Source of the DNA: Luteitalea pratensis
Lineage (GTDB): Bacteria; Acidobacteriota; Vicinamibacteria; Vicinamibacterales; Vicinamibacteraceae
Direction: 5' to 3'
Assembly (NCBI RefSeq): GCF_001618865.1
Contig: NZ_CP015136.1
Coordinates: 1,771,001 to 1,835,000, forward strand
DNA length: 64,000 bases
The stretch's first letter is position 1, and each line of letters starts with the position of its first letter. A model generated the notes under the pieces. It was not told where the DNA came from. It made no database searches and was given only the letters and a program-made list of their open reading frames with translations. Below are positions 1 through 64,000 of this stretch, in pieces. The position numbers and the translations under genes are program-made.

Positions 1-1177
1 TCAGCGCCAACGGGATGACCAAGTACGCCAGCCACCCGATCGATGGCGCGATCGCATGCTGTTCGTACACGAGACGCCGCATCGTCTTGCCGGCGATCGG
101 CAGCAGCGTCACCGGCAGCGCGATCACCGCAGGCGCCCAGCGGCCCTCGGTCACGAGTGCGAGCGGGAGCACGCCCATCAGCAGCGACACGTCGGCGTAG
201 CGGCCCAGTAACGGCACGTCGGTGAACTCGGCCATCGCCAGCGCGCTGACGTGCAGGGCCAGGCCGGCCCACTCGAGCGAGGACGGCAACGTGCGTTCAC
301 TAGTTGCAGTCCCCGTGTCGTCCGATCTTGCCGGAGCCGCATCGTGCACGACGAGATCGCGATTGCGCCACACGCCAATCGACACGGCCGCGCCCAGGAC
401 GAAGCCGAACGTCGTCTCCATTGTGTTCCACCAGTTCACGTGCGGGTCGATGCCGGGCCACCAGCCGCGGGTGAACACGTCCGGATTCCATGCGTGGTAC
501 GCCTGCAGGCACTGGCCGACGGGGAAGCCGAGGGCGCCGCCGAGCACGCCCCATCCGAGCAGTCGCAACGCCAGGCGGTCGCCACGCCAGTAGCCCACGT
601 ACGCGGCGAGGACCGCGAGGGCGAGGAGCAGGCCGCCCCATACTTCGTGCCGGGGCTGCAGGTCGATGGCCTCAGGACGCCAGTACCAGCTGGCGGAGAA
701 GTAGAGGCGAGGCAGGAGACGCTGCGCCGGATCGAATGGGCCGTTGAGCAGCCAGACGCCAGCAGCGGCCATGCCCACCAGCGCCAGCATCAGCAGTGCC
801 AGTTCGCGGGCCCGGTAGCGGACGCCACCAAGGCCCATGCCGAGGCAGGTGCCGAAGAAGCCGATCCAGAGCCCGCCCTTGACGGCAAGGCCGAGCAGCC
901 CCCACCGCAGTGCCAGCCAGTTGCCGACGAGTGCGGCCTCCTGCGTCAGGCCGATCGTCTGGCCGTAGGTCATCGCGCCGCCGAAGCCGATCCCAATCGT
1001 GCCGAACGCGACGGCCCGCATGGCCCACGCCGCTGGCGCCCATGGCCTCACCAGCGACACGATCACCAGCGATACGAGCAGGCCGGCAATCATCGCGCCG
1101 GTCTCGTGCCCGTACTGCCCGCGGATGCCCCAGCCCATGGCGCCCGCTGCCGCGCCACTCAGGAGCAGGCGGGTCAT
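1..1177 (-). CDS. Conserved multi-pass membrane protein, unknown function (3' end outside window)
   Basis: Reading leftwards from the ATG at 1177, the frame stays open to the window edge, giving at least 392 codons. The protein is mostly hydrophobic with about ten likely membrane helices and short polar loops. A glycine-rich motif near the N-terminus, GWGIRGQYGHETGAM (about residues 15-29), looks like a family signature; I recall similar proteins of unknown function in Acidobacteriota and Planctomycetes. A W/H-rich stretch around residue 240 (DPHVNWWNTMET) is also distinctive. No transporter motif is recognised. The start is supported by the Met directly before the conserved block. It lies 108 bp downstream of the PVC haem protein on the same strand, separated by a repeat array. 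Function not assigned. Confidence 0.8.
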   Translation of the reverse strand, partial: MTRLLLSGAAAGAMGWGIRGQYGHETGAMIAGLLVSLVIVSLVRPWAPAAWAMRAVAFGTIGIGFGGAMTYGQTIGLTQEAALVGNWLALRWGLLGLAVKGGLWIGFFGTCLGMGLGGVRYRARELALLMLALVGMAAAGVWLLNGPFDPAQRLLPRLYFSASWYWRPEAIDLQPRHEVWGGLLLALAVLAAYVGYWRGDRLALRLLGWGVLGGALGFPVGQCLQAYHAWNPDVFTRGWWPGIDPHVNWWNTMETTFGFVLGAAVSIGVWRNRDLVVHDAAPARSDDTGTATSERTLPSSLEWAGLALHVSALAMAEFTDVPLLGRYADVSLLMGVLPLALVTEGRWAPAVIALPVTLLPIAGKTMRRLVYEQHAIAPSIGWLAYLVIPLAL

Positions 1178-1181
1178 TTCA

Positions 1182-1253
1182 ATGCCTCATGCCTGATGCC
1201 TCATGCTTGAATCCCGAATCCCGCATCGCCTGTCGACCAAGGTCGACGGCTAC
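1182..1253. repeat. Heptamer array joined to a palindrome
   Basis: Seven consecutive 7-bp units run from 1182 to 1230 (ATGCCTC, ATGCCTG, ATGCCTC, ATGCTTG, AATCCCG twice, CATCGCC). A palindrome follows immediately at 1231-1253 (TGTCGACCAAGGTCGACGGC), which is the reverse complement of the GTAGCCGTCGACCT element seen elsewhere in the window. The array begins 5 bp upstream of the membrane-protein start codon, so it occupies that gene's 5' leader. This leaves no recognisable ribosome-binding site there. Confidence 0.8.
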
Positions 1254-1285
1254 GCCCTGAAAGTAGGTGGATGTAGGTGGCGACC

Positions 1286-4200
1286 CTACCGCAACCCGCT
1301 GAGGAACTCGATCAGGTCGCGCACCTCGCGCGGCTTCAGCACGAGGCCGAGCGGCGGCATCGCGGACACCGGGTCGGTCCGTTCCGCGATGTCCGCCTTC
1401 TTCAGCTGGCGCTGCGTCACCGGTATGCCCGCCAGCACGACGACCTCGGTGTCGGTCTCTTCCTTCAGGGTGCCGTCGACGCGGTCGCCGTTCTTCAGGG
1501 TGATCCCGACCGTGCCGAAGCCGGGGGCGATCCGCTTGTTGGGCTCGACGAGCGCCTCGAACAACTGGTCGCGCGTCAGCGTGGCGCCGATCTTCGAGAG
1601 GTCCGGGCCGACATCGGCGCCTCGGCCGCGGATGGCGTGGCAGCGCGCGCACTCGGCGAGCGGGTTCTGCATCAACACCTGCTGACCCTTGCGCGCGTCG
1701 CCGCCGGCGATCGAGCCGGCGCGGAACGCCTTGATCAGCGCGTCGGCCTGCTGCTTGCGCTGGTAGGCATCGAGGCGCTTCTGCAGCGGCGCGGATCCGT
1801 CGGCCTGCACGGCATCGACGAGGTCGATTTGGAGCACCGGCGCCATCGTGCCGGCATCGAGGTCATCGAGATACGTCGACAGCAGCTTACGAGATTCGGG
1901 GGACTTGAGCGTCCCGAGCGCCTCGAGCGCCCCCTGCTGCTCGGCAACGCCGCCCGTCTTCACGATCGCTCCGAGGTGCTGCACCTTGGCGGCCGCCGAG
2001 ATCGGCAGCCCCGGCAGCAGGGCAAGCGCCGCGCGCCGCACCACCGGATCCTTGTCGGCCAGTGCGGTCTCCATCAGCGCGCCCATGTCGCCAGCCTTCA
2101 TCTCCTGCAGCCCGCGCAACGACGCGGTGCGGACCAGGACCGACGGGTCAGACTTGAGTTGCGCCTCCAGCACCGGTGCAACAGCGCGTGCCTCCAGTCT
2201 CCCTGCGGCTTCGGCAAGGGCGACCTTCACCTCCACGTCGGCCTTGTCCTGCCCCTTCGTCTCGTCCACCAGCCGTTCGATCGCCGCACGTGCCGCCGCG
2301 GCGTCTCGGGTCGGGCTCGCAGGGGCCTTCGGGGCCGGCTTGTTCGCGGCGGCCTGTCCGGCAGCCGCCAGCACCACCCGAGGCTCGGCTGCCCGCGCAT
2401 CCGCAGCCGCGCGACTTCCGTCGGCGGACTCCCGACGGGCGGCCAGGCTCGGCCCGGCGGCCACGGTCACCTGCGTGTGATAGAAGCCATCAACGCGATC
2501 CATCGGTGACGGCTGGTGCCAGACACCCAGCGCGGAGATGGCCTCGGTGCGCAGTTCGGATGGCGTCGCGGTGTCGCGCGCAAGCTGCTCGAGGCGCGCG
2601 ACAGCCTCCGGCGTGCCGAGCCGCACATTGGCGTTGATGGCGCGCCGCACGAGTGGCTCGTTGGTCACTTTTGCAGTGCCGAGTCGCGCCGCGAGTTGCG
2701 CAATCGCTCCCGGGATGCCGCCATCGTCGTTGATTGCGCGCGCCGCGTCGGTGGCGACCCCTTCATCGGCGTCGGCGAGGAACCGCGCCACCCCACCATG
2801 ATGCAGCCGGCGCAGTGCCACGACGGCGGCGCTGCGCACGCTCTTCGAGGCGTGCGACGCCAGTGCCTCGAGGGCCGCGGTGTCGCCAATGGCGGCAAGG
2901 GCCCCGGCGCCCGTGTGTTGCAGCCATTGGTCGCGCCCATCGTTGGCCGCGAGCATCTCGACGATTGCGGCGCCCGCGGGCCGATAGGCCAGACGGCCGA
3001 GGGCCTCGGCGGCGAAGAAGCGCGCACGCGGCTCGGCGTCCTTCAACAGGGGAACGACGCGATCGGCGGCGGCCGCGTACCGGACGTCGCCGATCAGGCG
3101 AGCCGCCTGGGCCCGGATCTCGGCGTCGGCATCGGTGAGGAAGGCCACGAGTTCGGCCGCCTGTGCCGACTGCTTGCGCGACAGTTGCGCGACGCCCCAG
3201 AGGCCGTGCAGTCGTGCGTGCAGGTCCGCGCGATCGCGCGCCGCGAGGAGGAGCGCCTGCACGTCGCCGCGACGTACGAGGTCGAACTGCGCCTTCTGCC
3301 GCACCCGCATGTCGACGTGGCGAAGCAGCGCGGCGACGTCACCGGCGGGCCGCTGCGCGAAGTCCGCGCGCAGCAGGTCCTGCACCTCCTTGCGGATGGC
3401 GCTACCGGCCGCGGCCGGCGTGTCCAGCTTCCAGAGCCGGCCGTTGTTCTTCGAATCCCAGCCCGTGATCCAGTCGGTGAGGTACAGCGCCCCGTCCGGG
3501 CCGATTTTCATGCCGACGACGAGCACGCCCTTGGTGAGGACTTTTTCGTCCTTCTTCTTGAAGCCGGCGCCGTCTGGCGAGAGGGTGAACCCGTAGACGC
3601 GCGCATTCGGCGCGGCGCCAGGGAAACTCGAGACGAAGAAGTAGTCCTTCCACGCATCGGAGAGCGCCGTCCCCGGGTTGTAGACCATGCCCGAGGGCCC
3701 GGCATACCAGTTCTCGATCGGCGCGAGGATGTGCGCCGCCTGGTTCTCCGGACGCGGCTTGAAGTACGACTCGCGCATCCACACGTTGTAGCGGTTGTTC
3801 TTCGCGTCGGTGTACTTGCCGTACTGCCAGTTCGATCGCCAGCCGCTGTCCGATCCGTAGGGCAGGTAGACGAGGCGTTCCTTCTCGCCGGGATGATCGC
3901 CGTCGTTGTCGACCGAGATCAGGTTGCCGCGATCGTCGAAGGAGAACTCCTGCAGGTTGCGCGTGCCGGTGGAGAAGACCTCGAAGCCCGATCCGTCCAG
4001 TTCGGACCGCATCACGGCGCCCTGGTTGGGCACGCTCCACGTCTTGCCGGCCTTGTCCACGAGATGCAACCCGATGTCGCCGACCTCCCAGTACAGGCGG
4101 CCGTCGGGGCCGAGCGTCACGCCGGAGACGCCATGACCGCCGAAGGCCGGGTGGGTGTTGAAGCCCTCGCCGATCGTGGTGCGCTGGTCGAGCACGCCGT

Positions 4201-4861
4201 CGCCGTCGCTGTCGCGCAGCCGGTAGACGCCCGGCGGGACACCCGCGATCACGCTGCCGTCCTGCAGCAGGATGCCGCCGAGGATGTCAAACGCCGGGTC
4301 CTCGTTGAATCCCTCGAAGACGAGGCGCGATTCGTCGGCACGCCCGTCGCCGTCGGTGTCGCGGATGCGGTAGATCCGCTCCTTGTACTCCTCCATGTCC
4401 TTGATGTCGCGGGACCCGTCCTTGTTCAGGTCCGCGATCCACGCGTTCTTGTCGCTGTTGGCCGGCGCCATGACCTTGCGGTAGAAGGCGCGCAGGTCCT
4501 GCATGGACTTCAACGTGTGGACGGTGGCCATCCAGTCCTGGTGCTGACGGATGTCGAGCGGCATGTTGTTGCGGCTCGTGCTGGTCACGTACAGCGTGCC
4601 GTCGGGCTCGAGGTCGATCGCGACAGGATCGACGAGCAACTCCTCCGACGCCCACAGCGACAACTCCACACCCTCGGGAAGTTCGACCGAGAGTTTGGCG
4701 CGGGCGTCGGTCGCGAGACGCGTGACCGCGGCCTTGTCGAGACGCGTCGTCTCGCCCGGTGTCGCGGGAGGAGCGGACGGAGGCTGGGCCCCGCGCAGCA
4801 GCACGCTGGAAGCGAGGGACAGCCCGATCAGGGCGGCAAAGGACGGCCAGCGGGAACCCAT
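1286..4861 (-). CDS. PVC-type haem-binding CxxCH protein with beta-propeller and HEAT-like repeats
   Basis: A predicted 1,191-residue exported protein. From the ATG at 4861 there is a signal peptide (MGSRWPSFAALIGLSLASSV), then an N-terminal membrane-bound-dehydrogenase-type beta-propeller (about residues 45-500; PDGTLYVTSTSRNN, DGDGRADESRLVFEG). An Ala/Leu-rich HEAT-like helical middle follows (about 520-1020). The C-terminal haem domain has CARCH near residue 1072 and a distal GPDLSKIGATLTRDQL segment (about 1060-1191). This is the TIGR02604/TIGR02603 architecture typical of Planctomycetes, Verrucomicrobia and Vicinamibacteria. Such proteins are thought to be periplasmic redox or sugar-oxidation enzymes, but the substrate is unknown. 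It is divergent from a ThuA-like gene across 73 bp, a pairing that recurs as a fusion at 52.1-55.8 kb. Confidence 0.9.
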   Translation of the reverse strand: MGSRWPSFAALIGLSLASSVLLRGAQPPSAPPATPGETTRLDKAAVTRLATDARAKLSVELPEGVELSLWASEELLVDPVAIDLEPDGTLYVTSTSRNNMPLDIRQHQDWMATVHTLKSMQDLRAFYRKVMAPANSDKNAWIADLNKDGSRDIKDMEEYKERIYRIRDTDGDGRADESRLVFEGFNEDPAFDILGGILLQDGSVIAGVPPGVYRLRDSDGDGVLDQRTTIGEGFNTHPAFGGHGVSGVTLGPDGRLYWEVGDIGLHLVDKAGKTWSVPNQGAVMRSELDGSGFEVFSTGTRNLQEFSFDDRGNLISVDNDGDHPGEKERLVYLPYGSDSGWRSNWQYGKYTDAKNNRYNVWMRESYFKPRPENQAAHILAPIENWYAGPSGMVYNPGTALSDAWKDYFFVSSFPGAAPNARVYGFTLSPDGAGFKKKDEKVLTKGVLVVGMKIGPDGALYLTDWITGWDSKNNGRLWKLDTPAAAGSAIRKEVQDLLRADFAQRPAGDVAALLRHVDMRVRQKAQFDLVRRGDVQALLLAARDRADLHARLHGLWGVAQLSRKQSAQAAELVAFLTDADAEIRAQAARLIGDVRYAAAADRVVPLLKDAEPRARFFAAEALGRLAYRPAGAAIVEMLAANDGRDQWLQHTGAGALAAIGDTAALEALASHASKSVRSAAVVALRRLHHGGVARFLADADEGVATDAARAINDDGGIPGAIAQLAARLGTAKVTNEPLVRRAINANVRLGTPEAVARLEQLARDTATPSELRTEAISALGVWHQPSPMDRVDGFYHTQVTVAAGPSLAARRESADGSRAAADARAAEPRVVLAAAGQAAANKPAPKAPASPTRDAAAARAAIERLVDETKGQDKADVEVKVALAEAAGRLEARAVAPVLEAQLKSDPSVLVRTASLRGLQEMKAGDMGALMETALADKDPVVRRAALALLPGLPISAAAKVQHLGAIVKTGGVAEQQGALEALGTLKSPESRKLLSTYLDDLDAGTMAPVLQIDLVDAVQADGSAPLQKRLDAYQRKQQADALIKAFRAGSIAGGDARKGQQVLMQNPLAECARCHAIRGRGADVGPDLSKIGATLTRDQLFEALVEPNKRIAPGFGTVGITLKNGDRVDGTLKEETDTEVVVLAGIPVTQRQLKKADIAERTDPVSAMPPLGLVLKPREVRDLIEFLSGLR

Positions 4862-4934
4862 GGAATGTGCCTGATTTCTATCACGACTCGCCAGGCCCGC
4901 CTCGATTACCATACAGCCGACCCAAGGAGTGCGG

Positions 4935-5882
4935 ATGAGACAGACGTTCATTGGCCTGATGGTGACCGTTGCCGTGGCGGCGACGATGGCGGCGCAAGGT
5001 CCGGCGCGCACGAAGGTGATGCTGCTCGACGGCGAGAGCGGGGGGCCGTATCACAAGTGGCAACTGACGACGCCGCTGATCAAGAAGGCGCTCGAGGAGA
5101 CCGGCAAGTTCGACGTCACCGTCGTCACGGCTCCCGCGGTGACCGGCGTGTTGACCGACTTCCGGCCGGATTTCGCGGCCTTCAAGGCCGTGGTCTTCAA
5201 CTACGACGCCCCTGACGAACGCTGGCCCGAGCCCTTGCGCGCCGCCTTCGAACAATACGTCTCGGCAGGTGGCGGTGTCGTCATCGTGCACGCGGCCGAC
5301 AACGCGTTCTCCGGATGGAAAGCCTGGAACGACATGATCGGGGTGGGTGGCTGGCGTGGCCGGACGGTCGCGTCGGGGCCGTACTGGTACTACAAGGACG
5401 ACAAGCTCGTGAAGGACACCGCCGATGGCCCCGGGGCGTCGCATGGTCGTCGCACGCCGTACGCCATCAAGACCCGCGCGGCCGATCACCCCGTCATGAA
5501 GGGCTTGCCGGCGACGTGGATGCACCAGGGCGACGAACTCTATGCGCACTTGCGCGGGCCCGGCACCAACATGACCGTCCTCGCCACCGCCTTTGCCGAT
5601 CCGGCCAACAACGGCACCGACCGTGACGAGCCGATCCTGATGGCCAGTACCTTCGGCAAGGGGCGTACCTTCCACACGGTGCTCGGTCACGACATCGTCG
5701 GGATGAGCTGCGTCGGCTTCGTGGTCACGCTGCAGCGGGCGACCGAATGGGTGGCGACCGGTGCCGTCACGCAGAAGGTGCCGACGTCGTTCCCGACGGC
5801 GACCACCGTCAGCTACCGGGCCGACCTGGCGGCCCTCGATCCGAACTACGCGCGCGGGCTGAATTCGCTGGACGCGAAGTAG
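4935..5882 (+). CDS. ThuA-like domain protein, secreted
   Basis: A 315-residue protein with a cleavable signal (MRQTFIGLMVTVAVAATMAA) followed by a ThuA-like fold of the class I glutamine-amidotransferase type. Visible signatures are MLLDGESGGPYHKW, VVFNYDAPDERWP, GGGVVIVHAADNAF and GKGRTFHTVLGHD. ThuA-like proteins are linked to trehalose or other sugar utilisation, and no enzyme reaction is settled for this subgroup. The ATG at 4935 is preferred over GTG 4929 because AAGGAG at 4924-4929 lies 5 bp upstream. It diverges from the haem-propeller gene; a joint role in periplasmic sugar modification is inferred from that and from the fusion at 52.1 kb. Confidence 0.88.
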   Translation: MRQTFIGLMVTVAVAATMAAQGPARTKVMLLDGESGGPYHKWQLTTPLIKKALEETGKFDVTVVTAPAVTGVLTDFRPDFAAFKAVVFNYDAPDERWPEPLRAAFEQYVSAGGGVVIVHAADNAFSGWKAWNDMIGVGGWRGRTVASGPYWYYKDDKLVKDTADGPGASHGRRTPYAIKTRAADHPVMKGLPATWMHQGDELYAHLRGPGTNMTVLATAFADPANNGTDRDEPILMASTFGKGRTFHTVLGHDIVGMSCVGFVVTLQRATEWVATGAVTQKVPTSFPTATTVSYRADLAALDPNYARGLNSLDAK

Positions 5883-5993
5883 GCCGCTGCAGGGGTTGGT
5901 AGTAAACTTGTCCACCGGTCGCGGGCGCGCGACGTTCGTCCATGCGCCCCGCCGCACCGATGGAGGCGTCGCGTTCCTTGCGACGCACGCACC

Positions 5994-7673
5994 ATGGCCG
6001 ATGGCACGGACGCGCCCGAGCGTGTCACCGTTGTACCGTCGCGGGGGCATGCAGAGGTCGGCGGCGAGAGTCCTGTGTCCCCGATCGACCAGGACGCCCT
6101 CAAGCTCGAGAAGAAGCGCAGCAAGGTTCGAGCGGCGTGGATCGCGTTTGTCGGCCGCATCCTCGCCCAGCTCATCGGTGCGGTCGCCACGGTGGTGCTG
6201 GGCCTCTACGTGGTGCGGACGTTCGGTGTCGAGGGACCCGCCAAGCGTGGCGCCACGCCGCCATCAGCCGTAGCCACGGTCACGCCCGCCGCGTTGCGCC
6301 GGCCTGCCCTGGTGGTGTTGCCCTTCCAGGTCTACTCTCCTTCGAGCACGGACCAGAGATTGAGCGATGGGTTCACCGAGGCGCTCATCGCCGACCTGTC
6401 GGGTATCCCTGATCTCCGCGTGGTCTCACGAACGTCGTCGATGTACTACCGCGGCACCAGCAAGAAGCTTCCCGCCATTGCCAGGGAGCTCGACGTGGAT
6501 CTCGTCGTCGAGGCATCGGTGGCGCGGCAGGCGAGTCACGTGCGCGTGACCGTGCAGTTGATCGAGGCCGCCAGTGACTCGCACGTGTGGTCGCAGACCT
6601 ACGACAGGCGGACGGGGGATGTCCTCGCCCTGCAGGCCGACCTGACGCGCGCCATCGCACAGGAACTGCGTGCGGCGATCGTGCCGCGACAGGAGCGTGC
6701 GGTGGCCGAGCGGGCTGGTCTGCCCAACGACGTCACCGGGGAGTACCTGCGCGGCCGGACCGCGTTCGACCGCCGCTCTCCCAGTGATCTCGCGTCGGCG
6801 ACCACGCTCTTCGAGCGCGTCGTTGCCCGCTCCCCGGCGTTTGCGCCGGCGCATGCCGCGCTCGCGGCCACGTGGTGCCTGCGGGCGCTCGATGCCTTTG
6901 GCGCGCCGGCGGCACGCGAGGCGCTCGACAAGGCCGAAGCGTCGGCCCTCGAGGCACTTCGTCTCGACATGTCGAATCCCGACGCCCATTTCGCGCTCGC
7001 CGTCGTGCGCCATCGCCGCGACTGGAAGTGGGGCGACGCCGAACGTGAGTTCCTGCGGGTGTTCGAGCTGCGCGAGAGCCACGTGACGGCGCACCAGTGG
7101 TACTCGATCTTCCTGGCCGAGCAGGGCCGCCACGATCAGGCGGGGCAGCAGGCGGCACGCGCCCTGGCACTGGACCCGACCTCCGCCTCTGTGCATCGCA
7201 CCGCCGGACTGGTGGCGTTGTACGGCCGCCGCCTCGACGCCGCGGAAGTCGCCCTGCGGCGATCGCTGACGCTGGAACCCTCCGCAGGCGTCACGCGCCT
7301 GCTACTGGCCTCGGTGCTGCTCGAGCAGGGCAAGCATGAGCAGGCAAGAGCGATGGCGACGGTCGTTCGCGATGTGGAACTGCAGGATCAGCGCCTCGCG
7401 CTGCTGGCGCACGCCGCCATGCGCGTGGGCAACACGGCGGCGGCAACACGGTACCGCGCCGAGATCGCGGTCCTGCCGGGGCCGCGATCGCTGATGGCGG
7501 AAGCGCGCATGTGCGCAGCCGTCGGCGACACGGACGCCCTGGTCGCGACAGCCGCGCGCGCCGTCGAGCAGCGCACGCCACTGGCGGCCGCCCTGAAGGT
7601 GCATCCGCTCTTCGAGCCGGTCCGCCAGGCCGTCGCCTTCCAGGCCCTGATGCGCAGGGTCGGCCTTTCATGA
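5994..7673 (+). CDS. TolB-like/TPR membrane protein
   Basis: A 559-residue protein with a cytoplasmic N-terminus, one transmembrane helix (about 48-75), and a domain of about 104-230 that resembles the TolB N-terminal-like module found in adenylate-cyclase/TPR proteins (ALVVLPFQVYSPSSTDQRLS, GFTEALIADLSGIPDLRVVS, HVWSQTYDR). The rest is alpha-helical TPR-like repeats (about 240-540). In relatives this architecture is often fused to a DNA-binding or kinase domain; here neither is present. It overlaps the following porin gene by 4 bp (ATGA), so the two are translationally coupled, suggesting an envelope or transport-sensing role. Function inferred only from architecture. Confidence 0.85.
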   Translation: MADGTDAPERVTVVPSRGHAEVGGESPVSPIDQDALKLEKKRSKVRAAWIAFVGRILAQLIGAVATVVLGLYVVRTFGVEGPAKRGATPPSAVATVTPAALRRPALVVLPFQVYSPSSTDQRLSDGFTEALIADLSGIPDLRVVSRTSSMYYRGTSKKLPAIARELDVDLVVEASVARQASHVRVTVQLIEAASDSHVWSQTYDRRTGDVLALQADLTRAIAQELRAAIVPRQERAVAERAGLPNDVTGEYLRGRTAFDRRSPSDLASATTLFERVVARSPAFAPAHAALAATWCLRALDAFGAPAAREALDKAEASALEALRLDMSNPDAHFALAVVRHRRDWKWGDAEREFLRVFELRESHVTAHQWYSIFLAEQGRHDQAGQQAARALALDPTSASVHRTAGLVALYGRRLDAAEVALRRSLTLEPSAGVTRLLLASVLLEQGKHEQARAMATVVRDVELQDQRLALLAHAAMRVGNTAAATRYRAEIAVLPGPRSLMAEARMCAAVGDTDALVATAARAVEQRTPLAAALKVHPLFEPVRQAVAFQALMRRVGLS

Positions 7674-9028
7674 GCCGAGCCGTACGATGGGGCGCGACCC
7701 TGTGTGCCCTCGGGCTCGTCGTCGCAACTACGGCGCCCGTGTACGCGCAGGGTGCCGAGGGGACCCAGGGCGCCCCACAGGGGCAGACGCCCGCGAATCC
7801 GCCCCCGGGCCAGGATCCGGCGAAGCCGGACGGCGACGACCAGAAGAAAGCGAAGCCGGTGGGGTTCCGGTGGAACAAGGGGTTGTCCCTGCGCCTGGGT
7901 GAAGCCGGGCACATCGACTTCAAGGTGCGCCTGCAGGGAGACCTGCAGGACTCCGAGGGGCCTACCGGCGACGACGACGACCCCTCGTTCGACTTCGCCC
8001 GGCGCCGCGTAGGCATCGAGGGCGAACTGTTCGACCTGATCGAGTTCCAGGTCGAACGCGAGCTCACCGGTGACGAGCCCTGGCGTGACGTGTATGTGAA
8101 CGTGCGGCCCGTGACCAGCGTGCAGTTCCAGGGTGGGCACTTCAAGCTACCGTTCAGCCTGGACCAGAACACCGGTTCCACGAACCTCGACTTCGTCTAC
8201 CGATCGCTTGCCGCGCGCCAATTGGCGCCGGGCCGCGACCCCGGCGTGATGGTCCACGGCCGCGTCTTGCCGCGCCGCGTTCTGCGCTACGAGGCCGGCG
8301 TGTTCAGCGACGACGGGCGCAACGCGCGCACCAACAACCCCGACAAGGTCTGGGGCGGCAAGACCATCGCGGGTCGCGTGGCCGTCCAGCCGTGGCGCAC
8401 GTTGGAGTCGGTGCTCGAGGATCTTCAGGTAGGGGTCGCGGCCACCAGGAGCGATGTGCCGGAAGGCATCCCGTCCTTGCGCGGCCAGGCCGTGCTCGGC
8501 GCGGTGTTCTATGACCCCGAAACGCCCGTCCTCGGCCTGCGTCGCCGCACGGGTGTCGAGGCGAGGTGGCGGCCGGGGCCGTTCTCGCTCAAGTCGGAGT
8601 ACATGCGCGTGACGACGGCGCGCGAAGGTCAGAGCGTGGAGTCCACGGACCTGTCGCCGCTGCTCGGCTCCGGCTGGTACGTGAGCGGCACGTGGGCGTT
8701 GACCGGCGAACGCAAGGCAAGCGGGCTCGACGAACCTCGACGGCCGCTGTTCCAGGGCGGTATCGGCGCAATCGAACTCGCGGCACGCACCGAAGCGCTG
8801 GACTTCCGCAGCACCGGCGAGGGCGAGGCGTTCAGTGGCCCGCGCGCCGACGTGATCCCACCGATCGCCGACCGGGTGTTCACCTTCGGCATCAACTGGT
8901 ACCTCAATCGCTACCTGAAGGTGCAGGCCAACGTCGTCCGGGAATCGTTTTCCGACGCGGAACGCAGTCCGACACCAGGCGATCCAGTAATCGTGAGCAC
9001 GCTGTTACGTGTCCAGCTCACGCTCTGA
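7670..9028 (+). CDS. Phosphate-selective-type porin (OprO/OprP family)
   Basis: A 452-residue outer-membrane protein. The ATG at 7670 overlaps the stop of the upstream gene and begins a clear signal peptide ending at AQG (about residue 27). A Pro/Gln/Asp-rich spacer follows, then the OprO/P barrel: DFKVRLQGDLQDSEG, FDFARRRVGIEGELFD, VQFQGGHFKLPFSLDQ, RDPGVMVHGRVL. It ends in alternating hydrophobic strands with a C-terminal aromatic/leucine residue (VQLTL) suited to BAM insertion. The family forms anion channels, phosphate or polyphosphate in Pseudomonas; specificity here is not shown. A metallophosphatase gene lies 270 bp downstream, which makes a phosphate-scavenging role plausible. Confidence 0.88.
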   Translation: MSRAVRWGATLCALGLVVATTAPVYAQGAEGTQGAPQGQTPANPPPGQDPAKPDGDDQKKAKPVGFRWNKGLSLRLGEAGHIDFKVRLQGDLQDSEGPTGDDDDPSFDFARRRVGIEGELFDLIEFQVERELTGDEPWRDVYVNVRPVTSVQFQGGHFKLPFSLDQNTGSTNLDFVYRSLAARQLAPGRDPGVMVHGRVLPRRVLRYEAGVFSDDGRNARTNNPDKVWGGKTIAGRVAVQPWRTLESVLEDLQVGVAATRSDVPEGIPSLRGQAVLGAVFYDPETPVLGLRRRTGVEARWRPGPFSLKSEYMRVTTAREGQSVESTDLSPLLGSGWYVSGTWALTGERKASGLDEPRRPLFQGGIGAIELAARTEALDFRSTGEGEAFSGPRADVIPPIADRVFTFGINWYLNRYLKVQANVVRESFSDAERSPTPGDPVIVSTLLRVQLTL

Positions 9029-9298
9029 CGACGAAAAACCTTTCGTGATCGCGTGCATCGATCCGCTGCCGGCGGCATGGATAGGATGGCAGCTATCGAA
9101 CGACAGGTGCCTTGCGGGGACGATTCGTCGTATCCTCTTGACGTTCCGAATACCCGCAGCACCAATGCACCACAAGCAGCCGTTTCCCCATGATCACTGC
9201 GCGGGGGCCCGCAGGGTCGTCCGCGTGCACCCGCGCGTCCGCGCGGTCTCGTTCTTCCAGGACATCGCGACGCCGCGACGGGACGTGACGGTGTCTCG

Positions 9299-10225
9299 TT
9301 GATCGGGTTGGTGCGACAGCAGCGCCTGACGACGCTCGCCGCCGCAATCGTCCTGGTACTGACCGCGACGCTGAACGGCGGCTGTGACAAGCCGTCCAGC
9401 ACGCAGACGGCAGTCTCGCCGACGGCGCCGTCCTTTCCGGGTGCGTCGATCTCGGAAGCAGTCCTGGTTGGCGCTGGCGACATCAGCATGTGCGGGCAGC
9501 CGGGCGCGGAAGCGACGGCGAAACTGCTGGACGACATTCCAGGCACGGTGTTCGCCTCCGGCGACAACGCCTACATGAAAGGCAGTGTCGCCGACTTCCA
9601 GTGCTACGACCGCACCTGGGGTCGCCACAAGTCGCGCACGTATGCCTCTCCCGGCAACCACGAGTACGAGTCGGGGGGCGCGTCGCCGTATTTCGACTAC
9701 TTCGGCGAGCGCGCCGGCCCCTCCGGGCTCGGGTACTACGCGTTCGATCTCGGTGGCTGGCACGTCGTCTCGCTGAACTCGAACGTGCCGATGGGTGAGG
9801 GCTCGGCGCAGCTGGCGTGGCTGCGTGCCGAACTGCAGCGGTCGCGCGCGACGTGCGTGGCCGCCATCATGCACCACCCCCTCGTCAGTTCCGGCCCCAA
9901 CGGCGACAATCCGCAGGTGCGCGAGGTGTGGCGCGCGCTCGTCGACGCGGGCGCCGACGTGGTGATTTCCTCACACGACCACCTCTACGAACGCCACGCG
10001 CGCATGGACCAGGATGGACGCCCGTCCCCGCGCGGGCTGCGCCAATTCACCGTCGGCACCGGTGGCGCCACGCTCTACCGATCTGGCGGCGGGATGCGCC
10101 CGACGACTGAGGCCAAGGCGATGGTGTGGGGCGTGATCAAGTTCACGCTGCTGCCCTCCAGCTACCGATGGGAGTTCGTGTCGGTCGACGGCATCCTGGA
10201 CGGTGGCATCGACATGTGTCAGTAG
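9299..10225 (+). CDS. Secreted metallophosphoesterase
   Basis: About 308 residues with an N-terminal hydrophobic signal ending near Cys (TATLNGGC), possibly a lipoprotein although the lipobox is imperfect. The calcineurin-like metallophosphoesterase signatures are in order: VGAGDISMC, FASGDNAYMKG, SPGNHEYESG, IMHHPLVSSG and ISSHDHLYERH, which supply the Asp, Asn and His metal ligands. It resembles purple-acid-phosphatase-like exported enzymes. The start is uncertain: TTG 9299 or GTG 9311, both without a strong Shine-Dalgarno; GTG 9311 gives the tidier signal peptide. It follows the porin on the same strand after a 270-bp spacer in which no gene is seen. Confidence 0.85.
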   Translation: MIGLVRQQRLTTLAAAIVLVLTATLNGGCDKPSSTQTAVSPTAPSFPGASISEAVLVGAGDISMCGQPGAEATAKLLDDIPGTVFASGDNAYMKGSVADFQCYDRTWGRHKSRTYASPGNHEYESGGASPYFDYFGERAGPSGLGYYAFDLGGWHVVSLNSNVPMGEGSAQLAWLRAELQRSRATCVAAIMHHPLVSSGPNGDNPQVREVWRALVDAGADVVISSHDHLYERHARMDQDGRPSPRGLRQFTVGTGGATLYRSGGGMRPTTEAKAMVWGVIKFTLLPSSYRWEFVSVDGILDGGIDMCQ

Positions 10226-10428
10226 GGCGGATCGCGGATCGGGAATCGGGAATCGGGCACCGGGAAGCGCCGAAGGTAGCGCCGGAGACTGTCAGTCTCG
10301 ACGAACGTTGAACGCCGAACGCCGAACGCAGGTAGCGCCGGGCTGTCCCAGCCCGGCGTTGTAGCCGTCGACCTTCAGGTCGACGGTCAGTGATATTCCC
10401 GGCAGATCGCGATCCCGCGCGTCAACGA
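10226..10428. repeat. Composite intergenic repeat cluster: heptamers plus three palindromes
   Basis: The gap between two convergent genes is almost wholly repeats. Six heptamers (GGATCGG/GAATCGG type) fill 10229-10270. A palindrome with GAGACTGTCAGTCTC lies at 10275-10300. Four heptamers (TGAACGC/CGAACGC type) fill 10302-10329. A second palindrome (GCCGGGCTGTCCCAGCCCGGC core) lies at 10332-10360, and a third (GTAGCCGTCGACCT..AGGTCGACGG) at 10361-10386. The hairpins could end transcription from both sides, but no T-tract follows them. Confidence 0.8.
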
Positions 10429-11253
10429 TTAGCGCGCGATGCGCGTGGCGACCCACACGGACGCACGCCTCGCCTCGGTTCGCGTTCCCACCAGTCGGTC
10501 ACCGTCGAGGCGCGCCACCACTGAGGCATCGCCCACGGCGAAGGCGAGTTCCGGCCCGCTGACCGTGCCGCCCTGGATCGTGCTGCCTGCTGGGCCCACG
10601 ATCAGGCCGGTCACCTTCTGGAAGTGCTGATCCAGGCGAAGCGTCGGCCCACCCTTCACCTGCCAGTCGCCGCCGACCTGTGCCGGCACCACCCATGACT
10701 GCGCCGTGCACCACGCGTCGCAGTCGGGCCGCGTGACGCGGTCGTCGGCGGGCCATTCCGGGAAGCCGAACGTGTTCGAGACGATGCGCGTGCCGGGGCG
10801 CAGCGCCAGGATCCTGGGCTGGAGCCGCTGCATGGTCTCTGCAAGCAGAAAGACGACCATCACGGTGGCATCGGCGATGTCGGCCTCGAACATGTCGCCT
10901 TCGACGAACGTGACACGGTCCTGCACGCCGGCCTCGATGGCCCGCCGTTTCGAGAGCCGGACCATCTCGGGGTTGTACTCGACGCCGCGCGCTCGCGCGC
11001 CTCGACGGGCCGCCGAGATGACCATTCGCCCATCCCCGGATCCGAGGTCCACCACGACGTCCTGCGGAGTCACGCGCGCCAGGTCCAGCATCACCTCCAC
11101 CATCGCTGCCGGCGTCGGCACCCAGACGACGTCCTTGCCGGGCAATGCAAACTGCGGATCGAACTGCTGCGTCGCCTGGGCGATGGCCGTCGCCGGTAGC
11201 AGCAGCACCAGCGCGAGGCCCAGTCCCACGCTCCCGCGGTCTCGTCTGGCCAT
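10429..11253 (-). CDS. Exported SAM-dependent methyltransferase-like protein
   Basis: A 274-residue protein with a hydrophobic, probably cleaved N-terminus (about residues 9-26) followed by a class I Rossmann methyltransferase fold. The SAM-binding motif I is VVVDLGSGDGR (about 66-76), with an acidic end of beta-2 in GVEYNPEM and a VEGDMFEADI motif. An EAxxRL-type helix follows. The N-terminal WVPTPAAMVEVMLDLA block is usual for this family of O- or N-methyltransferases. An exported methyltransferase is odd because SAM is cytosolic; the N-terminus may instead be a membrane anchor. It starts 3 bp after the stop of the amidohydrolase gene, so the two form an operon. Substrate unknown. Confidence 0.8.
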   Translation of the reverse strand: MARRDRGSVGLGLALVLLLPATAIAQATQQFDPQFALPGKDVVWVPTPAAMVEVMLDLARVTPQDVVVDLGSGDGRMVISAARRGARARGVEYNPEMVRLSKRRAIEAGVQDRVTFVEGDMFEADIADATVMVVFLLAETMQRLQPRILALRPGTRIVSNTFGFPEWPADDRVTRPDCDAWCTAQSWVVPAQVGGDWQVKGGPTLRLDQHFQKVTGLIVGPAGSTIQGGTVSGPELAFAVGDASVVARLDGDRLVGTRTEARRASVWVATRIAR

Positions 11254-11256
11254 GCG

Positions 11257-12555
11257 TCACTCCCTCCGCTGCACGACGACCTTGCCGCCGACCATCACGA
11301 AGCGCACCTGCTCGAAGGCCTTGATGTCCTGCAGCGGATTGCCGGGCACCGCGATGATGTCGGCCAGCATGCCGGTCTCGATGGCGCCGCGGTCGCTCAC
11401 GCCGAGGGCCTCGGCGGCCACCGTCGTCGCGCTTCGCACCGCCTCGATCGGCGCCATCCCGAGGGCCACGTAGACCCCGAGCTCACGGCCGTTCTGCCCA
11501 TGCGGGTACACCGCCGCGTCGGTCCCGAGTGCCACCTTCACGCCGGCGGCAATCGCCTTGCGCAGGCTCTCGCGCATGATCGGCAACACGGCGTCGGCCT
11601 TGGCCCGGATGAGTGGCGGCAGGGCGTCCCTGTTCAGCGCGTCGGCCAGGTAGCTGGTGGGCACCAGGTACGTGCCACGCTCCTTCATCATCGCGATCGC
11701 CTCGTCGTCGAGGATCGAGCCGTGCTCGATGGACGTCACGCCGGCGCGCACCGCGGCCTTGATCCCGACCGTGCCGTGCGCGTGCGCCGCGACCCGCAGT
11801 CCGTGGAGTGCCGCCTCCTGGACCACCGCGGTCATTTCCGCCTCGCTCAACTGCTGTGCGCCGACGGTGGCGTCAAACGACAGCACTCCGGCAGTGGCGC
11901 AGATCTTGATCACCTGCGCGCCGTGCTTGATCTGGTAGCGGACTGCCTTGACGACTTCGTCAGGGCCATCCGCGACGCCGGTGCGCCAGTCGCGTTCGGC
12001 CACGCCCGGCGCGAAGCCGGTCGTATCGCAGTGACCGCCGGTTGCGCCGATCGAGTGGCCGGCGCTCACGATACGTGGGCCCGGTACGAACCCTGCGGTG
12101 ATGGCCTTGGCAAGGGCGATGTCACTGAAGTCCTGGCTTCCTAGGTTGCGCACCGTCGTGAACCCGGCTTCCACCGTGGCGCGCGCGTTGCGGGCGCCCC
12201 GCAGCGCGGCGTCGGCAGCCCCCTCGGTCACCTCGCGCATCACCCAGTTGCCCTCGATGTCCATCGTCAGGTGCGTGTGCAGATCGATGAGTCCCGGCGC
12301 GAGCGTCACGTCGCCGAGATCGACCACTCGGGCGCCGGCAGGCGCCGCACCGCCGACAGCGGTGATCTTCCCGCCCTGCACGATGACCACACCGCCGTCG
12401 ACGATCCGGCCGCCGCGCACGTCGAGCAGCCGCGCTGCCCTGAGCACGGTGATTTCCGCCTGGCGGCCAGGGTCCTGGGCAGCGGCGGGAACGGTTGAAC
12501 CGGACAGCACCACTGCGATCGCAATAGTAGAGACGAGACCAGACACACACGTCAT
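11257..12555 (-). CDS. Amidohydrolase (imidazolonepropionase/prolidase-like), secreted
   Basis: A 432-residue metallo-hydrolase of the amidohydrolase superfamily. A signal peptide (to about AAAQ, residue 27) precedes the composite beta-sandwich, and the metal-binding HTHL sits at residues 93-96 (APGLIDLHTHL). Later metal-site motifs are visible: AHAHGTVGIKAAVRAG, TSIEHGSILD and ALGTDAAVYPHGQN. The subgroup includes Xaa-Pro dipeptidases and organophosphate acid anhydrolases; the substrate cannot be told from sequence. It is the first gene of a two-gene operon with the methyltransferase and is divergent from the GDSL-DUF1080 gene across about 90 bp, which must hold both promoters. Confidence 0.87.
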   Translation of the reverse strand: MTCVSGLVSTIAIAVVLSGSTVPAAAQDPGRQAEITVLRAARLLDVRGGRIVDGGVVIVQGGKITAVGGAAPAGARVVDLGDVTLAPGLIDLHTHLTMDIEGNWVMREVTEGAADAALRGARNARATVEAGFTTVRNLGSQDFSDIALAKAITAGFVPGPRIVSAGHSIGATGGHCDTTGFAPGVAERDWRTGVADGPDEVVKAVRYQIKHGAQVIKICATAGVLSFDATVGAQQLSEAEMTAVVQEAALHGLRVAAHAHGTVGIKAAVRAGVTSIEHGSILDDEAIAMMKERGTYLVPTSYLADALNRDALPPLIRAKADAVLPIMRESLRKAIAAGVKVALGTDAAVYPHGQNGRELGVYVALGMAPIEAVRSATTVAAEALGVSDRGAIETGMLADIIAVPGNPLQDIKAFEQVRFVMVGGKVVVQRRE

Positions 12556-12647
12556 GCAACGAGCTCCTTGGCGAAGGCGCCAATCATATGCTCGGGCTCG
12601 CGACCGGCATCGCTGGCGGCAACCTCTCTCCGGTATCCTCTGTCCCC

Positions 12648-14036
12648 ATGCGTACCAGCCCCCTGTTCCGTGGCCTCGTGTCGATCGTCCTGTTCGGCAG
12701 CCTGTGGACCGCGCCGGGTCTCACGTCCCCGGCCCTGGCGCAGGCAGTCACGGCGCCGGCGGTTGCGCCCGACCGCTTCGACATCCCTGCCACCGACGAC
12801 GGCCTCCCGGGCATGGGACCGTTGCGCCGCTACACGTGGTTCCGCAAGTTGTGGCACGACAAGCGGGAGAAGTGGGCGACGGAGGTGGCACAGGATCAGG
12901 GCGCCGTGGTGTTGCTCGGTGACTCGATCACCCAGGGCTGGAACGACCGCTTGCCGGCGGCGTTCCCGGCAATGAAGGTCGCCAATCGCGGCATCAGCGG
13001 CGACACGACACGCGGCGTGCTGATCCGGCTGAAGGACGATGTCCTGGCGCTCAACCCGGCGGTGGTCGTGCTGCTCATCGGTACGAACGATCTCGAGGAA
13101 GGCGCCCGGCCCGACGTGGTCGAGAGCAACACGCGGTTGATCCTCGCGGCGCTGCGCGACCACAACCCGCGCATGCCGATCGTCCTGTGCCAGGTGTTCC
13201 CGAGCTCGGCGAAGATGAAGCGCCCGTCGCCTCTCATCAAGGACGTCAACGCTCGCCTGCTCCTGCTCGTGAAGAACGATCCGCAGGTCACTCCTGTCGA
13301 CACGTGGCGACTGTGGGCCGACGCGGACGGCGATGCGCCGATTGCGGAGTTCCCCGACCTGCTGCATCTGAACGATGCCGGCTACGCGCGCTGGGCCGCG
13401 GCGTTGCGTCCCGTGCTGGAGTCGCTCGGCGTGCTCGCGCCGGTGACGCAACCGTTCACCGCCGAACCCGGCTTCGAGGTGCTGTTCAATGGTCGCGATC
13501 TCACAGGCTGGGGCTATCGCGCGACGACAGAGGAGGAGAAGGCGGCGGCTGCACGGTGGCAGGCCAAGGACCCGAACGCTGCGGTGTGGCCGTTTGTGAC
13601 CGATCCGGTCAGCTTCGACGGCCGCACGACGAGCCTGGACGAACGCTGGCGGGTGATCGGCGATCGCATCGCTGCCGTCACGCCGGCCGAGTACCGCAAG
13701 GTCTCGCAGTTGTGGACGACGAAAAGCTTCGAGGGCGACTTCGTGCTGAAGCTCGAGTTCCGCGCCACTCCGTACGCTGACGGCGGTGTGTTCCTGCGTG
13801 GTCCGCAACTGCAGGTGCGCGACTACCGCCTGTCGGGCCCCTACACCTCGCTGGCGAGCTATCGTCCGCAGGACTGGAATGAACTCGTCGTCACCGTGAA
13901 GGGCGAGACCGCCGAGGTGACCTGCAACGGCGAGGTGATCGAGAAGGCGTTCAAGCTGCCGGCGTCCGGTGGCATCGGGCTCGAGGCCGATCGCGGCCAG
14001 ATGGAGTACCGCCGGATCCGCATGTCGCGACCGTGA
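12648..14036 (+). CDS. GDSL-like esterase fused to DUF1080 (sugar-binding/hydrolase) domain
   Basis: A 462-residue secreted two-domain protein. The signal peptide ends near ALAQA (about residue 32). The SGNH/GDSL domain (about 70-265) has the catalytic block VVLLGDSITQGW with Ser93, GTND at about 145 and the Asp/His pair in DLLHLND (about 237-240), as in PAF-acetylhydrolase-type esterases. The C-terminal part (about 276-462; FEVLFNGRDLTGWGY, FEGDFVLKLEFR, DGGVFLRGP) is DUF1080, a concanavalin-like 3-keto-disaccharide hydrolase family. The combination suggests removal of an acyl group and handling of an oxidised disaccharide by one enzyme. It is followed 7 bp later by the DUF2235 gene. The ATG at 12648 is chosen because the signal peptide begins there. 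Confidence 0.88.
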   Translation: MRTSPLFRGLVSIVLFGSLWTAPGLTSPALAQAVTAPAVAPDRFDIPATDDGLPGMGPLRRYTWFRKLWHDKREKWATEVAQDQGAVVLLGDSITQGWNDRLPAAFPAMKVANRGISGDTTRGVLIRLKDDVLALNPAVVVLLIGTNDLEEGARPDVVESNTRLILAALRDHNPRMPIVLCQVFPSSAKMKRPSPLIKDVNARLLLLVKNDPQVTPVDTWRLWADADGDAPIAEFPDLLHLNDAGYARWAAALRPVLESLGVLAPVTQPFTAEPGFEVLFNGRDLTGWGYRATTEEEKAAAARWQAKDPNAAVWPFVTDPVSFDGRTTSLDERWRVIGDRIAAVTPAEYRKVSQLWTTKSFEGDFVLKLEFRATPYADGGVFLRGPQLQVRDYRLSGPYTSLASYRPQDWNELVVTVKGETAEVTCNGEVIEKAFKLPASGGIGLEADRGQMEYRRIRMSRP

Positions 14037-14043
14037 GGCTCGC

Positions 14044-16446
14044 ATGCCCACAGACTCCCAGCCGACGTTCACGCCGCGCAACCTGGTCGTGCTGTCGGAT
14101 GGCACCGGCAACAGCGCGGCCAAGTTGCAGAAGACCAACGTCTGGCGTCTGTACGAGGCGCTGGACCTGACATCGGCGCACCAGGTCGCCTTGTATGACG
14201 ATGGGGTCGGCACGGCCTCGTTCAAGCCGATCGCGATCCTCGGTGGCGCGTTCGGGTACGGCCTGAAGCGCAACGTCCTCGACCTCTATATGTTCCTGAG
14301 CCGGGCCTATCGTGCCGATCCGGCCGATCCGGCCGTGCACGATCGCATCTACGCGTTCGGGTTCAGCCGCGGCGCGTACACGGCCCGGGTGCTGGCCGCG
14401 TTGGTTGGCAGGGTGGGCCTGATCGAGACCGACTCGGAGTCGGAACTGCGGCGTCTGTCCTTGTGGGCGTATCGCGCTTATCGCGCCGACCGCTTTCCAC
14501 ACTCGTGGCCCGTGCGGCTCGGCCGCCGGATCCGCGACGTGCTACTGCGCGCGTGGGACCGCATGCGTGGCAAGACCCTGTTCGATCCGGAACGCACGAG
14601 GAAGGTGGACATCGAGTTCCTCGGCGTGTGGGACACGGTGGCGGCCTACGGATTGCCGGTCGACGAGCTGACGCGCGGGTGGGAACGGTGGATCTGGCCG
14701 ATGCTGCCGAAGGACCGGCGGGCATCGACCCGCATCAAGCGTGCGTGTCACGCGCTGGCCCTGGATGACGAGCGGCAGACGTTCTTCCCGCTGCTGTGGA
14801 CCGAGCACGAAGAGCCACAGAACGCCGCGTCGACGCACGTCGACGAGGAACGGGTCACGCAGGTGTGGTTCGCGGGCATGCATTCCAACGTCGGCGGCGG
14901 GTATCCGGAGGACACGCTGGCGCTGGCGCCGCTGGCGTGGATGGCCGAGCAGGCACGCAAGCGCGGCCTGCGCTTCCGATCGGCGTTGTGTGGCCCGGCC
15001 GGGCACATCCCATCCGAGTGGGTGGAGCGCGCCGCCGTCACGGCGCCCATGAGCGACTCGCGGCGCGGACTTGGCGTCTACTATCGCTACCATCCACGGC
15101 CCGTGGAGCGCCTCTGCCACGACACCCACGCGGACGTGTACGTGGATCGGCCGAAGATCCACGAGAGCTTGCTCGAGCGCATCCGCCAGGACGTCGACGG
15201 CTACGCGCCGGTCGTCCTGCCCGAACGCTACGCGGTGGTTACCGCCGACGGCCGCGTCCTGGACGACGAGGACGCCAGCGGGACACCGACCCCCGATCGC
15301 GCCAATCCGTACGAACATCCGACGCAGCGGCATGCCCGCCGGCTGCGGCAGGAGCAGGCGCTCAACTCGGTGTGGTGGCGGCGCGTGGCCTATTTCCTCA
15401 CGGTGGCGGCCACGTCGGTGCTGGTGATCATTCCGCTGTCGCCGGGCCGCGATCACTTGACCTGGCTCGGCGCGCAGGAGGCAACACTCGCGTCGGTCGT
15501 GGGCCTGCTGGATACGGTGCTGCCGGCCTTCCTGGCGCCGTGGCTGCAGTACTACCAGCAGCGGCCGTTCCAGCTGTTTGCCGGCGCGGTGGTGGTCCTC
15601 GCGCTGATTGCGTGGAGCTTGCGGCTGAAGGTCGTGGCCGTCGATCGGATGCGCGCGATCTTCCGCGAGCACGGCATGCACGCGCAACCCGTGCCACCGG
15701 TCAGTTCACCGACGGACTGGATCTATCGACTGCGTTCGAGCACGGGCTACCGGCGAACCTTCCACTTCATCTCCTACCACCTGTTCCCCAACCTGTTCGG
15801 CATCGGGATGCTGGTGCTGCTGGCAGGCGTGCTGCCATTGCGCACGGTCTTCGAGCTGCGGAGCCGGGCCGGGTTGCTGCAGGCCTCGACGTGTGCACAA
15901 GCAGAGCCGGCCGGATTGACCCGCAATGCGGGCACGTTCGCGCTCTGGCCGCACCTGCTGTGCAACGGGACTGGCATGACCGTGGAAAAAGGCCAGCGCT
16001 ATCGCGTCGAGATCGCCCTGCCCGAGGCCTGTGCGGACGACGCGCTGGCCCCGGCCACGACGCGGCGTACGGGCGCCTGGTCCGACTGGAAGATCCCGGT
16101 CGCGAGCACGCAGGGCTTCTCCTCGCTGGACGTGCCGGGTGGCTCGGCGATCCACAAGATCGCCCTGACCCTGGCCATCCCGCTGCGCCGCGCGGTCACC
16201 GACAACTGGCTGGCGCCGGTCGCGGAGATCGGCACCACGAATCCGTTGCGCATCCCGCTGGTGGACGACACGTTCGTCGCCGGCCAGGACGGCCCACTCT
16301 CACTGTGGGTCAACGACCTCATCGTCCCGTGCCCCGCGTGGGATTGCTTCTATCGCAACAACGCCGGCGGTCCGGCCACCGTGCGGATCACGAAAGCGGA
16401 GTCCCCGGCGCAGCCGCCGCTGCGCGCGAGGCACACGTGTCAGTAA
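14044..16446 (+). CDS. DUF2235 alpha/beta-hydrolase with C-terminal membrane domain
   Basis: An 800-residue protein. DUF2235 (about 13-400) begins with NLVVLSDGTGNSAA and carries the nucleophile elbow GFSRGA (Ser108), followed by FLGVWDTVAAYGLP and WFAGMHSNVGGGYPEDTLA, which place the later acid and His. Three hydrophobic helices lie at about 447-466, 508-527 and 582-600, and a soluble beta-rich tail of about 200 residues follows. DUF2235 includes T6SS lipase effectors (Tle1), but no T6SS component is nearby and the membrane helices argue for a resident membrane lipase. Its TAA stop is formed by the first unit of the downstream heptamer array. It is in an operon with the GDSL-DUF1080 gene (7-bp gap). 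Confidence 0.85.
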   Translation: MPTDSQPTFTPRNLVVLSDGTGNSAAKLQKTNVWRLYEALDLTSAHQVALYDDGVGTASFKPIAILGGAFGYGLKRNVLDLYMFLSRAYRADPADPAVHDRIYAFGFSRGAYTARVLAALVGRVGLIETDSESELRRLSLWAYRAYRADRFPHSWPVRLGRRIRDVLLRAWDRMRGKTLFDPERTRKVDIEFLGVWDTVAAYGLPVDELTRGWERWIWPMLPKDRRASTRIKRACHALALDDERQTFFPLLWTEHEEPQNAASTHVDEERVTQVWFAGMHSNVGGGYPEDTLALAPLAWMAEQARKRGLRFRSALCGPAGHIPSEWVERAAVTAPMSDSRRGLGVYYRYHPRPVERLCHDTHADVYVDRPKIHESLLERIRQDVDGYAPVVLPERYAVVTADGRVLDDEDASGTPTPDRANPYEHPTQRHARRLRQEQALNSVWWRRVAYFLTVAATSVLVIIPLSPGRDHLTWLGAQEATLASVVGLLDTVLPAFLAPWLQYYQQRPFQLFAGAVVVLALIAWSLRLKVVAVDRMRAIFREHGMHAQPVPPVSSPTDWIYRLRSSTGYRRTFHFISYHLFPNLFGIGMLVLLAGVLPLRTVFELRSRAGLLQASTCAQAEPAGLTRNAGTFALWPHLLCNGTGMTVEKGQRYRVEIALPEACADDALAPATTRRTGAWSDWKIPVASTQGFSSLDVPGGSAIHKIALTLAIPLRRAVTDNWLAPVAEIGTTNPLRIPLVDDTFVAGQDGPLSLWVNDLIVPCPAWDCFYRNNAGGPATVRITKAESPAQPPLRARHTCQ

Positions 16447-16520
16447 CGCCTAACGCCTAACGCCTCATGCCTCATGCCTCATACCTGAGACCTGAGACCT
16501 GAGACCTGAGACCTGCGACG
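16444..16520. repeat. Heptamer array, 11 units, includes a stop codon
   Basis: Eleven consecutive 7-bp units: TAACGCC x3, TCATGCC x2, TCATACC, TGAGACC x4, TGCGACG. The phase is kept although the unit changes three times. The first unit contains the TAA stop of the DUF2235 gene. A looser tail with TGTAGGC-type repeats continues to about 16560, ahead of the dimethylargininase gene. Confidence 0.85.
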
Positions 16521-16573
16521 AGCCCTGCAACCGGAGCCATGTAGGCTGTAGGCTGTAGCCCCGAGTCCGCTCT

Positions 16574-17356
16574 ATGCCCCCAAGTGTCACCTCGTTCACA
16601 CATGCCATCGCGCGCAGGCCCGGCGACTCGGTGATCCATGGGTTGCGCGTCGTCGACCGTGGTGCGCCGGATCTCGCGTCTCTCCGCCGTGAGCACGCGG
16701 GGTACGTCGACACGCTGACCCGCGTGGGCGTCACCGTCGAGATGCTCGAACCGCTCGAGTCGTATCCGGACAGCATGTTCGTGGAAGACCCCGCGCTGGT
16801 GTTCCGCGAGGCCGCCATCCTGCTCCGGCCAGGTGCGCCGTCGCGACGTGGCGAGGGCGCCGCACTCGAGCCATCCTTGCGCACGCTCTTTCCCGAGGTG
16901 CTGTCGCTGCCCGGGGAGGGTCATGCCGACGGCGGTGACGTGCTGCTCACACCGGAGGCGGTCTACATCGGCCTCTCGGCGCGCACCGATGCGGGTGGGG
17001 CCGCAGCCCTGGTGCGGCTCCTCGGGTCGCTCGGGCGGCGTGTCCACGTGGTCACGCCCCCTGCAGGTGTCCTGCACCTCAAGACGGCGTGCTCGCTGGT
17101 GGAGGATCACACGCTGCTGGCCACCCGTGCCCTCGCCGAGGCAGCGCTGTTCCCCGACCTCGACGTGGTCGTGGTGCCTGAGGGCGAGGAACCGGTCGCC
17201 AACGCGCTGCGCGTCAACGGCGCTGTCCTCATCGCCGACGGCTTCCCGAAGACCGCAGCCCTGCTCGCGCGTCGCGGCTACGACGTGCGCCTGCTCGCGC
17301 TCGACCAGGTCATGAAGCTCGATGCCGGGCTGTCGTGCATGTCGCTGCGCTGGTAG
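16574..17356 (+). CDS. ddaH: Dimethylargininase (DDAH) family amidinotransferase-fold hydrolase
   Basis: A 260-residue protein matching NG,NG-dimethylarginine dimethylaminohydrolase along its length. Seen are the substrate-binding MFVEDPALVF (about 68-77), GHADGGDVLLT (about 116-126), the catalytic His168 in HLKTACSL, and the catalytic Cys255 in the C-terminal GLSCMSLRW. The family converts methylated arginines to citrulline and dimethylamine; some bacterial members instead act as arginine deiminases on related guanidines. There is no arginine-catabolic neighbour, so the role may be scavenging or detoxification of methylarginines from protein turnover. It sits alone between two heptamer arrays. 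The ATG at 16574 has no strong Shine-Dalgarno. Confidence 0.87.
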   Translation: MPPSVTSFTHAIARRPGDSVIHGLRVVDRGAPDLASLRREHAGYVDTLTRVGVTVEMLEPLESYPDSMFVEDPALVFREAAILLRPGAPSRRGEGAALEPSLRTLFPEVLSLPGEGHADGGDVLLTPEAVYIGLSARTDAGGAAALVRLLGSLGRRVHVVTPPAGVLHLKTACSLVEDHTLLATRALAEAALFPDLDVVVVPEGEEPVANALRVNGAVLIADGFPKTAALLARRGYDVRLLALDQVMKLDAGLSCMSLRW

Positions 17357-17372
17357 CCGGGCGGAATCAGCA

Positions 17373-17598
17373 ATGCCTCATGCCTGATGCCTCTCTAACG
17401 CTTAACGCTTAACGCTGAACGTCGAACAGGACCAACGCAGAGCGCTGAACGCCCCCGCCGGCATCGTTCGGCGACTCCCGACTCCCGACTCCCGATTCCC
17501 GATGCGCGGTACCCGATACCCGGTACCCGGTACCCGATACCCGATACCCGATACCCGATACCCGATACCCGATACCCGGTACCCGGTACCCGGTACCC
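17373..17598. repeat. Two heptamer arrays (8 units and 18 units)
   Basis: The 246-bp gap holds no gene. At 17373-17428 are eight units (ATGCCTC/ATGCCTG, then TCTAACG/CTTAACG/CTGAACG/TCGAACA). At 17473-17598 are exactly eighteen units: GACTCCC x3, GATTCCC, GATGCGC, then a long run alternating GGTACCC and GATACCC. The second array ends 4 bp before the stop codon of the leftward PQQ dehydrogenase gene, so it occupies that gene's 3' untranslated region. Confidence 0.88.
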
Positions 17599-17602
17599 CG
17601 TG

Positions 17603-19750
17603 TTAATCAGGCAGCGCAAACGCGACGACGGTGCCGCCGCCGGGACGGTTGGACTTGCCGCCACCCGCGGAGATGACGACGTACTGGCGGCCGTTGGCCA
17701 TGTACGTGCTCGGCGTGGCGTTGCCGCTGAAGGGAAGTGCGGCTTGCCACAGCAGCTTGCCCGTCTTCTTGTCGAAGGCGCGGAACGTCTCGTCGGCGCT
17801 CGCGCCGATGAAGACGAGCCCGCCGGCCGTGACCACCGGACCGCCGTAGTTCTCCGTGCCGGTGGGCGGGATGCCGCGCGCCGTGAGTTCCTTGTACTCC
17901 CCGAGCGCGACCTTCCAGAGGATCTCGCCGGTGTTCAGATCGACCGCGTTCAGCGTGCCCCACGGCGGCTTGATCGCCGGGTAACCCTCCCGATCGAACC
18001 ACCGCAGGAAGCCGCCGAAGGCGTAGGGTGGGTCCTCCTTCTGCGGGCCGGCCGTCGCGGACGGCGGGGTGGGCGCGGACGCCGGTTCGTTGCCCAGGAG
18101 AAAGCCGACGATCGCGGCGCGCTGTCGTTCGCCGAGCCTGTCGAACGGGGGCATGCGCCCGCCACCCGTCATGATGGCCTTGCTTACCTGTTCCGCGGTC
18201 CGACGGCCCTTCAGCGCGTCCAGTGCCGGCATGCCGCCGTGGACGTCGCCGCGCCGATCGGCGCCGTGACAGGCCGCGCAGTGCACGAGGTATTGCCGGT
18301 GCCCGAACGACAGGGCCGCGCCATCCGGACCGCGCGTCGGGACCATCCGGTAGAACCACGGGATCTCGTTGATGTTGGCGTAGACCACGCCATCGGGATC
18401 GGCAGCGGCGCCACCCCACTCGAACCCGCCATCGGGACCGGGGAAGAGGATGGTTTCGTCGAGGCTCGGTGGCGGCATCGCGCCGAAGTTGCCGCTGCGC
18501 GCCAGGCGCTCCGTCGTCAGCAATCGGGCCATCGGCGAGATCGTCGCGACGTCGTCTGCCGTGTAGCGCTGCCGCATCAGCGGCGCCGGCTTCTCGGGCA
18601 CCGGCTGCGTCGGCCACACCTTCACGCCTGGGATGCGCGATGGCGTCGTCGGGCGCTCGTGCACCGGCCAGAGCGCGGTTCCGGTGACGCGATCGAAGAC
18701 AAACAACAGTCCGTGCTTGGTGCCTTGTGCGAGCGCATCGATGCGCTTGCCCTGATGCGTGACGGTGAGCAGGGTCGGCGGCGCCGGCAGGTCCAGGTCC
18801 CACAGGTCGTGGTGCACGATCTGGTAATGCCACAGGCGCTTACCGGTGGCCGCATCCAGCGCGACGACCGAGTTCGCAAACAGGTTCGCGCCGTACCGGT
18901 CACCGCCCCAGAAGTCAGGACCTGCTGTTTCGGTCGAGACGTAGACGATGCCACGTGCCTCGTCGACCGAGTGACCTGACCAGTCCGAGGCGCCTCCTGC
19001 CGTCTTCCATGCATCGGGCGGCCACGTGTCGTAGCCCTCTTCGCCGGGCCGGGGGATGGTACGGAAGGTCCATTTCAGTTCGCCGGTCCGCACGTCGAAC
19101 GCCCTGATGCCGCCGGCCACGTTCTCGGGAATCAGGCCGCCGACGATCAGCAGGTTCTTGTAGACGACACCGGGCGTGTTGAGGCGCACCGAGGGCGTGC
19201 CGCCGAGTCCGAGCCCGCGCCCGAGATGAATCGACCCGTTGTCACCGAACGTGCGCACGGGCTTCCCGGTCGTTGCATCGAGTGCATAGAGCCAGGTGCC
19301 GGCCGACGTGAACACGCGACGATCCTGGCCGTCCGCCCAGTACGCCAGGCCACGCTGCCGGTTGCCGACGGCGTCCTCGCGCTCGCTGCGTGGGTCGAAC
19401 CGCCACCGTTGCGCGCCGGTCGCGGCATCCAGCGCGATCACCTCCCGCGCGGGAGAGGCGGTGTAAAGCACGCCGTCGACGATCAGGTTGTTGGTCTGGA
19501 AGTCGCCGCGCATGCTGCCGGCCCCGTCGCTGGCGGTCGTTGGCAGCGTGTCGAACGTCCATGCCACCTGCAATTGCGCGACGTTGGCCGTGGTGATCTG
19601 GTCGAGCGTGGAGTAGTGGGTGCTGCCCGCGTCTCCGAGATAGGTGCGCCAGTCGCGCCCCGCCCCCATCGCCGGCGGCCGCGGCGCGCAGGTGTTGGCG
19701 CAACCGGCCGACAGCAGGAGCAACGAGACGGAGATGACGTGTGCGCGCAC
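17603..19750 (-). CDS. PQQ-dependent dehydrogenase with inserted cytochrome c domain
   Basis: A 715-residue lipoprotein-type quinoprotein. GTG 19750 is chosen because GGAGG lies 6 bp upstream and it yields a signal with lipobox LSAGC (about residue 17). The beta-propeller (WRTYLGDAGSTHYSTLDQI, GGTPSVRLNTPGVVYKNLL, WHYQIVHHDLWDLDLPAPPT) is that of membrane quinoprotein dehydrogenases. A cytochrome c domain with CAACH at about 490 (GGRMPPFDRLGERQ supplying the distal Met) is inserted before the last blades, which then resume (GEILWKVALGEYKELT). Electrons presumably pass from PQQH2 to this haem in the periplasm. The substrate is a sugar or alcohol, not identifiable. No pqq biosynthesis genes are in the window. 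Confidence 0.9.
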   Translation of the reverse strand: MRAHVISVSLLLLSAGCANTCAPRPPAMGAGRDWRTYLGDAGSTHYSTLDQITTANVAQLQVAWTFDTLPTTASDGAGSMRGDFQTNNLIVDGVLYTASPAREVIALDAATGAQRWRFDPRSEREDAVGNRQRGLAYWADGQDRRVFTSAGTWLYALDATTGKPVRTFGDNGSIHLGRGLGLGGTPSVRLNTPGVVYKNLLIVGGLIPENVAGGIRAFDVRTGELKWTFRTIPRPGEEGYDTWPPDAWKTAGGASDWSGHSVDEARGIVYVSTETAGPDFWGGDRYGANLFANSVVALDAATGKRLWHYQIVHHDLWDLDLPAPPTLLTVTHQGKRIDALAQGTKHGLLFVFDRVTGTALWPVHERPTTPSRIPGVKVWPTQPVPEKPAPLMRQRYTADDVATISPMARLLTTERLARSGNFGAMPPPSLDETILFPGPDGGFEWGGAAADPDGVVYANINEIPWFYRMVPTRGPDGAALSFGHRQYLVHCAACHGADRRGDVHGGMPALDALKGRRTAEQVSKAIMTGGGRMPPFDRLGERQRAAIVGFLLGNEPASAPTPPSATAGPQKEDPPYAFGGFLRWFDREGYPAIKPPWGTLNAVDLNTGEILWKVALGEYKELTARGIPPTGTENYGGPVVTAGGLVFIGASADETFRAFDKKTGKLLWQAALPFSGNATPSTYMANGRQYVVISAGGGKSNRPGGGTVVAFALPD

Positions 19751-19831
19751 CAGGAGCCTCCGGCCGCTCAATATAGCGGAACGGCCGAGTTCATGTGGTA
19801 TCGTGCCGCCGCTCCCGGAGGAGCACCTCAC

Positions 19832-20332
19832 ATGGTATTGACGAAGGCAGAGTTGATTGCCGCGCTGCAGAAGGAAGTCCGGATCCTCGTGCATCTCGCC
19901 GGCAAGGTGGATGCACGCTCGCTCGACTACCGGCCGACGCCGAAGCAGCGCAGCACGATCGAACTCCTGCGGTACCTGATCAGCATGGGACCGTTCGTCA
20001 CCGGGGCGATCATCTCGGGCCAGTTCGATGGTCGTGCCTGGGGACTTGAGATTGATGCGGCAAACGATCTGTCGCTTGCCGACACGATTACCGCCATCGC
20101 CGCGCAGGTCGAGGCGTACCCGGCCCTGCTGGCCGACGTATCCGACGACGCGCTGCGTGGCGAGGTCGAGATGTTCGGCACGAAAGCGTCGCGTGGCGCA
20201 TCTCTCGTGAACCTGGTGATCTGCGGGTACGCTGCGTATCGCACGCAGCTGTTCTGCTACCTGAAGGCATGCGGCCACGACGAACTGAACACCATGAACC
20301 TCTGGGCGGGGATGGACGCGCCGGCGGCGTGA
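19832..20332 (+). CDS. DinB-like four-helix protein
   Basis: A 166-residue, all-helical protein whose layout fits the DinB/DUF1993-type metal-dependent fold (VRILVHLAGKVDARSLDYRP, STIELLRYLISMGPFV, SLVNLVICGYAAYRTQLFCY). Histidines equivalent to the usual three-ligand set are not all evident, so enzymatic activity is uncertain. The ATG at 19832 is supported by GGAGGAG 8 bp upstream. It is divergent from the PQQ dehydrogenase and separated from it by 81 bp. A second, different DinB protein occurs at 45189-45695. Confidence 0.6.
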   Translation: MVLTKAELIAALQKEVRILVHLAGKVDARSLDYRPTPKQRSTIELLRYLISMGPFVTGAIISGQFDGRAWGLEIDAANDLSLADTITAIAAQVEAYPALLADVSDDALRGEVEMFGTKASRGASLVNLVICGYAAYRTQLFCYLKACGHDELNTMNLWAGMDAPAA

Positions 20333-20366
20333 TCGCGGCGCCGCGGGGCGCGCGTGGCGGCAGGTG

Positions 20367-20614
20367 CTACGAAGGACGGCCCGGTTCGGCGCGCAGGTCG
20401 TGGAGCATGCCGAGCAACCGGTAGACGGCGTTGGACGCGCCGTGAAACGGGATCGCCCGGATCCCGAGTGCACCGTCGCCGTGCAGGACCGCCCACGGCC
20501 CCGTCATCGCACGGGCGGCGGCAATTCCGGACAGGCGTCCGCGCTGAACAGCTGCCAGAGCTGATTCTCGGCCGCACGGGCGCACATGGCGCCACTATGC
20601 TCCCGCAGACTCAT
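20367..20614 (-). other. Two overlapping very small ORFs, doubtful
   Basis: Two short leftward frames join by an ATGA overlap: 36 codons from ATG 20614 (stop at 20504-20506) and 46 codons from ATG 20507 (stop at 20367). The translated stretches NQLWQLFSADACPELPPPV and FHGASNAVYRLLGMLHDLR look protein-like, but neither matches a family I know. They might be the two halves of a frameshifted gene or simple noise. There is no convincing Shine-Dalgarno. The rest of the 20333-21013 gap is repeats. Confidence 0.25.
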
Positions 20615-20641
20615 CGCTACAAGCCCATCCGCCTCCAACCT

Positions 20642-21000
20642 CGGCCGTCGGCCATCGGCCTTGGGCCTCCGCGCTTCAGCCTGCTGCCTTTGCGGCGTTC
20701 GACGTTCGGCGTTCAGCGTTCGCCTGGGCGTACCGGCGACGCGTCGAGCAAGCTCGACCCCGACACCTGGACCCTGGGTCTTGGGCCTTCGCGCTTCAGC
20801 CTGCTGTCTTTGCGGCGTTCGACGTTCGGCGTTCAGCGTTCGGCTGGGCGTACCGGCGACGCGTCGAGCAAGCTCGACGCCTACACCTGGGTCTTGGGCC
20901 TTCGCGCTTCAGCCTGCTGTCTTTGCGGCGTTCGACGTTCGGCGTTCAGCGTTCGTCGTCGGTGTGCTCCCCTCGTAGCCGTCGACCTTTAGGTCGACGG
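20642..21000. repeat. Tandem 120/113-bp repeat built on heptamers, ending in a palindrome
   Basis: Three copies of a long unit begin at GCGCTTCAGCCTGCTG (20671, 20791 and 20904), spaced 120 and 113 bp. The 7-bp difference comes from loss of one ACCCTGG-like heptamer. Within each copy the sequence runs in 7-bp phase (CGGCCGT/CGGCCAT/CGGCCTT before the first; TTCGACG, TTCGGCG, TTCAGCG in each). The last copy leads into a GTAGCCGTCGACCT..AGGTCGACGG palindrome at 20975-21000, 14 bp before the next gene. Confidence 0.85.
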
Positions 21001-21013
21001 ACGAAGACGGCGG

Positions 21014-21664
21014 ATGTGTACGATGCATGACATGTCCGTCGACGCTCCCCGCCACATGTCGCTGTTGCGTTCGTACACGCCGGCAGATCTCCTGACCATC
21101 GGCAACGCGTCGTGCGGCACCATCGCGATCTTCCTCTGCCTCGAGCATCTTGCGGCGCGCCAGACGCGCTTCTTGTGGATCGCCATGCTCTTGCTGCCGC
21201 TGGCCCTGGTGTGTGACGTGCTCGACGGCTACGTTGCCCGCCTCGATCGATCACGACAGTCACGCCTCGGCGCCGACCTCGACTCGCTGGCCGACGTGAT
21301 TTCATTCGGTGTCGCTCCGGCCGTGCTCGGCTACACGCTCGGCCTGCGCGGTGGCTGGGACATGCTGCTGCTCACGTACTTCGTGGTGTGTGGGGTCAGT
21401 CGTCTCGCCCGCTTCAACGTCACGTCCTCGGCACTGGCCGATGCGACGACAGGCAAGGTCAAGTACTTCGAAGGCACACCCATCCCAACCAGTGTCGTGA
21501 TCGTCGGCATTCTGGCGGTGGCGCTGTGGCTGGGGTGCACCGACCAGCACCTCTGGTTCGGCGCGTACCGCGTCGGCCCCGCGTGGTGGCACCCGCTGTC
21601 GTTGCTCTACGCCGCCAGCGGCAGCGCGATGATCAGCGCCACGTTGCGCATCCCGAAGCCCTGA
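21014..21664 (+). CDS. pssA: CDP-alcohol phosphatidyltransferase, phosphatidylserine-synthase-like
   Basis: A 216-residue integral membrane enzyme with six or so helices. The CDP-alcohol phosphotransferase signature D-G-x2-A-R-x8-G-x3-D-x3-D is complete in DGYVARLDRSRQSRLGADLD and the following SLADVIS (about residues 61-85). The FGVAP segment and the length fit type II phosphatidylserine synthase, which joins CDP-diacylglycerol to serine in the cytoplasmic membrane; other CDP-alcohol acceptors remain possible. No decarboxylase gene is adjacent. The start is uncertain, with ATGs at 21014, 21023, 21032 and 21056 and no clear Shine-Dalgarno because a palindromic repeat abuts the gene. Confidence 0.82.
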   Translation: MCTMHDMSVDAPRHMSLLRSYTPADLLTIGNASCGTIAIFLCLEHLAARQTRFLWIAMLLLPLALVCDVLDGYVARLDRSRQSRLGADLDSLADVISFGVAPAVLGYTLGLRGGWDMLLLTYFVVCGVSRLARFNVTSSALADATTGKVKYFEGTPIPTSVVIVGILAVALWLGCTDQHLWFGAYRVGPAWWHPLSLLYAASGSAMISATLRIPKP

Positions 21665-21681
21665 CGAATGCGGCCCGAGGC

Positions 21682-21710
21682 GTAGGCCGGGCTCGGAGAG
21701 CCGGCCCTAC
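21682..21710. repeat. Palindromic intergenic element (GGCCGGGCTC..GAGCCGGCCC)
   Basis: GTAGGCCGGGCTCGGAGAGC continuing to CGGCCCTAC forms an almost perfect inverted repeat. The same element occurs in the opposite orientation at 33460-33486. It lies between the phosphatidyltransferase stop and the SDR start. Confidence 0.75.
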
Positions 21711-21755
21711 CTTCGCGTCTGCCGTGGCGCGGACCATAATGCCCGGGCGGCGCGC

Positions 21756-22526
21756 ATGGGCTCGCCGACGGAGGCGGACGTGGCAGGACGACTGGCAGGG
21801 AAGCGAGCGCTGATCACCGCGGCGGCGCAGGGTATCGGGCGGGCGAGCGCGGAGGCGTTCATCCGCGAGGGCGCGCGCGTGATCGCCACCGACGTGAACG
21901 CGCAGGCGCTTGCCACGCTGACGGGTTGCGAGACGCGGACGCTCGACGTGACCGACGCCGCGCAGATCGCGACCCTCGCCGTCGAAATAGGCACCATCGA
22001 CGTCCTTTTCAACTGCGCCGGCATCGTCCACGCCGGCACCATCCTGGACTGCCCGGAGGCCGACTGGGATCGCGCATTCGAGTTGAATGCCAAGGCCCAG
22101 TACCGCATGGTGCGAGCCTTCCTGCCCGGCATGCTGGCGCAGGGCCGTGGTTCGATCATCAACATGTCGTCGGTGGCCTCCAGTGTCACCGGCGTGCCGA
22201 ACCGGTTCGCCTACGGCGCGAGCAAGGCCGCGGTCGTCGGGCTGACCAAGTCGGTGGCCGCGGACTTCGTGGGCAAGGGCGTGCGATGCAACGCAATCTG
22301 CCCGGGCACGGTGGAGTCGCCGTCTTTGCGCGATCGCATCCGCGCGCAGGCCGAGGCCAACGGCCAGGACGAAGCCGACGTCCTCGCCGCCTTCCAGGCG
22401 CGTCAGCCGATGGGGCGACTGGGACTGTCGGAGGAGATCGCGATGCTGGCGGTCTATCTCGGGTCGGACGAAGCCGCGTTCACGACCGGCGCCGTCCACG
22501 TGATCGACGGCGGTTGGACGACATAG
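21756..22526 (+). CDS. SDR-family dehydrogenase, BDH2/2-keto-3-deoxy-L-fuconate dehydrogenase-like
   Basis: A 256-residue classical short-chain dehydrogenase. The cofactor glycine motif is TAAAQGIG (about 22-29), NCAG follows at about 86, and the active-site Ser and YGASK lie near 147 and 160. Blocks AFLPGMLAQGRGSIINMSS, GLTKSVAADFVGKGVRCN and CPGTVESPSLRDRI track human BDH2/DHRS6 and its bacterial relatives closely. Those enzymes oxidise hydroxy acids or sugar acids such as 2-keto-3-deoxy-L-fuconate with NAD. Substrate assignment is an inference. It converges on the DUF1501 gene with only 6 bp between stops. ATG 21756 is used, but GTG 21780 is a possible later start. Confidence 0.87.
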   Translation: MGSPTEADVAGRLAGKRALITAAAQGIGRASAEAFIREGARVIATDVNAQALATLTGCETRTLDVTDAAQIATLAVEIGTIDVLFNCAGIVHAGTILDCPEADWDRAFELNAKAQYRMVRAFLPGMLAQGRGSIINMSSVASSVTGVPNRFAYGASKAAVVGLTKSVAADFVGKGVRCNAICPGTVESPSLRDRIRAQAEANGQDEADVLAAFQARQPMGRLGLSEEIAMLAVYLGSDEAAFTTGAVHVIDGGWTT

Positions 22527-22532
22527 GGTGCG

Positions 22533-24038
22533 TCAGCCGAACAGCGCCGTGACCGGCTTGCCCTTACCGTCCTTCGTCACGTACACCGGACGCCGCTCGA
22601 CGGTGTAGGACGTATCCGCCGGGATGCCGAGCGCGTGGAAGATGCTGGCGTGCAGGTTTTCCACCGGCACGGGGTTCTCGACGGTGGTGCACGGCCGCTC
22701 CTCGGCCGTCTTGCCATAGACGAACCCCTTCTTCACGCCGCCGCCGAACATCAGCACCGATCCTGCCGCCGTGAAGTGCCGGTGCATGCCGTAGTGACGC
22801 GGGTCGGACATCACCCTGGGGATGTTGATGGCCTGGTCCTTCACTTCCTTGCCGACCTTGCCCTCGGTCACCGCGTCACGCCCGAACTCGCTCGCCAGCA
22901 CCACCAGCGTCCGATCGAGCAGGCCGCGCTGCTCCAGATCGCGGATCAGTTGGGCCACCGGCGCGTCGATCAGCGCCTTCATCGCGTCCGCCCGCGAGTG
23001 TCCGTGCTCGTGGCTGTCCCAGTTCACGAACGGGATGTATTCCGACGTCACCTCGACATAGCGCGCGCCGGCTTCCACGAGGCGCCGCGCCAGCAGGCAG
23101 CCCCGTCCGAACCGGCCGGTGTCGTAGGCCTTGTACGAGGCCTCCGGTTCGAGTGCGAGGTCGAACGCCCTCGACGAAGGCGAGCGCAGCAGGCGATCGG
23201 CGCCGTCGAGCGCGCGTACCAGCGACTCGCGCTGGAAGTCGCTGCCGTACTGGTGCACCGGCTCCTGCGCGAGCAGTTGCTCGAACAGCTGCCGGCGGCT
23301 CTGGAATCGCGCCGGACCGAGTTCCTTCGGCGGCCGCACGGCCGACGCCGCATCCTGCGGATCGACGATCAGGAACGGACCGTGTTCGGTACCGAGGAAG
23401 CCGGCCGTGTGAAACGCTTTCAGCGTGCCGATCTCGCCCGCACCCTCCACCGTCTGGCCAATCGTGATGAACGCCGGCATGTCCGGTTCGCGAGGACCGA
23501 GGGTGCGCGAGACATACGCGCCGATGTGCGGCATCGCCATCGGTTGAGGCGGCACATAGCCGGTGTGCCAGTGGTACTGGTGCCGCGAGTGCAGGATGAA
23601 CCCCAGGTCAGCGGCCTGGAACGTGCGGATCACCGCGCCCCGATCGATGACGCTGCCGATGCGCTCGAGCCCGCTGGTGAACTTGATGTGATCGACGGCG
23701 GTGTCGATCGTCGGGAAGCTGCTCAACACGTCGCTGATCGGCACGCCCGGCGCGTAAGGTGTATAGCGTTTCGGATCGAAGGTCTCGGTCTGCGCCATCC
23801 CGCCGGCCATCCACAGCACGATGACCGCGTCGGCCGTGGCGGCGCGCGGCGCGCTTACGCCTTCCGCGCGCACCATCACCGGTTCGCTGCCGGCCAGCGC
23901 CGCGAGCGTGCCTGCGGCGGTGGTGCCGAGGAACTGCCGGCGATTCAGGCGTTGGAAGATTCGCCGCTCGTCGCGCGTGAGCGCCGACAGTGTCGCGTCG
24001 TGCGAGTCGTTGCCGGAGTCGTCGTGATGGTGGTTCAT
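22533..24038 (-). CDS. DUF1501 (alkaline-phosphatase-superfamily) protein, Tat-exported
   Basis: A 501-residue protein with a twin-arginine signal (NRRQFLGTTAAGTLAAL, about 32-48) and the DUF1501 body: VIVLWMAGGMAQTETFDPK, ILHSRHQYHWHTGY, VNWDSHEHGH, LVVLASEFGRDAVTEG and FTAAGSVLMFGGGVKKG. The fold belongs to the sulfatase/alkaline-phosphatase superfamily, with metal-binding Asp/His in the ASEFGR and DSHEHG motifs. In Planctomycetes and Acidobacteriota it is nearly always paired with a DUF1549/DUF1553 cytochrome protein; the one here ends 7 bp upstream, so the two are an operon. The biochemical role of the pair is unknown; a periplasmic redox-linked hydrolase is the usual guess. Confidence 0.92.
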   Translation of the reverse strand: MNHHHDDSGNDSHDATLSALTRDERRIFQRLNRRQFLGTTAAGTLAALAGSEPVMVRAEGVSAPRAATADAVIVLWMAGGMAQTETFDPKRYTPYAPGVPISDVLSSFPTIDTAVDHIKFTSGLERIGSVIDRGAVIRTFQAADLGFILHSRHQYHWHTGYVPPQPMAMPHIGAYVSRTLGPREPDMPAFITIGQTVEGAGEIGTLKAFHTAGFLGTEHGPFLIVDPQDAASAVRPPKELGPARFQSRRQLFEQLLAQEPVHQYGSDFQRESLVRALDGADRLLRSPSSRAFDLALEPEASYKAYDTGRFGRGCLLARRLVEAGARYVEVTSEYIPFVNWDSHEHGHSRADAMKALIDAPVAQLIRDLEQRGLLDRTLVVLASEFGRDAVTEGKVGKEVKDQAINIPRVMSDPRHYGMHRHFTAAGSVLMFGGGVKKGFVYGKTAEERPCTTVENPVPVENLHASIFHALGIPADTSYTVERRPVYVTKDGKGKPVTALFG

Positions 24039-24045
24039 GGCGCGG

Positions 24046-26562
24046 TCAGTAGATCAACTGGAACTCGGGCTTCATCAGCACGGCCCACAGCAGGTCGGCA
24101 ACGCCGTCCGGCGCCAGCCTGCCGGGACGCGCCCGGTCCGAGACGGCCTGCTCTGCGAGCGCACGCTCGGCCGGCGATGGCGCGCGGCCCAGGGCCTGCC
24201 AGAAGAGGCGGTCCACGAGTGCCTGCCCATCAGTCGCGGGTGGGCCTGCCGGCGAGGGCACGGCACGCCCCGGCGGCAGCAGCCGCCCCTGATTCGGCGC
24301 GGCATCGAAGATGAAGAAGCGCACCGCCGGATTGAGCGTAGAGCCGACTTCGGTGCGCAGGTTGGCCACGTCGACCGCGCCGCGCAACCGCACGAACTTC
24401 TTGGCGTCGATCGAGTACCGGAGCACGGACGGACTGCTCACGTAGATCAGGCCGTCCGATCTGTGACGCGGGCGGTCGCTCTCGATGTGCGGCACGAGCG
24501 ACGAGAGCGGCGTCTCCGTGCCGTCACCATCGACGAGCACGGCATTCACCCACACGGGATTCACTCGTTCCGGCGCGTTGGAGCCCGTGTCGCGCACCAC
24601 GAGCCACAGGTCCTTCGACGACGAGACGTCGATGTCGAAGCCGCGCGGCTTCGGCGCCCGGCCGGCGATGGCCGCGTTGAAGCGGCTGTAGACGTCGTCT
24701 GGCAGGTCGCCGGTCAGCCGCCGCGCGCCGCGCGCCAGCCACTGCGTCAGCCGCTCGCCGTTGACCAGCTCCAGGGCCTGCGGCGTCGTCGAATCGTCGG
24801 GCCGTACGGAGATCACCTGGTCGCGAAGGGGCCGGCCAAGGGCGCGGGTCAGCGTGCTCGATGCCGTGCGCCATTCGCGTGCGGGCACACCGACCGACAC
24901 GGGATCGGAGTCGAGGCGCAGCGTCACCGTTGCGCCGCCGTTGGTCGTCGTCGACGGCGCGGCCGGGTTGCGCTGAGGCTGCGGACCGGGCCATGTGCTC
25001 CATTCGCCGGTCATCGACCCGATGGCGTCGGCAAACTGCTCCGCCGTCAGGCGCCGCACCTCAGGCCCCTGGAACAGGTAGCCGCGTGCCGAGGGCTCCG
25101 ACACCCGCGCTACGGCCGGCAACTGGTACGCCCTGGACGCCATGATCGTCGCGATCAGGTGCTTCAGGTCGTAGCCGTGATCCACGAAGTCCTGCGCCAG
25201 CCAGTCCAGCAATTCCGGGCTCCACGGACGCGTGTCCATCTCGTCCGAGTTGGCGACGATACCGTGGCCGAGCAGGCGCTCCCAGACGCGGTTGACGATG
25301 GTGCGGGGCATGCGGCCATTGAGCGGGTCCGTGAACAGGCGCGCCGCCTCGGCGCGGCGGTGCTCCAGCGAGTCGCCGCGCGGCTTCGCATGCAGCTCGG
25401 GGAACAGGAACAGGGGACCGGTCTGTTCGTCACGCGCGACGTCGCAACGATAGAGCTGGAGTGTCGGCTTTGGCGAGAAGAACGCGGCAAGCCCGTAGGC
25501 GTCCTTGAGCTTCCAGCGGCTGACGAAGCTGTCATGGCACGCATTGCACTTCATGTTGACGCCGAGGAACACCTGCGCCGTGTTCTGGGACGCCTGCATC
25601 CAGGGCGTGACGGCGGCGCTGGTCTCGCCCCGCCAGTTGACGCCGACGAGGAAGCCGGCCGGATCGTTGCGTTTCTCGGGGTTCAGCAGCGCCGCGACGA
25701 ACTCGTTGTACGGACGATTGCCCTGCAGCGCCTCGAGCAGCCACGGCGTGATGCTCTTGCGGCCGTCCTTCTCCGAGAAGTAACTGACGCCATCGTCGTT
25801 GCGCAGCAGGTCGTTCCAGAACGTCATCCAGTGCTCGGCGTAGGCGCCGCGATCGGACAACAGGGTCATGACCAGCCGATCGCGCTTGTCCTCGAGAGGG
25901 TCGGACAGGAAGGCCCGCAGCGCCGTGGGCTCGGGAAGCAGGCCCTGGATGTCGAGCCAGGCGCGCCGGGCGAACACGGCATCGGGCACGACGGCAGGGG
26001 GCGTGGTGCTGGTGCGCGCGAGGTAGCTCGCGACGAGGCGATCCACCGGGCGGTCCCACGCGGGCCACACCGGCGCCGGCGGATCGACACGTGTCAGCGT
26101 CAGCGGGGCCTCCCATGGCTGCGGTGCGGGCGGCGAGGTAGGCGTGGCCCGCGCGCCTTCGTCGATCCACGCGCGGATCAGCGCGATGCGGCCGGGCTCG
26201 AGCTGGTCCTCGTCCTTGGGCATCGACGGCTCGACGGCGCCGGTGAGTCGATCGACCAGCAGGCTCCTGCCGCTGGCGCCCGGACGGACCGCGGCGCCGC
26301 TGCGTCCGCCTTCGAGCACGTCGGCGAGGGTGGCCAGCGACAGCCCGCCCTTGCGGGTCTCGGCATCGTGGCAGTCCTCGCAGAACTCGGTGAGGATCGG
26401 CTGGATCTGGGTCGCGAAATCGATGCTGCCGTTTGACGCCGCCGGCGTCGGCTGCGTCGAGACGCCCGTCGCCGGTGACACCGGCGCAGCCGGCGCTTGC
26501 GCGCGAAGCAGGGCGGTCGCCAGCCACAGCGCGCTGGCACCGACCATGAAGACCCGGTTCAT
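24046..26562 (-). CDS. Planctomycete-type cytochrome c / DUF1549 / DUF1553 protein
   Basis: An 838-residue exported protein. ATG 26562 opens a signal peptide (MNRVFMVGASALWLATALL). The PSCyt1 haem domain follows, with CEDCH at about 62-66 and a distal PSMPKDEDQL. DUF1549 lies at about 160-365 (RRAWLDIQGLLPEP, HWMTFWNDLLRNDDG), a central region of lectin or carbohydrate-binding character at about 560-700, and DUF1553 near the C-terminus (NGRMPRTIVNRVWERLLGHG, PELLDWLAQDFVDHGYDLKH). It is first in the operon with DUF1501. The 5' leader region (26563-26807) contains a heptamer array. Confidence 0.92.
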   Translation of the reverse strand: MNRVFMVGASALWLATALLRAQAPAAPVSPATGVSTQPTPAASNGSIDFATQIQPILTEFCEDCHDAETRKGGLSLATLADVLEGGRSGAAVRPGASGRSLLVDRLTGAVEPSMPKDEDQLEPGRIALIRAWIDEGARATPTSPPAPQPWEAPLTLTRVDPPAPVWPAWDRPVDRLVASYLARTSTTPPAVVPDAVFARRAWLDIQGLLPEPTALRAFLSDPLEDKRDRLVMTLLSDRGAYAEHWMTFWNDLLRNDDGVSYFSEKDGRKSITPWLLEALQGNRPYNEFVAALLNPEKRNDPAGFLVGVNWRGETSAAVTPWMQASQNTAQVFLGVNMKCNACHDSFVSRWKLKDAYGLAAFFSPKPTLQLYRCDVARDEQTGPLFLFPELHAKPRGDSLEHRRAEAARLFTDPLNGRMPRTIVNRVWERLLGHGIVANSDEMDTRPWSPELLDWLAQDFVDHGYDLKHLIATIMASRAYQLPAVARVSEPSARGYLFQGPEVRRLTAEQFADAIGSMTGEWSTWPGPQPQRNPAAPSTTTNGGATVTLRLDSDPVSVGVPAREWRTASSTLTRALGRPLRDQVISVRPDDSTTPQALELVNGERLTQWLARGARRLTGDLPDDVYSRFNAAIAGRAPKPRGFDIDVSSSKDLWLVVRDTGSNAPERVNPVWVNAVLVDGDGTETPLSSLVPHIESDRPRHRSDGLIYVSSPSVLRYSIDAKKFVRLRGAVDVANLRTEVGSTLNPAVRFFIFDAAPNQGRLLPPGRAVPSPAGPPATDGQALVDRLFWQALGRAPSPAERALAEQAVSDRARPGRLAPDGVADLLWAVLMKPEFQLIY

Positions 26563-26601
26563 GCCTACGAGAGTAACCCCGCGGGTCCTCGGCTCACGAG
26601 T

Positions 26602-26664
26602 CAAGGCTCAAGTCTCAGGTCTCAGGTCTCAGGTCTCAGGTCGCAGGTCGCAGGTCGCAGGCAA
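26602..26664. repeat. Heptamer array, 9 units
   Basis: Nine consecutive units in the 245-bp divergent intergenic region: CAAGGCT, CAAGTCT, CAGGTCT x3, CAGGTCG x3, CAGGCAA. A shorter GCGTTAA/GCGTTTT pair follows near 26694-26707. No gene lies in the remainder of the gap, which must also carry the promoters of the flanking divergent genes. Confidence 0.85.
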
Positions 26665-26807
26665 ACCTGAGCTTGACCCGCGTTCGGCGGGAAGCGTTAA
26701 GCGTTTTAGGCGTTAAGCTGCACCTCGCCTTCGTCATCGGCGGATTGCCCGGCCCCCGGCAACGACGATGACGTGACGCGATCGCGTTCGAAAAGAGGAG
26801 ACGAGGA

Positions 26808-27647
26808 ATGCCGACAATCACGACGACCGACGGGACCAGGATTTACTACAAGGACTGGGGGACAGGGCCGGCGGTGGTGTTCAGCCACGGCTGGCCGCTC
26901 GACGCCGACAGCTGGGAATCGCAGATGTTCTTCCTGGCGTCGCATGGCTACCGCGTCATCGCGCACGATCGCCGCGGGCACGGCCGTTCCGACCAGCCGT
27001 GGCACGGCAACGATATGGACACGTATGCCGACGATCTGGCGGCACTTCTCGACGGGCTCGATCTACAGGCAGCCACGTTGGTCGGGTTCTCGACCGGAGG
27101 CGGAGAAGTCGCACGCTACATTGGCAGGCACGGCAGTCGCCGGCTCGCCAGGGCGGCGCTGATCTCCGCCGTCCCGCCCCTCATGCTCAAGACCGCAGCC
27201 AACCCGGGAGGGCTGCCCATCGACGTCTTCGATGGCATTCGCGCCGCGTCGGTTGCCGACCGATCGCAGTTGTACCGCGACCTCGCCAGTGGCCCGTTCT
27301 TCGGCTTCAACCGCCCCGGCGCCAAGGCCTCGCAGGGGATGATCGATGCCTTCTGGATGCAGGGCATGCGGGCCGGCCACAAGAACGCCTACGACTGCAT
27401 CAAGGCGTTTTCCGAGACCGATTTCACCGCGGACCTGCGCGCCATCGACGTGCCGTTGCTGGTGGTCCACGGCGACGACGACCAGATCGTGCCGATCGAT
27501 GCCGCTGGCCGGGCGACGGCGCGGCTGGTGCCACGTGCCGTGCTGAAGGTCTACCCGGGTGCGCCCCATGGCATCACCGACACCCATAAACAGCAACTGA
27601 ACGCCGACCTGCTCGACTTCGCAGGCGGGGCCCGGGCAACTTCGTAG
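26808..27647 (+). CDS. Alpha/beta-hydrolase, cofactor-free haloperoxidase/esterase type
   Basis: A 279-residue cytoplasmic hydrolase. Features are the oxyanion HGW motif ([11 protein letters not shown], about 26-36), nucleophile Ser95 in [12 protein letters not shown], the acid in HGDDDQIVP and the catalytic His (about 254) in [10 protein letters not shown]. The GFSTGGG elbow and strong similarity of [12 protein letters not shown] are hallmarks of bacterial non-haem chloroperoxidases/arylesterases, which perhydrolyse organic acids as a side activity. A good Shine-Dalgarno (GAGGAG region) precedes the ATG at 26808. It is followed 106 bp later by an ECF sigma factor gene, with no clear functional link. 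Confidence 0.88.
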
Positions 27648-27753
27648 AGTGAGGGTGATCGGCTGGCCGCGCTATCCCGGCGGCCAGCCGTCGCCGTTTC
27701 GTTCCGCTGGATGCCCGCCAACGGAACCGGCCCCTCGATCGTCTGACAGGCGT

Positions 27754-28299
27754 ATGAGCGTGCAGACGACTGCCGAGCGCCTCCCACATGACATGGCGAT
27801 CGACAGGCCCGCCCGGCTCGGCGCCCTGTTCGATGCCCATCACGAACGCCTTTACCGGCTGGCGCGCCGGCTCACGCCGACCGAGGACGACGCCCTCGAC
27901 CTGGTGCAGGAGACCTTCCTCAAGGCCGCGCGCGGGTCCGGTGTCCCGGACGCCGCGAATGCGGAAGCGTGGCTCGTTCGCGTGCTGGTGAACACGCGCC
28001 GCGACCAATGGCGCAAAGCCGCGAACAGGCGCCGGCAGGCCCCGGACGCGCACCTCATTGGCCCTCCGCCGTCGAGTCCTGAAGCGCGTGCCGTCGCCAG
28101 CGCCACGGTCTGGCGCGCGCTCGAGGCGTTGCATCCGCGACGACGGGCGGTGATCGTTCTGCACGAACTCGAGGGTGCGAGCGCGGCGGCGATCGCCTCT
28201 CTCCTCGGCATCACCAGCGTCACCGTGCGCTGGCATCTGTCGCGAGGCCGGCGTGAGCTGACGCATGCCCTCGCCGCATCGAAAGGCGGAACCCGGTGA
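27754..28299 (+). CDS. ECF-family RNA polymerase sigma factor
   Basis: A 181-residue sigma-70-family regulator. Region 2 is clear (LGALFDAHHERLYRLARRLT, DALDLVQETFLKA) and region 4 has the helix-turn-helix GASAAAIASLLGITSVTVRW followed by HLSRGRRELTHAL. It lacks region 3, as expected for ECF sigmas. ATG 27754 is chosen because homologous sequence begins shortly after it; ATG 27793 is also possible. The last 4 bp overlap the next gene (GTGA), so the pair is coupled and the downstream membrane protein is the expected partner. Target promoters cannot be deduced. Confidence 0.88.
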   Translation: MSVQTTAERLPHDMAIDRPARLGALFDAHHERLYRLARRLTPTEDDALDLVQETFLKAARGSGVPDAANAEAWLVRVLVNTRRDQWRKAANRRRQAPDAHLIGPPPSSPEARAVASATVWRALEALHPRRRAVIVLHELEGASAAAIASLLGITSVTVRWHLSRGRRELTHALAASKGGTR

Positions 28300-28904
28300 C
28301 GACGATTCGTGAACTCCTGGCAGAGGCCGATCCGCTGCGTGACAGTTGTTCGCCGGAGCCGGTGGTGCGCGATGCCCTCCGGCGCCGTGTCGTCGCAGCT
28401 GCGGCGGCCGGCGCGCCTCCCCGGCATGCCCCGTCCCGACGCGCCTTCGTGCTGGCCTCCGGCGTGGCGCTGGTGATTGCGGCTACCGCGACCGGGCCCG
28501 CCTGGTGGCCGGACGGCGGCACCGTGCACGCGGCGGTTCCATTCGAGGTCCGCCTCGCGGAGGCAGGTCCACGACCGGACCTTGTCGCGGTGCCCGATGC
28601 CGCGTCGGCTCGGACCGTCTACGTCGAACCGCGGGTCGTCGTCACCAACGGCGACATCCGGAGGGCTCGTGTCGTCCCGGTCGGCGCCGGCTTCGGTGTC
28701 GAGATCGCGTTCACAGACGATGGCGCCGGCAAGATGCGGGCGGCCACGGCAGGCAACGTCGGACGCCTGCTGGCCGTGGTCGTGGATGGTCGAGTCCTGG
28801 CGTCGCCGCGAATCACGTCGCCAATCGACGGCGTCGGCATCCTCGGTGGGAAGTACACGAAGGAAGAGGCCGGTCGCATCGCCACCGGCCTTGTGCCGCG
28901 CTGA
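28296..28904 (+). CDS. Membrane protein with SecDF P1-head-like domain, putative anti-sigma partner
   Basis: A 202-residue protein coupled to the sigma gene by a GTGA overlap. About 47 cytoplasmic residues precede a single transmembrane helix (FVLASGVALVIAATATGPAW, about 50-69). The outer part (about 105-202) reads like the P1-head subdomain of SecD: VVVTNGDIRRARVVP, GFGVEIAFTDDGAGKM, NVGRLLAVVVDGRVLASPRI and YTKEEAGRIATGL. No canonical zinc-binding anti-sigma motif (HxxxCxxC) is present. Position and topology suggest a membrane sensor that holds the sigma factor, with a SecDF-head sensor domain outside; that is an inference. Confidence 0.75.
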   Translation: MTTIRELLAEADPLRDSCSPEPVVRDALRRRVVAAAAAGAPPRHAPSRRAFVLASGVALVIAATATGPAWWPDGGTVHAAVPFEVRLAEAGPRPDLVAVPDAASARTVYVEPRVVVTNGDIRRARVVPVGAGFGVEIAFTDDGAGKMRAATAGNVGRLLAVVVDGRVLASPRITSPIDGVGILGGKYTKEEAGRIATGLVPR

Positions 28905-28913
28905 CGCCCAGGT

Positions 28914-28993
28914 GTAGCTGCCAGACTTGTCCGGCAGGCTGCTCTCGCCGGACGTCCGCGCCGAGGGGACAGTCGGACAAAGTCCGACGGCTG
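28914..28993. repeat. Pair of palindromic elements between convergent genes
   Basis: Two inverted repeats lie in the 124-bp gap: an imperfect one at 28914-28936 (GTAGCTGCCAGACTTGTCCG and CAG) and a perfect 7-bp stem at 28972-28988 (GTCGGAC AAA GTCCGAC). Both belong to the GTAG/GCAG-headed palindrome family seen elsewhere. They may serve as bidirectional terminators, though T-tracts are absent. Confidence 0.65.
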
Positions 28994-29028
28994 CATCCTC
29001 CGACACGCCGCTCCGCGCACGTCACGTC

Positions 29029-31611
<2,583 letters not shown>

Positions 31612-32044
31612 CCACACTCCCACGGCCGCCAGCGAGGCGGCCCAATCAGTCGCGTGCGCAGCGGCACGTGACGTTTCCCAAACGCAAGACGCAGAGGCGT
31701 ATGCAGCCGAGCGACGGCAGGAGAGCGGGAGGTGAAAATCCGGGGAAGGTGATCTCGCTCAGTTGCCGGTCGTCGGCGTCCTACATGCGCAACGACACAC
31801 CGCGCAGGCGGGACAGGCAACTCGACGCTGGCAGGAGAGCATGCTCACGAGATCGTCGGCATGGTGCGCCATTGCGCCGCCGCAGTCAAACACGATTCGT
31901 GTCATGACGCGAAGATGGGGAGCGTAGCGAGCGTGGGGCGGCAACAGACGATGTCACCGCCGTCCACGGTCCTGCCGCGCAGTGCGGCGGCGTCTGCGGA
32001 GATGATGGTGTCGAGCGTCTTCGAACCACAACCCCGAGGTGACC
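31612..32044. other. Intergenic region, no gene recognised
   Basis: 433 bp between the TonB receptor start and the EamA gene. Open frames here are short and without recognisable motifs; one leftward 61-codon frame is Cys-rich but unconvincing. It must hold the promoters of the two divergent genes. No heptamer array or palindrome of the kinds seen elsewhere was noticed. GAGGTGA just before 32045 is the Shine-Dalgarno of the next gene. Confidence 0.6.
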
Positions 32045-32461
32045 ATGACTTGGCTCGTGTATGCGTCGATCTCTGCCCTGGCTGCCGCAGCGACGGCGAT
32101 TCTCGCCAAGATCGGGCTCGAAGGCGTGCCGTCCACGCTGGCGACGGCGATCCGGACCGTGGTGGTCCTCATCTGCGCGTGGGGTGTGGTCTTCGCGGTG
32201 GGGCAGCAGCACGCGATGGCGTCGCTCTCGCGCCGATCCCTGCTGTTTCTCACGTTGTCGGGGCTGGGGACGGGTGTGTCCTGGCTGGCGTACTTCCACG
32301 CTCTGAAACTCGCCCCCGCCTCGTCGGTCGCGCCGATCGACAAGCTCAGTCTGCCGCTGACGATCTGCCTGGCCCTGGTGGTGCTCCAGGAACAGGTCAG
32401 CATGCAGGCCTGGCTGGGCGTCGCGTTGATGGTGATCGGCGCGTTGCTGACACTCCGCTGA
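32045..32461 (+). CDS. Short EamA-family (DMT) membrane protein
   Basis: A 138-residue protein with about five hydrophobic helices, equal to one EamA repeat. Signatures are AAATAILAKIGLEGVPSTLA at the N-terminus and SWLAYFHALKLAPASSVAPI, LQEQVSMQAWLGVALMVIGA at the C-terminus. Full-length drug/metabolite transporters carry two such repeats, so this form probably works as a dimer like the small bacterial members of the family. Substrate unknown. ATG 32045 follows a GAGGTGA Shine-Dalgarno. Confidence 0.87.
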   Translation: MTWLVYASISALAAAATAILAKIGLEGVPSTLATAIRTVVVLICAWGVVFAVGQQHAMASLSRRSLLFLTLSGLGTGVSWLAYFHALKLAPASSVAPIDKLSLPLTICLALVVLQEQVSMQAWLGVALMVIGALLTLR

Positions 32462-32503
32462 CGACAGCGCTTGACGAAGTGCTTGACATGACGCGCCGTG
32501 TAT

Positions 32504-32519
32504 ATAACCATATAGCTAT
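32504..32519. promoter_or_regulatory. Probable ArsR-type operator overlapping the start codon
   Basis: ATAACCATATAGCTAT matches the perfect palindrome ATAACCATATGGTTAT at 14 of 16 positions. Operators of this AT-rich form precede many ArsR regulators paired with SRPBCC proteins. TTGACA at 32483-32488 could be the -35 box of the promoter it would block. It overlaps the A and T of the ATG at 32518, which fits autorepression of the arsR-SRPBCC operon. Confidence 0.5.
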
Positions 32520-32919
32520 GAAACCTGGAGGTTATGAGGTTGCGGCCTCAGCGAGGCTCGACGCGACGTTCCTCGCGCTTGCCGATCCGACGCGGCGCGC
32601 GATCCTGGCGCGGCTCGCGCTCGGAGAAGCGTCGGTCATGGAACTCGCCGCGCCATTCACGATGAGCCAGCCTGCGATTTCGAAGCACCTCAAGGTGCTG
32701 GAGCGGGCAGGCCTGGTGCGGGTCGGGCAGGACGCCCAGCGGCGGCCGCGTCGCCTGGACGGCGAAGCCCTGCAAGCAGCCAGTGTGTGGATCGAGAAGT
32801 GCAGGGCCGAGTGGGAAGCGAACTATCAGCGACTGGATCGATTGCTTGCCGCGTTGCAGCGGGGAGAACGCCCGGGTGGCCGGGCGCCCCGCAAGACCTC
32901 GCCGCGTGCGCGGCGTTGA
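32518..32919 (+). CDS. ArsR/SdpR-family winged-helix repressor
   Basis: A 133-residue DNA-binding protein. The winged-helix core is textbook: FLALADPTRRAILARLALG, VMELAAPFTMSQPAISKHLK (recognition helix) and VLERAGLVRVGQDAQRRPRR. No metal-binding CxC motif is present, so it is of the SdpR-like, non-metal subgroup that usually pairs with an AHSA1/SRPBCC gene, as here (next gene 17 bp downstream). The C-terminal tail is basic. An operator-like palindrome overlaps its start codon, suggesting autorepression. Confidence 0.9.
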   Translation: MKPGGYEVAASARLDATFLALADPTRRAILARLALGEASVMELAAPFTMSQPAISKHLKVLERAGLVRVGQDAQRRPRRLDGEALQAASVWIEKCRAEWEANYQRLDRLLAALQRGERPGGRAPRKTSPRARR

Positions 32920-32936
32920 TGAGCGGAGGAGACACG

Positions 32937-33449
32937 ATGGAAACGATGATCGAGAAGGCCGAAGTGACGTTGCCGAGTGACCACGAGGTGCAGGTCACGC
33001 GTTCGTTCCGTGCGCCGCGCGCGCTCGTCTACCGGGCCCACACCGAGCCCGAGCTGATCCGTCAGTGGATGCTGGGGCCGCCAGGATGGACCATGCCGGT
33101 GTGCGAGATGGACGTGCGGGTGGGCGGCAACTACCGGTGGCGGTGGCGGAGCGAGAAGAAGGACAAGGAGTTCGGCTTCTCCGGCACGTTCCGTGAGGTC
33201 GTGCCCAACGTGCGCCTGGTCCACACGGAGTCGTTCGACCCCGGGACGACAGGGGAGAACATGGGCGACAGCCCATCGCTCGTGACGCTCACGTTGTCGG
33301 GAGACGGCGTGATCACGACCATCACGAGTCTCATCGACTTCGGTTCGAAGGCGAATCGCGACGCGGCCCTCGCCACCGGCATGACCGACGGCATGGAAAT
33401 GAGCTACCAGCTGCTCGACCGCCTGGTGGGGGAACGTACGGAGTCCTGA
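32937..33449 (+). CDS. SRPBCC/AHSA1-family ligand-binding protein
   Basis: A 170-residue START-like protein. Motifs are VTRSFRAPRALVYRAHTEPE, LIRQWMLGPPGWTMPVCEMD, VGGNYRWRW and MTDGMEMSYQLLDRLV, all typical of the Aha1-C-terminal/CalC-like subgroup. Such proteins enclose a hydrophobic ligand; the ligand is unknown. Translation is driven by GGAGGAG just upstream of ATG 32937. It is second in the operon with the ArsR repressor, a widespread pairing in which the SRPBCC protein may sense or sequester the inducer. Confidence 0.9.
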   Translation: METMIEKAEVTLPSDHEVQVTRSFRAPRALVYRAHTEPELIRQWMLGPPGWTMPVCEMDVRVGGNYRWRWRSEKKDKEFGFSGTFREVVPNVRLVHTESFDPGTTGENMGDSPSLVTLTLSGDGVITTITSLIDFGSKANRDAALATGMTDGMEMSYQLLDRLVGERTES

Positions 33450-33459
33450 GAACACTGAG

Positions 33460-33567
33460 GTAGGGCCGGCTCTCCGAGCCCGGCCCGACTCCCGACTCCC
33501 GTCCGTCGACTGAAGGTCGACGGCTACAAGCCATCGCAACTGGTGGTCGTGCAGCGCCTCGCTGCAC
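33460..33567. repeat. Palindrome-heptamer-palindrome cluster plus perfect hairpin
   Basis: In the 312-bp gap before the stressosome operon there is a palindrome at 33460-33486 (inverse of the one at 21682), two GACTCCC heptamers at 33487-33500, a second palindrome at 33502-33527 (reverse complement of the GTAGCCGTCGACCT element) and a perfect 8-bp hairpin GTGCAGCG CCT CGCTGCAC at 33549-33567. No gene is seen in the gap, and no confident promoter for rsbR could be picked. Confidence 0.75.
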
Positions 33568-33761
33568 ACACATATGCCGCGCGTCGCCTGGTTCCGTACA
33601 ACTTCACAACACAGCCATGCACGGGCCTGCGGAACGCGGCTCACCTGCGATCGATTTGGACTATGCTCGCGAGACCCGATCAGCGTGCTGCTCGCATGTA
33701 CGCGGCGCCGATCGCGCTGCCTCCGCAACCCGGACGCCGCAACGCCCAGGGCCGACACTGC

Positions 33762-34613
33762 ATGACGACACCACACACTCGCATCGCCGACATTGTCAAG
33801 ACCGCGCGCCAGCCGCTTCTCGAAGGATGGCTGGCCAGTCTCAGGGAAGCGCTCGGTGATGGCCGCATCGCGAATGCGGAGCTGACCCGGCAGGCGACCG
33901 ACCTGCTTGGCCTGATCACGCCTGCGCTCGAGACGGGGACCGACGTCCAGGGCGACGGCTGGGCGGCGACACGGCAGCTGCTCGAGGAGATCTCGCGGTC
34001 GCGGGCGGTGCAGGGCTTCAGCTGGACCGAGACCGCGACGTTCATCTTCTCGCTGAAGAAGGCGCTGTTTCACGAACTGCGACGTGCCTTCGGCGCTGAC
34101 GCCCAGGCGCTGGCCGACGCGACGTGGCAGGCCAACGTCGTCGTCGACGCGCTCGGGATGCACACCATCCACACGTTCCAACGCAGCCGCGAATCGATCA
34201 TCCTGCGCCAGCAGGAGGAGTTGCTCGAGCTCTCGACGCCGGTCGTGACCCTGTGGGACGGCATCCTGGCGCTGCCGATGATCGGCACCCTCGACAGCGC
34301 CCGCACGCAGGTGGTCATGGAGTCGCTGCTGCAGCGAATCGTCGAGACCGGCTCCGAGGTGGCGATTATCGACATCACCGGCGTCCCCACCGTCGACACC
34401 CTCGTCGCGCAGCACCTGCTCAAGACCGTGACGGCGATCCGCCTGATGGGAGCCGATTGCATCATCAGCGGCATCCGGCCGCAGATTGCGCAGACGATCG
34501 TCCACCTGGGGGTCGACCTGCGAGGCGTGATCACCAAGGCCAGCCTGGCCGACGCGCTCGCGGTGGCCTTCGATCGCTCTGGCCTCACGGTCGTGAAGCG
34601 GCACGCGTCGTAG
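33762..34613 (+). CDS. rsbR: RsbR-type stressosome scaffold protein
   Basis: A 283-residue protein with an N-terminal all-helical RsbRD-type sensor domain (about 8-150; FSWTETATFIFSLKKALFHE) and a C-terminal STAS domain (about 165-280). The STAS motifs DITGVPTVDTLVAQHLL and SGIRPQIAQTIVHLGVDL are those that carry the RsbT phosphorylation threonines in Bacillus RsbRA. In stressosomes RsbR and RsbS form a megadalton shell that releases RsbT kinase under stress. The signal sensed by this N-domain is unknown. ATG 33762 is the first start consistent with the domain. It is the first gene of a six-gene operon; rsbS begins 8 bp later. Confidence 0.9.
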   Translation: MTTPHTRIADIVKTARQPLLEGWLASLREALGDGRIANAELTRQATDLLGLITPALETGTDVQGDGWAATRQLLEEISRSRAVQGFSWTETATFIFSLKKALFHELRRAFGADAQALADATWQANVVVDALGMHTIHTFQRSRESIILRQQEELLELSTPVVTLWDGILALPMIGTLDSARTQVVMESLLQRIVETGSEVAIIDITGVPTVDTLVAQHLLKTVTAIRLMGADCIISGIRPQIAQTIVHLGVDLRGVITKASLADALAVAFDRSGLTVVKRHAS

Positions 34614-34621
34614 GGGGATCG

Positions 34622-35008
34622 GTGGAACGCATCCCGATCCTCCGGATGGGCAATCTCCTGCTCGTCACGATCCAGGTCGACATGCACGACCGCCTGGCGC
34701 TGACGCTGCAGGACGACCTCACGACCCAGATCGAGCGGCATGCTGCCAAGGGCGTGCTGCTCGATATCTCCTCGCTCGACGTCGTCGATTCCTTCATCGG
34801 CCGGATCATCGCGAACCTGTCGCGGATGGCCCGTATCCTCGATGCCCGGACGGTCGTCGTCGGCATGCGACCCGCGGTGGCGATCACCCTGGTCGAACTG
34901 GGCCTGAGCCTGCAGGGCGTGGAGACCGCGCTCGACGTCGAGCGCGGCATGCGCCTGCTGCGGCGGCCGCCAACTCCCGAGCCGCTCCGTGCCGATTATC
35001 AGGACTGA
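34622..35008 (+). CDS. rsbS: RsbS-type stressosome STAS antagonist
   Basis: A 128-residue single STAS domain (IPILRMGNLLLVTIQVDMHD, LLDISSLDVVDSFIGRIIA, VVVGMRPAVAITLVELGL). The Ser in VDSFIGR corresponds to Ser59 of Bacillus RsbS, the RsbT phosphorylation site that triggers release of RsbT. GTG 34622 lies a few bases after an AGGGGG Shine-Dalgarno. The gene overlaps rsbT by 20 bp, showing tight coupling of antagonist and kinase. Confidence 0.92.
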   Translation: MERIPILRMGNLLLVTIQVDMHDRLALTLQDDLTTQIERHAAKGVLLDISSLDVVDSFIGRIIANLSRMARILDARTVVVGMRPAVAITLVELGLSLQGVETALDVERGMRLLRRPPTPEPLRADYQD

Positions 35009-35393
35009 GTCGCTGCCGATCCGTTCGGAGCAGGACATCGTTTTCGCGCGCCAGGCGGTGCGACGCCTGACCCAGGAACTCGGCTTCGGCCTGGTCGATC
35101 AGACCAAGCTGGTGACCGCGACAAGCGAACTGGCCCGTAACGCGCTCGTCTACGGGCTGGGGGGGACCATGGTCTGCGAGCTGCTGGCCGAGGGCGCGCG
35201 CAACGGCCTGCGCCTGCAGTTCATCGACCAGGGGCCCGGCATTGCCGATCTCGCGCAGGCGATGAGCGACGGCTGGACCTCCGGCCAGGGCCTGGGACTC
35301 GGACTGTCGGGCGCCAAGCGCCTGGTCGGCGAGTTCTCGATCGAGTCCGTCCCCGGACAGGGGACGACGGTGACCATCGCGCGGTGGAGATGA
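34989..35393 (+). CDS. rsbT: RsbT-type serine/threonine switch kinase
   Basis: A 134-residue GHKL-type kinase. The N box is ATSELARNALVYG, G1 is DQGPGIAD and G2 is GLGLGLSGAKRLVGEF. RsbT phosphorylates RsbR and RsbS in the stressosome and then leaves to act on a partner protein, RsbU in Bacillus. There is no rsbU here, so the next genes in the operon (ATPase-phosphatase, histidine kinases) are the likely targets. GTG 34989 starts inside rsbS; the stop overlaps the next ATG (ATGA). Confidence 0.93.
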   Translation: MPIIRTESLPIRSEQDIVFARQAVRRLTQELGFGLVDQTKLVTATSELARNALVYGLGGTMVCELLAEGARNGLRLQFIDQGPGIADLAQAMSDGWTSGQGLGLGLSGAKRLVGEFSIESVPGQGTTVTIARWR

Positions 35394-36409
35394 TGGACCC
35401 CGTGCAGGTCTGCATCCCGGTGTCGGACCCGAGCCAGGTGGGCGAAGTGCGTCGCGCCGTCGCGCGGATGGCACAGCCGCTGACGATGTCGGAGTCACGC
35501 CGGGGCGACGCGTCGATCATCGCCAACGAACTGGCGACCAACCTCGTGCGCCACGCACGCGACGGCCGGATACTGCTGCAGGTGATGTCACACGGGGCTT
35601 CCCGCTGGCTCGAACTGCTGTCGGTGGATGGCGGCCCGGGGATGGCCGACGTGCAGCGATGCCTGCGGGATGGATACTCGACCGGCGGTACGCCGGGCAC
35701 CGGGTTGGGCGCGGTGAAGCGGCTGTCCGATGAATTCGACGTCCACTCCATGCCCGGAAAGGGGACGGTGATCGTGTCGCGGGTCGCCACCCACACGGCG
35801 CTGCCCAACGTGTTCGCGGTCGGCGCGGTCTGCCTGACCGCTCAGGGCGAGGATGTCTGCGGCGACACGTGGCGCAGCGTCGAGCGCGAACGGGAACTCG
35901 CCGTGATGGTGGCCGACGGCCTCGGCCATGGACCCGACGCGGCTGTCGCGGCCAATCTCGCAGGCGTCGCCTTCGAGGGCGAACCGTTCGCATCGCCAGA
36001 GCAGTTCTACCAGAGCGCGCACCGGTCGCTGAACGGCAGCCGCGGCGCGGCCCTGGCGCGCGCGGTGATCGGGTCGACCGGTGAGGTGCAGTACTCCGGC
36101 ATCGGCAACATCGCCGGGAGCCTGGTCGGCAGCGAGCGCAGCCGCGGCCTGGCCAGCCAGAACGGGACGGTGGGTGTCCAGATCCGGAGCCATGTCTCGA
36201 CGTACTCGCACGTGATGCCGGCGCCGGGGGTGTTGCTGATGCACTCGGACGGGATTACCAGCCGCTGGTCGTTCGACCAGTACCCCGGCCTGCTGCTCCG
36301 ACATCCGGCGGTGATTGCCGGCGTCCTCAGTCGCGACTTCGTGCGCGGCCGGGACGACGCGACGATGCTGGTCGTGAGCCGGTCGCGAAAGGACGACATC
36401 CATGTCTGA
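35390..36409 (+). CDS. GHKL ATPase fused to RsbX-like PP2C phosphatase
   Basis: A 339-residue two-domain protein. The N-terminal half (about 1-135) is an RsbT/RsbW-like ATPase with IIANELATNLVRHA, VDGGPGMAD and GTGLGAVKRLSDEF. The C-terminal half is an RsbX/SpoIIE-type PP2C phosphatase with VMVADGLGHGPDA, LMHSDGITSRW and GRDDATMLVV, giving the Asp metal ligands. In Bacillus RsbX dephosphorylates RsbR/RsbS to reset the stressosome. Here a second kinase-like domain on the same chain would combine switching on and off. ATG 35390 overlaps the rsbT stop; ATG 35393 is equally possible. Its end overlaps the histidine kinase start by 8 bp. Confidence 0.88.
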   Translation: MMDPVQVCIPVSDPSQVGEVRRAVARMAQPLTMSESRRGDASIIANELATNLVRHARDGRILLQVMSHGASRWLELLSVDGGPGMADVQRCLRDGYSTGGTPGTGLGAVKRLSDEFDVHSMPGKGTVIVSRVATHTALPNVFAVGAVCLTAQGEDVCGDTWRSVERERELAVMVADGLGHGPDAAVAANLAGVAFEGEPFASPEQFYQSAHRSLNGSRGAALARAVIGSTGEVQYSGIGNIAGSLVGSERSRGLASQNGTVGVQIRSHVSTYSHVMPAPGVLLMHSDGITSRWSFDQYPGLLLRHPAVIAGVLSRDFVRGRDDATMLVVSRSRKDDIHV

Positions 36410-37349
36410 CGTGGCGGGGCCCTCCACGACCGACCTGATCGAGCAACTGCGAGCGCAACTCGCGCAGGCCGTGGACCTTGTACGCCAGCACGAGGCGACG
36501 ATCGCGGCACTGTCTGTCGAACTGGACGAGACCAACCACGGCGTGGTCGCGCTGTACGCGGAATTGGACGACAATGCCATCCGGCTGCGCGAAGTCTCGG
36601 ATCTGAAGAGCCGTTTCCTGTCCTACATGAGCCACGAGTTCCGGACGCCGTTAGGGTCCATCCTCAGCATCGCCCGGCTGCTGCTGGCGCAGATGGACGG
36701 CCCACTCACAGCGGAGCAGCGTACGCAGGTCACGTTCATCAACACCTCGGCATCGGAGCTCACCGAGATGGTCAACGACTTGCTCGACCTTGCCAAGGTG
36801 GAAGCGGGGCGTATCACCATCTCTCCGGCATGGTTCGACATGGTGGACCTGTTTGCCGCGCTGCGCGGCATGTTCAAGCCGATCCTCGCCTCGACCGACG
36901 TGTCGCTGGTCTTCGAGGAACCGCACGGCGTGCCCGCGATCTTCACCGACGACCGCAAGCTCTCGCAGATCCTCCGTAACTTCATCTCGAATGCGCTCAA
37001 GTTCACGACGCGCGGCGAAGTGCGGGTGACCGCCACGTTCGAGGCCGGCGATCGGGTGCGGTTCTCGGTGAGCGACACGGGCATCGGCATTCCGCCAGAG
37101 CATCTCCCGGCGCTGTTCCAGGACTACGCCCAGGTGGACTCGTCGCTGCAGAAGCGCCTGCGCGGTACCGGGCTGGGCCTCTCGCTGAGCAAGAAGCTCG
37201 CGGTCATGCTCGGCGGCGACGTGATGGTGACCAGCCAGGTTGGCCAGGGTTCGACGTTTTCGGTCGTCGTCCCTTCACGGATCCCGGGACACGAGCCGTC
37301 GCACGCGCCCCGTGCGCCTCGCGATCAGGCAGGCAACGATGTCCGGTGA
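36402..37349 (+). CDS. Soluble sensor histidine kinase
   Basis: A 315-residue cytoplasmic kinase without membrane helices or PAS domain. An N-terminal coiled coil (about 10-70; LIEQLRAQLAQAVDLVRQHE) leads to the phospho-acceptor His78 in SYMSHEFRTPLG, then the N box (ILRNFISNALKFT), G1 (VSDTGIGIPPEH), F box (LFQDYAQVD) and G2 (GTGLGLSLSKKLA). With no sensory domain of its own, its input is presumably the coiled coil, possibly via stressosome proteins encoded upstream. It overlaps both neighbours. Confidence 0.9.
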   Translation: MSDVAGPSTTDLIEQLRAQLAQAVDLVRQHEATIAALSVELDETNHGVVALYAELDDNAIRLREVSDLKSRFLSYMSHEFRTPLGSILSIARLLLAQMDGPLTAEQRTQVTFINTSASELTEMVNDLLDLAKVEAGRITISPAWFDMVDLFAALRGMFKPILASTDVSLVFEEPHGVPAIFTDDRKLSQILRNFISNALKFTTRGEVRVTATFEAGDRVRFSVSDTGIGIPPEHLPALFQDYAQVDSSLQKRLRGTGLGLSLSKKLAVMLGGDVMVTSQVGQGSTFSVVVPSRIPGHEPSHAPRAPRDQAGNDVR

Positions 37350-39312
37350 ACACGAGGCCTCGGTGCTCGTCGTCGACGACAACGCGGCGACCCGTTACGC
37401 CACCAGTCACGTCCTCGAGGCGGTAGGGTTCAGCGTGGTGACGGCGGCCAGCGGCTACGAGGCGCTGGACCTGGCCCGGCGCGATCGGCCCGATCTGATT
37501 GTCCTGGACATCAACCTGCCGGACATCGACGGCTTCCAGGTCTGCCGGCAGCTGCGCGCTCTGCCGGAGACACGGCGGACGCCGATCACGTATCTCTCGG
37601 CGACCTTCGTCGACGATGCCGACAAGATCCTGGGCGTGGATGCCGGTGCCGATGGCTACCTCACGCACCCGGTCGAAGCGCCGGTGCTGATCGGCACGGT
37701 ACGGGCGCTGTTGCGCGCGCGCCGCGCAGAAGATGCCGTGCAGGAGAGCGAGGCCCGTTTCAAGGCCGTGTTCGACTGCGCGATGAACGGCATCGCGTTG
37801 TTGACCGAAGACCTCGTCTTCCTCGACGTCAACCCGGCGATGTCGCAGATGCTCGAGCGCGAGCGTGACGCCATCGTCGGCCGGCACCTGTCGGTCTTCA
37901 GTCCCAACGATCGGCACATCGACATCGCGGAGATCACCGCGGCCCTCAACGAGACGGGACGGTGGCGCGGCACCGCGCCGCTGCTCAGCGCCGGCGGCGC
38001 TCACGTCGAACTCGAATGGCACGTGTCGCGCGACAGTGTCGGCGACGCCCGCCTCGCTATCGTCAGCGACGTGACGCAGCGAGTCGCGGCGGAAGCGGAG
38101 CGGGAGCGGTTGCTCACCCTCGAACGCCTCGCGCGCGCGGAGGCCGAAGACGCCAATCGGCTCAAGGACGATTTCCTGGCGGCGCTCTCGCACGAACTGC
38201 GAACCCCGCTCAATGCCATTGTCGGCTTCTCGCGGCTGCTCCAGCGATCGCCGCTCATCGCCAACGACCCGGACGCGCTCAATCGCGTCAACGCGATCGA
38301 ACGCAACGCGTGGGTGCAGGCGCGCCTGATCTCGGACCTGCTCGACGTCTCGCGCATCACCGCCGGCAAGCTGGAACTGGATCGGCAGCGGCTCAGCCCG
38401 GCGGATGCGGTGGCGGCGGCGCTGGCAAGCCTGCAGGGCCTGTCCAAGCTCAGGGGCGTGACGATCAACGCCAATCTCGATCGCGGCGTCGAAACCATCT
38501 GGTGGGACCCGTCGCGTTTCCAGCAGGTGGTGTGGAACCTGGTGGATAACGCGGTGAAGTTCTCCGCCAACGGCGGTGTCGTCGAGGTGGACCTGACGCA
38601 GACGCCCACCGCCGTCGAATTCAGGGTGACCGATCACGGTCAGGGCATCTCGCCAGAATTCCTGCCGCACGTCTTCGAGCGTTTCCGCCAGGAGCAGTCA
38701 TCGGCGCGACGCGGCTACGGCGGGCTCGGCCTCGGCCTGGCGATCGTCCACGAACTGGTGACGGCACACGGCAGTACGATCACGGTGAGCAGCGCCGGCG
38801 AGGGACAGGGCGCGACGTTCCTCGTGCGGTTGCCGCGCGTGTTCGTGGCCGGCACCGTTGCCGACGGCACGACGCAGCCGATCGGGGCGGGGCTCGACCT
38901 GGCCGGCAGGCGCATCCTGGTCGTGGAGGACAACGAGGACGCGCGCGCCCTCCTGCAGGAAGTGCTGGGGGAGGTGCGCGGCCAGGTGCGCGGCGTCGGC
39001 TCTGTCGCGCAGGCGCTCGAGGTCCTCGACACGTTCGATCCCGACTTGCTGATCAGCGACCTCGCGATGCCCGGCAGTGACGGCTTCGATCTGATTCGCG
39101 AGGTGCGTGAGCGCGGCTGGGACGCGCGACGACTGCCGGCCGTGGCGCTTTCAGCATTTGCGCGTGAGGAGGACCGCCAACGCGCCCTCGAGGCGGGCTA
39201 CCAGCTTCACTTCGGCAAGCCACCCGACCTGACGGCGCTGCTGACCCAGCTGGCGGGGTTGCTGGGGCCGACCGCCCCCGCGCCGTCCCGGACGGACCCG
39301 CACGCCAACTGA
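37339..39312 (+). CDS. Hybrid histidine kinase (REC-PAS-HisKA-HATPase-REC)
   Basis: A 657-residue protein. The first receiver has phospho-acceptor Asp57 (LIVLDINLPDIDGFQ), a PAS domain follows at about 130-250 (ARFKAVFDCAMNGIALLTED), then a kinase core with His285 (ALSHELRTPLNAIVGFSRLL) and GYGGLGLGLAIVHELV, and a C-terminal receiver with Asp574 (LLISDLAMPGSDGFDL). The N-terminal receiver can accept phosphate from the upstream kinase. There is no DNA-binding output domain, so the relay must continue to a partner outside the operon. ATG 37339 overlaps the kinase gene by 11 bp. Confidence 0.92.
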   Translation: MSGEHEASVLVVDDNAATRYATSHVLEAVGFSVVTAASGYEALDLARRDRPDLIVLDINLPDIDGFQVCRQLRALPETRRTPITYLSATFVDDADKILGVDAGADGYLTHPVEAPVLIGTVRALLRARRAEDAVQESEARFKAVFDCAMNGIALLTEDLVFLDVNPAMSQMLERERDAIVGRHLSVFSPNDRHIDIAEITAALNETGRWRGTAPLLSAGGAHVELEWHVSRDSVGDARLAIVSDVTQRVAAEAERERLLTLERLARAEAEDANRLKDDFLAALSHELRTPLNAIVGFSRLLQRSPLIANDPDALNRVNAIERNAWVQARLISDLLDVSRITAGKLELDRQRLSPADAVAAALASLQGLSKLRGVTINANLDRGVETIWWDPSRFQQVVWNLVDNAVKFSANGGVVEVDLTQTPTAVEFRVTDHGQGISPEFLPHVFERFRQEQSSARRGYGGLGLGLAIVHELVTAHGSTITVSSAGEGQGATFLVRLPRVFVAGTVADGTTQPIGAGLDLAGRRILVVEDNEDARALLQEVLGEVRGQVRGVGSVAQALEVLDTFDPDLLISDLAMPGSDGFDLIREVRERGWDARRLPAVALSAFAREEDRQRALEAGYQLHFGKPPDLTALLTQLAGLLGPTAPAPSRTDPHAN

Positions 39313-41605
39313 CAAGAACTCGACGACGAGATTCGCGAGTATGTTCGAATGGCCACCGATCGCCACCGGTCGGCCGGCATGAACCATGACGATGCGCTGC
39401 GGGCTGCGCGCGCGGCGTTCGGCAGCATCGAGGCGGTCAAGGATCGTGTTCGCGACGTAGGATGGGAATCGATGTTGGACAATCTCCTCCAGGACGTTCG
39501 CTATGCCCTCCGCATGCTCACGAAATCGCCGGCCTTCGCGGCGGTGGCGGTGCTGTCGTTAGCCCTCGGAATCGGGGCCAACGCTTCTGTCTTCACGCTG
39601 ATCTGCGGAGAGTTGTTCCCGGTCCTCACCTACCCCCACGCGACGCGGCTGGTGAAATTGGTCGGCTTCACGAACGGCGCCAGCACACCCACCCGATGCG
39701 GTTGGACAGCGCATTACCTTGAATGACGAACCGCACACAATCATCGGAGTTGTCCACCCGGACCCGTGGCTGCTGCCAGAGGTCTCAAAGGTTTACGTAC
39801 CGGCGATGTTCGACGCTTCGGAGTCGACGCGGGCGCGGAACAATTTCGACTGGGAAGGTTATGCCAGGTTGCGTCCTGGGGCCGCGCCCGAAGCCATCGG
39901 TGTGGAAGCGGCCTCGGCCTCCTGGCCGATGCGACGCACCGGGAATGGATGGCGCACTCTGCATGGCGTTCCCCTGACGGAAACCGTGTTCGTCGACCGC
40001 GAGGAAAACCGCCAGGCACTGCTGCTCCTGCAGACGACCGTTGGATTTGTGCTCTTCATCGCATGCATGAATGTGGGAAGTCTCCTGCTCGCGCGCGCCA
40101 CAGCGAGACAGCATGAATTCACGCTACGGGCCGCCCTCGGTGCGGGCCGCGGCCGGCTGTTTCGTCAGTTGCTGGCAGAAAGCCTCCTGCTTGCGTCGGC
40201 GGCGGGCATCGGTGGATTGCTGCTCTCGGTTGGTGGGAGCCGCGTCGTCGCAAATGTCTGGGGCTGGCACCCGACGGCCTCCTTCGACCCGCGCGTGCTG
40301 GCCTTTACAAGTGCAGTCGGTCTTGGAACCGCGATCCTCGCGAGCCTCGCACCCGCACGCCACCTTCTTCAGCACTCTGACGAGACGGCGCTGAGGGAGC
40401 ACGGGCGAACCGCGGGCGTCAATCAGAAATCTCGTCGGATATTGCAGGCGCTGCTCGTGTGCGAAATCTCTCTTGCACTCGCGCTGCTGCTCGGCGCCGG
40501 GGCGTTGATCAAGAGTCTCTCCGTTCGACTGCAGAGGACGCCGGGCTTCGCCACTGCGAACTTGTTGCTGGCGCGCACCCATTTTCTGGGTGCGCGATAC
40601 GCCGCCGCGGGCACGAAGGCCGAGTTCATTCGCCGGGCGGTTGACCAAATCGAGTCACTGCCCGGCGTACGCGCTGCAGCCGTCGTTGATCCGTATCCCC
40701 CCGCCGGTGACGCGGCATTTCCCGTCCGCGCGGCCGGCGCTCACGTGTTCGGCGACGACCCGCCGCTCGTCCGGCATCGCTCAGTGACAGTCGGATACGT
40801 TCGTACGCTCGCGATACGCATGATCCGCGGTCGTGACTTCGACCGGCGCGATGTGGGATCGGTTCCCGGCAAGGTGATCATCAACGAGGCCATGGCCCGC
40901 CGATTCTGGCCGGGCGAGAATCCCGTCGGCGGATCAATCGCGACGACGCGCGGTGGGGCGCCGGCGGTGCTGGACGTCATTGGTGTCGTTGCTACGGCCG
41001 ACAACAACATCGAGTACCGGAATGAGCCGCGGCCCGAAATCATCGAGCTCGCTGCCGTCCCATCGCAGGCGCCGTGGTTCATGATTCGCACCGATCGGGA
41101 CGCGATGCAGGTGCTTCCGTCAATTCGTGCGGCTGTCCTGGCTGTCGATCCCAATCAGCCGCTGGCAGCGGTTCGGACAGTTGAAGGATGGATTGCTCAA
41201 GAATCAGCGGGCCATCGCTCACTCAGTCAATTCCTCGCGAGTTTTGCGGTGCTCGCACTTGCGCTGGTCGCCATCGGGATCTATGGGATCGTCTCGTATA
41301 CCGCTTGGTTGCGCCGGCGCGAGGTGGGCGTGCGAATTGCACTCGGCGCGAGCCGGGCTTCGATCGTTGGCCTGTTCCTCGGAGACACTGTGCGGTTATT
41401 GATCGTGTCGATTCCACTGGGCCTTGCTTCTTCTTGGGCCTTGACGCGCTGGATGGCCGCCCTGCTGTTCGGCGTTGGGCCCGCCGAACCGACGGTTCTC
41501 GTTACTGCTTGCGGGTGCGTAGTCGCCGCCATCTCGCTGGCGGCGATACGGCCCGTCTGGCAGTGTTCGCGTACCGATCCTGCTTCCGTGTTGCGCGCGG
41601 AGTGA
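39313..41605 (+). pseudogene. ADOP/MacB-type ABC transporter permease, 5'-truncated with internal deletion
   Basis: Homology to ADOP permeases begins 1 bp-scale after the hybrid-kinase stop (QELDDEIREYVRMATDRHR at 39313) with no start codon for the full family N-terminus. The first frame reads through the first membrane helix (FAAVAVLSLALGIGANASVF) to a stop at 39726. The second frame resumes within the periplasmic domain (VGQRITLNDEPHTIIGV, from about 39699), so roughly 100-120 codons of the MacB periplasmic core are missing and the frame is shifted. The remainder carries the other FtsX-type helices (LFIACMNVGSLLLARATARQ) and ends at 41605. A truncated protein from 39719 is possible but unlikely to function. 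Confidence 0.85.
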
Positions 41606-41678
41606 CCTGACCTGTGGTGGGTGCGCAGCAACGCTGCTCACTGACGACCGGTAGCCGGTTGTTCAGCGATTAGCGATT

Positions 41679-41873
41679 CGCGGGTATCCCTTGCTCTACC
41701 GTCTCGAGGAGCGTGGGTGGATCAAGGGGACGTGGGTCGAAAAGTCCGACGAGCCACGACGCCGACTCTACAAGGTCACGGCGGAAGGGCAACGCGTGCT
41801 CGCGCAGCAGAGCAAGACGTGGGCTGCATTGGTCGAGGCCGTGCGACGCGTGACGGGAAACGACCATGCCTGA
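41679..41873 (+). pseudogene. PadR-family regulator, C-terminal remnant
   Basis: About 62 codons match the second half of PadR winged-helix regulators (YPLLYRLEERGWIKGTWVEK, RRRLYKVTAEGQRVLAQQ), but the N-terminal recognition helices are absent. PadR genes normally stand directly upstream of ADOP permeases; here the remnant lies downstream of one, so it may come from a second, deleted cassette. TTG 41691 is the only start-like codon. Confidence 0.7.
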
Positions 41874-41976
41874 CTGGGCGCCACACGCACGAGCCCGCCT
41901 CGCACCTGGCAGCACACGGTGATTTCACCTCTCGAACTCCTCAGCGAGAGACGGCGATCCATGAAAGGAGGTCGCC

Positions 41977-43578
41977 ATGACCACGTCGAAGTCCCTGCCG
42001 GCTCGTCGGTCAGTGGAATCCCTCCGTAAGCAGGCAAGGGCGCTCGTGCGCGACGTCGCCGCCGGTGACGCCGCGGCCATCGCGCGTGTGCGCGCGCACC
42101 TGCCCAGCGGTGTAGATCTGCCGCTGACGCAGCGCAACGCGCGACTCGTGATCGCGCGCGAGTATGGCTACACCGGCTGGCAGGACCTCATGTCCGAGGT
42201 CGGGCAGCGGCTTGGCACAGGGCTGGAATCGGCGGCAGCGCAGGCTCGACGCATCATTCACGACAACGACGTCGAACGCCTGAAGCAGCTCCTGGCTGAA
42301 TACCCGGCGTTGATGTCCTGGCACGACGACGAGGATGATCGCGGGTTGCTGGGATTCGCCACCGACGCCTACGGCGACGCGGGCGACCCGGAGAGAGAAA
42401 GGTGGTTCACCCGCGCGGCGTGCGCCGAGCTGTTGATCGATGCCGGCGCGGTCGTCATGCCATCGGTATGCAAGGGCCTCCTCCAATCGCGCGCCAAGGG
42501 GTTGCTGCAGCTGTTTCAGCGCAACAACCTGCTGCCTCGCACCCTCGAGTTCCTGGCGGCGCTTGGCGATCTCGACGCGGTCCGTGCGGCTCTTCGCGAA
42601 AACGCCAACGATCCGGCTTCCGTCAACGATGCGTTCATCCATTCCTGTCGCTTCCAGCACGAGGCCATCGCGTCACTACTGCTGGATCGCTGCATCACGC
42701 TCGACGCTGAATTGGCAAGCCACGTCGATCGCGGCCCGGGACGCGCCGCATTCGTCGGGCATTTCATCGCCAACACGCCCAACATCGTCGACGTGGCCGA
42801 GGCCGGGTTGTGGCGCGGTTTCGTCATGGAACGGATCGCACGCACGCTGCACGACGGGGACCTGACATCCTTTGTCGATGCGCTGGGACGCGACGCATGG
42901 GCGTTGTCGGATGCGTGTGTGACGTTTCAGGTGCGCGTGATCGAAGTGGCGACGCTGAACGATCGCGGGGCCTTCATCACGGCCCTGCTCGACCTCGAGC
43001 CGGCCGTAGTGCGGCGGCAGCCTCCGCCCCCGTCGCAAGCCATCGAGTTCGCGTTCACATATACGAAGACGCATCTGCTTCCTCTGCTGCTGCGCATCTG
43101 GCCGCTGCCAGACGATCTGCCGCACGCCGCCGGGAACGGAGACCTCGCCCGCGTGAGACGCTGGTTCGACGCGGAGGCCAAGCCGGCGCTGGGCGACGCG
43201 GCAAATCATGCGCCGGCCACAAGCGTCCACCCGCGCGAACCGCAATGGGGCGGCGTCGGGGTGCAGCAGGTGCTCGACACCGCGCTCGCGTGGTCCGTGC
43301 TCAACCATCACTTCGACGTGGCCGACTTCCTGCTCGAACACGGCGCCGACATCAACACCAACTGGAACTCTCACGAGCCGGCGAGCATCCTCCACACCCT
43401 GGTATTCGAGGACGACTATGAAGCGATGCGATTCCTCATCGACCGCGGCATCGACATGACAATCAAGGACTACCGCTGGGGCGCCACGGCATGGGGTTGG
43501 GCGCGCTACGGCAAAGACGACGACAAGATGGCCCAGTGGCTGGAGGAGTCGGAACGGCAGCGGCAACTGGGACGCTGA
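41977..43578 (+). CDS. Ankyrin-repeat protein
   Basis: A 533-residue cytoplasmic protein with a perfect Shine-Dalgarno (AAGGAGG, 7 bp from ATG 41977). The N-terminus (SVESLRKQARALVRDVAAGD and FAREYGYTGWQDL-type segment) is the usual head of ankyrin proteins of this group. Degenerate ankyrin repeats are spread along the chain (ADFLLEHGADINTNWNSHEP, MRFLIDRGIDMTIKDYRWGA being the clearest, near 450-510). No catalytic domain or signal peptide is seen. Role presumably protein-protein interaction; partner unknown. It stands between the permease/PadR remnants and another pseudogene. Confidence 0.85.
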   Translation: MTTSKSLPARRSVESLRKQARALVRDVAAGDAAAIARVRAHLPSGVDLPLTQRNARLVIAREYGYTGWQDLMSEVGQRLGTGLESAAAQARRIIHDNDVERLKQLLAEYPALMSWHDDEDDRGLLGFATDAYGDAGDPERERWFTRAACAELLIDAGAVVMPSVCKGLLQSRAKGLLQLFQRNNLLPRTLEFLAALGDLDAVRAALRENANDPASVNDAFIHSCRFQHEAIASLLLDRCITLDAELASHVDRGPGRAAFVGHFIANTPNIVDVAEAGLWRGFVMERIARTLHDGDLTSFVDALGRDAWALSDACVTFQVRVIEVATLNDRGAFITALLDLEPAVVRRQPPPPSQAIEFAFTYTKTHLLPLLLRIWPLPDDLPHAAGNGDLARVRRWFDAEAKPALGDAANHAPATSVHPREPQWGGVGVQQVLDTALAWSVLNHHFDVADFLLEHGADINTNWNSHEPASILHTLVFEDDYEAMRFLIDRGIDMTIKDYRWGATAWGWARYGKDDDKMAQWLEESERQRQLGR

Positions 43579-43728
43579 GCCCAGATCCCTCATCGCCTCG
43601 TGCCGCACGGACGCGCCGTGTGAAGGATCGTCGCTGACACCCCAGGCAACTTCGCTCACAACGGGTTGGCCGCTCGACGGCCGGTCGGCTCGTTTCCCGC
43701 ATCGCGCGGCTCTCGCTGGACCTGCGAC

Positions 43729-44519
43729 TCACCTGGTGCGCCGCTTCGCATCCGTCATCAACCCCGCGGTGTAAGCGAAGGTCCAATCGACGCGGCCGCG
43801 TCGCCGGACGAACCTCACCATCGTGTCGCGATCGATGGCATACACGAATGGGGCTTCGCGCTTGAGAGCTCTTCGCTCGGCGGTCACGTCCGGCAGATTG
43901 AAACAGAGCCTTGCGCCGCACGGGGTCAGATCTACCGGCCCTTCGTCGGACTCGAACGTCCCCGCAATGGCAGCCAGTTCTGATGAGGGTGCCGGCAGAT
44001 CGTGCAGCGGCGCCTCTGAAACCTCGAAGGCTGCTCGTGCGATGTCGGCCGCGACGGCGGTCGCCGCGGCCGCCTCGGTATTGATCAGCACCGCGATCAT
44101 CAGTCGATCGTCCGGGAAATCTTCAAGAACCGTCGTGAAACCTCCGCCCGAGCCAGTGTGGCCCAGGACGCGATGACCAAGAAATGCACCCAGGCGCGTG
44201 CCGAGTCCGTAATCAACCCGGGTGCCGGCGGCCAGCTGCCCCGATCGACCAGTGACAACACCGCGGCCGCCGCAATATTCTTCGAGATGGACGCGATGTG
44301 AAAGATCGAGTCTGGCGTCACGGCAACGGCACGCGCGCGATCGGCGACACCGTACCCCCGCGCCAGGATCAACGTGCCGTCGCGAGCGACGGCAATCGAG
44401 AGACCCGCGTTCGGCCGATCGAGACTGCGCCGCGCGATGACATCAACGCGACGTGCGAAGGTGTCATCCGACGCGTGACCGGCAAAGCCGGTGGCGATCG
44501 CAGCGATCGCCACAAGCAA
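43729..44519 (-). pseudogene. Serine hydrolase of the beta-lactamase (class C/DD-peptidase) fold, internally deleted
   Basis: The N-terminal part (from TTG 44519) has a signal-like start and the SxxK motif in FHIASISKNIAAAAV. After LVDRGS the reading frame changes: the next recognisable homology, RVDYGLGTRLGAFLG and GHTGSGGGFTTVLED with the HTG motif, lies in another frame and joins the C-terminal part ending at 43729. About 150 residues between SxxK and HTG, including the usual YxN region, are missing. The gene is therefore dead by deletion plus frameshift. A separate 123-codon frame within it is a fragment. Confidence 0.8.
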
Positions 44520-44585
44520 TACGAAGGGCGCCTGAGCATGCTCGTAGCCACCCCCAACCTCCGTTCGAGCTGGCGCACCCGCTAT

Positions 44586-45107
44586 CTATCGTTTGCCGAC
44601 GTCGAACGAGATGCCTTGCGCCACCCGAAACTGCTCGGATCCCTGACGGCCAAAGGACTTGAACCACCGGGCATCCGTTCGCAGATCCAATGTGTCATTC
44701 ATTGGCATCTTCAGGCCGCCGCCAGCGTTCATGGTCGTGGCCAGGCGCGGCTGGGCGCCGATCGGAGGACCGTTGGAGGAGAACACGGGCGCGCCGTATT
44801 GCGATACCCCAATTCCCCCGGCGACATACGGTGTCGCTTGGCCGACGCGCGGCAGGAAATACAAGAGACTGGTGCTTGAACTCAGCGCGTGGATGCGGCC
44901 CTCGCCATGACGATAGGCGACATCGGTCTCGACACTGAGCGTGGACGTGACAGGGAACGTGATGGCTGCGCCGACGGGCGATGCCGCGGCCGAACCAACC
45001 GCCACGTACGGTGTGACTTCGACGGTTCTTGCGTCCTGCGCCGCCACTGGCAGTGCCGCAAGCGTGAGAGCGACGAGTGCCAGGACAGCAGATCTGTAAG
45101 CCCGCAT
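44586..45107 (-). CDS. Small outer-membrane beta-barrel protein
   Basis: A 173-residue secreted protein with signal peptide (MRAYRSAVLALVALTLAAL, cleavage after VAAQ). The mature part alternates polar and apolar residues over about eight strands (VEVTPYVAVGSAAASPVGAA, LSVETDVAYRHGEG, ATPYVAGGIGVSQYG, LDLRTDARWFKS) as in OmpW/OmpA-type barrels of the outer-membrane beta-barrel superfamily. No peptidoglycan-binding domain. Role unknown. Confidence 0.82.
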   Translation of the reverse strand: MRAYRSAVLALVALTLAALPVAAQDARTVEVTPYVAVGSAAASPVGAAITFPVTSTLSVETDVAYRHGEGRIHALSSSTSLLYFLPRVGQATPYVAGGIGVSQYGAPVFSSNGPPIGAQPRLATTMNAGGGLKMPMNDTLDLRTDARWFKSFGRQGSEQFRVAQGISFDVGKR

Positions 45108-45188
45108 GACACCTCCTCAGCCGCGTGGACTGCGGCCGTTCGGCGTTTAGACGGCCGAAGCCTCAGGACAGCCGTCCTGGTTCCTCGT

Positions 45189-45695
45189 TCACGACACCCG
45201 CTCTCTGCCAGGGGCCACGGACCACTCCGCCCGCGGGCGACTCGTCAGCCACAGGATGAAGTCCGTCGCTGGTGGCACGCCGCCGTGCCGCCGGAGCAGC
45301 TTCGCGCACTGCGCCCGATGGCCGTGCGAGTGCAAGCAGACCTGCATGAACGCTTGCGCGACGAAACACTTGCCATTCGGAATCAGCGCGTCTTCCACGA
45401 TTCGCTCGAGGTCCGACTCCGTGGCGGTGTCGAGCCACGCGGTTTCCTCTGTCTGAGTGCTGCCGTATCGCTCGATCAGTGCGTTGAACGAGAGAGAGGG
45501 GCGAGCCTCGTCCTGGTGCACAAACGGTACGCCCAGAACGGTGAGCAGCCAGAAGCGATTGGCCAGCAGGACGTGATGGAGCAGTTCCCACAGCTCCGGG
45601 TCGGACGCTGCCGGGCCGTTCTGCTGAATGGCGTGCAGCAAGGCAGCATTTGCGTGTCCCTTGTGAGCGATCAGATCACGCAGCATCTGGAGCAC
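45189..45695 (-). CDS. DinB-family protein
   Basis: A 168-residue four-helix-bundle protein. The three histidines expected for metal binding are visible in LLHHVLLANRFWLL and CLHSHGHRAQCAKLL, and the C-terminal GVPPATDFILWL is a common DinB-family ending. DinB-fold enzymes include mycothiol- and bacillithiol-dependent transferases; the specific reaction here is not determined. No operon partner; the neighbouring cupin gene is 82 bp away on the same strand. Confidence 0.88.
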   Translation of the reverse strand: MLQMLRDLIAHKGHANAALLHAIQQNGPAASDPELWELLHHVLLANRFWLLTVLGVPFVHQDEARPSLSFNALIERYGSTQTEETAWLDTATESDLERIVEDALIPNGKCFVAQAFMQVCLHSHGHRAQCAKLLRRHGGVPPATDFILWLTSRPRAEWSVAPGRERVS

Positions 45696-45777
45696 GTGCG
45701 AAATCCTGACAGAGGCGATGAACGAGTCTTCCCACGGGGCACAGCACCGTGGAACGATGCGCGTGTCCGATCAACCC

Positions 45778-46392
45778 TCACTTCTTCGGATTGTCTCGCT
45801 GACCGGCGCTCTCGGAGTGCCCGAGGTGTGCGCAGTCTTTCTGCTGCGCGGGTGTGATCGGGGTCGGCGTTTCACCGGCCGGCACGGAATTGCATCGCAT
45901 CGTCTCCTCGAAGCCCGGCGCCGAGAAGACGAACGTCAAGGCGATCGGAGTGGTGCCGATGTTCTTCCCACTTATCCAGGTGTTCGCCGGGATGAACACC
46001 AGCCCTCCGCCATGGAGATCGCGCTCCTGGTCGCCGAGCCACACGTGGGCGGTTCCGCCCTGGATCAGCAGGATTTCATCCTGGACCAGGTGTCTGTGCT
46101 TCGGCAGTGTCGCTCCCGGCGCGAGCACCTCTGTCCCGGCCACCAGATGCTGGGAGCCATTGTTCTTCGGGCTCACCTTGAGGATGAATTGAGATGAGGC
46201 GGGTCCACTGCCGTCGGCATGAATGCGACGTGTCCGCAGTTCCCCTTCATCGCTGTCGAGCATGAGAGGCCGAGCGGCGGTATCGGCACTCGCAGTTCCT
46301 GCGGATTGATCCGCCCGGGATGCCGCCGCGCAGATCACGCCCGCCAGGATTGCGATCGCTGTCCCGACAGTCGAAAACTTTCTCGAGCGCAT
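45778..46392 (-). CDS. Secreted cupin-domain protein
   Basis: A 204-residue protein with signal peptide (to about ASRADQ, residue 30) and one cupin barrel. The metal-binding motif 1 is PKHRHLVQDEILLIQGGTAH, and motif 2 lies in GGGLVFIPANTWISGKN. A short Cys-containing tail follows (MRCNSV, KDCAHLGH). It could act as an isomerase, dioxygenase or binding protein in the periplasm; function cannot be set from sequence. It is transcribed away from the DUF6178-like gene. Confidence 0.85.
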   Translation of the reverse strand: MRSRKFSTVGTAIAILAGVICAAASRADQSAGTASADTAARPLMLDSDEGELRTRRIHADGSGPASSQFILKVSPKNNGSQHLVAGTEVLAPGATLPKHRHLVQDEILLIQGGTAHVWLGDQERDLHGGGLVFIPANTWISGKNIGTTPIALTFVFSAPGFEETMRCNSVPAGETPTPITPAQQKDCAHLGHSESAGQRDNPKK

Positions 46393-46708
46393 GCATCACC
46401 TCAGTGGGCAGTGTACTCGCCATTGCCGGAGCGAAAGCGCGGGACAGATGTCCGGCTCCGGTCAGGCCACATGGATGACTTGGATACGCCGCCTCAGCGC
46501 GATGTCGACCGATCGCGGAGCGGGTGGACGCCATCGATCGGCTCCACGGGGGTGACGAACCTGAAGGGCGAGGGACGCAGGCGGAAGGGGAGCGCCTGGG
46601 GGATCGTTCATGGAATGACGAGCGTCATCGCCATGAACAGTATCCCCCTAACGACGCCACTCTTCAAGACTGTTTGTTGGCCCGCAGGACCGGTATCATC
46701 GCCGGCCC
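46393..46708. other. Intergenic region, no gene recognised
   Basis: 316 bp between two divergent genes. No convincing open frame, array or palindrome is seen. It is slightly purine-rich near 46560-46600 and should contain both promoters, but no confident -35/-10 pair was picked out. Confidence 0.5.
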
Positions 46709-48478
46709 ATGTCGACAACCACGAACCGCGAAGCGGCGCCCCGCGATGGGCGCTCGGTGGACCATCGGCTCGCGCGTCTCCTGGATTCGCCATTCCTCGC
46801 GAGGGTCGTCCCGCACCTCGCGCCGGAGACGCTGCATCAGCTCATTCAGTACCGGGGACTCGATGCGTGCGGCCAACTGGTCACGGCTGCGACGCCCGCG
46901 CAGCTCACCTCCTTGCTGGACCTCGATCTGTGGCGCCACGCGCAGCCGGGACGCGACGAACAGTTCGATGTCGATCGCTTCGGCGAATGGGTCGAAGTGC
47001 TGGTGGACACCGGAGACTCGGTGGCTGCACGCACCGTCGCCGCCCTCGACACGCAGCTGGTGATCGTCGGCCTCTCGCGCTACCTGCGTGTATTCGACCC
47101 GGGTACCTTCGAGCCGACGGAATCGAGTGATGACGAGGCGATGGAACGCCACGACAGGATGAACAGCGAGACGAGCGGTGACGTGCTCGAGTGTGAGATG
47201 GGCGGCTATCTGGTGCGGGCACGGCGAACCGATGCGTGGGATGCGATCGTCACGCTCCTCGTCACGCTCGAGACCGAGCAGAACGATCACTTCCACGCGG
47301 TGATGCATGGATGCCGCCGCTTGTCCAATTCCCGACCGGAGATCGACGGTCTCGACGACCTGCTGATGGCACCGGAGCAGCACCTCCACGACGTCGCGAT
47401 CGAGCGGGAACGCCGGCGATCGCGGCACGGCTACGCCTCGCCGGCCGACGCGCGCGCCTTCCTTCAGATGGCGCGGCAGCCGCGGGCCGCGTCGGCGCCG
47501 ACCGCACCGATTGCGATCAACCCCATCGCCACGGCGTATTTTCGCGCGACTGAAGAAGAAGAAGGAGAAGCCGACACCACATCAACATCGGTAGATGCGT
47601 CTGAACGTGTGGCACACCACGCCGCGCCCGCCGTCGCCAAGGGTTCGGCGACGCAGGTCGGCGGCGACGATGACGCCCCCACATCGATCGACGCGGTCAT
47701 CCAACTGCTGGCCGAGGCGGGCCTGATGCCGGACCGGCCGCGGGCCCTACTCGAAGCCCCGGACGAGGACCCCCGAGCCGCGAGCATCCCCCTGCTGAGG
47801 CGGCTGATGAGGTTCGTCCTGCACCATGACGAGACCGCGTACCTCTCGCGCAACCGTGAGCTGGCGTTCCTCGCGAATACCCTGGTCGCGGGAGCCTCCG
47901 TGCAGTCGCGGCCGTTCACGCCCCAGGAAGCGTCCGATGCGGCTGCGTGCATCTGCAACCTGGGTCTCGAATGCTGGCCCGCGCGCTGGCCGGGCACGAC
48001 CTCGCTGGGTGCATCGTCGCCACGTGGACTCGAGACGGCCATGCCTCCCGACGCGTTCCTCGTGGATCGCAACCTCGTGACGGCGTTCGAAGTGGGCTGG
48101 TCGGTGTTGTACCAGGACGTGAGCCTGTTCGTGGCCGATCAACTCGTGTCGACGTTGGCCGATCTTCATCGTGTCGACGCTGACACCGGCCGCGGGCTCG
48201 ACGCGCTGACGCGCATGCTCGTGAAGCAGCGCGAGGCCGGCACACCGTGGCGCGCGCGCGACGCCGCCGACGTGCTCGCGCTGCTCGACATGACCGCCTG
48301 GATCAGTGTGCTCGGATTGCTGGACGAATGTCCGATCCTGCCCGCAGCGCTGAGAGCCGTCCTCGAACGCCGCACGTCGCCTGTCAGCCCGCGCGCGTTC
48401 GAGTTCATCTCGACCAACGCCCAGATCGGCGACATCCGTGTCTTCATGCGAACACTGTCCGGAGTGTTGTCCGGCTGA
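46709..48478 (+). CDS. DUF6178-like protein
   Basis: A 589-residue soluble protein without signal or membrane helix. N-terminal blocks LLDSPFLARVVPHLAPETLH, TAATPAQLTSLLDLDLWRHA and FGEWVEVLVDTGDSVAARTV resemble DUF6178, a family I associate mainly with deltaproteobacteria and Acidobacteriota. A low-complexity acidic linker (about 280-320) separates the N-domain from a helical C-domain. No enzyme motif recognised. It is a single-gene unit; a hairpin about 70 bp downstream probably ends it. Confidence 0.7.
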   Translation: MSTTTNREAAPRDGRSVDHRLARLLDSPFLARVVPHLAPETLHQLIQYRGLDACGQLVTAATPAQLTSLLDLDLWRHAQPGRDEQFDVDRFGEWVEVLVDTGDSVAARTVAALDTQLVIVGLSRYLRVFDPGTFEPTESSDDEAMERHDRMNSETSGDVLECEMGGYLVRARRTDAWDAIVTLLVTLETEQNDHFHAVMHGCRRLSNSRPEIDGLDDLLMAPEQHLHDVAIERERRRSRHGYASPADARAFLQMARQPRAASAPTAPIAINPIATAYFRATEEEEGEADTTSTSVDASERVAHHAAPAVAKGSATQVGGDDDAPTSIDAVIQLLAEAGLMPDRPRALLEAPDEDPRAASIPLLRRLMRFVLHHDETAYLSRNRELAFLANTLVAGASVQSRPFTPQEASDAAACICNLGLECWPARWPGTTSLGASSPRGLETAMPPDAFLVDRNLVTAFEVGWSVLYQDVSLFVADQLVSTLADLHRVDADTGRGLDALTRMLVKQREAGTPWRARDAADVLALLDMTAWISVLGLLDECPILPAALRAVLERRTSPVSPRAFEFISTNAQIGDIRVFMRTLSGVLSG

Positions 48479-48549
48479 ACGCGTGCCCGGGCGAACCAGT
48501 CGGCGCGAGGGAAGCGCCGGGTGATTCCCGGAAGACTCGCCGGAACGAA

Positions 48550-48576
48550 CAGAGGGCCAGTTGGAATAGCCCTCTG
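48550..48576. terminator. Likely bidirectional terminator hairpin
   Basis: CAGAGGG (48550-48556) pairs perfectly with CCCTCTG (48570-48576) around a 13-nt loop. It lies between the convergent DUF6178-like and PEP-CTERM genes. The rightward side is followed by a T-containing stretch (TCTCTGTCTCTTCG), the leftward side by TTCGTTCC; neither is a strong T-tract. Confidence 0.55.
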
Positions 48577-48592
48577 TCTCTGTCTCTTCGCG

Positions 48593-49249
48593 CTAGTGGC
48601 GGTTATGCCGACGGCGACGGAACAGGGATGCGGCGCCCAGAGCCAGCAGGCTCAGCGTTCCAGGTTCTGGCACGGCGCTACCGACGACGATGTTGTCGAT
48701 CGCGAAGTAGTTGAGGGTGCCGGTCGTCGCTCCAGTCCCCAGGAGAACCACGCTGGTCAGATTCGCCTACTGCGGACCAAAGGCAACCGTCTGGAAATCC
48801 GGTAGCCCGCCTGGCCCATCGAAGATGCCGTCCGGGAAGAGCATGGCGGACACGGTGCCGCCGCCGAGCCGGTTGCCAGTGACTGTGATTTGCTCGGGGT
48901 ACGCGTGACTGCCGGGGAGGTCGCTCTGCCACTCGGCGAAATCAAGTGAGGTCAGCGCGAATGGCGTCCCGCCGCTCTGCGAGAACGTCGTCTGGCTGAT
49001 CGGGGGACCCTGGAGGGCGCCCTGGATCACGAGGTAGGTGCTGCCGTTGTCGACCTTCGCACTGTTGTTGGCGAATTGGTAGGCGTTCGACGCCATGTCG
49101 AAGACAAAATCACCGGAAAACGTGTCGCCACTGTGAGGCTGTGCCGTTCCCGCCGGGACGAAATGGTCTTCGAAAGTGATAATCGCCGCCTGGGCATTGC
49201 CGACGCTCCCGGCGAGAACCAGTGCTACCAGGGCCAGTAGTCGCCTCAT
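48593..49249 (-). pseudogene. PEP-CTERM exported protein interrupted by one in-frame TAG
   Basis: ATG 49249 begins a signal peptide (MRRLLALVALVLAGSVGNAQ) and a beta-rich body that stops at TAG 48767-48769, after GLPDFQTVAFGPQ. Reading on in the same frame gives ANLTSVVLLGTGATTGTLNY, FAIDNIVVGSAVPEPGTLSL and LALGAASLFRRRR, ending at TAG 48593. VPEP-helix-RRRR is a complete PEP-CTERM sorting signal for the EpsH/XrtA-type exosortase. So a single codon separates an intact 218-codon gene from a truncated one. It is a recent point mutation, a sequencing error, or readthrough. Confidence 0.85.
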
Positions 49250-49579
49250 ACTTGGTCCCCTCTCCCAACCGATGTCGGGAATGGACCGCGGATAAAAGCT
49301 TCAACGAAGGAGTGCCTGTACAGCTCAGCAATTCGCGTTCCAGCGATTCGTCCCCCTCCACGAGGTACGGCGACCAAAACTCAGACGCGTTTGTCGCTCC
49401 CGAAGCGACATTAGTCAGCATCGATAGGCGCTGAGTCCCTGCCGTAAGGGTCATCTCCGGTGGCCGAACGTGAAGCCGAGCTGGTTCAGACATGCTGTTG
49501 GACGCATCAGGTTCGGCAACGGTCCCCGACACCCAGCCTCGGCGCTTGCGCAAAGGCAAGGCGCGGCTTTGGCGCATGG
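49250..49579. other. Intergenic region, no gene recognised
   Basis: 330 bp upstream of the PEP-CTERM gene and beyond the 3' end of the GNAT gene. No protein-like open frame, array or palindrome was seen. It should contain the leftward promoter of the PEP-CTERM gene close to 49280. Confidence 0.5.
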
Positions 49580-50092
49580 TCAACGGCCAGCGCACCGGGC
49601 AACCAGCGCACGCAGATCGCGCCAGCCGTACCCGCCGTGGAACTCCCCGGTGTCACTGACGAGACGTTGCGCGCCGAACGCCTCATAGAAGCCGTTTGAC
49701 GGATTCGAGGCCTCCCCGAAAAGCAGCATGGAGGTCACACCCCGGCCGAGAAACTGGCGCGCCACGCTGCACAGCAGGAGTCGGCCCAGGCCTTGACGCT
49801 GCACCCGTTGCAGCGCGTAGATCTTGTTCAGCTCCCCCGCGAAACCAGGCACGCCACCATCGTGCGGCGTGCCCTTCGCGAACGCCACCAGGTCCCCATC
49901 GTCGTCCTCGACGACGAAACAGAACCAACTCTCGTCGGTGACGGCAAACGCCTCGCGCCACTGTCGCTCTCGCAGTTCGTACGATGGACCACCAGGCCGG
50001 CCGGCGCGATGCGTCTCGTTGAACGTCTGTACATGCAGTTCTGCCAGCGCGGGAATGTCGTCCGTCGTTGCGCTCCGCACACGAAATGGCAT
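49580..50092 (-). CDS. GNAT-family N-acetyltransferase
   Basis: A 170-residue protein with the GNAT fold: MPFRVRSATTDDIPALAELH at the start, CFVVEDDDGDLVAFAKGTPH (beta-4), and the acetyl-CoA pyrophosphate-binding loop in QRQGLGRLLLCSVARQFLGR. The C-terminal FYEAFGAQRLVSDTGEFHGG is typical of small-molecule or protein N-terminal acetylating members. Substrate unknown. It lies 7 bp downstream of the DUF3303 gene, in one operon. Confidence 0.9.
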   Translation of the reverse strand: MPFRVRSATTDDIPALAELHVQTFNETHRAGRPGGPSYELRERQWREAFAVTDESWFCFVVEDDDGDLVAFAKGTPHDGGVPGFAGELNKIYALQRVQRQGLGRLLLCSVARQFLGRGVTSMLLFGEASNPSNGFYEAFGAQRLVSDTGEFHGGYGWRDLRALVARCAGR

Positions 50093-50099
50093 CTCCGGA

Positions 50100-50390
50100 T
50101 CAGATCGTGTCGCGCCAGGCGGCTGCCGCGCCGCTGATCTCGGACGACTCCTGAATCGGGAGCACGACCCGAGTCGTGAATTTCAGGAACGGCGTCCACG
50201 GGGCCATCGTTTTCGCCAGGTCCGCGGCGCTACTGGCTTCGATGAGGGCGACGCCGCCGCCTCCGTCTGCGAAGCCATAAAAGGCCTGGAAGCCTCCGGG
50301 GCCAGGCTGCCACTTCGAAAAGAGCTGGAGTGAACGCTTTTGATTGGCCTCAGATGTGTCGACGAAATCCCACGTCACGTGAAACAGCAT
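50100..50390 (-). CDS. DUF3303-family protein
   Basis: A 96-residue protein. MLFHVTWDFVDTSEANQKRS, FYGFADGGGGVALIEASSAA and APWTPFLKFTTRVVLPIQES match DUF3303, a small ferredoxin-like (dimeric alpha/beta-barrel) family of unknown function. ATG 50390 follows GGAGGACT, a good Shine-Dalgarno. It forms an operon with the GNAT gene. Confidence 0.87.
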   Translation of the reverse strand: MLFHVTWDFVDTSEANQKRSLQLFSKWQPGPGGFQAFYGFADGGGGVALIEASSAADLAKTMAPWTPFLKFTTRVVLPIQESSEISGAAAAWRDTI

Positions 50391-50584
50391 TGAGTCCTCC
50401 GTTTTGCGCGCCACGAGTGGCTCGTGGCGACGCCGGGGCCGTTCTGGCGCAGGTCGCCTTTGACTGGGCCCAGCGCCACTGAACGCCCCAGCGCGGCGAT
50501 CCGTACACAGCGCGCGTTTGTTCAGGCGCCGACGCGGAGGGTGCGCTTGTACCAGCCAATCCGAGCGAGAGCGAGAACGACGAC

Positions 50585-51352
50585 TCAGGGGCGAACGGTG
50601 ACCGCGGACACGAGCTGGAACTGGAGCCGCGTCTCGGCGGGCAGTTTGAGGTGCTCCTCGCCCTGGCTCGCGACCACCGCGCCGGTGATGCCGCCGACGG
50701 CCGCACCGATCGCTGCGCCTTCGCCACCACCGGCGATGCCGCCGACGATGGCGCCGAGCCCGATACCGCCGCCGACCTTGCGGCCGGTCTTCTTGCCCTC
50801 ACCCTTCCCCTTGGTCTCGACGTAGGTGGTCACGATCTCGTACGAAAAACCACCGTAGGACAGGCTGTTGGCCTTGAGCGTGATCTTGTCGCTGCCCTTC
50901 ATCTTGCCGGACTGCTGGACGTTCACCGCCTGCAGCGTGACACCCGCGCCGCGCGGGATCACCACCCGGCCGTTGATCATGACCGGGTCGTCCAGCAGCG
51001 CCCGGAATGTCGTGCCGGCACCGGTCGCATCGACGTCGATGCCCTGCGTGAGTCGCACGTTCAACATCGTCTGTGCGGGCACGGTGATGGGCGCCGGACG
51101 GCGCGTCGGCTCCGGTGGCGGCGTTGGCGGCTCGACACGGCGCGGCGTGAACTCGAGCGAGGCCACGTCGGCCACCGGGAACTGCGCCTTGCGGCCGTTC
51201 TTCAGCAGCACCGTGACCACCTCCTCGTCGGCGCCGACGAGGGTGCCCTCGAGCGACTGTCCTGACCGGAGCCGCACGCGGTCGGCCGACAGCGCTGCAC
51301 TCGAGAGCAGGACGACCACAGCCAGGCAGATGGAGGAGCGATGAGTTGACAT
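50585..51352 (-). CDS. Secreted protein with glycine-zipper segment
   Basis: A 255-residue exported protein with a signal peptide ending SAALSA (about residue 22). A short SH3-like/SMP-type beta module follows (VRLRSGQSLEGTLVGADEEV, about 25-70), a Pro-rich linker (PPTPPPEPTRRP), a domain of about 90-185 with VIPRGAGVTLQAVNV, and a glycine zipper (GGGIGLGAIVGGIAGGGEG, about 198-228). Glycine zippers often insert into or associate with the outer membrane. It lies 21 bp after the coiled-coil gene in the same operon. Role unknown, probably envelope integrity. Confidence 0.82.
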   Translation of the reverse strand: MSTHRSSICLAVVVLLSSAALSADRVRLRSGQSLEGTLVGADEEVVTVLLKNGRKAQFPVADVASLEFTPRRVEPPTPPPEPTRRPAPITVPAQTMLNVRLTQGIDVDATGAGTTFRALLDDPVMINGRVVIPRGAGVTLQAVNVQQSGKMKGSDKITLKANSLSYGGFSYEIVTTYVETKGKGEGKKTGRKVGGGIGLGAIVGGIAGGGEGAAIGAAVGGITGAVVASQGEEHLKLPAETRLQFQLVSAVTVRP

Positions 51353-51373
51353 CTGGTTCGGCCTCTCTGGTGG

Positions 51374-51877
51374 CTACTGGATGATGGGCAGGGCCGCGAC
51401 GATCTGCAGGTCGATGAGCAGCAGGATCTGGCTCTCGATCTGGAGGAAGCGGGCGGCGATGCGCGGTGACAACTCGGACTTGATGCGTGCGTGGTACTTC
51501 TGCTTCAGCGCCGTCCGGCGTGTCTCGAGATCGAGGGCCCGCGTCGCCAGGGAGTCGGCCATGGCGTCGGTCAGGGTCGCGTAATTGTCGGCAAACTCCT
51601 GGATGCCCTTCAGCTTCTCGTCGTTGAGCGCGCCGAGTTCGGCGTCGTACTCGCGGTAGATCGGCCAGAACGCCTTGTCCTCGGCCTCCGTGAACGCCAT
51701 CAACTCGGTGATGATGGCGACCTTCTGGGCACGGATGTCCGACCGCAACAACTCGACGTAGGCACGCAGGTTGGCCTGGCGCGTGTCCTTATCACTGGCC
51801 GCCGGCGACTGCGCGATTGCCGCTGGAGCAGTGAAGCCGAGCAGAAGGAGGCATGCGCACAGTGCACGTCTGACCAT
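51374..51877 (-). CDS. Secreted helical coiled-coil protein, Spy/CpxP-like
   Basis: A 167-residue protein. ATG 51877 with AGGAG 6 bp upstream opens a signal peptide (MVRRALCACLLLLGFTAPAA). The mature part is nearly all helix with regular Leu/Ala heptads (LRAYVELLRSDIRAQKVAII, DSLATRALDLETRRTALKQK, FLQIESQILLLIDLQIVAAL). The size and helical character recall periplasmic Spy/CpxP or 'LTXXQ' chaperones, but the LTxxQ motif is not evident. It is first in the operon with the glycine-zipper protein. Confidence 0.75.
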   Translation of the reverse strand: MVRRALCACLLLLGFTAPAAIAQSPAASDKDTRQANLRAYVELLRSDIRAQKVAIITELMAFTEAEDKAFWPIYREYDAELGALNDEKLKGIQEFADNYATLTDAMADSLATRALDLETRRTALKQKYHARIKSELSPRIAARFLQIESQILLLIDLQIVAALPIIQ

Positions 51878-52100
51878 CGGGGACTCCTGGTGGTGCGACA
51901 GAACCGCCCCTGGTGCGACTCCATCGAGTGTCACTTCTCTGACGAGCATGTCGCGTGCCATCGCCGCCCGGATGCCCGGCCGACGAGTGTGCGCCGAAAA
52001 GCCGCGAAAACCTCGCCCAGCGTCGGGAGGGCACGGCCCGAAGACCTACCGCATGTCGTGCGATATCCGATATGCGGGACGCTCGATGTGGCCCGGGCGC

Positions 52101-55100
52101 CTACGGCGACCCATTCGCCTTCACGGTGAGCGTGCCGTTCATGATCCGCCAATGTCCCGGGAACGTGCACGCATAGGGATACGCGCCGGCCTGCGACGGT
52201 GCACGGAATTGCACGGTGATCGTCTGTCCCGGGTCGACGATGCTCGTCGAAAAGAGCACGAGTGGCGTCTGCGGGACGTAACTCTGCGCGAGCGCGTCGC
52301 CGGTGGTCAGCATCTGATCGGCGGCCGCACCCAGCTGCACCAGGGACCCGATCGCCCCGAGGATGAAGTTGTGCTGCATGACGTCGGGGTTGGTGAACAC
52401 GAGTTGCACGAGTTGCCCTGGCGCGACGGTCAGATCGGCGCGATCGAACTTCATCTGGCCCGGCACCACACTCAGGGCAATCGTGATATCCGGCCTGGCC
52501 GCTGGTGCCGACGGCGTGTTGCTCGCAGACGTCGCGGTCGTCGTCGCCAGCGCGAGATGCGCGGCGAGTTCGCCGGGTTTGGCGTACAGGGTCGCGGCGT
52601 TGGTCTGCCGCTCGACCCGTGACTTCCATGTCCCGCCCAGTGACTGCCGTGTACCGCCGCGTTCGACGTACAACAGATCGGGTGGGCTCAGGAATCCGCC
52701 ATCACCGCGGTAGTTCTGGATGCGCAGCGTCAGCGTGTTCGAACCGGCACGCAGCGCCTCGTCGGGCACGGTGAAGACCGGCAGCGCGTTGGGCGCCGCC
52801 GGGTCGCGGGGCGGCGCCGGCACGGACTGACCGTTCACCCAGATCTCGGCGGCCTGGTTGATGCGCCCGAAACTGAGCTTGGTGGGCGCCGGCGACGACA
52901 CATCGAAGGTCCGCGTGAACCACACGACGCCATCGAAGTTCGGCAGCCCCTTGGCCTCCCAGTTGCCAGGCACCTCCATGTCCTTCCAGGCGGCGGTGAT
53001 GGCTGCCGCATCGGGCAGACGCCAGTCCGGCCGGTTGCTCCCGAGGCGCAGGGGCAGCGGCAGGGCAGTTACCGGCACAGCGGCCGGGTCAGCGCGATAC
53101 AACGTCAGGAAGCGCTCCCGGTGACGGTGAGCGGCCACGTACAGCGCCCGGCTGAGCCAGCGGTCGCCGTAGTTGGCCGGCTCCAGGCTGGCCGCGTAGA
53201 GGGCCTTCGCGATGGCGTCGGATGGCGCGGCATCGGCCAGTGCGAGGATCGCCGCCAACCGCGTGTGCAGGTCGCTGTCACGCAGCAGTGCCGCATCCAC
53301 GATCGCCTGTCCACCGCCTGGGCGTGTGGCCACGACGGTGGCCGCCGCCTTGCGTACGCCCGCGGCGGGGTGTTTCAGCGCAGCGACCAGCGTGCGTCCC
53401 GCGTCGCTCGTGAGGTCCTGCACGGCGCCGAGGCCATCCAGCGTCCAGACGGCATGCTGTGCACCACCGTTCACGCCCACCTCGTCGACCGACGTGTTTC
53501 GCGTGAGGGCGACGAGCGCCGGGACCGCGTCCTGCCCGCCACGCTCGACGAGCAGTCGCTGGGCGTGCAGTCGCCACAACATGTTGTCGGACGAGAGCGT
53601 CGCGACGAGTTCCGACGTCGTCGCCGCTGCCGATCGGGCCGGCGACCTGGCCGGAGCGGAGAGTGCAGGCGTTCGCGGTTCGGGTGTCCCCTTCGGCACA
53701 ACCCTGTAGATGCGGCCACGATGCCGATCGCGCATCGAGGTCTCGTACGCGTTGCCCGGCCCATTGCTGTATCCCGGCGGCGTCGGATTGTGCTGGTTGA
53801 TGAAGTTGTACCAGTCGGCGACCCACACGGCGCCGTCCGGACCCGCCTGGGCTTGCACTGGCGACACCCACTCCTCGGCGCCTGCGAGGAGGTTGTAGCC
53901 GTCTCGGGTGACGAAGCCGGCGCCGTCCTTCTCCATGATTCCCTGGCCGACCAGATGCGCGGTCGGTTCGGTGATGAATGCAATGCGGTTCCAGTACGCC
54001 TTCGGGAATCTGCGTGCCGTGTACAGCTGATGCCCGGCCGCCGCGGTATAGCCACCGTGCACGTCCACCTGGCGGATGTACGGCGTGATGAAATGCGCGG
54101 CGTAGAACTGCGCCGCGCTCTGGTAGCCGAGGCCGCTCGCCGGCCGCGCACCGGTGCTGAACCCTTCGACGCCCTCGAAGTAACGATTGGGAATGGCGAC
54201 GTAGAAGCTGGGGTCGTTGTTGGCCGTCGAGCCAAAGACGTCGAACGTCTCCGAGAAGCCCAGTCCCCACGTGTTGTTGGTCGAGCCCGTCACGAACTCG
54301 AACGCCGAACCATCGGGCTTGAACCGGAAGACGCCCTGCGAGAACTGCATGGGCCGCCCGTTCATCTCGCCCTTGAAGCCCGCGTAGCCGACGGTTCCCC
54401 AGATGTAGTTGTCGGGCCCGTAGAGGAGGCTCGACGGGCCTGCGTGGCTGTCGCTGATACCCCACCCCGTGCTGAGGACCGTGCGCTTGTCCGCTTTGTC
54501 GTCGCCGTTGGTGTCCTCCAGGAGCAACATGTGTGGAGCCGCCGCGACGACGACGCCGCCCTTCACGTGCACCAGGCTCGTGGCCAGGTTCAGCCGATCG
54601 GCGAAGACGGTGAACTTGTCGGCCCGGCCGTCTGCATTGGTGTCTTCGAGGATTTTGATCCGGTCGGCGCCAGGCTCGCCATTCAGCACCAGGTTCGGGT
54701 AATCGATCGCTTCGATGACCCACAGTCGCCCACGCGCGTCGAACGAGAACGCGATCGGCTTGATGATGTCCGGCTCCTGCGCAAACAGCTGGAGGTCGAA
54801 CTCGGCCGGCACCTGGATGAATTTCATCGAATCGGCGGGCGAGAACGGCATCTGGTACTTCGGCGCCGGGTCGCGCCTCTCGTAGTTCGGGACGTTGAAG
54901 CCGTCGAGATACGTGACGGCCGGCACCTTGAGCTGCTGCCAGGCCTGGCGGGACGAGTCCGACACGGCCCACACCGTCGCCTGCTCGACCAGTTGCTGGA
55001 AGCCGGGGTTGCGCCACGTGCGCTCATCGTGGCCGAACGCGGTGTAGAAGACCCGGCCCTTGCCCTGCGTCCGTACCCACGTGTACGGCTCGCGCCCTTT

Positions 55101-55772
55101 GTCGTCGACCCGCTCCATCAGGACCGTGCGATCGACGGGGTTGTGGCGCTTGTGGACGTACGTCTCGTCCCACGTGGTGAAGGGCGCAAGTCCACGCATG
55201 ATCGGATGGTCCGGAGTGACGATCTCGGCACTGAAGTCGCCGGTGCCGTGCGTGCTGAACTCTCCACCGACCAGCGGAATGTAACGCGCGGCTTCCGTGA
55301 ACATCGCCGATGCGCAGTGCAGCGCGATCAGGCCCTTGCCGCCCTCGACAAACGACACCAGCGCCTGCTCCTGCGCCTCGGTGAGCGTCTTGTGGTTGGC
55401 GTAGATCATCAGTGCGTCGTAGTGCGCCAGCACCTCCGGCCGCAGCGCTTCTTCAGGCGTCGCGACGTGCGTCAGCTGGATGCCCTTGCGCGCGAGCGGC
55501 GCCGCCAGAATCGGCATGAGCGCCATCGACGGGTGGTGCGGGCTGGTGTGGCCCAGGAACAACACGCGGAGCGCCCGGCCTTCGGCATTCGGCCGTCGGC
55601 CTTCGGGCTGTGTCGCGCCTTTGGCGGGTCCGGGTGCTCCCTGCATTGCTGAATGCCGGAATGCCGAATGTCGGAAGCCGCTGACCTCAGCCGACCAGAA
55701 GCCGACTGATGCGAGCAGGGCGAGCGCCGCCACCGCGAGTGTCAGGGGGGAGCGAGATGGTTGTCGATGCAT
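52101..55772 (-). CDS. ThuA - PVC beta-propeller - azurin-like multidomain protein
   Basis: A predicted 1,223-residue secreted fusion. In order there is a signal peptide (about 1-30), a repeat-derived linker (about 31-66; SGFRHSAFRHSAM and PEGRRPNAEGRA), a ThuA-like domain (about 67-290; VRTQGKGRVFYTAFGHDERT), and a membrane-dehydrogenase-type propeller (about 330-680). HEAT-like helices follow (about 700-900), then a jelly-roll of the glycoside-hydrolase accessory type (about 950-1080; EVPGNWEAKGLPNFDGVVWF). A cupredoxin closes the chain (about 1094-1223) with His1134 and Cys1202-x4-His1207-x3-Met1211, the azurin copper-ligand spacing. It lacks a CxxCH haem, so copper appears to replace haem as the redox centre relative to the 1.3-4.9 kb protein. 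It is last in the operon. Confidence 0.88.
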   Translation of the reverse strand: MHRQPSRSPLTLAVAALALLASVGFWSAEVSGFRHSAFRHSAMQGAPGPAKGATQPEGRRPNAEGRALRVLFLGHTSPHHPSMALMPILAAPLARKGIQLTHVATPEEALRPEVLAHYDALMIYANHKTLTEAQEQALVSFVEGGKGLIALHCASAMFTEAARYIPLVGGEFSTHGTGDFSAEIVTPDHPIMRGLAPFTTWDETYVHKRHNPVDRTVLMERVDDKGREPYTWVRTQGKGRVFYTAFGHDERTWRNPGFQQLVEQATVWAVSDSSRQAWQQLKVPAVTYLDGFNVPNYERRDPAPKYQMPFSPADSMKFIQVPAEFDLQLFAQEPDIIKPIAFSFDARGRLWVIEAIDYPNLVLNGEPGADRIKILEDTNADGRADKFTVFADRLNLATSLVHVKGGVVVAAAPHMLLLEDTNGDDKADKRTVLSTGWGISDSHAGPSSLLYGPDNYIWGTVGYAGFKGEMNGRPMQFSQGVFRFKPDGSAFEFVTGSTNNTWGLGFSETFDVFGSTANNDPSFYVAIPNRYFEGVEGFSTGARPASGLGYQSAAQFYAAHFITPYIRQVDVHGGYTAAAGHQLYTARRFPKAYWNRIAFITEPTAHLVGQGIMEKDGAGFVTRDGYNLLAGAEEWVSPVQAQAGPDGAVWVADWYNFINQHNPTPPGYSNGPGNAYETSMRDRHRGRIYRVVPKGTPEPRTPALSAPARSPARSAAATTSELVATLSSDNMLWRLHAQRLLVERGGQDAVPALVALTRNTSVDEVGVNGGAQHAVWTLDGLGAVQDLTSDAGRTLVAALKHPAAGVRKAAATVVATRPGGGQAIVDAALLRDSDLHTRLAAILALADAAPSDAIAKALYAASLEPANYGDRWLSRALYVAAHRHRERFLTLYRADPAAVPVTALPLPLRLGSNRPDWRLPDAAAITAAWKDMEVPGNWEAKGLPNFDGVVWFTRTFDVSSPAPTKLSFGRINQAAEIWVNGQSVPAPPRDPAAPNALPVFTVPDEALRAGSNTLTLRIQNYRGDGGFLSPPDLLYVERGGTRQSLGGTWKSRVERQTNAATLYAKPGELAAHLALATTTATSASNTPSAPAARPDITIALSVVPGQMKFDRADLTVAPGQLVQLVFTNPDVMQHNFILGAIGSLVQLGAAADQMLTTGDALAQSYVPQTPLVLFSTSIVDPGQTITVQFRAPSQAGAYPYACTFPGHWRIMNGTLTVKANGSP

Positions 55773-55797
55773 GCCAGTCCTTCGTCGATCCCCGGCG

Positions 55798-56685
55798 TCA
55801 ACGTCGCGCACGGGCGGTCTTCCTCGTTGTCTTGCGTGTGGAGCGCGCCTTGCCGGGCAGCGTCAGCGTGCGGAACCGCCGCGCCTGTTCCTCGATGCCG
55901 ACCTCGGTGGCGAAGCGTTCGATGCTCGACGCGCCGAAGAAGCCGTCGACGCCGGTGGTGTGTGCGAGCACGTAGGCCACGTCCTCGGGCTCCGCGATCG
56001 GCCCGCCGTGACAGATGACGAAGACGTCCTTGCGCACCGCCCGGGCGGCATCGTGCATCGCTTGCACGCGCGCCGCCGACTCGTCGAGCGTCAACGCCGT
56101 CTTCGCTCCGATCGAGCCCTTTGTCGTCAGCCCAAGATGTGCCACCAGGACGTCGGCGCCGGCCCGCGCCATCTCGCGGGCGCTGTCGGCGTCGAACACG
56201 TACGGGCACGTCAGCAGGTCCAGCTTGTGAGCCTCGCGGATCATGTCGACCTCGAGGCCGTAGCCCATACCGGTCTCCTCGAGGTTCTGCCGCAACACGC
56301 CGTCGATCAGGCCGACGGTGGGGAAGTTCTGGACACCGTCGAAGCCCATCGCCTTCAGCTCGCGCAGGAACACGGGCATGATGCGGAACGGGTCGGTGCC
56401 GCACACGCCGGCCAGCACCGCCACGTCCTGCACGACGGGCAACACCTCCCGGGCCATATCGGTGACGATGGCGTTGGCGTCGCCGTACGGCATCAGGCCG
56501 GCCAGGCTGCCACGGCCGGCCATGCGGAATCGCCCGGAGTTGTAGATGATGATCAGGTCGACGCCGCCACGCTCGGCGAACTTCGCCGAGATGCCCGTCC
56601 CCGCCCCCGCGCCGACGATCGGCTGCCGCGCCGCCACCCGCCTGCGCAACCGGCCCAGCATTGTCTTACGCCCCAGAAACGGCAT
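55798..56685 (-). CDS. Phosphoenolpyruvate-hydrolase-family TIM-barrel protein (Tm-1 C-half homologue)
   Basis: A 295-residue TIM-barrel enzyme. Motifs QPIVGAGAGTGISAKFAERG, LIIIYNSGRFRMAGRGSLAG, AGVCGTDPFRIM, GFDGVQNFPTVGLIDG and DVLVAHLGLTTKGSIG are those of PF09370 (TIM-barrel signal-transduction/PEP-hydrolase family). The C-terminus is a basic Lys/Arg tail (about 280-295). The plant Tm-1 resistance protein is a fusion of a UPF0261 domain and this domain; here the two are neighbouring genes. The chemistry in bacteria is not settled. Confidence 0.87.
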   Translation of the reverse strand: MPFLGRKTMLGRLRRRVAARQPIVGAGAGTGISAKFAERGGVDLIIIYNSGRFRMAGRGSLAGLMPYGDANAIVTDMAREVLPVVQDVAVLAGVCGTDPFRIMPVFLRELKAMGFDGVQNFPTVGLIDGVLRQNLEETGMGYGLEVDMIREAHKLDLLTCPYVFDADSAREMARAGADVLVAHLGLTTKGSIGAKTALTLDESAARVQAMHDAARAVRKDVFVICHGGPIAEPEDVAYVLAHTTGVDGFFGASSIERFATEVGIEEQARRFRTLTLPGKARSTRKTTRKTARARR

Positions 56686-56705
56686 GCCTGCATCTCCTTA
56701 CGGCT

Positions 56706-56831
56706 CAAGTCTCAGGTCTCAAGCCTCAAGCCTCAAGCCTCAAGTCTCAAGCCTCAAGCCTCAAGCCTCAGGTCTCAAGCCTGAGACCTAAGACCTAAGA
56801 CCTAAGACCTGAGACCTAAGACCTGAGACGC
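56706..56831. repeat. Heptamer array, 18 units, entering the UPF0261 3' end
   Basis: Eighteen 7-bp units without a phase break: CAAGTCT, CAGGTCT, CAAGCCT x3, CAAGTCT, CAAGCCT x3, CAGGTCT, CAAGCCT, then GAGACCT/AAGACCT alternating, ending GAGACGC. It lies between two genes of one operon and supplies the last codons and TAG stop (56816-56818) of the UPF0261 gene. Confidence 0.88.
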
Positions 56832-58048
56832 AAGTTCAGTCCTTCGAACGTGTCAACCAGCGCCGCGGCGAAGGCCGGCTCGTTGATGTGTGCTTCAACC
56901 TCGCTCACCCGGACGCGACCGTCGAGGTGACGCCGCAGGCTGTCGAACAGCGCCGCATCAGCCTCCGGGTCATGAAACGGCTGGCCTGGCGCGTCGATGG
57001 CGCTCACGCCCTGCAGCGGCAGCACGAGCGCCGTCGGGCCCGTCGCCGTGTTCAACTGCGCCGCGATGCGTCGGCCAATCTCGACGCATTCGTCCGGCGT
57101 CGTTCGCATCAGCGTGACCGTCGCATTGTGGCGATAGAGGTTGCGGTTCCTGAACTGTTGCGGCACGGTCTCGATACCGCCGAAGTTGACCATGTCAAGC
57201 GCGCCGACTGACACAACCTGCGGGATGCCGCGACGTCCGGCCGCCGACAACCTGGTCGGACCCGCCGTGAGCACGCCGCCTACGACTTCGTCGCACCACT
57301 CTGTCGTCGTCACGTCCATCACCCCCGCGAAGTAGCCGTCGTCGATGAGACCTTCCATCGCGCGCCCGCCGGAGCCGGTGGCGTGAAAAACGGTGACGTC
57401 GTAGCTGGCCGCTTCCAGGGCCGTCCGTACGGCTGTGACGCACGGCGTGGTGACGCCGAACATCGTTGCCGCGACGAGCTGGCGAGTGGGGCCATCGGTG
57501 TGGTTTGCCGGCGAGGCCTGTTCGACCATGCCGCAGATGGCTCCGGCCGCATTCGCGAGGATGCGGCGCGACAGCGGGTTCAGGCCAGCGATGTCGACCA
57601 CCGAATACATCAGCGTGACGTCCTTCACGTCCACGTACGGCGCGGTATTGCCCGAGGCCATCGTCGAGACCATGACCTTCGGCACGCCGACTGGCAGCGT
57701 CCGCATCGCCGCGGCCACCATTGTCGTGCCGCCGCCGCCACCGAGGCCGAGGACGCCGTCGAAGCGGCCCGCCGCGTACCACGCGGGCAGCAGGGCACAG
57801 GCGCCACGTTGCATCGTGTCCACCGCGTGCCCGCGGTCGCCTCGGGAGCGTAACGCCGCGAGATCACTGCCCCCGGCGCGCGCCACATCGTCTGCGGTCA
57901 CATCGGGACTGACGGTGGGATCGCCAAGCACGCCGATATCGACGAGGAGCGTGCGTTGGCCGCGTGCCTGGATGCAGTCACGGACGAAGGCGTATTCCTG
58001 ACCTTTGGTGTCGAGCGTGCCGAGTAGGAGGACGGTGCGAGGCGTCAT
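56816..58048 (-). CDS. UPF0261 / Tm-1-like ATP-binding protein
   Basis: A 410-residue protein with Tm-1 N-half motifs: VLLLGTLDTKGQEYAFVRDC, VLGLGGGGGTTMVAAAMRTL, VPKVMVSTMASGNTAPYVDV and FHATGSGGRAMEGLIDDGYF. The GGGGG loop is a nucleotide-binding site in the structurally known Tm-1. The final residues (LRLRS) and the stop codon come from the heptamer array. ATG 58048 overlaps the cupin stop (ATGA), and the TIM-barrel gene follows after the 130-bp array, so cupin, UPF0261, TIM barrel and the giant ThuA fusion form one operon. Confidence 0.9.
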   Translation of the reverse strand: MTPRTVLLLGTLDTKGQEYAFVRDCIQARGQRTLLVDIGVLGDPTVSPDVTADDVARAGGSDLAALRSRGDRGHAVDTMQRGACALLPAWYAAGRFDGVLGLGGGGGTTMVAAAMRTLPVGVPKVMVSTMASGNTAPYVDVKDVTLMYSVVDIAGLNPLSRRILANAAGAICGMVEQASPANHTDGPTRQLVAATMFGVTTPCVTAVRTALEAASYDVTVFHATGSGGRAMEGLIDDGYFAGVMDVTTTEWCDEVVGGVLTAGPTRLSAAGRRGIPQVVSVGALDMVNFGGIETVPQQFRNRNLYRHNATVTLMRTTPDECVEIGRRIAAQLNTATGPTALVLPLQGVSAIDAPGQPFHDPEADAALFDSLRRHLDGRVRVSEVEAHINEPAFAAALVDTFEGLNLRLRS

Positions 58049-58473
58049 GAGCGCAAGGATCTCCAGGGCTCCTCGGACGACTCATCGACGAGCGCTGGGC
58101 CGTCGATGATGGCAGGGGAGAGGATCGCCAGGAACACCAGCGTGTCTTCGCCGGCGTTGTAGGTGCCGTGCACGACGTCCTTCGGGATGTGCGCGATGTC
58201 TCCCGCGCCGAGGTGGCGCATGTCGCGATCGACCCACTGCTCGGCGGTACCGGAGACCACATAGATGATTTCTTCCATGGCCGGATGGCGATGGAATGCG
58301 TGTCCGGTGCCCGGAGGCATCCGTACGCGAACGAGCAGCAGGTCGCGGGCCTCGGTGAGCCCGGGGCGGCACAACCACTCGTGCGGTCCCCAGGGCAATT
58401 GGTCGACCTCGATGTCCTCCGAGGTCACGAAGCGCAGGGCCGGCGCGCCCCTGGTATCTCCTGCCACGTCCAT
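58045..58473 (-). CDS. Cupin-domain protein
   Basis: A small single-cupin protein (about 142 residues from ATG 58473). The metal motif is GHAFHRHPAMEEIIYVVSGT and the second motif GDIAHIPKDVVHGTYNAGED. Such cupins often accompany sugar-acid or keto-sugar catabolism as isomerases. Start choice is open: the only Shine-Dalgarno (GGAGG) abuts ATG 58473 but is ideally placed, 6 bp, for GTG 58467; GTG 58506 is also in frame. It is first in the operon and ends in an ATGA overlap with UPF0261. Confidence 0.86.
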   Translation of the reverse strand: MDVAGDTRGAPALRFVTSEDIEVDQLPWGPHEWLCRPGLTEARDLLLVRVRMPPGTGHAFHRHPAMEEIIYVVSGTAEQWVDRDMRHLGAGDIAHIPKDVVHGTYNAGEDTLVFLAILSPAIIDGPALVDESSEEPWRSLRS

Positions 58474-58662
58474 CCTCCGTCTCGACGAGAGCAACACGTG
58501 TATCACAGGGCGCGCGTATACTGCGCACGCATCGAGCAGGTCTTGGCCGGGGGCGGGGCCGCGTTTCCGGTCCCGAAGGTCGCGCAGGCGTCGATCTCGC
58601 GACGATGCGCGCCGCCGGCCAGATCGACGAACCAGGCTGGCGCGTCAACGGGAGAGCATGTG

Positions 58663-60192
58663 ATGACAGATGTGTCTGCGCAAGGCGTCAATCGTGCACG
58701 GCTGTTCTCGGGGATCTGCCTGGCGCTGATCCCTACCGGCGCCTCGTTTGCCATCGTCAGCAACATCCTCGGGGCGCTGAAGCAGGACTTCATCCTCACG
58801 AACTACCAGGTGGGCCTGATCGGTGGCGCGGCTCTGTGGGGCATGGCGATCTCGCTGCTCGTGCTCGGGCCGATGCTCGAGGCCTTCGGGCTCAAGAACG
58901 GCGCACGCTTCGGTTTCGCGGCGCACCTGACCGGCATCACCCTGATGATCGCGGCGGTCACGCAGGTCGGGTCGCCATCGGCGTTCTGGGTGCTGATGGT
59001 CGGTGCGGCGACGCTGGCCGTCGGCAACGGCATGATCGAGGTCGCCGGTAATCCGCTGGTTGCCGCGCTGTATCCCGAGGAGAAGACGACCCGCCTCAAC
59101 TGGTTCCACGCTTTCTTCCCGATCGGGATCGTCGCTGGAGGGCTGGTCGGGTTCGTGCTGGCGACCTTCGGCGGACGCTTCGCCTACTGGCCGTACCAGC
59201 TGGCGGTCATCTACATTCCGATCCTGGTATACGGCACCCTGGTGCTGCCGCAGCACTTTCCGAAGACCGAGAACGCCGAGGCCGGAATCCCGGTCGGCGA
59301 GATGTTCCGCTACACGCTCACCAGCCCGTTGTTCCTGCTGCTCCTGGCCACGATGGCGGTCACGACGTCGATCGAGCTCGGGCCGATGCGCTGGGTGCCG
59401 ATGGTGCTCGAGGCGGTCGGCATGCACGGCATCCTGGTCCTGGTCTGGATCAGCGGCTGGATGGTGGTGCTCCGGTTGCTGGCGAGTCATTTCGTCGAGC
59501 GCCTCGCGCCCACGGGCATGCTGCTGACCGCCGCCGTGTTGACCGGCAGCGGCCTCTTCCTTCTGAGTTTCGTGCAGGGGCTGTGGTCCGCGCTGGCCGT
59601 CGCGACAATCTTCGCGTGGGGCGTGGCGTTCTTCTTCCCGACGATGGTGGGGCTGGTGAGTGAGCGGTTGCCGCGGACCGGTTCGCTCGGGATCGTCCTC
59701 ACCGCCGGCATCGGCCTCGGCATGGCAGGTGGCGTTGGTGTGCCGCTGATCGGGCGCCTGGCCGACGGGTTCCTCGCCAAGGCCATCGATCCCGCGCAGG
59801 CGCGGTCTGTCCTCGACCGGGTCGAGCAGCGCTTTCCGGCTCACCTGGCGACTGCGCTTTCGGGCAAGAGCACGGTCCGCGCCAGTGACGTGAGTGACGC
59901 ACTCGAAGCGACGCGCACGGCGCTCGCGGACCTGCGCCAGTCGGGGGAGATTCGCGGCGATGCGACCGCGACGGCGTTGCGCGCGGTCGTGGCGACGCAC
60001 CTCGACGATCCCGTGGTCGCCGAGGCTGGTGCCATCCTGCAACCTGCCGAGGCGCGAGGTGGACAGGACTCGTTCCGGTACGTCGCGCCGGCGGCGCTGT
60101 TCCTGGTCGCGGTGTTCGGGACGATGTACCTGAACGATCGTCGCCGTGGCGGCTATCGCGCAGAGCGGCTGCAAGGCGCGCGCGTGCCCTGA
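58663..60192 (+). CDS. MFS transporter, FHS/sugar-like, with long C-terminal loop
   Basis: A 509-residue permease with 12 predicted helices. GNGMIEVAGNPLVAALYPEE and TRLNWFHAFFPIGIVAGGLV are the fucose-galactose-hexuronate (FHS) type motifs, and SERLPRTGSLGIVLTAGIGL precedes helix 11. Unusually, about 110 hydrophilic residues (about 365-475; RVEQRFPAHLATALSGKSTV) lie between the last two helices. ATG 58663 follows GGGAGAG. It is divergent from the cupin-UPF0261 operon across about 190 bp, so it probably imports the substrate of that pathway. Confidence 0.88.
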   Translation: MTDVSAQGVNRARLFSGICLALIPTGASFAIVSNILGALKQDFILTNYQVGLIGGAALWGMAISLLVLGPMLEAFGLKNGARFGFAAHLTGITLMIAAVTQVGSPSAFWVLMVGAATLAVGNGMIEVAGNPLVAALYPEEKTTRLNWFHAFFPIGIVAGGLVGFVLATFGGRFAYWPYQLAVIYIPILVYGTLVLPQHFPKTENAEAGIPVGEMFRYTLTSPLFLLLLATMAVTTSIELGPMRWVPMVLEAVGMHGILVLVWISGWMVVLRLLASHFVERLAPTGMLLTAAVLTGSGLFLLSFVQGLWSALAVATIFAWGVAFFFPTMVGLVSERLPRTGSLGIVLTAGIGLGMAGGVGVPLIGRLADGFLAKAIDPAQARSVLDRVEQRFPAHLATALSGKSTVRASDVSDALEATRTALADLRQSGEIRGDATATALRAVVATHLDDPVVAEAGAILQPAEARGGQDSFRYVAPAALFLVAVFGTMYLNDRRRGGYRAERLQGARVP

Positions 60193-60233
60193 CGCATCCG
60201 GCGACCGCGGGCCGCCCGGCACGCTGGGGGCGC

Positions 60234-61790
60234 TCAGCCCCGGAAACGCTCCAGCCTGATGTCGTACTTCTGCACCTTGTAGTGCAGGACACGCTCGGTG
60301 GTGTTGAGCAGCTTGGCGGCCTTGGCGCCGTTGCCGCGGGTGGTCTTGAGCGCGTCCTGCAGCATGTCCTTCTCGTAGGACTCGACCGCCTCGGTGAGCG
60401 ACATCCGCGGCACGGTGCCCGACGCCTCGGCCGTCTGCAGCGTCGGCGGCAGGTGGTGGGCATGAATCACGCTGCCATCGCACACCAGCACGGCGCGCTC
60501 GATGGTGTTCTCGAGCTCGCGAACGTTGCCCGGCCAGTGATAGCTCACCAGCATGTCGATGGCCGGTGTCGAGATGCGCTTGATGCGGTTGCCGTGGTCG
60601 GCCGAGTACTTCTCGAGGAAGTGATCGGCGAGCAGCATGACGTCGGCCTTCCGCTCGCGCAGCGGCGGCGCGAAGATCGTGAAGACGTTGAGCCGGTAGT
60701 AGAGGTCCTCGCGGAACGTGCTCTCCGCGATCGCCTTCTCGAGATCCCGGTGCGTCGCGACGATCAGCCGCACGTTGGTCTTGATCGTCGTCGTCCCGCC
60801 CAGCCGCTCGAACTCGCGCTCCTGCAGGACGCGCAGCAGCTTCACCTGCGTCTGCGGGTTCAGGTCGCCGATTTCGTCGAGAAAGAGCGTGCCGCCCTCG
60901 GCGAGCTCGAAGCGGCCCTTCTTGCGATCCTGCGCTCCCGTGAACGCGCCCTTCTCGTACCCGAACAGCTCCGACTCGATCAGCGTGTCGGGCAGCGCCG
61001 CGCAGTTCACCTTGATGAACGCCTTGCGGGCCCGCGGCGAGTTGTAGTGGATGGCGTGGGCAATCAGTTCCTTGCCGGTGCCTGACTCACCCCGGATCAA
61101 CACGGTCGTGTTGGTCCGCGCCACCTGCCCCACCTGGTCGAACACCTCGCGCATCGGGCCGCTCGTGCCGACGATGTTGCGGACGGCGTAGCGCTCCTGC
61201 AATTCCTCGCGGAGCTGGCTGTTCTCGGCAACCAGCCGCTGCTTCTCGGCCTGGACGAGCCCGTGCATCTTGATCGACTGCGACAGCAGGGAGCCGACGA
61301 GGCGATAGAACTTGAGCGAACGGTCGTAGTCGCGCTCGCGCTTGAAGGGCAGGTCGAGCCAGAGCGCACCGATCGTCTTCTTCGCGACGACGAGGGGCAC
61401 ACAGACGAACGTCACCTCGTTGCGCGCGAGGTCGCGACGCGCGCCGGCACGGTTGAGGAAGAGCGGCTCGCGGCTCGCCTGCGGCACGAGCACCGGCTTG
61501 CCCGACTCGACGACCCGACCGGTGATGCCCTCACCGACGCGATACTGCGCCCGCTGACCAGCCGCCGGCAGGCCCGCCGACGCGGCGACGCGCAGTTCTC
61601 CCTCATCCTCGTCGAGCATGACCACGGCGCCTCGCGCGACGCGATGATGCCGCTCGAGGATCTCGAGGACCTGGTGGAATGCCTGGCGGAGGTCGAGCGT
61701 ACCCGACAGCGCCTGGCTGATGTCGAGCAGCGTGGAGAGCCGTCGGATTTCCCGGGAGGCTTCGAGCGTTCCCACAATCTTGTGGCTCAT
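60234..61790 (-). CDS. Sigma-54-dependent activator, NifA-type (GAF-AAA-Fis)
   Basis: A 518-residue enhancer-binding protein. A GAF domain (about 20-180), a short linker, then the AAA+ core with Walker A GESGTGKE (234-241), the sigma-54-contact loop GAFTGA (281-286) and Walker B TLFLDEIGDL (301-310), followed by a Fis-type helix-turn-helix (NGAKAAKLLNTTERVLHYKV, about 485-505). The order is that of NifA. No nif structural genes are present; the neighbours are for sirohaem and nitrate, so it more likely controls nitrogen assimilation. Its ATG overlaps the cobA stop by 4 bp. Confidence 0.92.
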   Translation of the reverse strand: MSHKIVGTLEASREIRRLSTLLDISQALSGTLDLRQAFHQVLEILERHHRVARGAVVMLDEDEGELRVAASAGLPAAGQRAQYRVGEGITGRVVESGKPVLVPQASREPLFLNRAGARRDLARNEVTFVCVPLVVAKKTIGALWLDLPFKRERDYDRSLKFYRLVGSLLSQSIKMHGLVQAEKQRLVAENSQLREELQERYAVRNIVGTSGPMREVFDQVGQVARTNTTVLIRGESGTGKELIAHAIHYNSPRARKAFIKVNCAALPDTLIESELFGYEKGAFTGAQDRKKGRFELAEGGTLFLDEIGDLNPQTQVKLLRVLQEREFERLGGTTTIKTNVRLIVATHRDLEKAIAESTFREDLYYRLNVFTIFAPPLRERKADVMLLADHFLEKYSADHGNRIKRISTPAIDMLVSYHWPGNVRELENTIERAVLVCDGSVIHAHHLPPTLQTAEASGTVPRMSLTEAVESYEKDMLQDALKTTRGNGAKAAKLLNTTERVLHYKVQKYDIRLERFRG

Positions 61791-62671
61791 TCGGTCAGAT
61801 CATACACTCCTGTAGGATCGTTTTGCTGGCCGCGATCCGCGTCATTGCCGCGGTCAGCCGGGACCGCGGCGGCTGCGCCGACGCGCGCGTCGCCGACAAG
61901 CTGGTCCCGCAGTGCGACGACCTGACCGACCACCACGAGCACCGGCGCCGGCAGGTGCGCTATGCGGACCGCGGCCACGAGTCCCTCCAGTGTGGATACC
62001 ACCGTCGTCTCGTCGGCCGTCGTGCCACTGGCGATCGCGGCCGCCGGCGTGTCGGCGGCACGCCCTGACGCGACCAGCGTGCGCACGAGTCCTTCGAGAT
62101 TGGCCAGGGCCATGAACGCCACGACCGTGTCGGCCTGTGCTGCGCCGCTCACGGCCTCGGACAGCCGTCCGTCGCCGGCGCAGGCACCCGCGACGACGCC
62201 GACCGACGTCGCGATGCCGCGGTGTGTCAACGGAATGCCTGCGCGCGCCGGCACGGCCGACAGCGCGCTCACACCCGGGACGACCTCGTACGGGACGCCG
62301 GCCTCGACCAGCGCGAGTGCCTCCTCGGCGCCGCGTCCGAACAGGTACGGGTCGCCACCCTTCAGCCGCACGACGCTCATCCCGGCACGCGCGGCCTGTA
62401 CCAGCGACGCGCTGATCGCGATCTGATCGGCGGAGGGACCGTGCCCCACCTTGCCGACGTCCACGCGTACGGCCGTTCGTGACGCGCGGGCAAGCACGCC
62501 CTCACTCACGAGGTGATCGTGGAAGACGAGGTCGCAGGAATCGAGCAGCGCGGCGGCACGGATCGTCAGCAGGCCGGGGTCGCCCGGACCGGCGCCGACC
62601 AGGTACACCGTGCCTCGCTGGGCACGGTCGCCATGCAGGCGCGGGCTGCCGGGGGCGATGTGGGCTGACAT
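61787..62671 (-). CDS. cobA: Uroporphyrinogen-III C-methyltransferase
   Basis: A SUMT of 294 residues from ATG 62671, or 273 from GTG 62608. It has the SAM-binding GAGPGDPGLLTIRA, the catalytic VVRLKGGDPYLFGRGAEE and GVVAGACAGDG blocks. It adds two methyl groups to uroporphyrinogen III to give precorrin-2, the branch point to sirohaem and cobalamin. Next to a nitrate reductase the likely product is sirohaem for nitrite reductase. GTG 62608 has GAGG just upstream and leaves room for a leader after the -24/-12 promoter; ATG 62671 would be almost leaderless. It is the first gene of an operon with the NifA-type activator. Confidence 0.92.
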   Translation of the reverse strand: MSAHIAPGSPRLHGDRAQRGTVYLVGAGPGDPGLLTIRAAALLDSCDLVFHDHLVSEGVLARASRTAVRVDVGKVGHGPSADQIAISASLVQAARAGMSVVRLKGGDPYLFGRGAEEALALVEAGVPYEVVPGVSALSAVPARAGIPLTHRGIATSVGVVAGACAGDGRLSEAVSGAAQADTVVAFMALANLEGLVRTLVASGRAADTPAAAIASGTTADETTVVSTLEGLVAAVRIAHLPAPVLVVVGQVVALRDQLVGDARVGAAAAVPADRGNDADRGQQNDPTGVYDLTE

Positions 62672-62683
62672 GCCTGGTTCTCA

Positions 62684-62699
62684 AGCAAGGTCGTGGCCA
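62684..62699 (-). promoter_or_regulatory. Candidate sigma-54 (-24/-12) promoter for cobA
   Basis: On the minus strand TGGCCACGACCTTGCT has GG and GC separated by exactly 10 bp, the essential -24/-12 spacing, and matches TGGC-N7-TTGCW. The -24 box is not perfect (TGGCCA against TGGCAC). It directs leftward into cobA and the sigma-54 activator gene, which suggests autoregulation. Confidence 0.5.
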
Positions 62700-62788
62700 G
62701 CACGTCGGCCATGGGCCGGGTGAGCGCGAACGCCAATGAAACCGGCGAGATCCTGCAGAACGCGCTGCACACGCTTTCGTGGCGATCA

Positions 62789-62800
62789 TACGTAAACGTA
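62789..62800. promoter_or_regulatory. Candidate enhancer palindrome TACGT-AA-ACGTA
   Basis: TACGTAAACGTA is a 5+5 bp inverted repeat about 100 bp upstream of the candidate sigma-54 promoter, the usual place for an activator site, and between two divergent nitrogen genes. Only one copy was seen, and it is not the TGT-N10-ACA NifA consensus. Confidence 0.3.
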
Positions 62801-62836
62801 GCTTCCAGTGATTGAGGCGACGGGGTTGTAGCTTCG

Positions 62837-63018
62837 CGGATCGCGGATGGCGGACCGGAATCGGGCGGATTCGGCAAGGCGGCAATCGCCAAAGAGCAGC
62901 GTCGGGCTGTCAGAGAGTGTTCTCGGAAGATGGCGACACCGTCTCGTGTCAGCGCCGACCTGAAGGTCGGCGCTGGCACCTGGGAAGTGGACGTAGCCGT
63001 CGATCTTCAGGTCGACGG
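62837..63018. repeat. Loose heptamer stretch followed by two palindromes
   Basis: The 513-bp divergent gap between cobA and the nitrate reductase contains a degenerate heptamer run at 62837-62890 (CGGATCG, CGGATGG, CGGACCG type), a perfect palindrome at 62951-62974 (AGCGCCGACCTGAAGGTCGG then CGCT), and a GTAGCCGTCGATCTTCAGGT element ending at 63018. No gene is recognised in the gap. Confidence 0.7.
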
Positions 63019-63184
63019 AATCGGATCGAAATACGATCGCGGCTCCGCGATCCGCGTCCGTCGTCAGGTCCCGCCTTCCCACGATGTCGTAGCGGTCCGC
63101 GCGGTCGTCCTACGAGATCGTAGGCGCCGCTTACCGGACGCGGTTGGTATCAGCGCAGCGCGCTCGTCGCCAGGATCTGCGCGA

Positions 63185-64000
63185 ATGCCCACGATAACAC
63201 CTGATTCGCTGCGGCAGCGCCGGGAAGGCGGAACCCCACCACTGACGGCACGCGTGTTGCTCAGGCGACTGGGCAACGTGCCGACGCCACCGTCCACCCG
63301 CGCCCATTGCCCGTACTGCGCCATGCAGTGCGGCATGCTCATCGGCGGCACACCCGACACGCCGGAGCTTGCAGGCGACGGCGACTTTCCGGTGAACCGT
63401 GGCGCGCTGTGCATCAAGGGCTGGACGTCGGCTGGCGCGCTCGCGCATGCCGACCGGTTGACGTCGCCGCTGGTCCGCAACGCCGAGGGAGCGCTGGCAC
63501 CGGCCACTTGGGACGAGGCCCTCGACCGCATCGCCGATGCCATCCGTGCGCTGCAGGCCAGGTATGGCAAGGACGCGATTGGCGTGTTCGGCAGCGGCGC
63601 GCTCACCAACGAGAAGGCGTACCTGCTCGGGAAGTTCGCACGTGTGGCGCTCGGCACTCGTCACATCGATTACAACGGCCGCTTCTGCATGGCGTCGGCT
63701 GCGGCAGCCGCCAACGCAGCGTTCGGCATCGATCGAGGGTTGCCGTTTCCGCTTGCCGACATCGCCGAGGCTGAAGCCATCCTCCTGGTGGGCAGCAACG
63801 TCGCCGAGACCCTGCCGCCGGCGATGCAGTACTTCGACGCGCAGCGCCGCGCCGGCGGCCACCTGATCGTCGTCGATCCCCGCCGCACACCCACCGCCGC
63901 GGCGGCGACACTTCACCTGCCGCTCGTGCCCGGCACCGACGGCATGCTCGCCAACGGGTTGCTGCACGTCCTCATCCGCGATGGCCTGGTGGACGAGGCG
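63185..64000 (+). CDS. nasA: Assimilatory nitrate reductase catalytic subunit (3' end outside window)
   Basis: The frame from ATG 63185 stays open to the window edge, 272 codons. An N-terminal [4Fe-4S] site is formed by Cys42, Cys45, Cys49 and Cys76 (HCPYCAMQCGM, GALCIKGW), followed by the molybdopterin-binding fold: ATWDEALDRIADAIRALQ, GVFGSGALTNEKAYLLGKFA, NGRFCMASAAAAANAAFG (the Cys there matches the Mo ligand position) and HLIVVDPRRTPTAA. The pattern is that of NasA/NarB assimilatory enzymes or closely related formate dehydrogenases. The cobA neighbour supports nitrate assimilation. The first 38 residues are unusually basic; a later start is possible. Confidence 0.85.
   Translation, partial: MPTITPDSLRQRREGGTPPLTARVLLRRLGNVPTPPSTRAHCPYCAMQCGMLIGGTPDTPELAGDGDFPVNRGALCIKGWTSAGALAHADRLTSPLVRNAEGALAPATWDEALDRIADAIRALQARYGKDAIGVFGSGALTNEKAYLLGKFARVALGTRHIDYNGRFCMASAAAAANAAFGIDRGLPFPLADIAEAEAILLVGSNVAETLPPAMQYFDAQRRAGGHLIVVDPRRTPTAAAATLHLPLVPGTDGMLANGLLHVLIRDGLVDEA

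Follow-up and report, generated by a model that had tools for sequence, protein, structure and literature searches.

A stressosome operon that ends in two histidine kinases, and a conserved helix that may couple them

The window that we analysed, a stretch of 64,000 nt from Luteitalea pratensis, carries a six-gene operon whose ORFs are all present, open and tightly packed:

33762-39312, + strand: the six-gene operon as a whole
33762..34613, + strand: RsbR, with RsbRD_N sensor and STAS domains (Pfam; solved RsbR chains matched) and predicted phosphosites T213 and T245
34622..35008, + strand: RsbS, a STAS protein (Pfam; solved RsbS chains matched) with predicted phosphosite S57; GTG start, 8 bp after RsbR
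34989..35393, + strand: RsbT, a GHKL switch kinase (Pfam HATPase); GTG start, overlapping RsbS
35384..36409, + strand: X, an RsbT-like ATPase fused to an RsbX-type PP2C phosphatase (Pfam HATPase_c_2 and SpoIIE); overlapping RsbT
36402..37349, + strand: HK, a histidine kinase lacking a sensor domain (Pfam HisKA and HATPase_c), with phospho-acceptor H78; overlapping X
36519..36575, + strand: conserved coil motif ELDETNHGVVALYAELDDN, HK residues 40-58, a proposed docking site (conservation in relatives)
37339..39312, + strand: hybrid REC-PAS-HisKA-HATPase_c-REC kinase (Pfam), with D57, H285 and D574; ATG start, overlapping HK

By ORF coordinates and the matches of X, rsbX directly follows rsbRST here, that is, the genes stand in RSTX order. 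The sequence-only reading had described six genes overlapping or lying no more than 8 bp apart, forming a stressosome module that lacks a sigma-B cascade and is linked to two kinases; the open ORFs and their coordinates agree with the former point, and gene content and Pfam domains with the latter. It was likewise right that rsbU, rsbV, rsbW and sigma-B are missing, none being found within the operon. Pfam gave no match to RsbU_N in the operon or in the whole genome, and the idea of an RsbU_N domain concealed in HK or the hybrid was thus rejected. A sigma-B cascade elsewhere in the genome was also rejected, on that RsbU_N result and because no SigBFG match rose above cut-off genome-wide (14 fell below it); an unlinked STAS, HATPase_c_2 and SpoIIE trio does exist, 2 Mb from the operon.

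The operon encodes the parts of a stressosome core: the STAS proteins RsbR and RsbS carry the Ser/Thr sites, and the active site of the RsbT kinase is intact. Among relatives, the RsbR positions are conserved as T/S at T213 (76/76) and T at T245 (76/76), RsbS S57 is Ser in 79/79, and the RsbT active-site residues are kept in 79/79. Judging from homology and these intact residues, RsbR would detect a cue and build the STAS core together with RsbS; RsbT would sit on this core, phosphorylate RsbS (S57) and RsbR (T213, T245) upon stress and then be set free; and the PP2C half of X would remove the phosphates from RsbS and RsbR, resetting the core.

The N-terminal half of X resembles SpoIIAB; the best matches of the phosphatase half are 3zt9 (PDB title 'The bacterial stressosome ...') and B. 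subtilis RsbX, with 3w40 also matched. The structure model of the single chain scored well (pLDDT 92.8, pTM 0.92), and both model and Pfam distinguish X from the single-domain PP2C RsbX of the globin-sensor group by its extra ATPase domain. We take 3zt9 to be the phosphatase of the Moorella stressosome. SypE of Vibrio fischeri and Rv1364c also unite a GHKL Ser kinase and a PP2C phosphatase in one chain, but their domain order and context differ, X lying in a stressosome operon and having an RsbX-like phosphatase. The structure 3ke6, presumably to be placed with Rv1364c, was among the matches of X.

HK carries no input domain other than its N-terminal helix (Pfam, model), which in the single-chain model runs unbroken from residue 9 to 95 into the phosphorylation domain. 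Within it lies the 19-residue motif ELxxTN[R/Q/H]GVVALYAELD, the only conserved non-catalytic segment of HK, conserved at least as well as the phosphorylation box: mean entropy was 0.50 for the coil, 0.74 for the box and 1.66 for the catalytic domain among 32 kinases (<65% identical) drawn from 68 that had been pre-selected by the motif pattern. The T, N and G of the motif are kept in 106, 107 and 107 of 110 profile-found segments. Most relatives have an RsbT-like domain (TH) fused ahead of the helix; in the lineage of the window operon HK lacks TH and the helix is retained. A quick kinase tree took in 78 of 102 kinases and showed one very long branch (L075). We recognised no description of the coil motif, or of an RsbT-like domain fused to these kinases, in a literature search made mostly at the level of listings.

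The His and Asp acceptors are intact in both kinases (H78 in HK; D57, H285 and D574 in the hybrid), and the residue check bore out His78 and Asp57 as named before. The first receiver of the hybrid is atypical, H110 replacing the usual Lys, which is missing in 63/64 related rows. HK would pass its phosphate to D57 of this receiver, from which the relay may continue to H285 and D574 within the hybrid. As the sequence-only reading had it, the chain ends without a terminal output domain, neither a DNA-binding nor any other such domain being found in the operon; a response regulator elsewhere must therefore complete it.

The combination of a kinase-phosphatase fusion with two relay kinases had been called unusual, a view we rejected, since the identical six-gene order recurs at 56/82 loci around near relatives of X, in several phyla, and is their common form. 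Fused X was present at 82/82 of these loci, a figure partly built in by the use of a fused X as query. The recurrence of this order, and the lack of any other input domain in HK, argue against a common transcript being all that joins the genes, with the kinases taking their own input, for example through the PAS domain of the hybrid; we consider this explanation very unlikely.

We compared output classes in two phylum samples, using 59 of 72 fetched loci: 29 in which X is fused and T separate, 22 with single-domain X, and eight with fused X lacking a separate T. RsbU_N outputs occurred in 0/29 of the first class vs. 12/22 of the second (one counted RsbU_N locus, L233, was reached only via the RsbU_N search; two, L215 and L276, were tallied as fused with separate T, output 'other', although their X resembles a T-phosphatase fusion; L109 was left out as a copy of L036). 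The 13 excluded loci had no detected X; 10 had an RsbU_N gene and none had the coil. Coil/TH and RsbU_N were mutually exclusive in this count, and RsbU_N was found in 0/15 further fused-X genomes. Fused X adjoins the coil in 25/26 coil-bearing genomes (13/13 in a sample of 299 and 12/13 in one of 396). The exception, G001, is a congener lacking RsbS; there the motif shows decay, although the kinase and hybrid genes are still open and the kinase domains intact. Among plasmid records found by the coil alone, 10 of 24 were opened, and R, S and T adjoined the coil in 10/10. Because the coil kinases all share ancestry, these counts are not independent.

From gene order, intact residues, the conservation and specificity of the motif and one case of its decay, all read from sequence, we infer docking, a direction of switching and phosphotransfer. 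Freed RsbT would dock on the ELxxTN(R/H)GVVALYAELD segment of the HK helix and thereby change the HK dimer and how it autophosphorylates at H78, a contact modelled on that of RsbT with the RsbU linker in B. subtilis. Linker positions T89, R91, G92 and Q94 matter for RsbT action on RsbU, according to PMC12143880; they correspond to the T-x-R-G-x-x of most coils. Counting against such docking, a T-x-R-G held at a constant position was looked for in the RsbU_N linkers of 28 proteins from relatives and was not found. We put at roughly 0.47 the probability that this is a complete stressosome operon with a two-kinase phosphorelay as output, in which RsbT docks on the coil and switches HK, and HK feeds the hybrid. 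The broader proposal has about an even chance, in our estimation: that ELxxTNRGVVALYAELD acts as a transferable dock for the switch kinase of the stressosome, be it RsbT or the ATPase on X, replacing RsbU_N in a large, many-phylum class of stressosomes and marking their outputs.

The earlier suggestion that RsbT switches either the fused protein or the coiled-coil kinase has thus gained specific support for the kinase, through the conserved helix motif; the fused protein stays in play as the main rival, as follows. The ATPase fused to X, not RsbT, may dock on the coil, in which case X would be a two-headed regulator, responsible for both core reset and HK switching. The coil tracks fused X and not T as such, single-domain-X operons having T in 21/22 cases and the coil in none; RsbT occurs with both output classes, whereas the ATPase on X accompanies the coil, which favours X as the partner. 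X keeps its ATPase residues in 82/82 rows, and one locus (L035) that lacks R, S and T retains X and an intact motif, its kinase being broken. This association may, however, stem from the shared ancestry of the operon class, the GGDEF outputs of fused-X operons lack the motif, and RsbT is the known messenger of the stressosomes studied so far; we regard docking by X as unlikely. Against docking by RsbT itself stand L035, the TH-GGDEF outputs without the motif (L062, L200, L201), its absence in two Cytophagales and the H that the window motif has at the place of RsbU R91. Also against it, Heinz et al. (PMC9237108) detected no two-hybrid interaction between VvRsbT and VvD1, whose gene follows the Vibrio module and which may lack the motif.

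For outputs lacking RsbU_N, the same authors propose a brief contact, in which RsbT (or here X) would phosphorylate Ser/Thr of HK or the hybrid; the coil would then serve just as a dimer helix fitted to the kinase core that it belongs to. We think this improbable, given that the motif is retained where the kinase type behind the coil differs, is nearly confined to fused-X operons, and decayed in G001 while the kinase domains stayed intact.

With the minimal RSTX module known from V. vulnificus and other Gram-negatives (PMC9237108), the operon shares R-S-T-X followed by two-component genes and no sigma-B cascade, HisKA/REC outputs being among those listed there; X in that module is described as a single-domain PP2C, whereas the window X adds an RsbT-like ATPase and the window HK the coil motif. 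With the SigB operon and RsbT-RsbU switch of B. subtilis (PMC12143880) it shares intact RsbR, RsbS and RsbT, an RsbX-type phosphatase and a linker helix as proposed RsbT contact, but it lacks RsbU_N, RsbV, RsbW and SigB and has a histidine kinase as output. The Moorella stressosome, with its diguanylate cyclase output, is alike in having a non-sigma output and in the closeness of 3zt9 to the phosphatase half of X; its output has RsbU_N (PMC12143880), and the window operon has none.

Most proteins encoded after the studied RSTX modules had no detectable RsbU_N according to Heinz et al. (PMC9237108), which raises the question of the signal route of those stressosomes. Relatives of the window operon may offer an answer, with a conserved helix as the plug between stress sensor and kinases. 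Because this motif is almost limited to fused-X operons and decayed in a congener lacking RsbS, the coupling question can be tested by point changes in one short helix, and the copy on MP1 of Deinococcus radiodurans lends itself to such work.

The operon at 33762-39312 (+ strand), in a genome of 7,480,314 bases on a single contig, comprises six ORFs whose neighbors overlap or lie 8 bp apart, with these Pfam domains:

R (RsbR): RsbRD_N and STAS
S (RsbS): STAS
T (RsbT): HATPase
X (RsbX-type phosphatase fused behind an RsbT-like ATPase): HATPase_c_2 and SpoIIE
HK (histidine kinase without sensor domain): HisKA and HATPase_c
hybrid: REC-PAS-HisKA-HATPase_c-REC

Its assignment to the RSTX kind of stressosome is supported: solved RsbR and RsbS chains were matches of R and S, SpoIIAB chains were the sole (weak) solved-chain matches of T, R and S have their acceptor residues, which hardly vary among relatives, and all 79 related rows retain the T active-site residues. 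X was modeled as two domains (pLDDT 92.8, pTM 0.92), namely a SpoIIAB-like N-terminal half and a phosphatase half whose nearest structures are 3zt9 and RsbX 3w40. The HK model (pLDDT 91.1, pTM 0.77) has a single helix, residues 9-95, continuing into the phosphorylation domain, and no further N-terminal domain. The operon was tested for coupling through RsbU_N, the RsbT-binding domain of RsbU, and showed none; no output domain follows the hybrid in the chain.

The gene after X, laid out over relatives, has one constant piece between a variable N-terminus and the kinase core, a helical coil motif (HK residues 40-58) with consensus ELxxTN[R/Q/H]G[V/I][V/L]ALYAEL[D/E]. Among 110 profile-found segments T was kept in 106, N in 107, G in 107, Y in 103 and E in 104; N is followed by R in 77 segments and by Q in 22. 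Mean entropy over the 19 coil positions was 0.50, lower than in the phosphorylation box (0.74), the catalytic domain (1.66) and the 25 residues preceding the coil (1.94). The comparison covers 32 kinases <65% identical, with rows chosen by motif pattern, which somewhat flatters the coil figure. The motif persists at seven loci where the next kinase type changes (L066, L073, L084, L092, L095, L107 and L115), and at L075 it precedes a different stretch, GAF-like by eye. It is absent from two Cytophagales (L102 and L104) and from three outputs in which an RsbT-like ATPase domain (TH) is fused in front of GGDEF. These last represent fused-X operons that carry the RsbT-like domain on a GGDEF protein, not a kinase:

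L200:6883-8034, TH-GGDEF output
L201:5869-7020, TH-GGDEF output
L062:2751-4799, TH-GGDEF output

The motif is closely tied to stressosome operons. A 54-residue coil query gave 24 matches among 72,556 plasmid records (15 from Deinococcus radiodurans); in all 10 inspected, one of them from D. radiodurans, R, S and T adjoin the coil. Nine of these also show X, which in the tenth would span the record start. With a limited number of candidates scored per genome, such that misses are possible, the coil profile matched in 13 genomes out of 299 from one phylum, each time no more than 2 kb from a fused X. Among 396 Acidobacteriota it also matched 13, 12 of them beside a fused X; in the window's genome it matched only HK. 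The exception is a congener (G001) whose coil-type kinase and hybrid (L303:7728-12012) have none of R, S, T and X in their vicinity and whose genome lacks RsbS. Its motif has decayed (TN to SA, VVALY to MAALH) behind a different stretch, PAS-like by eye and without a Pfam match. In this one case the decay fits the expected consequence of losing a binding partner; G038 counts against that reading, since it lacks R, S and T and retains X together with an intact motif, although the kinase bearing that motif is broken.

Output type followed X type. Of 72 loci in the phylum samples, the 59 with X were classed and the 13 without were left out. Fused X with a separate T (29 loci) came with the coil in 22, TH without coil in four, other outputs in three and RsbU_N in none; single-domain X (22 loci) with RsbU_N in 12, TH in one and others in nine; fused X without separate T (eight loci) with TH in two and others in six. 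Fisher's test of RsbU_N vs. coil/TH gave 3e-9, which, as the loci share ancestry, measures association and not independent events. RsbU_N was likewise found in none of 15 further fused-X genomes. From these counts we conclude that coil/TH and RsbU_N substitute for each other, which would be expected if each served as the output protein's input port.

According to PMC9237108, the stressosome core holds RsbT, which on stress phosphorylates the core, departs and acts downstream, the core being reset by RsbX. We propose that RsbT would bind the HK helix, shifting HK activity, and that HK would hand phosphate on to the hybrid; coupling could plausibly work as RsbT does on RsbU. PMC12143880 reports pairing of the RsbU linker residue R91 with RsbT D92; a binding mutant is rescued there by several changes, including those at T89, G92 and Q94. 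The coil T-N-R-G-V-V (T-N-H-G-V-V in the window) has the same spacing as these linker residues, a sequence likeness that we treat as a lead: a rough hand estimate puts the chance of three such matches at about 1 in 100, and in the RsbU_N proteins of relatives the spacing is not kept at one place. A strong rival is that the ATPase of X docks on the coil, because T is present in both output classes while the ATPase fused to X is what varies with the coil. As to RsbT docking in another system, PMC9237108 reports no two-hybrid interaction between VvRsbT and the product of the gene following the Vibrio module. It also cites phosphorylation of Xanthomonas campestris RsbR at stationary-phase entry, and we found the operon class in Xanthomonas species (L108, L111, L113 and L114).

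The receiving end of the proposed relay is atypical. In the hybrid's first receiver all 64 related rows keep Asp and one keeps the usual Lys (otherwise H 21, E 13, A 11, Q 11, D 7); the window's hybrid (37339-39312) has H110 there. With Asp kept and Lys nearly always absent, this receiver may retain phosphate or be structural.

GTDB species genomes were scanned with five aligned X proteins, keeping the best 80 loci of 400 relatives; 79 of these, with the window, L035 (from G038) and L036, made 82 loci mapped using home-made HMMs. The sequence-only reading had called the fusion with two relay kinases unusual, a claim that fails, as the same order (R-S-T-X-coil kinase-REC-first kinase) occurs in 56 of the 82. 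The coil kinase occurs in 79, and TH fronts the output protein in 60, the window's kinase having none. The loci fall in Pseudomonadota (60), Acidobacteriota (10, including the window and two genomes of the same order), Planctomycetota (4), Bacteroidota (2) and six other phyla (1 each); D. radiodurans MP1 also bears such an operon. PMC9237108 already describes RSTX modules followed by HisKA/REC outputs; the literature searched yielded no account of three features: the coil motif, the fusion of TH to these kinases and the output split with X fusion.

Horizontal transfer is the likeliest history. In a quick tree of 78 kinases the window's kinase lies inside an 18-row clade that lacks TH (SH-aLRT 97, no bootstrap), with named members from Pseudomonas, Rhodanobacteraceae, Lysobacteraceae (Xanthomonas and kin), Comamonadaceae and Burkholderiaceae. 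The top identity among plasmid matches listed was 68.6%, to a Variovorax operon with the same six genes, vs. 50% to a relative from the window's own order. RsbS is absent from all four congeners searched (G001-G004); G001 has one weak X match (E 7e-4) and the other three none. A whole six-gene operon (L161) was also noted on the 29-kb Xanthomonas vasicola plasmid pXVH29.

Three additional T-X pairs, none accompanied by R, S or kinases, occur in the window's genome at ~81-83% identity to the window's pair. They are located in repeated segments, close to genes for BrkB and for KaiC-like and pyridoxamine-oxidase-like proteins:

L032:9537-10945, - strand, T and X intact
L033:9113-10360, + strand, T broken; DNA match extends 42 bp beyond X into the HK gene
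L034:9356-10280, + strand, X broken

Elsewhere in this genome is an unlinked STAS, HATPase_c_2 and SpoIIE trio (L037:8625-11109). Downstream of the operon, an FtsX/MacB-type permease region (39349-41605) is split over two ORFs, with a Pfam match in the second and none in the first, and this gene may be broken or shortened.
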